Source of the DNA: Bacillota bacterium
GTDB taxonomy: Bacteria > Bacillota > Dethiobacteria > DTU022 > UBA8154
NCBI GenBank assembly: GCA_012837615.1
Contig: DUQX01000015.1
Location: 1 to 35,365 of the forward strand
Reading direction: 5' to 3'
Length of the DNA stretch: 35,365 bases
Position numbers and translations under genes: made by a program. The notes under the pieces were generated by a model. It saw nothing but the letters and a program-made list of their open reading frames with translations. It searched no databases and was not told where the DNA came from. The number at the start of each line of letters is the position of its first letter. The first letter of the stretch is position 1. Shown here piece by piece: positions 1 through 35,365 of this stretch.

Positions 1-867
1 CATAACTCGGAAGCTCTACGTCAAAAATATATTTCGGCCAAGGCTTCTGAAGAAAAACAAGAGGAGATTAATAATACAAATCACGCGCAAAAAACCCAGG
101 TAAAAGCCATTTTTTATGATGCCCTTAAAGAACGAAGGGTTGTCCTCCTCGAACATGAGGGTGCGCAAATTCTTGAAGCTTTTGGGATCAACTGTGCACC
201 CACCTATTTAGCCCGAAGCCCTGAGGATGCTGCCCAAATTGCCTCCCAAATAGGCTTTCCTGTAGTTCTCAAAATTGCCTCTCCGAATATTTTGCACAAA
301 ACCGACATCGGTGGAGTGTTGGTAGGAGTGGATAATACACATGGAGTAATACAAGGTTTTAAAGATATTATGCAAAGAGCAAGACACTTCCTACCGGATG
401 CGCCCCTTTATGGAGTAGAAGTACAAAAAATGATGCCTTCGGGAACAGAAACAATTATCGGTTCATCTTATGATGTTCAGTTCGGGCCCTTACTGGTGTT
501 TGGGCTGGGAGGTATTTATGTAAACCTTTTTGAAGATGTTTCTTTAAGGCTGGCAAAAAATTTAACTGAAAATGATGTGGATGAAATGATCATGGAAACT
601 AAAGCATACCGCCTTTTAAAAGGCTACAGAGGCAAAAACCCCCTCGATCTTCAGTCTTTAAAGAATGCCATTCTCAGGTTGGGACGCCTTGTATCAGATT
701 TTCCGGAAATCAAAGAAATGGACATTAACCCCCTGCTGGTTTATGAAAAAGGTGTCTGTGCAGTTGATGTAAAAATTACACTCTCACACGATATCGGTAT
801 TCAGCATCAACCGACGGAGGAAAAAAAGGAACTTGTATTCAACCAGCTTGCTGAAAGGAGATCATAA
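1..867 (+). CDS. ADP-forming acyl-CoA synthetase, C-terminal (ATP-grasp) part, 5' truncated
   Basis: The reading frame is open from the first base, so the gene begins outside the window. The visible 288 residues start with a charged linker and continue into the ATP-grasp beta domain: the HKTDIGGV segment near residue 99, a glycine-rich FGLGGIYVNLF stretch, and the closing MDINPLLV motif typical of acetate/acyl-CoA ligases (ADP-forming). In this family (Acd/COG1042) the enzyme converts acyl-CoA, ADP and phosphate to the free acid, CoA and ATP in the cytoplasm. A fused CoA-binding alpha domain probably lies upstream; this is inferred, because the linker-then-ATP-grasp order matches fused enzymes. 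The substrate cannot be read from the sequence. The stop overlaps the ribosome site of the next gene, so the two are probably co-transcribed. Confidence 0.85.
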   Translation, partial: HNSEALRQKYISAKASEEKQEEINNTNHAQKTQVKAIFYDALKERRVVLLEHEGAQILEAFGINCAPTYLARSPEDAAQIASQIGFPVVLKIASPNILHKTDIGGVLVGVDNTHGVIQGFKDIMQRARHFLPDAPLYGVEVQKMMPSGTETIIGSSYDVQFGPLLVFGLGGIYVNLFEDVSLRLAKNLTENDVDEMIMETKAYRLLKGYRGKNPLDLQSLKNAILRLGRLVSDFPEIKEMDINPLLVYEKGVCAVDVKITLSHDIGIQHQPTEEKKELVFNQLAERRS

Positions 868-868
868 T

Positions 869-1978
869 TTGTCAAAAAAATTATATTTAATGGGTAAGTC
901 GGGAGCGGGTAAAACAGCAATTGGGTTGGCATTTTCGTTACTCTGGAAAGAAAGAGGCAATAAGGTTGGTTTTTTTAAGCCAAAAACAGCAGGGAACAGC
1001 CTGCAACAAAACCATGACGCTGATATCATGTTGTTTAAGCAGGTTTTGAACATGCCCTGGGAACCCGAACGCATGGGGCCGCTAAGCCAAGAGTCTACAT
1101 ACATCTTTGGGCAATCAGACCACTCCAGGCTTTTTGTCAATAAAATGGTTGAAGTGCTAGATGATTGTTTCAAAGAAATATCAGATAATGTAGATATTAC
1201 CCTAATCGAGGGAAGCAGTTCCCCCAGCATATGTTTCTCAATATCGCTTGATGATTTTAGCCTCGCAAAAAAATGGAAATGCCCTGTAATCTATATTACC
1301 AGTTTACGAAGAGATAATGACCTGGATGAGATTCTTTTTTATAATAATTATATCCAGGCAAAAGGATTATATCTGATCGGAAACATACTAAATGATGTAT
1401 CTCCAGAAAAGATGGATAAGGTTAGAAATGTTTATGCTCCCATCATGAAAGAGAAAGGTTACACGGTGCTCGGCATTATTCCGTCAAACCCGCTAACAAG
1501 TTTTCCGACAGTAGCAGAGTACCAAAAAGCTCTTCAGGGAGAAATTTTAACCGGTGAAGAAAATATGGGAGCTATCGTAGAGGGTATAGAAATTGGTGCA
1601 ATGACTACTGAAGGCGCATTGCGCTATCTGAGACGCGGGCTAAACAAGGCGGTAATAACTGGAGGAGACCGCAGCGATATGGCATTGTGTGCGCTGGAAT
1701 CCAGTACCTCTGTGCTAATTCTTACCGGGGGATTATACCCCGATGTTCGGGTAATCTCGCAGGCAAGCGAGAAAGGAATACCGGTAATTCTTGTCCATTA
1801 CGATACATATACAGCCATAAATATGCTGCAGGGTATCGCCAAGCAAATTCGACCGGATGATACCGAATCAATAAACCTTATTAAAAATGAAGTATCAAGA
1901 CACTGCCGGTGGGAAAAAATCGATGAAGAAATGCATTCTTATAGTATTTGTACTGAGCGCAAAAATAATAATAGTTAG
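869..1978 (+). CDS. BioD-like P-loop / DRTGG domain protein (phosphotransacetylase N-terminal-like)
   Basis: The protein has 369 residues from a TTG start. AAAGGAGA lies about 7 bases upstream and inside the end of the preceding gene, which favours this start over the earlier in-frame TTG at 833. An N-terminal P-loop GKSGAGKT (residues 9-16) heads a BioD-like NTPase domain. The C-terminal part carries a DRTGG-domain signature (ITGGDRSDMALCAL, then LTGGLYPDV). The same two-domain unit forms the N-terminus of large phosphotransacetylases (COG0857), but no acetyltransferase domain follows here. Stand-alone versions often neighbour ADP-forming acyl-CoA synthetases. A regulatory or nucleotide-sensing role in acyl-CoA energy metabolism is an inference; no reaction can be assigned. 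Confidence 0.8.
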   Translation: MSKKLYLMGKSGAGKTAIGLAFSLLWKERGNKVGFFKPKTAGNSLQQNHDADIMLFKQVLNMPWEPERMGPLSQESTYIFGQSDHSRLFVNKMVEVLDDCFKEISDNVDITLIEGSSSPSICFSISLDDFSLAKKWKCPVIYITSLRRDNDLDEILFYNNYIQAKGLYLIGNILNDVSPEKMDKVRNVYAPIMKEKGYTVLGIIPSNPLTSFPTVAEYQKALQGEILTGEENMGAIVEGIEIGAMTTEGALRYLRRGLNKAVITGGDRSDMALCALESSTSVLILTGGLYPDVRVISQASEKGIPVILVHYDTYTAINMLQGIAKQIRPDDTESINLIKNEVSRHCRWEKIDEEMHSYSICTERKNNNS

Positions 1979-1998
1979 GGAAAATAAGTTTAAAAAAG

Positions 1999-2037
1999 AC
2001 ACCACCCGGGTATTACAACCCGATGGTGTTTTTTTTT
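1999..2037. terminator. Bidirectional intrinsic terminator between convergent genes
   Basis: ACACCA (1999-2004) pairs with TGGTGT (2024-2029), and CGGGT (2007-2011) pairs with ACCCG (2018-2022) across a small internal loop. A T-run follows on the plus strand (2029-2037) and an A-run precedes (1992-1997), so it can end the acyl-CoA synthetase operon and also the response regulator gene arriving from the other side. Confidence 0.8.
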
Positions 2038-2075
2038 ATGAAAATATGAAATTAGAAAAAATAATTATATGGGCT

Positions 2076-2777
2076 TTAGGAAAACGGGCATCTGAGCATG
2101 TATCCCAATCCGGTTCGAGAAATAATATATTCCGGTCTGGCCGGATTTTTCTCTATCTTTTTACGGAGGTGCCAGATATAAGCACGCAAATAATCTCTTT
2201 CATCGCGATATTCGGGACCCCAGACTTGGGTAAGAAGCTCCTCATGAGAAATGAGCTCATTTGGGCGTTTCGCCAGTACGCTTAACAGTCTAAATTCAGT
2301 AGAAGTAAGCTCCACCTTTTTCCCGAATCTTTTTACAGACGCCTGGGCAAAATTTATTTCGAAATAATCACATTTTAAAGAAGTACTAACCTTAGAATGC
2401 AGCTCCCCACCCGAACGGCGAAGTACCGCTTTTACCCGTGATAGAAGTTCCTGCGAACCAAAAGGTTTGGTCATATAATCATCGGCCCCGGCATCGAATC
2501 CCTTAACTTTATCTTTCTCCAGGGCCTTTGCAGTGAGCATGATAATCGGCACTCTGGAAAAAGAGCGAATTCGCTTGCAAACATCATATCCATCCAATTC
2601 ACCGGGAAGGATAATATCGAGAATAATTAAATCCGGGTTTTCAACCGCAGCCTTACGTACAGCCTCGCTCCCCTTATAAGCACATAATACCTTGTAGCCC
2701 TTTGCTTCCAAATTTGCCTGCACGAGCCTTACAAGACGCATTTCGTCATCAACTACCAGGATAGTCGGTTTTTTCAA
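2076..2777 (-). CDS. OmpR/PhoB-family response regulator
   Basis: The protein has 233 residues. The receiver domain (about 1-120) has the acidic pair D10-D11, the phosphoacceptor D54 in LDIILP, the switch threonine T82 and the conserved K104. A winged-helix domain with an ELTSTEFRLL stretch and the closing RTGLGYML follows. The chosen start is the TTG that places AGGAGG about 8 bases upstream; a GTG three codons earlier (2786) would sit on the ribosome site. The gene follows the histidine kinase by about 30 bases and is surely its cognate regulator. Targets are unknown. Confidence 0.9.
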   Translation of the reverse strand: MKKPTILVVDDEMRLVRLVQANLEAKGYKVLCAYKGSEAVRKAAVENPDLIILDIILPGELDGYDVCKRIRSFSRVPIIMLTAKALEKDKVKGFDAGADDYMTKPFGSQELLSRVKAVLRRSGGELHSKVSTSLKCDYFEINFAQASVKRFGKKVELTSTEFRLLSVLAKRPNELISHEELLTQVWGPEYRDERDYLRAYIWHLRKKIEKNPARPEYIISRTGLGYMLRCPFS

Positions 2778-2807
2778 ACAATGCACCTCCTACAAGCAAG
2801 CTCCGCT

Positions 2808-4076
2808 CTAGCTGCTCCAGCCATCATGGGTTTGTTTAAGGCTTGTCCCGTCAAAAGGTAGCGTAAAATAAAATGTGCTCCCCTTGCCGGGGGTGCTCCT
2901 TGCCCATATTCTCCCGCCTTGTTTTTCGACAATCTCACACGCTACGGGCAAACCCAGCCCAGTTCCGGCAAGATCGGACTTAACACGATAAAATTTTTCA
3001 AAAAGGCGGTTTAAATGTTCCGGCGCTATTCCCACCCCTTCATCAGCTACACTTATCGTTACTTCCCCGTTACCGATACTGCACTGTATAACGATAAGGC
3101 CTCCCTCCGGGGAATACTTCAGCGCGTTATCCAGAAGGTTATCCAAAACCTGCCTGGTACGCACGGGATCAGCCTCAATTATTGGTAAATCCTTCGGTAT
3201 ACTGACAACGAATTTATGTTTCGCGGTACGCATCCTGGCATCGTCAACAGCTTTGATAACGATAGGCGAGAGAAGAACGGGTTCTTTTTTCACGCTCAAC
3301 AGCCCTGATTCTATCATAGAAGAATCTATAAGGTCATCGATCAGTTTTTTCATTGTGTCGGCTTCGGCATTTATAATTTTTAAAAAATCATAGCTATCTT
3401 CCCGCTTCCACTGACCATTATGATCAAGCAATGTAGTAGCATATCCTTTGATACAGGTAAGCGGGGTACGTAGCTCGTGAGAAAGAGTGCAAACTAAACT
3501 AGAATACTTTTTCTCCTGGCTTTGTCTCAAAGTTTCTGCCTTATAAACAAATGGCCCTAACGTTTTGGCTATTTTCCTGAAAATGCTTAGGCTTCGCGAG
3601 GAAAAAGGATGAGCGACATTGCTCAAAAACAGAAGGCACCCGATACGGGTACCGCCTCTAATAACCATAGGAACACACAAGAGAAATTTAATTTGGCAGT
3701 TATTTGTATAATCAGTCGTAATACACTTTGCAAGCCCCTTAACAGCCCTCTTCCCTGCTAAAATAATAACCTTTCCCTTTATAAAGGCTTGCGCAACCGG
3801 GGATAAACCCGCTTTCTTCTTGACACATATTTCACAAAAGTATCGGTGCTCATAACCGCTGACGGAAACCGGAACAAGCTGCCTTTTTGAATCGTCATAG
3901 AGGTAAACAATAACCGCATCAATTCCGGCCAAGTCACTTTTTAATAGAAAAGCTGTATTCACAAGAAAACTGTCCAGATCAAAAGCCTCAAGCAGTTTTC
4001 TGTAAAGAGAAGACGTTGATCGTCTCCCAGAGACACTGCGGCGCCGGTTATTTTGATGCCTCATATCGAGCATCAC
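2808..4076 (-). CDS. Soluble GAF-domain sensor histidine kinase
   Basis: The protein has 422 residues and no membrane segment, so it should sense a cytoplasmic signal. A GAF-like sensor spans about residues 25-180. The HisKA H-box SHELRTPL carries the phospho-accepting H200. The HATPase part shows the N-box (DNLLDNALKYS), G1 (DEGVGIAPEH), an F-box-like FEKFYR and G2 (GTGLGL). The sensor is rich in cysteine (C81, C84, C118, C127, C134, C147), and C81-x2-C84 is a close pair, which could suit redox or iron-sulfur sensing; this is inference. The start is uncertain among GTG 4076, ATG 4073 and ATG 4064. Spacing suggests an operon with the response regulator. Confidence 0.9.
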   Translation of the reverse strand: MMLDMRHQNNRRRSVSGRRSTSSLYRKLLEAFDLDSFLVNTAFLLKSDLAGIDAVIVYLYDDSKRQLVPVSVSGYEHRYFCEICVKKKAGLSPVAQAFIKGKVIILAGKRAVKGLAKCITTDYTNNCQIKFLLCVPMVIRGGTRIGCLLFLSNVAHPFSSRSLSIFRKIAKTLGPFVYKAETLRQSQEKKYSSLVCTLSHELRTPLTCIKGYATTLLDHNGQWKREDSYDFLKIINAEADTMKKLIDDLIDSSMIESGLLSVKKEPVLLSPIVIKAVDDARMRTAKHKFVVSIPKDLPIIEADPVRTRQVLDNLLDNALKYSPEGGLIVIQCSIGNGEVTISVADEGVGIAPEHLNRLFEKFYRVKSDLAGTGLGLPVACEIVEKQGGRIWARSTPGKGSTFYFTLPFDGTSLKQTHDGWSS

Positions 4077-4155
4077 TACCTTAAAGCTTTATTTTTATCT
4101 TTCCAGAATAAATTATCTTACTTTATATTATATCATAGAACTATTTTACGTAAAA

Positions 4156-4647
4156 CTAATCCGAAAAACGGTTCCACACCCGAATTGCCGGCGTATGCAG
4201 AGAGCCAATAGCTGCAGAAAGACCTTTTCGTCTCAGAAAGTCGTCCTTATCTACAAAATAAATATTTAATATAAATGATAAACCGTCGGCGCTTGGAGAA
4301 AACATTGTCTGATACTCGGCAAGAAGGGCGTTTTGCAAAGCATCTACGATCGATTCGAGTGCAGCAGTATATACTTCTACATAAACTATTAACGTTAGGG
4401 GCAGGGTAGCCGATATTTCTTCTACTAACATTTCGGGATAGATAAATACTTCCAAAACATGTTCACTGGTTTCCCCTAAATAAATACCAACCTGTTTCGC
4501 CAGCCAGTAGCGAAAGTAACTATGGGCGTTGGCATCATTTTTTTTAAGAAGTTCCATGATGGCCCCCGCTTTTCCAAGTTTTTTCTCGGAATAGCGCAAG
4601 GAATCCTCAAGCATATCAGCAACGCGGTCCACCAGTTTCGTATACAT
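4156..4647 (-). CDS. Conserved-looking hypothetical protein, 163 aa
   Basis: I do not recognise the family. The ATG has a strong GGAAGGAGG ribosome site 7 bases upstream, which supports a real gene. The protein has no cysteine and no signal peptide. The N-terminal 60 residues look helical and charged; the middle (about 85-120) is hydrophobic and alternates in a way compatible with alpha/beta packing rather than a membrane span. It stands 79 bases upstream of the histidine kinase on the same strand, so it may be co-transcribed with the two-component system; a role in signalling is only contextual. Confidence 0.65.
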   Translation of the reverse strand: MYTKLVDRVADMLEDSLRYSEKKLGKAGAIMELLKKNDANAHSYFRYWLAKQVGIYLGETSEHVLEVFIYPEMLVEEISATLPLTLIVYVEVYTAALESIVDALQNALLAEYQTMFSPSADGLSFILNIYFVDKDDFLRRKGLSAAIGSLHTPAIRVWNRFSD

Positions 4648-4667
4648 GTGTACGCCTCCTTCCTTAC

Positions 4668-4684
4668 AAAGGGACGGTCCCTTT
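4668..4684. repeat. GGGACGGTCCC palindromic element
   Basis: A 17-base near-perfect palindrome (AAAGGGAC-G-GTCCCTTT) lies 20 bases upstream of the 163-aa gene. Its core resembles the repeats at 14892-15063 and the groEL terminator at 23631-23665, so it may be a member of one interspersed family. Confidence 0.5.
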
Positions 4685-4765
4685 ATTTAACCAGCATCAT
4701 GCGAAACTGGGAAGTAATCAAAATAATACTCATTGGATACTGGAATTAGAACCTTTAAATTGTAT

Positions 4766-6349
4766 TTAACCTTCCAGAATCCTGCTTACTTCTTCCTGAT
4801 CTGTCTGCATGATGTAGGAAATCCCGCTAACTTCGCTTGCCTCTCTGGTTAAAGAAGCAATATCATCCCTGGAAATATACTCCAGCGCAAATTTACGGCT
4901 TCCGCACATGATCTGCTTAAGTCCCTGTGACAACCTCTCGCTGAAGGTGTAAACACCCATAGCAGCCGTTGGAACCTGCTCAAACCTTTCTTTGCCGAGG
5001 ATATTTTTTAGTTCTGCAGCGGTCACAAAGATCTGTTCCCTGTTCCTTCCAAAACGCTCCACATAAACAGGGAGATTCCCTTCTCCAATATGCCGGCCGA
5101 TTGTCTTCGCCACCATTGCCGCAGCCAAAGGCGCGCGGGCCATACCGATACATTTCACGTACGGCGCACCGAGAGCCAGCCCTTTAAAAATCTGATCTTC
5201 CATCGTAAAACCTCCGGAAAACACCAGATCCGGCACATATTCGCCCTTGCGGGCCAAAGTGTCACAGAAATTATAGGCAAGAGAATGAAGTTCAACAGGC
5301 GGAACACCCCACTCATTCATCATTCTCCAAGGGCTCATGCCTGTTCCACCACCCGCTCCGTCCAGGATGAGGATGTCTACTTTTGCCACAGAGCAAAACT
5401 TAATAGCCCGGGCCAGGTCTGCCGGCCGATAGGCGCCTGTCTTCAGGGAAATGTACTTAGCACCTGCTTTGCGCAGCTCCTCCACGCGGCGGACAAAAGA
5501 CTCCAGTTCAACCATGCCAACACGGGAATGGCGTTCAAATTCCTTAAACTCACCCCGTTTAAATTTTTCTACCACCAGTGGGTTTTCGGGATCGGGAAGC
5601 ACAATATATCCCCTTTTTTTCAAAGTAAGAGCGCGATCGAGATCGTTTATCTTGACCTCACCGCCGATATCCTTGGCGCCCTGTCCCCATTTCATCTCCA
5701 CGGTGCGGACCCCGAGCTCCTGTATGGCGTACTCGTGCACTCCCAGGTTCGTATCCTCCACATTTGCCTGGACAACTATGTCTCCATAACCATCTGTCTG
5801 CCACTCCTGGAAGAGTTTTACCCGCCTGTCCAACTCCGGGCTTTTTACAACCTTCCCGTTTTTAATTTTCACTTCCGGATCCATACCGCAAACATTTTCT
5901 CCAATCGTAACGATTACTCCAGACAGCGCTGCTCCCACCGCAAGGCCGTCCCAGTTTATACTGGCTACTCGGGTCGACCCCATAGCCGATATAACCATCG
6001 GAAATCTCATCTTAATTCCCTTATCGTGTCCCAACCTCGTCTCCAGGTTTACTGAAGAAAAAATGGCTTTGTCGCTATCCGGTTCTATGCCCATCGCCCC
6101 GGTTGTTGTCCCCATAATAGAAAAGTGAGAATAATCGACAGGGTAGTTCTTCTCTGAAGCCGTACTGATTAGCCCAAACGGCTGCGGGTAAAGCACTTCA
6201 TGCCCGCGGTAAGCGGATTTACCAACCTCGCACATTCCTATACAACCGTCAATGCAGGTTGCGCACATCCCGCTCAGGCGATTAATGGAATCCTCAGTAC
6301 GATTTTTGGAAAGAGTAGCAGCACTGGAATTAATTCTTGAAAAACTCAT
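4766..6349 (-). CDS. FMN-binding glutamate-synthase-domain oxidoreductase with N-terminal Cys cluster
   Basis: The protein has 527 residues. The N-terminus holds C29-x2-C32-x3-C36-x3-C40, a probable iron-sulfur site. The rest is a GltB2-type (COG0069) TIM barrel: KWGQGAK (220-226) matches the flavin/substrate loop, and DGAGGGTGMSP (330-340) is the FMN phosphate signature. Two things normal for glutamate synthase are absent: the glutaminase domain, and the C-x5-C-x4-C 3Fe-4S motif, where only C400 remains. It lies one base after the stop of the NuoG-N-like gene in a tight operon with NuoF- and NuoE-like genes. I infer that it is the catalytic subunit of an NADH/ferredoxin-linked complex. Glutamate formation from ammonia, N-methylglutamate-like chemistry or another substrate are all open. 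Confidence 0.8.
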   Translation of the reverse strand: MSFSRINSSAATLSKNRTEDSINRLSGMCATCIDGCIGMCEVGKSAYRGHEVLYPQPFGLISTASEKNYPVDYSHFSIMGTTTGAMGIEPDSDKAIFSSVNLETRLGHDKGIKMRFPMVISAMGSTRVASINWDGLAVGAALSGVIVTIGENVCGMDPEVKIKNGKVVKSPELDRRVKLFQEWQTDGYGDIVVQANVEDTNLGVHEYAIQELGVRTVEMKWGQGAKDIGGEVKINDLDRALTLKKRGYIVLPDPENPLVVEKFKRGEFKEFERHSRVGMVELESFVRRVEELRKAGAKYISLKTGAYRPADLARAIKFCSVAKVDILILDGAGGGTGMSPWRMMNEWGVPPVELHSLAYNFCDTLARKGEYVPDLVFSGGFTMEDQIFKGLALGAPYVKCIGMARAPLAAAMVAKTIGRHIGEGNLPVYVERFGRNREQIFVTAAELKNILGKERFEQVPTAAMGVYTFSERLSQGLKQIMCGSRKFALEYISRDDIASLTREASEVSGISYIMQTDQEEVSRILEG

Positions 6350-6350
6350 C

Positions 6351-7058
6351 TTATAGCCTCCTTTTTACTTTAAGCTCTCTATTTGTATCTAATTCACACG
6401 CCACACAGGGATCCATAAAGCACATTTTATCATCAAAATAATCCAAACAGGGCTGTTGCAGGTTAAGGCAAGCGTTACATACCGGCTGCTCTTCCTGAGG
6501 GCCCTGACACCTGCTCTGACAAGCAGGACAGACATACATGCAACCTCCGCACAAACGGCATACCTCGGATTCTTTGTCAAACGGCGTTGTTACTTTGCGG
6601 TTGCTCCCCCGGTGGGCAAACCCTATGGCCTTTCCCTGCATCTGTTCCGCACACATACGTACACAGAGACCGCAGAGGATACAATCCTCATACCAGGGTG
6701 TAAAACGAACACTTGTAACATGATATTTGGAAGCCAAATCCTGGATTACCTTGGATGAGGGACAGGTCGCCAGGTAAAGCTCAATAAGCATCTTTCTCCT
6801 TTTTATCACCCAATCGGAATCGGTTCTTACAATTAGGCCCTCTTCCACCCTGTATGTGCAAGAGGTTACGAGCTTCGACTGCCCCGGGCTGCCGATTTCA
6901 ACCAGGCAAAGCCGGCAGGCTCCATAGGGGCTTAAACCTTCAAGGTAGCAGAGTGTCGGGATGGCAATGCCGTAAAATCGGGCAGCTTCCAGTATAGTCA
7001 TCCCTTCATCCACTTCTACTCTGAGCCCGTTCAGCGCTATTTGCACCACTTTTTTCAC
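6351..7058 (-). CDS. NuoG N-terminal-like / HydA N-terminal-like 2Fe-2S and 4Fe-4S electron-transfer subunit
   Basis: The protein has 235 residues. A plant-type 2Fe-2S domain is defined by C37, C48, C51 and C67. A C-x2-C-x2-C-x3-C set follows (C126, C129, C132, C136) and another (C167, C170, C173, C177). A further C-terminal group of cysteines (C184, C194, C197, C204, C213, C218, C221) is unusual. The His-Cys3 segment expected after the 2Fe-2S domain of NuoG and HydA (normally HPLDCxxC) is degenerate here (LATCPSS). It overlaps neither neighbour but is separated by only 1-2 bases from each. It would carry electrons between the NuoF-like flavin subunit and the FMN protein. Confidence 0.85.
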   Translation of the reverse strand: MKKVVQIALNGLRVEVDEGMTILEAARFYGIAIPTLCYLEGLSPYGACRLCLVEIGSPGQSKLVTSCTYRVEEGLIVRTDSDWVIKRRKMLIELYLATCPSSKVIQDLASKYHVTSVRFTPWYEDCILCGLCVRMCAEQMQGKAIGFAHRGSNRKVTTPFDKESEVCRLCGGCMYVCPACQSRCQGPQEEQPVCNACLNLQQPCLDYFDDKMCFMDPCVACELDTNRELKVKRRL

Positions 7059-7060
7059 CT

Positions 7061-8929
7061 CTATCCTTTTATAATCGCATCAGCTACACAGATCTCCATA
7101 CAAACCCCGCACCTGGTACACAGTTCAGGATTAATGCTATAACTGCCTTCTTCCGTTTCCACAATAGCCTCTGCCTGGCATTGTTCAGCACAGGAACCAC
7201 AACCGATACACAGTTCTTTATCAATGCTGTAACGGAAAAGGGGGCGACAAACCCCTGCCGGGCAGCGTTTATCCCTAACATGGGCCAGGTACTCTTCACG
7301 GAAATAACGAAGCGTGGACAAAACCGGGTTGGCTGAAGTCTGCCCCAGCCCACACATGGAGGCGTCCTTTACAGTCACCGCTAGTTCCTCCAGAAGATCG
7401 AGATCCTCTATGGAACCGGCGCCGGTCGTTATGCGTTCATAAATCTCCAGCATTCGCTGGATGCCTACCCGGCAGGAAAAACATTTTCCGCAGGATTCGC
7501 TTTTTAGAAACTGTAGGAAATAACGCGCTACATCCACCACACACGTGTCTTCGTCCATGACAATCATACCGCCGGAACCCATAATCGAACCCGCTTGAGC
7601 AAGATCTTTAAAATCAACTTTTAGATCAAGCATCTCTTCCGGAAGGCAACCGCCGGAAGGACCGCCGGTCTGCACAGCCTTGAACCGCTTTCCATTTTTT
7701 ATGCCGCCGCCAATACCAAAAATAATCTGCCTCAATGTGGTACCAAAGGGTACCTCTACAAGGCCTGAATTTTTAACTTTACCGACAAGGCAGAAGATTT
7801 TCGTCCCGCCGGAGCTCTCAGTACCGATTTCATGATAAGCAGCAGCCCCGCGATTGATAATCAGAGGTACATTTACAAACGTCTCTACATTGTTGATCAC
7901 GGTAGGCTTCCCCCCGAAACCCACATCTGCAGGATAAGGAGGTTTTTGGCGCGGCTCGCCGACTTTCCCCTCGGCCGCACGGATCAGGGCAGTCTCTTCA
8001 CCACAGACAAATGCACCGGCGCCCTTGCTGATTGCCACTTCAAAATCAAAGCCGGAACCGAGGATATCCCTTCCCAAAAGCCCCAACTCGCGAGCCTGCC
8101 GTACCGCTTGCTCGATCTTTAAGACGGCGGTCGGATACTCAATGCGGATATAGATGATTCCCTCTTTTGCCCCGACCGCGTATGCCGAAATGATTATGCC
8201 CTCCAGGACGGCATGGGGATTACCTTCCAGCAGGCTTCTATCCATAAAAGCGCCCGGGTCTCCCTCATCGGCGTTACAAAGGATATACTTTTCATCTCCG
8301 GCGGAAGCGCGGCAAAATTCCCACTTGAGTCCTGTAGGAAAGCCTGCCCCTCCTCTTCCGCGCAAGCCTGCCTTCTTCATCTCGGCGATCACACCTTCAG
8401 GGGTCATCTCTCCCAGGACTTTAGCAAGGGCGGCATAACCGCCATGGGCAATATAATCATCGATATCGAGCGGATCAATATACCAGCCCGTTTCCAGCAG
8501 GACACGCTTCTGCAACTTATAAAAGGGGATATCGTAGGCACAGGTAATCTTGCGTCCATCAGCCGAATCCGTATATAATAGCCTTTCAATAATTTCCCCC
8601 TGCAGAACTGTTTTCTCCACAATTTCCTCGGCATCTTCCGCCTGGACTTGCTGATAAAAAACCGCCCCGGGGAAAACAAGCACCAGAGGCCCATTTTCAC
8701 AGAAACCCAGGCAACCGGCTATCTTAAGTTCTACTTTCTTTGCCAATCCGCGTTCTTGCAACACTTTTTCAATTACCGGCACAAGCTCGCGCGAACCGCA
8801 AACAGTACATCCCGTATCACCGCATACCACTATGCGCTGCTTTTTGGGATCCAGCCTGTCCTTTAGCATCTCTCGCCGCTTTGTCAGGTCATCCGGTATT
8901 GCTAATTTACTTCTCGTATTTGTATTCAT
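7061..8929 (-). CDS. NuoF/HydB-like NADH-binding flavin iron-sulfur subunit
   Basis: The protein has 622 residues from ATG 8929, which has a G-rich AGGGGGG site upstream; a TTG seven codons earlier lies in that site. Domains in order: a thioredoxin-like 2Fe-2S domain (C36, C41; C73, C77), the NuoF core with the NADH loop GRGGAGFPTG and FMN region NADEGDPGAFMDR, the GAFVCGEETAL segment, a SCGKCFSCRVG 4Fe-4S site, and two C-terminal ferredoxin motifs (CIGCGSCAEQC, CTRCGVCMEIC). This domain order is that of HydB of bifurcating hydrogenases and the Bfu family rather than of respiratory NuoF. Known role of such subunits: NAD(H) reaction at FMN and exchange with ferredoxin. Confidence 0.93.
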   Translation of the reverse strand: MNTNTRSKLAIPDDLTKRREMLKDRLDPKKQRIVVCGDTGCTVCGSRELVPVIEKVLQERGLAKKVELKIAGCLGFCENGPLVLVFPGAVFYQQVQAEDAEEIVEKTVLQGEIIERLLYTDSADGRKITCAYDIPFYKLQKRVLLETGWYIDPLDIDDYIAHGGYAALAKVLGEMTPEGVIAEMKKAGLRGRGGAGFPTGLKWEFCRASAGDEKYILCNADEGDPGAFMDRSLLEGNPHAVLEGIIISAYAVGAKEGIIYIRIEYPTAVLKIEQAVRQARELGLLGRDILGSGFDFEVAISKGAGAFVCGEETALIRAAEGKVGEPRQKPPYPADVGFGGKPTVINNVETFVNVPLIINRGAAAYHEIGTESSGGTKIFCLVGKVKNSGLVEVPFGTTLRQIIFGIGGGIKNGKRFKAVQTGGPSGGCLPEEMLDLKVDFKDLAQAGSIMGSGGMIVMDEDTCVVDVARYFLQFLKSESCGKCFSCRVGIQRMLEIYERITTGAGSIEDLDLLEELAVTVKDASMCGLGQTSANPVLSTLRYFREEYLAHVRDKRCPAGVCRPLFRYSIDKELCIGCGSCAEQCQAEAIVETEEGSYSINPELCTRCGVCMEICVADAIIKG

Positions 8930-9082
8930 TAACACACCCCCCTGTAGCAAGTACTTGGCTGACTAGGACCTGGGAAAATATAATCAATTACCCCGGCGCT
9001 AAGCCCCACACAACACAAGTTACCGCTCTATACGCTTTTATGACTGTATTTCAGTTTTATAAAAATCAGAGCTATAGGAACA

Positions 9083-9568
9083 TTATTTTTCCATCAGCGC
9101 CGCCCTTTCCCTGAGCTTGCTGAGAATTTTCCGTACCTCTCCGGGCGTAAGGTTCCCGTAATACTTCCCATCGACCACCATAGCAGGTGCAAAAGCACAG
9201 CAACCGAGACAGTTTACTGTCTCAAGCATGAATTCCCCATTAGGAGTAATTTCCCCGGGCCTTATTCCCAACACCTGAAAAATCTCTTCAATCAGCTTTC
9301 CGCCGCCTCGAATATGGCAGGTAGTTCCGGCACATATCTTGATCTGGTGCCTGGCCCGCGGCGTTAAAGATAGTGAATTATAAAATGTTGCAGCGTGATA
9401 GATTTCTATCAGGGGAATTCCAGTTTTCCGGGAAAGCATGCGCAGCACCTCTTCCGGTAAATAACGAAAATGTTCTTGGATTTCCTGCAAAAGTGGGACC
9501 ACAGATAATCCATGTTTATTCAGAGCGTTTTGAAGAACGTCTTCTACATCAGACAACTGTCTGGACAT
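9083..9568 (-). CDS. NuoE/HydC-like thioredoxin-fold 2Fe-2S subunit
   Basis: The protein has 161 residues, normal for the family. The 2Fe-2S ligands are visible as CAGTTC (x4 spacing) and CLGCC (x3 spacing); the helical N-terminus with HFRYLPEEVLRML is typical. The ATG is preceded by GGAAGGAG. It is the first gene of the redox operon; a 150-base gap separates it from the NuoF-like gene, so an internal element there is possible. In known complexes this subunit pairs with NuoF/HydB. Confidence 0.93.
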   Translation of the reverse strand: MSRQLSDVEDVLQNALNKHGLSVVPLLQEIQEHFRYLPEEVLRMLSRKTGIPLIEIYHAATFYNSLSLTPRARHQIKICAGTTCHIRGGGKLIEEIFQVLGIRPGEITPNGEFMLETVNCLGCCAFAPAMVVDGKYYGNLTPGEVRKILSKLRERAALMEK

Positions 9569-9612
9569 TGTTTCACTCCTTCCTGGTTCGACATCCAGCT
9601 TCAGCCAAGATA

Positions 9613-9641
9613 ATTTTATTGCAACAAATATTAAAAAGTCA
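9613..9641 (-). promoter_or_regulatory. Possible sigma-A promoter of the NuoE-F redox operon
   Basis: On the minus strand TGACTT (9641-9636) and TAAAAT (9618-9613) are 17 bases apart, about 45 bases upstream of the NuoE-like start and just downstream of a terminator. The -35 match is only moderate. Confidence 0.35.
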
Positions 9642-9672
9642 TAAAAAAATAAATAGAAATATTAAAATGGTA

Positions 9673-9700
9673 TAAAAAGCCCGCTTTACTTTAGCGGGTT
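9673..9700 (-). terminator. Intrinsic terminator after the PaaK-like gene
   Basis: CCCGCT (9680-9685) pairs with AGCGGG (9693-9698) over a 7-base loop, and on the minus strand a T-rich run follows (9679-9673). It separates the CoA ligase gene from the redox operon. Confidence 0.75.
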
Positions 9701-9776
9701 AAAAAACATTAAATTGTCGATATTCATGGAATCCGGAGCTCCCCAATATTATCTAAAAAACCCAATAATAGAAGCC

Positions 9777-11141
9777 CTATAATTCCATGCCACCATCATA
9801 ATTTTCCACTTTATCCCTTAAATCCTTAAAACGGTTGATCTTTATTTCGGGTCTCGGCAGGCTTCCATACTTAAGGAATTCTATTTTAAAAGAGAGGTTT
9901 GTCTTAATGCGCAGTTGCCTGGACAACGCTTTCCGAACCTCCTCCTGGTCCGGCTCGGCTCCCGGAAGCAGTTCTATCCTTAAAGTAATTAAATCCGTAG
10001 CTCCTTTTTTGGTTGCAATAAGTTCGTATTCATCTGCAAGCTGGGGTATGCCGCTGACTATTTCCTCAACCGAGGCAGGGTTAAATAATACTCCTTTTAT
10101 TTTTGTAATATGATCGACCCTGCCCTGAACACCGCCCTTTAATATGCGAAAGGTCCGCCCGCATTCGCATGGTTTTCCCCACATTCCAATGTCTTTGGAA
10201 TCAAACCTGATACAGGGCTGGGCATAACGATCAAAAGCGGTAATTATTATTTTACCAGGCATATGCAGGCCTTCAATAGGTTCGCCTGTATTTATATCGA
10301 CCAATTCCACCAGGAACAAGGCTTCGTTGACATGCACACCCCCTGGTTGGAAAGTACATTCATAACCCCATCCGCCGACCTCCGTAGCATTGACATGATC
10401 ATACACCTTTGCTCCCCAGAGCTCCTGCATGCGGTTTTTAATAGCCGGAACGCTGGCACCGGGCTCCCCCGCACACAGAATTTTTTTAATCTTCAGATCC
10501 CTGGGATTAATACCCAATTTTTTCTGGCAAACCTCTGCCAGGCTTAAAACATAAGTCGGAGTAGCCATCAAAGCTGTAGCTTTTAATTCTTTGATTTTTA
10601 ACAAGCGTTCCTCCGTATTAAGAATACCTCCAGGAACCACTTCGCAACCAATTTTTTCACAGGCATAATGTCCTGCCCAAGAACCCATATATACATTGTA
10701 TCCAAAAGGAATAAATACTCGATCGGTATTTCTAAAACCCATAGCCCAGAGCACATATGCCCAGCTTTCGTTCCACCACTCCCAGTCATCCCAGGTATCC
10801 GGCTGGTAAACCGGCTGGCCGGTGGTACCGCTGGTCTGGTGAAACTCTGTGACTTTTTCAATTGGTACACAAAGAGTATCACCGTACGGATACGGTTCTT
10901 TTGCCTGAGCAGTGCGATAATCTTCTTTTTGCACAACAGGCACTTTGGAAATATCCTCCCAGTCCTGGAGATCGTCCGGATTAAACCCGGCTTTTTCATA
11001 AAGTTGTCGATAAAGCCTGGAGTTTTCGTATCCCCATTTAACTATACGCTTAAATTTCTTAAACTGGAAATCCCTTAATTGTCTTGGAGGCAGCGTCTCT
11101 AAATGAGGGTTCCAATACCTCTCTGCGCTTTTTAATTGCAT
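9777..11141 (-). CDS. Phenylacetate-CoA ligase-like AMP-forming enzyme
   Basis: The protein has 454 residues, close to PaaK length. The adenylation-family signature TSGTTGQP is at about residue 103, with NATEVGGWG near 250. The C-terminal domain has GRVDHITKIKGVLFNPASVE and a GSLPRPEIKINR stretch that carries the expected catalytic lysine region. Known family members activate aryl-acetates or similar acids with ATP and CoA in the cytoplasm. A CxC pair in WGKPCECGRTF occurs, as in many PaaK proteins. The substrate cannot be assigned; F390-synthetase-like members are an alternative. The gene is separated from the redox operon by a terminator, so a functional link is uncertain. Confidence 0.85.
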   Translation of the reverse strand: MQLKSAERYWNPHLETLPPRQLRDFQFKKFKRIVKWGYENSRLYRQLYEKAGFNPDDLQDWEDISKVPVVQKEDYRTAQAKEPYPYGDTLCVPIEKVTEFHQTSGTTGQPVYQPDTWDDWEWWNESWAYVLWAMGFRNTDRVFIPFGYNVYMGSWAGHYACEKIGCEVVPGGILNTEERLLKIKELKATALMATPTYVLSLAEVCQKKLGINPRDLKIKKILCAGEPGASVPAIKNRMQELWGAKVYDHVNATEVGGWGYECTFQPGGVHVNEALFLVELVDINTGEPIEGLHMPGKIIITAFDRYAQPCIRFDSKDIGMWGKPCECGRTFRILKGGVQGRVDHITKIKGVLFNPASVEEIVSGIPQLADEYELIATKKGATDLITLRIELLPGAEPDQEEVRKALSRQLRIKTNLSFKIEFLKYGSLPRPEIKINRFKDLRDKVENYDGGMEL

Positions 11142-11237
11142 ACTATAAACCCCTTTCTTTAGAATATATCTTTCTTTTCCTATGATATCTAACCAAGAGG
11201 AATTTCATATAAAAATACAACTTTGATGGTTTAATAT

Positions 11238-11930
11238 TCACGAGAAAGAATTCTTATCTAAGCTCCCCCCATAAAAACAATACGGTAAAAGGAAACAGCT
11301 ATTGCATAATGGTTTTCGGGCACGACAAATCCGGCGCCCATGGGTAATCAGTCTGTGATGCGTCTCTCCCCAGAGTTCCCGGGGAACCAACCGGCAAAGA
11401 TCTTCTTCTACTTTACGCGGATTCTTCTCCCCGGTTAAACCGAGGCGGCGTGCCACCCGAGCTACATGAGTATCCACGGCAAAAGCAGGGATATCAAAAG
11501 CATTGTTTAATAACACATTCGCTGTTTTGCGACCAACGCCGGGGAGTGCCGTCAGTTCCTCAAACGTTCCCGGTACTTTCCCCCCGTGTCTTTGGCACAA
11601 AATTCGAGATGTTTCCATAATTTGCCGGCTTTTTTGTCTGTACAGTCCGCATCCCTGAAGTGCCTTTTCCAGCTGCTCTATATTCATTTCCAGGATATCT
11701 TCGGGTTTCTTAATAATTTGAAAAAGCCTCTTAGTAGTCTTGTTTACCTGCTTATCTGTCGTTTGAGCGGAGAGAATAACCGCCAGCAGCATCTGGAAAT
11801 TATTACCATATTGCAGCTCCGTCCGGGCATGGGGATATTCCCGTTCCAGGAGTCTTAATATCTTATCGAGATAAGACTTCCTAACTTCCCTATCTAACGT
11901 TTTCAATTCACTGGTTGCCTTTTGCTCCAT
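11238..11930 (-). CDS. nth: Endonuclease III (DNA glycosylase/AP lyase)
   Basis: The protein has 230 residues. The helix-hairpin-helix LPGVGRKTANVL contains the catalytic lysine K135, and VDTHVAR contains the catalytic D153. The 4Fe-4S ligands C202-x6-C209-x2-C212-x5-C218 are intact. It removes oxidised pyrimidines from DNA in base-excision repair. The gene stands alone between the PaaK-like gene and the malic-enzyme remnant, with no obvious coupling to either. Confidence 0.95.
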   Translation of the reverse strand: MEQKATSELKTLDREVRKSYLDKILRLLEREYPHARTELQYGNNFQMLLAVILSAQTTDKQVNKTTKRLFQIIKKPEDILEMNIEQLEKALQGCGLYRQKSRQIMETSRILCQRHGGKVPGTFEELTALPGVGRKTANVLLNNAFDIPAFAVDTHVARVARRLGLTGEKNPRKVEEDLCRLVPRELWGETHHRLITHGRRICRARKPLCNSCFLLPYCFYGGSLDKNSFS

Positions 11931-11934
11931 TTAG

Positions 11935-12330
11935 AATATTGAATCTCCTTAAAACAATACAGGCCAAGCCGTCTGCCAAAATTCCCGACAAATCCAAACG
12001 CCCTCTAGATACAATGGCGGCTCCGGCTTCTCTTGCTTCCCATGTTCATATTTCCGGGACAGGGTTTGCACAAGCAAACACAATGGCATCCCCGGCCCTC
12101 AGCTTAACCCATTTCTTTTTTTAAGTGTTCCCGGTCCCGGCTTGGAAAGGGCAATAACTAGATCCGCACCTTCCATAGCCTGTTGAATTTCTCCGGTTCG
12201 CTGCTCTGCATTCGCTGTCTCAATAATTTTCAACTTTTCCACTTGCGTCTCTTCTATATCATTTCTGCCTCGATGCAGGATTCCCCTGCTATCGCAGGAA
12301 ATAATATTTTCCGGAGTTGCTATAATTAAA
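11935..12330 (-). pseudogene. Decayed malic enzyme (malate dehydrogenase, decarboxylating), NAD-binding domain remnant
   Basis: Minus-strand translation from about 12330 gives ATPENIISCDSRGILHRGR and then a run ending GADLVIALSKPGPGT, matching the NAD-domain order of malic enzymes (NII-CDxxG-I, then GADVFIGVSAPG). A stop follows and the frame shifts. The next frame reads AGDAIVFACANPVPEI, an in-frame TGA, then AREAGAAIVSRGRLDLSG, matching ALANPVPEI and the AGA-x-VATGRSD motif of the same family. The catalytic N-terminal half is missing. This is therefore a broken gene with at least one frameshift and two stops, covering a stretch that otherwise looks non-coding. Confidence 0.75.
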
Positions 12331-12502
12331 AACGGCGATCTCCGACGATCTCCATAACAACCCAGAACCCAGCCCGGTCCGCTTTAAAATATGCGGCCTG
12401 CATAATAATTTTAATTCTCCCAGTAAATAAATAGCAGGAGTCAGAAAGCAGCATGTCGAATATACCTTATTACTATAGATGTCCTGATTGGAGGAAAAAA
12501 CA

Positions 12503-12787
12503 ATGCCTGTTTTGCAAAATTTGATGGAAGAAACCGTTTTGCAGGCGATAGAAGGGCTAATGAATAAAGAGAACATGTGCACATGTGAACAGTGCCGGCT
12601 CGATGTTGCGGCAATAGCGCTTAACAACCTTCCTTCTCGTTATGTAGTTACTCCCAAGGGAGCCTCCTATGCGCGGGCAGATCTGCTGGAATTACAGAAA
12701 TATGTAGATGTAATCGGGGCAATTACCAAGGCCATTAAGCTTGTTAAAGAACATCCCCGACATAACATTAAAAAGCCTGCAAAATAA
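12503..12787 (+). CDS. ComFB-family protein
   Basis: The protein has 94 residues from an ATG with GGAGG 8 bases upstream; an earlier in-frame ATG at 12488 precedes the ribosome site. The family features are clear: NLMEETVLQAIEGL, the CTCEQC cysteine motif (probably metal-binding), LDVAAIALNNLPSRYVV and a C-terminal PRH. ComFB was named from the B. subtilis late-competence operon, and family members have been reported to bind cyclic di-nucleotides, including c-di-GMP. No competence gene is nearby; it stands alone, convergent with ligA. A signalling role is inferred from family knowledge only. Confidence 0.85.
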   Translation: MPVLQNLMEETVLQAIEGLMNKENMCTCEQCRLDVAAIALNNLPSRYVVTPKGASYARADLLELQKYVDVIGAITKAIKLVKEHPRHNIKKPAK

Positions 12788-12851
12788 GCATTCGAGTTCA
12801 ATAATATACTTTAACCTGCTGCGAGTTGCTTAGAACAACCTCAGCCACTTC

Positions 12852-15063
<2,212 letters not shown>

Positions 15064-15080
15064 TATTTTCCTGTTGCAGA

Positions 15081-16349
15081 TCATAAGGCCCTGTGTGCAA
15101 TGTCCCTGCGGTAGTAAGCACCTTCAAAATTTATGATTTCCGTAAGCCTGTAGGCTTTACCCACAGCATCTTTTAAAGAAGGCTCCCAGGCGGTAACTCC
15201 CAGAACTCTTCCCCCGGCAGTTACTATTTTATTACCTTCAAAAGCGGTCCCGGCATGGAAGACCATCGTTTTTTGAAGATCTGATACGTCATTTAGCCCC
15301 AGGATCTCTTTTCCTTTTTCGTACTTTCCGGGATAACCCCGGGAAGCCATTATAACACATACAGCGGCATCATCCAACCAGCGAGGGGCGGGTGCAGCAG
15401 AGAGATTACCCCTGGCTGCCTCATAAAGCAGGGGACACAAATCGGAGCGGAGTCGCGGAAAGAGCACCTGCGCTTCCGGATCGCCAAAGCGGACATTAAA
15501 TTCAAGTACTTTGGGGCCGTCAGCGGTAATAATCAACCCCCCAAAAATCACCCCCCGATAAGATATGCCCTCTTTTCTCAAGCCGCTGATCAGCGGCTTG
15601 AATACATTTTGCTCAACTATCTTCGCCAGTTCTTCAGTCAAAACCGGGGCAGGGGAATAAGCCCCCATACCCCCGGTGTTGGGCCCTCGATCCCCTTCGT
15701 ATATGGCTTTATGGTCCTGGACAGAAGGCAATGTTATGTATGATTCACCGTCGGTAATGGCAAAGACCGACACCTCTTCTCCTTCAAGGTACTCTTCAAT
15801 TACAATACTATTGCCTGCGCTTTGAAAGACTTTTTCTTCCATAATGAGGCGGACTGCTTCGTTTGCTTCGCTGTAGTCTTGCGCAATGATAACGCCTTTA
15901 CCGGAAGCGAGTCCGTCAGCTTTCACCACCAGGGGGTAGGAAGCCTTTTGCAGAAACCGGTAGGCTTCTGCAGCATTGTCAAACACTTCAAAGGCGGCGG
16001 TGGGAATACCGTAATCCATCATAAATTGTTTTGCCCGGGCCTTGCTCCCCTCCAACCTTGCTCCCTCTTTACAAGGGCCAAAAATTAACCTTCCGTGCTC
16101 CTGAAAAAGGTCAGCAATCCCCGCCGTAAGGGGTGCCTCCGGGCCGACCACTGTGAGATGAACTTCCTTTTCCCGGACAAAATCCAGTATTTTTTCTATT
16201 TCTTCCGCTTCAATGGGAACACACTCGGCCAGGGAGGCGATCCCCGCATTGCCCGGAACACAGTAGATCTTTTCAACTTCCGGGCTCTGGGAAAGCTTCC
16301 AGACCAGTGCATGCTCTCGCCCTCCACCGCCCACGACACAAACGCGCAC
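15081..16349 (-). CDS. purD: Phosphoribosylamine-glycine ligase
   Basis: The protein has 422 residues, typical for GARS. GTG 16349 is chosen because GGAGGAGG lies 9 bases upstream and the protein then begins MRVCVVGGGGREHAL, the family's N-terminus. The ATP-grasp parts are visible: PLVVKADGLASGKGV, the GPNTGGMGAYSP motif and EFNVRFGDPEAQ. It catalyses step two of purine synthesis, joining glycine to phosphoribosylamine. It follows purH by 155 bases and is the last purine gene of the block. Confidence 0.97.
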   Translation of the reverse strand: MRVCVVGGGGREHALVWKLSQSPEVEKIYCVPGNAGIASLAECVPIEAEEIEKILDFVREKEVHLTVVGPEAPLTAGIADLFQEHGRLIFGPCKEGARLEGSKARAKQFMMDYGIPTAAFEVFDNAAEAYRFLQKASYPLVVKADGLASGKGVIIAQDYSEANEAVRLIMEEKVFQSAGNSIVIEEYLEGEEVSVFAITDGESYITLPSVQDHKAIYEGDRGPNTGGMGAYSPAPVLTEELAKIVEQNVFKPLISGLRKEGISYRGVIFGGLIITADGPKVLEFNVRFGDPEAQVLFPRLRSDLCPLLYEAARGNLSAAPAPRWLDDAAVCVIMASRGYPGKYEKGKEILGLNDVSDLQKTMVFHAGTAFEGNKIVTAGGRVLGVTAWEPSLKDAVGKAYRLTEIINFEGAYYRRDIAHRAL

Positions 16350-16504
16350 TGTAAAAACCCTCCTCCGTTTCAGATTAAACCAGATGAGCAACAAAGAACC
16401 ATGTAATCTATAAAGTGTGTATAATAAGCGATTTTAGAAACAAAATTAGCTCCATAAATCATAGAACGCCGCAAGGTTTGTACAACGCAGCAAACGGATC
16501 AGCA

Positions 16505-18055
16505 TTAATGTTTAAAATACCGTTTTCCGGTAAAGAGCATCGCGATATTATATTTATCACAGGTTGCAATAACTTCCTCATCGCGGGCGGAACCGCCTGG
16601 CTGGACAATCGCTGTCACTCCCCCGGCAGCAGCTACTTCCACACCATCTTTGAACGGGAAAAAAGCATCCGAAGCGAGCACGCTGCCTTTCATATTTTCT
16701 CCCGACTGTTTAGCTGCTATTTCCACCGCTCCTACACGGCTCATCTGCCCTGCCCCTATCCCCAGGGTTTGCCGGCGCTTGGCAATGACAATGGCGTTGG
16801 ATTTCACGTGTTTAACAACCTTGAGGGCAAAAAGAAGGTCAACGATCTCCTTTTCTGTAGCTTTTCTACTGGTAACGCAGCGCCAATTTTGGGGAAGATA
16901 TTCTTCCCGCAGGTCATCCTGTAACAACAATCCCCCGCTTACTTTCTTAAAATCACGACCCTGCCCTGCACTCGCCAGGGGCTCCAGCTCTATCTCCAGC
17001 AGGCGAACGTTCTTTTTCTTTCCGAGAATTTCCAGGGCTTCTTCAGAAAAAGCAGGAGCAGCTATAACTTCCAGAAAAATTTTGGACATTAGCGCAGCCG
17101 TCTCCCGATCCACTTCCCTGTTCAAAGCCACTATCCCGCCAAATATGGAAACCGGATCCGCATCGTGAGCTTTGACATAAGCACCGGCAAGCGTTTCTGA
17201 AGAGCCTACGCCGCAGGGATTGGCATGCTTCACGGCAACGGCAGTAGGTTCATCAAATTCTTTTACCAGCTCCCAGGCAGCGTTAAGGTCATTAATATTG
17301 TTAAAGGAGAGTTCTTTACCCTGGAGCTGCTTTGCCGCAGCCACGGCGGATTTTTCCGGCAACGGCTCCCTGTAGAAAGATGCCTTTTGATGGGGGTTTT
17401 CCCCGTAGCGCAAATCCTGAACTTTTATAAAAGGCAGGGTAATCATAGATGGAAACTGCATGCCGCCTTCCATTTGCTCCCTAAGATACCCGCTGATAAT
17501 ACTGTCATAATAGGCGGTGTGGGAAAAAGCTTCAACAGCAAGCCTGTAACGCGTGGCTGAAGATACATCCCCGTTGTTGCGCAGCTCTTCTATGACCAAA
17601 CTGTAATTTGAAGGATCCACGATAACAATAACATCATGATAATTCTTTGCAGCAGACCTTACCATGGTCGGCCCGCCTATATCAATATTTTCAACCGCCT
17701 CCGCCAGAGTAACGCCTTTTTTTGCGATAACCTCCGGAAAAGGATAGAGATTGACGGCTACAAGATCTATCGGTTCTATCCCGTGTTCCTGCATCTGTTG
17801 AAGGTGAAGCGGAAGTCCCCTCCGGCCGAGCAGCCCCCCGTGTACCAGCGGGTGGAGAGTTTTAAGACGCCCTTCCAAAATTTCAGGAAACCCGGTCAGC
17901 TCGCTGACGTCTTTTACCTTAACCCCGGCTTCCCTTAAGGTTTTAGCCGTCCCCCCCGTAGAGATAATCTCCCAGCCCATAGCCTCTAACTCCTGAGCGA
18001 AAATAGATACCCCATTTTTGTTGGATACGCTGATCAGAGCTTTTCTACCTTTCAT
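16505..18055 (-). CDS. purH: Bifunctional AICAR transformylase / IMP cyclohydrolase
   Basis: The protein has 516 residues. The N-terminal MGS-like IMP cyclohydrolase domain carries STGGTAKTLREAG and LKTLHPLVHGGLL; the AICAR transformylase domain carries the KHANPCG motif and LRYGENPHQ. It performs the last two steps to IMP. Its start overlaps the end of purN by 11 bases, an arrangement that points to translational coupling. Confidence 0.97.
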   Translation of the reverse strand: MKGRKALISVSNKNGVSIFAQELEAMGWEIISTGGTAKTLREAGVKVKDVSELTGFPEILEGRLKTLHPLVHGGLLGRRGLPLHLQQMQEHGIEPIDLVAVNLYPFPEVIAKKGVTLAEAVENIDIGGPTMVRSAAKNYHDVIVIVDPSNYSLVIEELRNNGDVSSATRYRLAVEAFSHTAYYDSIISGYLREQMEGGMQFPSMITLPFIKVQDLRYGENPHQKASFYREPLPEKSAVAAAKQLQGKELSFNNINDLNAAWELVKEFDEPTAVAVKHANPCGVGSSETLAGAYVKAHDADPVSIFGGIVALNREVDRETAALMSKIFLEVIAAPAFSEEALEILGKKKNVRLLEIELEPLASAGQGRDFKKVSGGLLLQDDLREEYLPQNWRCVTSRKATEKEIVDLLFALKVVKHVKSNAIVIAKRRQTLGIGAGQMSRVGAVEIAAKQSGENMKGSVLASDAFFPFKDGVEVAAAGGVTAIVQPGGSARDEEVIATCDKYNIAMLFTGKRYFKH

Positions 18056-18650
18056 GAATAATACACTTTCTCCCTTCTAGACTTATTTTCCCTTTAACAA
18101 ACAGCTGGATAGCTTTTGGGTAAAGACGATGCTCAACATCGTGAATACGCTGGTGCAAAGATTCCTCTGTATCATTATCGTAAACCGGTACGGCTTCCTG
18201 CAGTATAACCGGTCCCGTATCGAGGTTCTCGTCTACAAAATGTACAGTGCAACCGCTTACTTTTACCCCATATCTCAGCGCCTGGCCTACTCCTTCCAAC
18301 CCTGGGAATGAGGGTAAAAGCGAGGGATGTATATTCATTATTCTTCCCGGGAATGCACTAATAAAGACCGGCGAGAGCAGGCGCATGTACCCTGCAAGGA
18401 TAACCAGTCCTACATCCCTTTCCTTAATTAAAGAAATTACTGCACGGTCATAATCCTCTCTACCGGCATATTTTTTCGGATCCAAATAACAAGCCTCTAT
18501 CCGGTGCTTTCTGGCCCTCTCCAGTGCATAAGCGTCCTTCTTATCGCTGATCACCAATACCACCCGAGCATCGATCTCTCCTTTTTCTGTTCCATCAATA
18601 ATTGCCTGTAAATTGCTCCCGTTACCCGATGCAAGAACAGCAAGCTTCAT
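18045..18650 (-). CDS. purN: Phosphoribosylglycinamide formyltransferase
   Basis: The protein has 201 residues, typical of PurN. The ATG at 18650 gives the family start MKLAVLASGNGSNLQAI and has GGAGG 10 bases upstream; an ATG seven codons earlier is possible. The formyl-transfer motifs are intact: GYMRLLSPVF, NIHPSLLPSFPG and the aspartate in DTGPVI. It formylates GAR with 10-formyl-THF. It lies 27 bases after purM and overlaps purH. Confidence 0.96.
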   Translation of the reverse strand: MKLAVLASGNGSNLQAIIDGTEKGEIDARVVLVISDKKDAYALERARKHRIEACYLDPKKYAGREDYDRAVISLIKERDVGLVILAGYMRLLSPVFISAFPGRIMNIHPSLLPSFPGLEGVGQALRYGVKVSGCTVHFVDENLDTGPVILQEAVPVYDNDTEESLHQRIHDVEHRLYPKAIQLFVKGKISLEGRKCIIHER

Positions 18651-18677
18651 TTCCGGATTGCCTCCCCGCATACATTT

Positions 18678-19724
18678 TCACGATATTTCCACAAAAGCTT
18701 GTCTCCCGCGGTTTTCATCTATAAAACCAATCTCCCATGCTTTCCACCCGCTATTAATAATCCGGTTCATAACCTGTCCCGAAACCTGCGGTGAAACAGC
18801 TAGAACCATACCGATCCCCATGTTAAAAGTACGATACATCTCTTCCTCTTCCACCCTGCCCATTTCTTGAATAAAAGGAAATACCGGGGGGATCTCCCAG
18901 TTTGTTTTTTTGAGAACACCTTTCACTCCCGGAGGGAAAACACGCGGCAGGTTTAACTCCAGCCCCCCACCGGTAATATGAGCAATACCTTTAATCTCGA
19001 ACTCCCTTAACAGGGACAGTATAAGGGGTACATAGATTAACGTAGGGCGCAACAACTCCTCTCCAAGCGAACAACCCAGCCGGGGCAGAAAAAGATCCGG
19101 TTTCAGCCCGGCATGTTCAAATAATATTTTTCTTACCAGGGAAAAACCGTTGCTGTGCAGCCCGTTCGAAGCCAGACCGATGAGCCTGTCACCCGGCTTA
19201 ATACTATGGCCCGTAATTATTTTGTTTTTCTCCACTATACCAACGGCAAAACCGGCCAGGTCATATTCCCCGGGGGCATAAAAACCGGGCATCTCCGCCG
19301 TCTCGCCGCCGAGCAGCGCGCATCCGGCCATTTTGCAGCCTTCAACCACGCCGCCGATTATCTCTGTAACGCGCGTTGTTTCGAGCTTTCCCACGGCAAG
19401 ATAATCGAGGAAAAAGAGCGGCTCCGCCCCCTGGACAACCAAATCGTTTACACACATTGCTACAGCATCTATGCCTATAGTGTTGTGCTTGTCTAGCATA
19501 AAGGCCAGCTTTAATTTTGTTCCCACACCATCGGTAGCGGCAGCAAATACAGGTTCATTGTACCGGCTCATGTCCGGTTTAAAAAGCCCGGCGAACCCTC
19601 CGATTTGCGTCAAAACTTCTGGGCGAAAGGAGGAACGAACCAAATCTTTAATACTGCTAACTATCCTTTCTCCAGCTTCAATATCTACCCCCGCATTTTT
19701 ATAATTCAAAGTTTCTTCGTCCAT
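18678..19724 (-). CDS. purM: Phosphoribosylformylglycinamidine cyclo-ligase
   Basis: The protein has 348 residues. ATG 19724 has AAGGAG 7 bases upstream; a GTG two codons earlier is less likely. Family motifs include the N-terminal YKNAGVDIEAG, ATDGVGTKLKLA, LGGETAEMPG and HITGGGL. It uses ATP to close the imidazole ring, giving AIR. It follows purF by 11 bases. Confidence 0.97.
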   Translation of the reverse strand: MDEETLNYKNAGVDIEAGERIVSSIKDLVRSSFRPEVLTQIGGFAGLFKPDMSRYNEPVFAAATDGVGTKLKLAFMLDKHNTIGIDAVAMCVNDLVVQGAEPLFFLDYLAVGKLETTRVTEIIGGVVEGCKMAGCALLGGETAEMPGFYAPGEYDLAGFAVGIVEKNKIITGHSIKPGDRLIGLASNGLHSNGFSLVRKILFEHAGLKPDLFLPRLGCSLGEELLRPTLIYVPLILSLLREFEIKGIAHITGGGLELNLPRVFPPGVKGVLKKTNWEIPPVFPFIQEMGRVEEEEMYRTFNMGIGMVLAVSPQVSGQVMNRIINSGWKAWEIGFIDENRGRQAFVEIS

Positions 19725-19735
19725 GGACACACTCC

Positions 19736-21178
19736 TTAAATAGGATATTTCCCGGAAAAGCAGGCCAGGCAGAGATCCTCTTCGGGAAGTTCCACGGAAT
19801 CCAGCATTCCCTGCCTGCTCAGATACCCCAGCGAGGTAGCTCCAATTTCCCGGCGAATCTCCTCTAGCTCTCGTTTGGAAGCTATAAGTTCCTCATAAGT
19901 CGAAATATCTATCCCGTAATAACAGGGTGCAATTACCGGCGATGAACTAATACGCAGATGGACCTCTTTTGCTCCTGCTTTAAAAAACATATTTACCAGT
20001 TTTTTGCTGGTTGTTCCCCTCACAATAGAGTCATCGACTATTACTACCCTCTTCCCTTGCACCAATTTTTGCACAGGGTTCAGCTTCAACTGTACTCCTA
20101 AGCTGCGTATTTCCTGCCCGGACTGGATAAAAGTACGGCCTATATAACGGTTTTTTATCAGCCCCATCTCGTAAGGAAGCCCCATCTCTTCAGCATAACC
20201 GGCTGCCGCTGCCAGGCTTGAATCCGGAACACCTGTTATAATATCCGCGCTGACAGGCTGCTCCCGGGCCAGCTGCCGCCCCAACTTTTTGCGCACAAGA
20301 TGGACATTTCTTCCCTGGATATTGCTATCCGGGCGGGAAAAATAAATATATTCAAAAATGCAAAGAGCAACCCGGCTAGAAGGCAAAATTTGTTTGCCTT
20401 CTAAGCCGTTTTTGTTAATCACAACCATTTCTCCGGGATTGACATCCCTGATTATCTCAGCACCAATCGTATCAAAAGCGCAGGTTTCTGAAGCCAGTAC
20501 ATAGTAACCATTCCAGCTCCCCAGGGATAAAGGTCTTACACCAAATGGATCCCGGACACCCACCAGGCTATCTTCCGTTAAAAAAACAAAAGAATAAGCA
20601 CCCCTTAAAACAGGCAAAACTGCCTCCAGGGAAGTTCTCAGATCGCGGTATCCGCAACGGGCAACAAGATGCATAACAAGTTCACTGTCAGTTGTTGTCT
20701 GAAAGATCGAGCCTTCTTTTTCCAATCGGCCTCTTAGCTCGTCCGCGTTAACCAGGTTACCGTTATGGGCAACCGCCAGCTGTCCATGGCGATAGCTTAT
20801 AAGCAGCGGCTGGGCATTTTCAGTAAACCCGCCGCCGGCAGTAGAATAGCGTACATGCCCGATAGCGGAAACAGCCGGAATACCTTCCAGCTCCGGATTA
20901 TGTGAAAATACTTCGGAAACCAACCCGTTACCCTTTTTTAAATGGATAGATCCCCCATCACTTATGGCAATTCCTGCACTTTCCTGGCCGCGATGCTGGA
21001 GGGCAAGAAGGGCATAAGTTGAAACCCTGGACAAATCCTCACCAGGGGCATAGATCCCAAATACTCCGCAGGCTTCCTCTATTTTATCTTGTGCGCACCT
21101 CAAATAAGGTTGAGTATTGCGAGAAAATCCTGATCCAAACCCTGCCGTTTCCAGCGCCATGATGAACACCACCCTCAT
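19736..21178 (-). CDS. purF: Amidophosphoribosyltransferase, 4Fe-4S type
   Basis: The protein has 480 residues from ATG 21178, which is preceded by GGAAGGA at 6 bases. About 36 residues precede C37 of ACGVFGIYA; in B. subtilis-type PurF such a propeptide is removed to expose the catalytic cysteine, here probably C37. The cluster-ligand region is seen in CIFEYIYFSRPDS and the closing CLAC, so this is the iron-sulfur form. The PRPP-binding motif VVIVDDSIVRGTT is intact. The propeptide is longer than the 11 residues of B. subtilis; a start at M7 (21160) would shorten it. It commits PRPP to purine synthesis. Confidence 0.96.
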   Translation of the reverse strand: MRVVFIMALETAGFGSGFSRNTQPYLRCAQDKIEEACGVFGIYAPGEDLSRVSTYALLALQHRGQESAGIAISDGGSIHLKKGNGLVSEVFSHNPELEGIPAVSAIGHVRYSTAGGGFTENAQPLLISYRHGQLAVAHNGNLVNADELRGRLEKEGSIFQTTTDSELVMHLVARCGYRDLRTSLEAVLPVLRGAYSFVFLTEDSLVGVRDPFGVRPLSLGSWNGYYVLASETCAFDTIGAEIIRDVNPGEMVVINKNGLEGKQILPSSRVALCIFEYIYFSRPDSNIQGRNVHLVRKKLGRQLAREQPVSADIITGVPDSSLAAAAGYAEEMGLPYEMGLIKNRYIGRTFIQSGQEIRSLGVQLKLNPVQKLVQGKRVVIVDDSIVRGTTSKKLVNMFFKAGAKEVHLRISSSPVIAPCYYGIDISTYEELIASKRELEEIRREIGATSLGYLSRQGMLDSVELPEEDLCLACFSGKYPI

Positions 21179-21400
21179 TTGTAATCCTTCCGGCCTACCA
21201 GAACTTCCTTCATAAGCTTCCGTGATATTTCCCGGACTTTTATGCAAACTCTCTTACCCATCTTCTTCACAGAAGCTGCATCTCAATAACACATATATCG
21301 GGTGAGAGCTCATCGCCTGGTAGCATCCGTCCTTATTATACTATCGAATAAAAACCTCATATTTTTTTGGGTTTCCTCCTTAAATTTCTTAACATTGGGC

Positions 21401-21925
21401 TTATACTTCTATTTCCCCAGGCTTATAATCCCTGTAACCTGTTTTCTGCAACCTTTCGTTTTTCTCCCGGACCTTTTCGGCAAGTTCCTTTTTAAAGGAG
21501 ATAATTTTTTCCCTAACAGCAGGCTCATGAACGCCGATAATCTGTGCTGCAAGAATACCGGCATTATACGCCCCGTCAACTGCTACGGTAGCAACAGGAA
21601 TTCCCCTCGGCATCTGTACCATAGCATAAAGAGCATCTGTTCCCCCGATAGGGGAACTGCTCAAGGGAACAGCGATAACCGGAAGAGGGGTCAAAGCAGC
21701 AATAATCCCTGCCAGATGGGCCGCGCCCCCGGCTCCGGCGATAATTACCTGCAAACCCCTGCCGGCAGCATTTCTGGCGAAATCCGCTGTTTCTTCTGGC
21801 AAACGGTGAGCGGAAAGAATCTGAACCTCAAAGGGCAGTCCGAATCTTTCCAGTGCTTTCAACGAAGCGGACATCACCGGCAAATCCGAATCGCTGCCCA
21901 TTACTACGCTTACTTTTACCGACAT
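21401..21925 (-). CDS. purE: N5-carboxyaminoimidazole ribonucleotide mutase
   Basis: The protein has 174 residues, normal for class I PurE. VVMGSDSDLPVM, SAHRLPE and AGAGGAAHLAG are the CAIR-binding motifs. Class I enzymes use N5-CAIR made by PurK, but purK is not in the window. The gene lies 45 bases after guaA on the same strand. A 222-base gap to purF contains no gene I can support. Confidence 0.95.
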   Translation of the reverse strand: MSVKVSVVMGSDSDLPVMSASLKALERFGLPFEVQILSAHRLPEETADFARNAAGRGLQVIIAGAGGAAHLAGIIAALTPLPVIAVPLSSSPIGGTDALYAMVQMPRGIPVATVAVDGAYNAGILAAQIIGVHEPAVREKIISFKKELAEKVREKNERLQKTGYRDYKPGEIEV

Positions 21926-21970
21926 GACAACCTCCTATAATAAAACTGCAATTACACAATCTATTTTAAC

Positions 21971-23509
21971 TCATTCCCACTCAATCGTCGATGGGGGTTT
22001 TGACGTCAAATCGTAGACAAAACGGTTTACTTCAGGAATTTCATTTACCAACCTGTTTGAGATAATCCCCAGCACCTCGTAAGGAATGGGATACCAATCG
22101 GCAGTCATTCCATCCCGGCTGGCAACCGCGCGCAATACTATAGTATGCGCATAAGTACGGCGATCGCCTTTAACCCCCACGCTGAAGATATCCGGCAAAA
22201 CAGCAAAGGCCTGCCAGATATCTCGGTAAAGACCCGCTTTTTTAATTTCTTCCACGACAATATGATCCGCTTCCCTTAGAATAGCAAGTTTTTCCCGGGT
22301 AACCTCACCGAGAACCCGCACTGCCAGCCCTGGCCCGGGAAAGGGGTGTCTAAAGACTATTTCTTCCGGCAACCCCAGCTCTAGCGCTACCCTACGAACC
22401 TCGTCTTTAAACAGGTATTTCAGCGGTTCAATTAAAGAAAAGCGCATATCTTCAGGTAGCCCGCCCACATTATGATGCGATTTGATCACGTCACCTGTAG
22501 CTGTACTGCTCTCAATTATATCAGGATAAAGGGTGCCCTGGACTAAGAAGTCAATAGCTCCTAATTTTTCCGCCTCTCGTTCAAAAACGCGAATAAAATG
22601 GTTTCCAATAATTTTTCTCTTCTGTTCGGGGTCTGTAACCCCCCGCAGAAGCTTCAGAAACTCATCAGCCGCATCTACAGCTACAATCTCCATCTTGAAT
22701 CGCTCTCTGAAAGTAGTAAGAACATACTCTTTTTCCCCTTTGCGCAGCAGGCCATTGTCAACAAAAATACAGGTCAGCCTTTCCCCCAGCGCACGATGCG
22801 CCAGCATGGCAGCAACCGACGAATCGATCCCTCCGCTTAAACCGCAGACCGCGCTTCCATCAGCTCCAGCCTTTTCTTTGATCTCTGCGATACTGTTTTT
22901 CACGAAGTTTCCCATTGTCCAATTTCCGGAAAAGTGGCATATTTTTTCTAGAAAATTTTTTAAAACAATATCCCCCTGCCGCGTACAAAATACTTCGGGG
23001 TGGAGCTGTAAACCGTAAAACTTTCTGGAATCATCCCCTATTCCCACCATAATATTTTTACTTTGAAGAAGGATCTTAAATCCCGGTGGAGCTTTAGCAA
23101 CCCGGTCTCCACAGCTTATCCGCGCGTAAAACTCTTTATCCAAACCGGTGAAGATGCCTTCTTTCCCCTCCAAAACTGAAAGAGCTGTATTCCCACACTC
23201 CTCAATGTCGGCTCGGATGACCGTCCCTCCCAAATCCAGAGTCATAAGCTGCATTCCGTAGCAAATCCCCAGGACGGGAATATTCAGCGTGTACAAACGA
23301 GAATCGCAACGCGGAGCATTATCCGTATAAATACTGGCTGTCCCCCCGGAAAAAATAAGAGCGGAAGGTTTTGCCCTTAGCAAATCATCAAAAGAAATAT
23401 TATAAGGCATTATTTCACAATAAACCTGAAGCTCTCTAACCCTGCGGGCAATTAACTGCGTATACCCTCCCCCAAAGTCCAGTATAATCACCTTTTCAAA
23501 TGTTTTCAT
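21971..23509 (-). CDS. guaA: GMP synthase (glutamine-hydrolysing)
   Basis: The protein has 512 residues. The glutaminase domain has the catalytic C83 in GICYGMQ and H170/E172 in LHPE. The synthetase domain has the PP-loop SGGIDSS (225-231), and the C-terminal dimerisation part ends in SKPPSTIEWE. Small departures from the usual form are DFGGGYTQ (for DFGSQYTQ) and SCGD for SHGD. It converts XMP to GMP. Its position ahead of purE suggests it opens the purine operon, with the groEL terminator behind it as the upstream border. Confidence 0.97.
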   Translation of the reverse strand: MKTFEKVIILDFGGGYTQLIARRVRELQVYCEIMPYNISFDDLLRAKPSALIFSGGTASIYTDNAPRCDSRLYTLNIPVLGICYGMQLMTLDLGGTVIRADIEECGNTALSVLEGKEGIFTGLDKEFYARISCGDRVAKAPPGFKILLQSKNIMVGIGDDSRKFYGLQLHPEVFCTRQGDIVLKNFLEKICHFSGNWTMGNFVKNSIAEIKEKAGADGSAVCGLSGGIDSSVAAMLAHRALGERLTCIFVDNGLLRKGEKEYVLTTFRERFKMEIVAVDAADEFLKLLRGVTDPEQKRKIIGNHFIRVFEREAEKLGAIDFLVQGTLYPDIIESSTATGDVIKSHHNVGGLPEDMRFSLIEPLKYLFKDEVRRVALELGLPEEIVFRHPFPGPGLAVRVLGEVTREKLAILREADHIVVEEIKKAGLYRDIWQAFAVLPDIFSVGVKGDRRTYAHTIVLRAVASRDGMTADWYPIPYEVLGIISNRLVNEIPEVNRFVYDLTSKPPSTIEWE

Positions 23510-23525
23510 ATCCTTCTCCCTGCCT

Positions 23526-23560
23526 ATTCTTTACCCAGTAACGATTCTTTACCAGGTGAC
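23526..23560 (-). repeat. Tandem 17-18-base direct repeat ahead of guaA
   Basis: ATTCTTTACCCAGTAAC (23526-23542) and GATTCTTTACCAGGTGAC (23543-23560) lie head to tail 17-51 bases upstream of the guaA start. Both contain ATTCTTTACC followed by a GTNAC end. They could be a regulator site pair; no known purine operator is recognised. Confidence 0.5.
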
Positions 23561-23630
23561 GACCAACTGTATTTCGACAAAGTTAAATAGATTTCCTTCC
23601 AGCTTAATATCCTTTTATTTTTTTAAAATG

Positions 23631-23665
23631 AAAAAGGGGCGGTCCCTCCGGGACAGCCCCTTTTT
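23631..23665. terminator. Strong intrinsic terminator after groEL
   Basis: AAAAAGGGGC-G-GTCCC pairs with GGGAC-A-GCCCCTTTTT over a 3-base loop (TCC). It is symmetric, with T-runs on both sides, and lies 8 bases beyond the groEL stop. Confidence 0.9.
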
Positions 23666-23672
23666 CACGCCT

Positions 23673-25322
<1,650 letters not shown>

Positions 25323-25374
25323 TCAATATAATCATAAGTAATCGCTCTGGTTTTTAAACGGTTAAGCATTACGC

Positions 25375-25662
25375 TTAGGAAAAGACACCTAAAATATCGT
25401 CTTGACGTAAAATAAGGTATTCCTCCCCTTCAATCTTAATCTCAGTACCGGCGTACTTCGAATAAACCACTTTGTCGCCTTCTTTTACATCCATTTGAAC
25501 CCTTGTCCCGTCATCAAGTATTCTACCCGGGCCTACTGCAATTACTTCGCCCTCCTGGGGTTTTTCCTTGGCTTTATCGGGAAGAACAATACCGGTGCTT
25601 GTCTTTTCCTCCTTTTCCAGAACTTTGATAATTACTCTGTCCCCTAAAGGTTTCAGATTCAT
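25375..25662 (-). CDS. groES: 10-kDa chaperonin GroES
   Basis: The protein has 95 residues. ATG 25662 lies 9 bases after AAAGGAGG; the frame is open further upstream, through the CIRCE and promoter region, so only this start is credible. It begins [14 protein letters not shown], and the mobile-loop [20 protein letters not shown] is present. It caps the GroEL ring. Control is by the CIRCE operator upstream. Confidence 0.97.
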
Positions 25663-25703
25663 ACATGGATACCTCCTTTGAATGTTTATAGCTTTTACTA
25701 TTG

Positions 25704-25730
25704 TTAGCACTCCCTTTAAGTGAGTGCTAA
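25704..25730 (-). promoter_or_regulatory. CIRCE operator (HrcA binding site)
   Basis: TTAGCACTC, 9 bases, GAGTGCTAA: a perfect match to the consensus inverted repeat. It lies 42 bases upstream of groES and just downstream of the -10 box, so HrcA bound here would block transcription. hrcA itself is not in the window. Confidence 0.97.
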
Positions 25731-25740
25731 TTACATAAAT

Positions 25741-25770
25741 ATAATACACAAGATTTATCCGAAGAAGCAA
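25741..25770 (-). promoter_or_regulatory. groESL promoter
   Basis: On the minus strand TTGCTT (25770-25765) and TATTAT (25746-25741) are separated by 18 bases, and the CIRCE element follows about 10 bases further on. The spacing and position fit a sigma-A promoter. Confidence 0.65.
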
Positions 25771-25789
25771 ATCAAGCTCATACCAAAAA

Positions 25790-26255
25790 AGGGCCTTTAC
25801 AGCATAATATCATCCTGTTCTTAATATATTTCCTTTTAATTCTCCTTTTTCCTTAATATTTCTTAATATGATCATATTATTTCCTGCTCCCAAAAAAAAT
25901 ATGCTCTCCAGCAGCTATTTTAGCTACCATGCACGGGAATATTTTAAAGCAACGTATGCAATTAATGGAACCGCAAATACATTTAAAAAAACAAAAACGG
26001 ATCCGGCACATGCCTGAACCGCTTTAAGTTATTAGCCCCCTTTGCTGCCTTTAGACTGCGGGATTATTTTAATACAATTTCCTTTATGACTACCAGGAGA
26101 ACAACACATACCAGGTACCTTTGAGTCCAATAAATAGATTGACTTAACCTGCACAGCATGGAAATAACTAACCGGGCAAGTACGCGGAATAGTTTTACTA
26201 TTCAAGCTCGGTAGATTTGCGTTATTTAACACCGGCTTTAGAGTTTAACAGTCGC
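25790..26255. other. AT-rich stretch with no supported gene
   Basis: About 465 bases between the groESL promoter and mogA. Short open frames occur (a 66-codon one at 26032-26232 minus, a 49-codon one from 25868 plus), but neither has a ribosome site. The only structure seen is a perfect 7-base inverted repeat GAATAGT/ACTATTC (26187-26203), without a T-run, some 50-70 bases after the mogA stop. Confidence 0.5.
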
Positions 26256-26771
26256 TTATTCTATGTTGCCACAATCGCCAACCTTCCCCTGCAGCAGCTC
26301 GAGAGCGTGAGGCAATGCTGGTTGAATCGCCTCCAGGCATTCCCTAACCGCCTTTGGACTTCCGGGAAGGTTAACAATAAGCGTACTGCCTCTGATACCA
26401 CACACAGCCCGTGAAATCATTGCATGGGGGGTCTTTTTGAGGCTTTCCATGCGCATAACCTCAGACATTCCGGGTACTTCTTTGTCGATAACCTCCTTCG
26501 TGGCTTCAGGGGTGAAATCCCTCGGGGCAAGCCCTGTCCCACCAGTTGTAAATATTATGGAAGATGCCAGCTCATCGGCCATCCTTATCAGCTCTTTTTT
26601 TAGCAGCTCCTTGTCATCGGCTACTAACGCAAATTCTGCCACTTCCCAACCCAGTGACTGAGCGATCTCTATAATTACTTTACCGCTGATGTCTTCCCTC
26701 TCGCCCTTTGCGCCGCGATCACTGACGGTTATAACAGAAACCCGTATCCGGGACATATCCTGCTTTTCCAA
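26256..26771 (-). CDS. mogA: Molybdopterin adenylyltransferase (MogA/MoaB family)
   Basis: The protein has 171 residues. TTG 26771 is chosen because AGGAGG lies 9 bases upstream; the in-frame ATG five codons later is too far. The MoCF domain shows [36 protein letters not shown] and NLPGSPKAV, the molybdopterin-binding motifs. It adenylylates molybdopterin before metal insertion by MoeA. It lies 26 bases after the MoeA-PBP fusion, within the same transcription unit. Confidence 0.92.
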
Positions 26772-26797
26772 GGCAAATATCCTCCTTCCTTTAAGAT

Positions 26798-28729
26798 CTA
26801 ACTATTATCAGAATGAGAGCGCCAGACAATCTCACCGCTACGGGTTAAATCATAGCCTCCCATTCTTTCAACTGCTTTACGAAAAGCATCCGACCCTATT
26901 ACTTCCAAAAGAGCCCCGCATTTTGGGGAATTATAAAATGATACGGGAACAGCCAGTTCATAAGACTCTCTTGCAAGAGGAACAAATTCCAGCCCGAGAG
27001 CTTCTGCTGCAGCACGAATTCCCAGTCCGGCATCAGCACTTCCAGCCTTCACGGCTGCAGCAACAGAAAGGTGGTTGTATTCTTCTCTTTCGTAACCGGT
27101 AATATCAGCTGGGCTAATACCCTTTCTTTTTAGCATAAAATCGAGGTAAAGCCGGGTGCCGGCGCCCTTTTGGCGGTTGACAAAAACTATATTCCCTCCG
27201 GCGAGATCTTCTATGCTGGTAATCTTACCCCTATTTTTCTTTTCCAGCATGAGACCGAGCTCTCTTTGTGCCAGATGGACAAGTACTAGTTCCATTTCGG
27301 GAAGATATCGCTTCAGATAGGGAATATTATAAAGGCCGCTCTCTTCGTCAAGCAAGTGAATGCCTGCCAAATGGGTCTCACCTCTTTTTAAGGCCATTAT
27401 TCCTCCCATGCTCCCTAAATGCGCCGAGGAAAGGGTATAATCATATCGCTTTTTCAGATGGTCCGAGAGGATATCGAGGCTTAGATCATGGCTTCCCAGA
27501 CATACAATGGTATTTTCTATTTCTACCCTGGCACGCCATAGCTCCACCTGGATTTCTTCACCGGGTTCAATACCTTCCTTGTTCTGGGATATCGTTGTAA
27601 CCCCGTCAGCGCGCACCAACGACATACTGACCCCCGATCCTCGTGGTAAAGGAGTAGCAACAAATTTGTCCTCTACTTTGCCCATTTTTAATCGCAGATA
27701 CTCCTCCTCTTTCAGAGAAGAAAGCACGCGGCGGGAACTGTACGACTTTAGAACAGTCCGTTTTGGCGGAGTCTGTTTCTGCCAACGGTAAAGAAAAGGC
27801 TTAACAAAAAGCTCCAGGGCAACATAAGCAGCAACCGGGTAACCGGGAAGGCCAACTACCGGGATGGAACCAATCATCGCCAGGATAACCGGTTTTCCCG
27901 GTTTAATCGCCACACCGTGAATAAGTACCTCGCCAAGCTTATCCAAAACTTTTACCGTAAAATCTTTACGGCCTGCGGAAGAACCGGCGCTAATTAATAT
28001 CAGATCGCTTTCTTCAGCCGCCTTCAGAAGAACCTCTTCCAGGCGATCGGAATCATCCCTTATGATAGGAAATCTTTTAGGTTGAGCACCCCATTCCCGG
28101 ACAGCAGCGGAAAAAACATGGGAATTGGATTCAATAATTTGTCCGGGCTGTGGTTCCCCCGGGGGCTCGATTAGTTCAGAGCCGGTTGGTATTAAAGATA
28201 CCCGGGGTTTCCTCAGAACGTTCAACTTAAAAATCCCGCCGTTCAGCAATGCCCCCAGGTCAAAAGGCCTCAGGCGATGATAGGACGGCAAGATCATCTC
28301 TGTAGCCACAATATCCTCGCCAATAGAGCGAACATGCTGCCAGGGTGCGGCAGGTTCCCTAATTTCTATTACATCGGGCCTTTCTTTATCCGGGAAAAAT
28401 ACATCTTCGATCATAATCACGGCATCGCACCCGGGCGGCAAGCTTCCCCCGGTATCTATGTAAAAGGCGTTTTCTTCCAGACGGAGTCTAAGCGGAGTTG
28501 TAGCAGTCGCTCCAAATGTATCCGAAGACTTTACGGCAATACCATCCATAGCAGCAGCATGGTAATGCGGAGAGGAAAGCCGTGCAAAAACAGGTTCGGC
28601 AGTAACCCTCCCCGCTGCCTCAAAAACAGCGATTTCTTCTACTCCGGGTTCTTTTTTTAATGCGGCGTTCCAAAATATTTCCTGTGCTTTAGATAGTGAG
28701 GTGTTACTTAGATAGATTTTTCTTTTCAA
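26798..28729 (-). CDS. MoeA fused to a periplasmic-binding-protein-like domain
   Basis: The protein has about 643 residues. The first ~400 are a MoeA molybdotransferase: [44 protein letters not shown] and [12 protein letters not shown]. The last ~220 are a PBP-like domain of the COG1910 type ([49 protein letters not shown]), a known fusion thought to bind molybdate/tungstate or a similar ligand. A TTG start at 28729 is preferred since ATGGAGG lies 8 bases upstream; ATGs at 28750 and 28744 are alternatives. It lies downstream of a second moeA, so two metal specificities are possible; that is inference. Confidence 0.9.
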
Positions 28730-28886
28730 ATTTGTAACCTCCATTACCATGGATAAGAATCCCTGCAATAACGGCTTAGGACAATACCTGCCCCGCCAGG
28801 CAAGAGGGCTAGGGCAGAACCCAAATCTTTCGGCCCTGACCTGAGGGTAGACTTCACCCTACAAACAGTATATTCTACAGCGGTAT
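28730..28886 (-). other. Possible structured leader between the two moeA genes
   Basis: The 157-base gap between the moeA stop and the chosen MoeA-PBP start is GC-rich relative to other gaps. On the minus strand AGGGT-GAAGTCT-ACCCT forms a 5-bp hairpin, and a CTGCCC/GGGCAG pair encloses another loop. A known Moco riboswitch could not be matched. I see no open reading frame. Confidence 0.35.
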
Positions 28887-30140
28887 TTAATAAATATATA
28901 CCTTAACCTTCTCTCCTTCCGGCAAACCCTCCGTGTCTCGCGGAATTATAAAGTATCCGTCCCCCTTAACCATTGTGCTCAATAATCCTGCACCGCCAAA
29001 AATAGGCCTGGCACGGATATTATTATCCCCTTCTTTTCCGGAATTGCTACCTTCATAAAGAGATACCCTTATATAATCCTCCCTGCCCCCTGGAGAAGAT
29101 AAGTTCGTATCCAACCGGGCTTCTACATAAGGGACAAAAGGGGGAAACGGAGAAAGGCCCTGCATCACACGTAAAGCAGGCCTGACAAACAAAAGAAAAC
29201 TGAACAATGCAGATACGGGATTACCTGAAAGCCCAAAAATAGGTATCGAATCGCTCGTTCCATAAATTAGCGGCTTTCCCGGTTTCATAGAAACACCGTG
29301 AAAAAAAACACCTCCCCCGGGCAGTTCGTCAATTACTTTTACAGCAACATCCCTTGTTCCCACCGAACTGCCACCTGAAATAAGAACTATATCCGCCTCA
29401 TCCAGCGCTTCTAAGACAGCTTGATGAAGCGTAATCTTATCGTCCTTAATAATACCGCGGTAATCGGGAATTCCGCCACTTTCTTCCGTTAAAGCCGCCA
29501 GCGCAGAACCGTTAATGTCCCTAATCTGACCCGGTTTCGGCTCCATCCACGGGGGTATAATCTCGTCCCCGGTAGAAAATATCACAACTCTGGGTCTGGA
29601 ATAAACCTTTAATTGCAAAACTCCCATCGAGGATAAAATGCCGATATCCTGCGAGCGAATGGAGCGGCCAGAAGGAATAACAAGCTCCCCTTTTTTAAAG
29701 TCATCGCCAACCTGGATGGTATTATCAAAAGGAGCTGCCGGACGATAAACGGCAACCTGGTCCCCAATTATTTCACAGTGCTCCAGCATAACAACACTAT
29801 CACCGCCGGCAGGAATCATACCGCCGGTGGGTATCTCCATTGCCTCGCCCGGCTCTAAAGAACCCGGAGGTTCCTGCCCCATGAGAATATTCCCTTTAAG
29901 CTTCAAAAGGGCCGGAATACTATCAGATGCACCAAAAGTATCGGCAGCACGCACAGCAAAACCATCCATCGTTGATCGAGCAAAAGGGGGCAGCATATAA
30001 GGGGCGATAACATCCTTTGCCACAGCGCGTCCCAGCGATTTTTCAACAGAAATTGTCTCTATTTCAGTAAGTTTTCCTTTAAGGGAGTTTATAATACGCC
30101 GCTGCGCCTCTCTTACGGTTAAAACCGTCAGCAACTTCAC
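28887..30140 (-). CDS. moeA: Molybdopterin molybdenumtransferase
   Basis: The protein has 417 residues, the normal MoeA length. Motifs: FARSTMDGFAVRAADTFG, EIPTGGMIPAGGDSVVM, FSTGDEIIPP, ISGGSSVGTRD and PIFGLSGNPVSA. It inserts molybdate (or tungstate) into adenylylated molybdopterin. GTG 30140 is used; a TTG two codons later may fit the GGAG site better. It follows the 57-aa gene by 68 bases and precedes the MoeA-PBP fusion. Confidence 0.92.
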   Translation of the reverse strand: MKLLTVLTVREAQRRIINSLKGKLTEIETISVEKSLGRAVAKDVIAPYMLPPFARSTMDGFAVRAADTFGASDSIPALLKLKGNILMGQEPPGSLEPGEAMEIPTGGMIPAGGDSVVMLEHCEIIGDQVAVYRPAAPFDNTIQVGDDFKKGELVIPSGRSIRSQDIGILSSMGVLQLKVYSRPRVVIFSTGDEIIPPWMEPKPGQIRDINGSALAALTEESGGIPDYRGIIKDDKITLHQAVLEALDEADIVLISGGSSVGTRDVAVKVIDELPGGGVFFHGVSMKPGKPLIYGTSDSIPIFGLSGNPVSALFSFLLFVRPALRVMQGLSPFPPFVPYVEARLDTNLSSPGGREDYIRVSLYEGSNSGKEGDNNIRARPIFGGAGLLSTMVKGDGYFIIPRDTEGLPEGEKVKVYIY

Positions 30141-30208
30141 CTCACTCCATTCTTACCGTTCACAATTCCCTTTAAATCCCTTTATTGTAGGAAATAGCGG
30201 TGTTTATC

Positions 30209-30382
30209 CTAATCACCAAAACAACCCAGCTGGCAGTTGACAATTTTTATATTTAATTCATTGCATAGTTTGCCAATCTCCGCCACCGAACAATTACATT
30301 CCCTGGCAATTTTAAATGCCATAACACAGGGAATTTTCCCTTTAGGTGTTGATTCTATGAGCTTTTTCTTAACCTCTTCCAT
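30209..30382 (-). CDS. Small Cys-rich protein, 57 aa, ahead of moeA
   Basis: ATG 30382 has GGGGAGGAAG 7-10 bases upstream, and a TTGACA/TAACTT promoter (30457-30429) precedes it. The protein begins MEEVKKKLIESTPKGKI and holds six cysteines (C19, C29, C31, C40, C50, C54) ending in NCQLGCFGD. Residues 18-50 can be read as a small helix-turn-helix-like fold (FKIARECNCSVAEIGKLCNEL). I do not recognise a named family. Its place as first gene of the molybdopterin operon suggests a metal- or redox-responsive small regulator or a cofactor-related binding protein; both are inferences. No frame of this gene is interrupted. Confidence 0.75.
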   Translation of the reverse strand: MEEVKKKLIESTPKGKIPCVMAFKIARECNCSVAEIGKLCNELNIKIVNCQLGCFGD

Positions 30383-30428
30383 GTTTCTCTTCCTCCCCTA
30401 AAACTATTATTTTATACCCTTAGTTATT

Positions 30429-30457
30429 AAGTTACAATAATTCGCCCCGGTTGTCAA
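30429..30457 (-). promoter_or_regulatory. Promoter of the molybdopterin gene block
   Basis: On the minus strand TTGACA (30457-30452) and TAACTT (30434-30429) are 17 bases apart. It lies downstream of the DUF342 terminator and 47 bases upstream of the 57-aa gene. Confidence 0.7.
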
Positions 30458-30496
30458 TTAAAGTCCTGAAATTTAAAACAATAACCGTCCTTTACC

Positions 30497-30524
30497 AAAA
30501 AAACCGGCAGTATTATCAGCCGGT
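30497..30524 (-). terminator. Intrinsic terminator after the DUF342 gene
   Basis: ACCGGC (30503-30508) pairs with GCCGGT (30519-30524), and on the minus strand the hairpin is followed by seven Ts (30503-30497). It lies about 80 bases beyond the gene's stop. Confidence 0.85.
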
Positions 30525-30605
30525 ACGCTTAATTGGCCCGCAATAGACAAAATGGCGGATTATTCAGCCTGGAACTTTACTTACCGCAGGGCTGTAGCAG
30601 AAATT

Positions 30606-32429
30606 TTAGATATGTATTATCTTAATCAGATCTTCCTCCTTGGAGAAGAATACTTTAACCATGGACCTTGTTTCTTCAAATCTGTAAGTACGCTTGCCAA
30701 AAGAAATCTGGACATTTTCATAAATTTTACGGAAAACAGCTTCAGAATCCGGGGAGAGGTTTATTTTGCCTTGCTTGAGGAGCAAACCCGGTGATCCGGC
30801 TTCCCCGATGTATACTCGTCCCCCTGCTGTAATTTTGCCCCCGCGAAAAACCCCTTTAATCTGAATATCCCCTCCGGCTTTAAAAATAGAATTATAACAG
30901 CCTGTTCCTTGAACTGAAATATTACCGCAAGCATTCAGCGTAGAGTTTTGTATATATGAGGCAATTATATCGCCCTCTATATTCTTTGACTCTTTGATAG
31001 AAAGCCTGACAGCAGACAAAGCCTGGACAACCCGTTTTATATCATCATCCCTGCGGATATTCGGAAATCCGTTGCCTGTGTCGCCTGTACAGAGATGCTC
31101 TATCTCCTGCAGCGCTTTTTCAGCCTGTGATGTAAGAGAAAAACGCTTTTCTTTTGATAACCTCAGCAATTTTTTCAGCAGTTCCGGCAACGCCTCAAAT
31201 TTACGCTCAATAAAAAGTTTTATTAGATACCCTGTCTTGCTTTCATCAATTTTTTTCCCACGGTTTGATAACGCCGCTTTAAGCTGGCCAATACCACTAT
31301 TTAAGGATAAAAATATTTTCTCAATTTCTTCTAATAAAGGTTCTATCTGTAAATAATAATCCATGAGAATACCGGCAACAACCCTTGAATTAATTAAATT
31401 ATTTCGGAAAATTATGCTTCCACCGGATATTACCTGTGCTCCTGCAGTATTGCCCAGCACTTCTATATTGCCGGGGCTTTCTACCGTCATTCCCTCCATA
31501 ATATCCCCTGTTATTTTCAGTTCTCCACGGAAGCGCAGGTTTCCGCTTTTTACATCTACATCCCCCCGATGAATGTGTAAGGGCACAACCCTGAAGACAT
31601 CTCTTTGTCGCCCTTCAACTATAGGCCTGCCTGTACACGTAGCCCAAACTTTATCACCCTCAGGTGATAGTTCACATCCGCCCTTGCATTTTACCTTTAT
31701 CTCCTTTACAGAAGGCGGCTCTACTACTTTTCCGGTTACCAAACGCCCCGGGGTCCCCGGCCGGGGGGGATGGATCACTGCAAGTACATCTCCCTTGTTT
31801 ACTGCAGGGATGACAATCTTTTCTTTATAGTCTACTTTGGAAAGGCTGTTCTCATTGTAGGAAGATATTTCGATTTCCGGAGCAAATAAAAGCTCAACAT
31901 AACCGTCACTGCCGTTGATAACCTCCTCACCCCGGGCTACAGTTTCAAATTGTCCGCTGGCTTCGTTGACAGCTTTTTCTACTTGTTGTAAATCTATACC
32001 AAAAATAATGCCTTTTTCCCTTAACGCCGCTTGAACATTGCCCACAGTTATGTCGTTAAAGCTGACATGCTCCTCATCATAGCTCAATACCAATTCAGAA
32101 TTTGGAGGAACATCCCTTACCGCTCTTTTAATGATCGTTCCCGGGGATACTTTTATTTTTGCCGACATGCCGCCTTCAGCCAGTTCTACCTGCAATGAAC
32201 CCGGAATTCGTTCCTCTATGGGAGTTATTTCTACTTTATCTGCAGAATACACTTGCCGAGACCTATCGATAGCCTGTCCATTTACCGTAATAGTTGCCTT
32301 GGGATCATTTAATATAACTGCCGGACGGCCTTCCCCTGCAGGATCATTAATTCTTACCAGACCGTTCTTAATTTCTATTGTCCCGTCTTTCCCAGTGGAA
32401 TAACTTGACTGAATATATTTCTTCCCCAA
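30606..32429 (-). CDS. DUF342 / FapA-family polymer-forming protein
   Basis: The protein has 607 residues from TTG 32429, which has GGAGG 8 bases upstream. Earlier in-frame starts (32537, 32471) fall within the riboswitch or terminator, so they are excluded. The FapA-like N-terminal part includes DVPPNSELVLSYDEEHV, LFGIDLQQVEKAV-type sequence and IHPPRPGTPGRLVTGK. A beta-helical centre (FRGELKITGDIMEGMTVESPG) is interrupted by a helical coiled segment (about 360-470) and resumes before the C-terminus. Family members are linked to flagellar assembly or cell-surface roles, but the function is not defined. It is transcribed alone from its own promoter and riboswitch. Confidence 0.88.
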   Translation of the reverse strand: MGKKYIQSSYSTGKDGTIEIKNGLVRINDPAGEGRPAVILNDPKATITVNGQAIDRSRQVYSADKVEITPIEERIPGSLQVELAEGGMSAKIKVSPGTIIKRAVRDVPPNSELVLSYDEEHVSFNDITVGNVQAALREKGIIFGIDLQQVEKAVNEASGQFETVARGEEVINGSDGYVELLFAPEIEISSYNENSLSKVDYKEKIVIPAVNKGDVLAVIHPPRPGTPGRLVTGKVVEPPSVKEIKVKCKGGCELSPEGDKVWATCTGRPIVEGRQRDVFRVVPLHIHRGDVDVKSGNLRFRGELKITGDIMEGMTVESPGNIEVLGNTAGAQVISGGSIIFRNNLINSRVVAGILMDYYLQIEPLLEEIEKIFLSLNSGIGQLKAALSNRGKKIDESKTGYLIKLFIERKFEALPELLKKLLRLSKEKRFSLTSQAEKALQEIEHLCTGDTGNGFPNIRRDDDIKRVVQALSAVRLSIKESKNIEGDIIASYIQNSTLNACGNISVQGTGCYNSIFKAGGDIQIKGVFRGGKITAGGRVYIGEAGSPGLLLKQGKINLSPDSEAVFRKIYENVQISFGKRTYRFEETRSMVKVFFSKEEDLIKIIHI

Positions 32430-32479
32430 AGAACCTTCCTCCCTGCAACAAGCGTATAACCCAACGCCCATGTACTTAT

Positions 32480-32506
32480 AAAAAAATAGCAGTACTGGGC
32501 TGCTAT
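32480..32506 (-). terminator. Riboswitch-controlled terminator ahead of the DUF342 gene
   Basis: ATAGCAG (32506-32500, minus) pairs exactly with CTGCTAT (32492-32486) over a 7-base loop, followed by seven Ts. It lies between the c-di-GMP aptamer and the gene start, so it can act as the expression platform. Confidence 0.85.
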
Positions 32507-32519
32507 AAATCAAATTAAT

Positions 32520-32603
32520 GTTTTTGCAGCCTGGCAATCTTTGTTTGTTTTAGACCCATGGCTTTGCGTCCCTGTCTTTCGGCAGGTTTGCCCTGTTAAA
32601 AAC
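32520..32603 (-). promoter_or_regulatory. c-di-GMP-I (GEMM-I) riboswitch
   Basis: The minus strand reads the GEMM-I order: GTTTTT (P1, pairs with AAAAAC at the 3' end), AGGGCAAACC, a CCGAAAG tetraloop hairpin, GGGACGCAAAGCC, GGGTCTAAA, then GCCAGGCTGC. These are the conserved blocks of the class I c-di-GMP aptamer. The GGCTGC at the 3' side (32531-32526) could instead pair with GCAGCC of the downstream terminator (32503-32498), so ligand-free RNA should antiterminate and bound RNA should terminate; this OFF-switch reading is an inference. Confidence 0.92.
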
Positions 32604-32630
32604 ATTTTCCCCTATGTTTTATTTGATATG

Positions 32631-32659
32631 ATTTTACCAATTCGTTAATTATTTGTCAA
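32631..32659 (-). promoter_or_regulatory. Promoter of the riboswitch-DUF342 unit
   Basis: TTGACA (32659-32654) and TAAAAT (32636-32631) are separated by 17 bases on the minus strand, 28 bases upstream of the aptamer. It is a near-consensus sigma-A promoter. Confidence 0.8.
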
Positions 32660-32679
32660 ATATTGTTTTAATCCCCTTG

Positions 32680-34617
32680 CTATACATCTCCGATAATATG
32701 ACGGATACTGAAAAACTTATGCCGCTTGTGCGGAAATGCCATAGCTTCCGCAAAACGGAACTGGAAATCCGGTTCAGCAGCAGTCTCAACAAAATTCACC
32801 TTTCTGGCTATTTCCCCTGCTTCTTTCCTTTTTTTGGAATTAAGCAACGCCAGTTTGGCGCCGTCGCCGGCAGCGTTTCCCACAGCCTGGATCTTTTCCA
32901 AATCGCAATCGGGAACCATCCCGATTACCATCGCGCTTTCTTTGTTAATATAGCTGCCAAAAGCTCCGGCAAAGACAATCCTGTCCGGTTTCGCCAGTCC
33001 ATATTTTTCCATCAAATACTCTGCACCGCAATAGAGAGCGGACTTGGCCAGCTGGATAGCGCGAATATCCCCCTGGGTAACCGTAATATCCTTACCGATG
33101 GCGGTTTCTCCGGCAAAGCAAAGAACATATTCCATTTTTCCTTCAGCCCCACGGCGAATTCTAGGATTTGCTATCCGCCGGTTAAAGCGCCCTGTGCTGT
33201 CTATTATCCCCGCTTTAAACATTTCTGCACAGGCATCGATTATTCCGGAGCCGCAGATTCCCCTGGCCAGCGGTTCGTCTCCTTCTTTAAACCAATCCTC
33301 TTGGCCGATTATTTTTATCCGGGGGTTTTTTGTTTGGGTGTCTATCATCACCCCCTCAATCGCGCCGACAGCTGCTCTCATTCCAAATTTGATCTGTGCA
33401 CCTTCCAATGCCGGCCCCGTTGCACAGGATGTGGAGAATAATTTTTCCCTGTTACCAAGGACTATTTCACCATTGGTCCCAATATCTATAATCAGCACTA
33501 CCTCATCCTGCCTGTACGGTTCCTCGGCAATGAGAACGGCAACATTGTCAGCGCCAACAAAACCTGCCTCAAGGGGAAGCCAGTGCACATAAGCCCCCCT
33601 GTTAATTCTAATGCCTAGATCCCGGGCTTTAAAATCAATGCCGCACTTGAACGCCGGAACAAAAGGGGCCAGGCCGACATACTTAGGATCGATTGAAAGC
33701 ATTATATGGTGCATTACCGTATTACCTACCAGCACCAGATCAACTATATCCTCCGGTACCAAGCCGACTTCCTCTGCCAGAGCTTCCAGAAGCGAATTGA
33801 TCCCGTCGATAATTGCCTTGCTCATCTTTTCCAGCCCTTCTTTATTCGTCATCGAATAAGTAATGCGGGAAAGAATATCTTCCCCATACACAATCTGCGG
33901 GTTCATCATAGACTTTTTTGCAACGGTTTCTCCGGTCCTTAAATTGCACAGATAGGCTGCTACCGTTGTGCTACCGATGTCAACGGCGGCCCCCCAATAA
34001 TTTTCCACCAACCCGGGAAAAACCTTTATTATTTCTTTGTCATTCCAGACGCTTACGGTCAATTTCCAGTCTGCCCGGCGGATAATTTCGGAAAGAGTTG
34101 TCGCCACAGGGAAATCTAGAGCATTAACCTCTTGAAGATCAAATTTTTGCGCCAACGCGCTTTTTATGCGCATAAAATCGTCCCTTTGATCCCCCAGTAC
34201 TGCAGGCGACATTTCAATATAATAATTCTTTACAACCGGATCGACAGGGGTTTTCCTTTCCCTTCCCGTTTCCAGGATTATTTGCCTGCCGGCGCGGGAT
34301 TCTTCAGGAACAAAGACCAGAACATCTCCCTTTACGGAAGCACAGCAGGCCAGACGGTAGCCGCTGTTGATTTCGCTTGCTTCTAGTTTTTCCCTTTCCT
34401 CTTCCAAAATAGGCGATAGATTGCTTATTTTAGATTCAATACCAAATTTTTGGAAGTGCCCTTCTTCAATTCTCACTTTACATTTACCGCATACCCTGGC
34501 GGCGCCGCAAGGTGATTCTATATCTACCCCCAACTTTCTGGCAGCATCAAGAAGGGTTGTCCCCTCCTCTACGGTTCCACGGAGCCCTAAAGGTTGAAAG
34601 ATAACGGCATACCCCAC
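32680..34617 (-). CDS. RACo/RamA-type corrinoid-activation ferredoxin-ATPase (DUF4445)
   Basis: The protein has 645 residues from GTG 34617, which has GGAGG 8 bases upstream; an ORF start at 34698 would add residues without family similarity. The N-terminal 2Fe-2S domain has C37-x5-C43-x2-C46 and C91. The ASKHA ATPase part has AVDIGSTTVAAYL, LVGNTVMHH, LIIDIGTNGEIVL and GICGSGIID. Such proteins use ATP and low-potential electrons to reduce inactive Co(II)-corrinoid proteins back to Co(I). No corrinoid protein or methyltransferase gene is visible in the window, so its partner is unknown. Confidence 0.9.
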   Translation of the reverse strand: MGYAVIFQPLGLRGTVEEGTTLLDAARKLGVDIESPCGAARVCGKCKVRIEEGHFQKFGIESKISNLSPILEEEREKLEASEINSGYRLACCASVKGDVLVFVPEESRAGRQIILETGRERKTPVDPVVKNYYIEMSPAVLGDQRDDFMRIKSALAQKFDLQEVNALDFPVATTLSEIIRRADWKLTVSVWNDKEIIKVFPGLVENYWGAAVDIGSTTVAAYLCNLRTGETVAKKSMMNPQIVYGEDILSRITYSMTNKEGLEKMSKAIIDGINSLLEALAEEVGLVPEDIVDLVLVGNTVMHHIMLSIDPKYVGLAPFVPAFKCGIDFKARDLGIRINRGAYVHWLPLEAGFVGADNVAVLIAEEPYRQDEVVLIIDIGTNGEIVLGNREKLFSTSCATGPALEGAQIKFGMRAAVGAIEGVMIDTQTKNPRIKIIGQEDWFKEGDEPLARGICGSGIIDACAEMFKAGIIDSTGRFNRRIANPRIRRGAEGKMEYVLCFAGETAIGKDITVTQGDIRAIQLAKSALYCGAEYLMEKYGLAKPDRIVFAGAFGSYINKESAMVIGMVPDCDLEKIQAVGNAAGDGAKLALLNSKKRKEAGEIARKVNFVETAAEPDFQFRFAEAMAFPHKRHKFFSIRHIIGDV

Positions 34618-35063
34618 CTTATTCTCCTCCCATATATTTAAATTAATTGAAGATACAATAAAAAAAGTTAACTGTTCAGCTATACGCAAGATTGACATTC
34701 TTCACACTGTGACTTATCGCACACCTGCCATTCCCTATGCCCCGTTTATGTTTTGCTCTGGGTGGTTACAAAAAAGGTATCTTGTACAAGCGTTTGTCTG
34801 CCTGAAAGTGACTTAACTGCCCCCCTGTTCCCTATAATTCCTCTTTATATTACATATCCCTTTTAAATTAAAGAACTTCCAGGAGGTGGAAGCTCTTATA
34901 ATTTTAAACTAATTTTAGCATCTCTACAAGGTAATCGGCCAACTTTGTTGCCGTGGAAAAATCATTCCCACAAAAATTATGCCATTCTTTTGGATCGATT
35001 TGTCCATAGCCGGTAACAAGCCAATTCGCGCCCACCGCACCTCAAACGACAAATAATCCAAAA
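34618..35063. other. Long intergenic region between the RACo gene and the right-end promoter
   Basis: Apart from the ribosome site of the RACo gene and the fragment at 34904-35041, no gene is supported. On the minus strand a short Cys-rich open frame (about 34756-34690) ends in CDKSQCEECQSCV and a TAG; it has no start and is probably a remnant. A small hairpin CTTCCA/TGGAAG lies at 34876-34892. No repeat or RNA gene was recognised. Confidence 0.45.
34904..35041 (-). pseudogene. C-terminal gene fragment of unknown family
   Basis: The minus strand is open for 45 codons before the TAA at 34904, immediately after an in-frame TGA at 35044-35042. From the GTG at 35035 it reads MGANWLVTGYGQIDPKEW and goes on to a helical tail (TKLADYLVEMLKLV). 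The composition is protein-like, but there is no ribosome site and no recognised family. It looks like the tail of a deleted gene; a genuine 43-aa protein is possible but less likely. Confidence 0.35.
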
Positions 35064-35092
35064 TGGACAACTACTTGTTAAATTGTTATAAT
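35064..35092 (+). promoter_or_regulatory. Promoter of the right-end GTPase-like gene
   Basis: TGGACA (35064-35069) and TATAAT (35087-35092) are 17 bases apart, about 64 bases upstream of the ATG. A GGGAGGT ribosome site follows near 35140. Confidence 0.7.
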
Positions 35093-35155
35093 TACTAAGT
35101 CCGATTGGTTTGATCGGTTCAGCAATAGAAGAAGATTTGGGAGGTCATACTTATC

Positions 35156-35365
35156 ATGAGGAAGAAAAAAATCATCATCGCCGGGGCAGCAGGAAGAGAC
35201 TTTCATAACTTTAACGTTTATTTTCGCGATAACGACAATTATGAAGTAGTAGCCTTTACGGCAACACAGATCCCCGATATTGAGGGCAGGTTATATCCAC
35301 CCCAATTGGCCGGCAGCCTTTATCCTGAAGGCATCCCTATTTATGCCGAACAATCCATCGAAGAA
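35156..35365 (+). CDS. COG2403-like GTPase (cyclic 2,3-diphosphoglycerate synthetase-like), 3' truncated
   Basis: The first 70 codons are present and the frame is open to the window end. The protein begins MRKKKIIIAGAAGRDFHNFN, an N-terminal Rossmann-like start, and continues with EVVAFTATQIPDIEGR and YPPQLAGSLYPEGIPI. These are the typical opening stretches of the family annotated as predicted GTPases or cyclic 2,3-diphosphoglycerate synthetases. The nucleotide-binding and catalytic parts lie outside the window, so the reaction is not established. The GGGAGGT ribosome site and promoter upstream support the start. Confidence 0.75.
   Translation, partial: MRKKKIIIAGAAGRDFHNFNVYFRDNDNYEVVAFTATQIPDIEGRLYPPQLAGSLYPEGIPIYAEQSIEE

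Follow-up and report, generated by a model that had tools for sequence, protein, structure and literature searches.

Two described riboswitches provide the reference points for the locus considered here. Cd1 of Clostridioides difficile, located before the flgB operon, is an experimentally proven OFF switch, and the pilM riboswitch is an ON switch (PMC9262584). Our locus lies on the minus strand of a 35,365-nt stretch of contig DUQX01000015.1 (from the Bacillota assembly GCA_012837615.1), and we refer to the whole of this stretch as the window. In it, a c-di-GMP-I aptamer and an intrinsic terminator precede a fapA/DUF342 gene. Based on modeled folds, we consider it probable (roughly 0.86) that this leader is a transcriptional OFF switch for fapA.

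The resemblance to Cd1 is close. Both have a c-di-GMP-I aptamer, a flagellar-type target and OFF control (predicted from the fold in the case of the window), both have terminator strands that lie outside the aptamer, and in both the antiterminator is formed by the aptamer 3′ strand and the terminator 5′ arm. Unlike Cd1, the window locus has a lone fapA as its target rather than the flgB operon, and its P3 has no apical stem. Also, a 9-bp A-U P1 is predicted in the window, whereas none was seen by NMR in Cd1 (PMC9262584). The arrangement is the opposite of that of the pilM ON switch (PMC9262584). The switch itself is ordinary: it belongs to a known class of c-di-GMP riboswitch, with a slightly trimmed sensor.

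Locus organization

The features of the leader are collected in Table 1. A sequence-only reading had placed a c-di-GMP-I riboswitch with a terminator at 32480-32603, and these coordinates are right. It had also described a closing P1, which folding recovers as 9 bp between the two strands listed, and a DUF342 gene with its own consensus promoter. The promoter is as described, and the gene product matches Pfam FapA_N (3e-34, 118.3 bits; cut-off 27) and FapA (5.5e-26, 92.2 bits; cut-off 31). The terminator stem lies 57 nt ahead of the TTG start.

Table 1. Features of the fapA leader in the window, in the order of transcription
Feature	Position	Strand	Basis
Sigma-A-type promoter, TTGACA-17 nt-TAAAAT, extended -10 TG	32631..32659	(-)	11/12 matches
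P1 5′ strand, AAUGUUUUU	32598..32606	(-)	Sequence and folding
c-di-GMP class I aptamer	32521..32601	(-)	Rfam RF03167 73.9 bits, RF01051 71 bits
P2 hairpin, CCUGCC-GAAA-GACAGG, GAAA tetraloop	32571..32586	(-)	Rfam and folding
P3 apical loop, apical stem absent	32541..32553 (approximate bounds)	(-)	Alignment, pattern search
GGCUGC, 3′ strand of P3 base plus pocket C92; also predicted antiterminator 5′ half	32526..32531	(-)	Folding
P1 3′ strand, AAAAACAUU	32517..32525	(-)	Folding
Intrinsic terminator, AUAGCAG-CCCAGUA-CUGCUAU, then six T (32485-32480)	32480..32506	(-)	Terminator scan, folding
GCAGCC, predicted antiterminator 3′ half, within terminator 5′ arm and loop	32498..32503	(-)	Folding
Shine-Dalgarno-like GGGAGG	32438..32443	(-)	Sequence; conserved in L009
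fapA/DUF342 gene, TTG start, 607 aa	30606..32429	(-)	Pfam FapA_N, FapA; orthologs

It should be noted that the space between the end of the upstream RACo-like gene and the riboswitch promoter (window 32680-32660) is too short for a terminator. RACo transcripts may therefore enter the riboswitch, and its terminator could end them.

Aptamer identity and ligand

The GEMM-I covariance model, which the sequence-only reading had proposed as a check, identifies the aptamer well above threshold (RF01051, gathering cut-off 35). The best match, however, is to RF03167 (c-di-GMP-I-GGC; E 6.7e-16, gathering score 59), by 2.9 bits. The ligand-contact bases, which we take to be G20 (32591), A47 (32564) and C92 (32526) in Vc2 numbering, are all present, and their columns are invariant across an alignment of 20 relatives. 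At the position that is G in c-di-GMP binders and A in c-AMP-GMP binders (PMC9481103), the window aptamer has G (32591), and the A of the c-AMP-GMP (GEMM-Ib) class is absent. By this rule we rejected c-GAMP as the ligand, and the pocket bases point to c-di-GMP.

The preference for RF03167 (73.9 vs. 71 bits) raises the alternative that the aptamer senses a different nucleotide signal. In 2017, Weinberg et al. reportedly set c-di-GMP-I-GGC apart from c-di-GMP-I because its specificity might be altered, and this origin counts in favor of the alternative. However, at the junction base that distinguishes the two models (GCGAA in RF03167, GCAAA in RF01051) the window has the canonical A, and the preference seems to arise from the short P3 loop. 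Moreover, two other c-di-GMP-I copies in the same genome score higher with RF01051 (by 10 and 9 bits), and these canonical copies likewise exceed the RF03167 gathering score. Given a canonical junction base, and a model that ordinary copies also pass, we rejected the RF03167 label as a sign of an altered ligand and consider a different signal very unlikely. Overall, the aptamer resembles RF03167 in its short P3 loop and best score and departs from it in lacking the consensus G of GCGAA, with GUCUAA kept. With RF01051 it shares the conserved sequence blocks, the GAAA tetraloop and the pocket bases; it differs in the absence of the P3 apical stem and the reduction of one side of the tetraloop receptor.

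The trimmed P3

The P3 loop reads CUAAAACAAACAAAGAUU, and the apical stem is absent. The GAAA tetraloop on P2 and the CUAA side of its receptor in P3 are present, and the Y-A-N-G-A side of the receptor is cut down to A-A-A-G-A. The earlier statement that all GEMM-I blocks are present thus holds for the other conserved blocks; the missing P3 apical stem had gone unnoticed. In a pattern search of 248 related genomes, with short tips judged by inspection, 108 genomes have the longer P3 form and 12 have short P3 tips, nearly all of which retain a small stem and the YAUGA receptor side. Among well over 100 pattern matches, the P3 stem is absent only in the window and in one other genome (G176).

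With the apical stem missing, docking of the tetraloop may be weakened and affinity may drop. Reduced affinity is a possibility in the window because a tetraloop change in Cd1 abolished binding (PMC9262584). In the extreme, the leader would still bind c-di-GMP, with such low affinity that it is weak and nearly constitutive, either responding only at very high signal or being an RNA in decay. The rarity of the P3 stem loss fits this, as does a copy broken by insertions in a congener (see below). On the other hand, promoter, terminator and antiterminator are all intact, as is every other conserved block of the aptamer, which still scores 71-74 bits, so we regard a nearly constitutive leader as rather unlikely. 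An aptamer with P3 trimmed in this way offers a natural experiment on the extent of tertiary docking that c-di-GMP-I switches require.

Terminator, antiterminator, and direction of control

The sequence-only reading had noted a perfect 7-bp terminator with a T-run and a six-base alternative pairing, GGCTGC/GCAGCC, and both stand. One such stem with its six T was found, compared with 0.4 ± 0.6 in shuffled sequences. GGCUGC is fully complementary to GCAGCC (duplex -13.8 kcal/mol); when the terminator arm and loop were shuffled, an equal or better duplex arose in 0.4% of trials (p about 0.004). With random stems of the same make-up, a switch (defined as antiterminator probability >0.9 with terminator <0.05) arose in 2.4% of 500 trials.

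In stepwise ligand-free folding, P1 and P3 have probabilities of 0.7-0.8 at transcript lengths of 110-122 nt. Once GCAGCC emerges (126 nt), the antiterminator dominates, with a probability of 0.96-1.0 from 126 to 154 nt and the terminator at 0.03 or less. When the downstream part was folded alone, with the aptamer set aside, the terminator formed with a probability of 0.98. Forcing the aptamer helices gave a fold that holds both aptamer and terminator, at -31.9 kcal/mol vs. -32.9 kcal/mol for the antiterminator fold. By minimum energy the forced fold is 1.0 kcal/mol less stable, and by ensemble energy about 2; ligand binding could plausibly overturn a gap of this size. Aptamer and terminator are thus compatible in the models, and the antiterminator excludes both.

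These folds suggest the following sequence of events. RNA polymerase would be expected to start near 32623 (-) and to transcribe the aptamer first. If c-di-GMP is absent, the emerging terminator 5′ arm would capture the GGCUGC strand of the aptamer, including the ligand-pairing C92, and the resulting antiterminator would let transcription continue into fapA. Once c-di-GMP is bound, this strand would stay in the aptamer, the 7-bp terminator would form, and transcription would end about 50 nt ahead of fapA. Because aptamer and terminator would coexist when ligand is present, high c-di-GMP is proposed to lower FapA. Generally, c-di-GMP represses motility functions, and a lowering of FapA at high c-di-GMP would fit this pattern; we infer the role of FapA from its family name. 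Termination may be incomplete, because the terminator is short and A-T rich (about -7 kcal/mol).

The opposite direction (an ON switch), or control of translation instead of termination, was also considered. In its favor, folds of the full-length leader have the Shine-Dalgarno sequence mostly paired in every state and show a less accessible start codon when the aptamer is formed. However, an ON switch requires that aptamer and terminator be mutually exclusive; here the two coexist, and it is the antiterminator that excludes both. The Shine-Dalgarno pairing is independent of the aptamer state (0.19 vs. 0.19), which disfavors a translational mechanism. We find either form of this alternative highly improbable. 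The OFF direction, which had been predicted from the sequence, is probably right, since Rfam models, folding, randomized controls and relatives agree.

Past the terminator (window 32500-32465), GCCCAGUAC can form a hairpin with GUACAUGGGC. From 158 nt onward in the full-length fold, this read-through structure replaces the antiterminator, and the aptamer re-forms.

Other riboswitches in the same genome

In the genome that contains the window (2.1 Mb in 151 contigs, 89% complete), seven GGDEF domains score above cut-off; there are two flagellin genes and one fapA gene, the latter at the window locus. The GGDEF genes and flagellins indicate that both the ligand and the target pathway exist. One of the two further c-di-GMP-I aptamers (L007 5099-5199 and 7809-7912 (-)) precedes a T2SSE/RcpC (Tad-type) gene, and the other precedes a transglutaminase gene, after which comes an EAL-HDOD gene. 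Transglutaminase genes preceded by c-di-GMP-I riboswitches have been described in Bacillota (PMC12452182). Both copies are followed by a strong G-C-rich terminator, and the alternative-pairing test found no clear antiterminator of the window type at either.

Orthologs within the family

The leader of a same-family fapA ortholog (L013, genome G009; 48-49% identity) carries a terminator together with an aptamer of canonical form (78 bits), and GACTGC/GCAGTC is its candidate for the alternative pairing. Its upstream gene is of poly(A)-polymerase type, vs. RACo in the window, and MoeA lies downstream in both. Because the aptamer is kept even though the upstream gene differs, the riboswitch appears to go with fapA.

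The situation is different in the congener G001 (L009), where fapA is 71% identical and the RACo-fapA-MoeA order is the same as in the window. Its leader (1290-1410) conserves the promoter and Shine-Dalgarno sequence, but the aptamer is broken by two insertions of about 15 and 11 nt. It scores 15.8 bits with Rfam and has no match, at E up to 1, with a search model that we built from 20 aptamers (R1). The terminator is weak, and GGCCGC and GCGGCU are still able to pair. Apparently, this is a pseudo-riboswitch in decay; as the promoter and gene are kept, the control is dispensable. Searches with Rfam and the 20-aptamer model found no aptamer in three further family members (L010-L012).

Recurrence before fapA homologs

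Using the same model (R1), we also found aptamers directly before fapA homologs at five other loci (L113, L124, L108, L210 and L211); the pairing of aptamer and fapA recurs in other Bacillota. Overall, 10 of 60 regions upstream of other fapA homologs (each ≤3.5 kb) hold a c-di-GMP-I match, and all 12 matches in these regions are on the same strand as the homolog; by our own estimate, from the few aptamers per genome, roughly 0.4 would be expected by chance. For the seven leaders with an aptamer directly before fapA, the alternative pairing has a combined p of 3e-5 with hand-chosen segments, and it is not significant singly in L108 (p 0.56), L113 (p 0.18) or L013 (p 0.14).

Three families have a single HD-GYP-type (HD_5) gene between the aptamer and fapA (L163, L162 and L170). 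This order suggests a c-di-GMP feedback operon, and a link to fapA presupposes co-transcription. At L185, the intervening genes are HATPase_c_2, STAS, SpoIIE-phosphatase and STAS (all four by Pfam), and the arrangement at L181 resembles it (Pfam on the HATPase gene only). These two loci may represent a partner-switching module under riboswitch control, and a link to fapA again presupposes co-transcription.

In a literature search outside the main GEMM papers we found no paper that names FapA/DUF342 as a c-di-GMP riboswitch target. A broader proposal would be that FapA/DUF342 is a recurrent and largely undescribed target across Bacillota families, either directly or within an HD-GYP-type operon, and that the rare P3-stemless aptamer of the window is shifted in affinity or specificity. 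Taken as a whole, we hold this proposal to be doubtful. FapA/DUF342 proteins are widespread and poorly understood, and repeated control by c-di-GMP riboswitches would tie them to the motile/sessile decision and offer a simple test of function.

At L170, where the full aptamer lies about 1.1 kb upstream, there is also a 46-nt half c-di-GMP-I aptamer (296-341 (-), the same as L025 3496-3541 (-)). It comprises P2 and the junction, has no P3, and is found shortly before the Shine-Dalgarno sequence of the fapA homolog.
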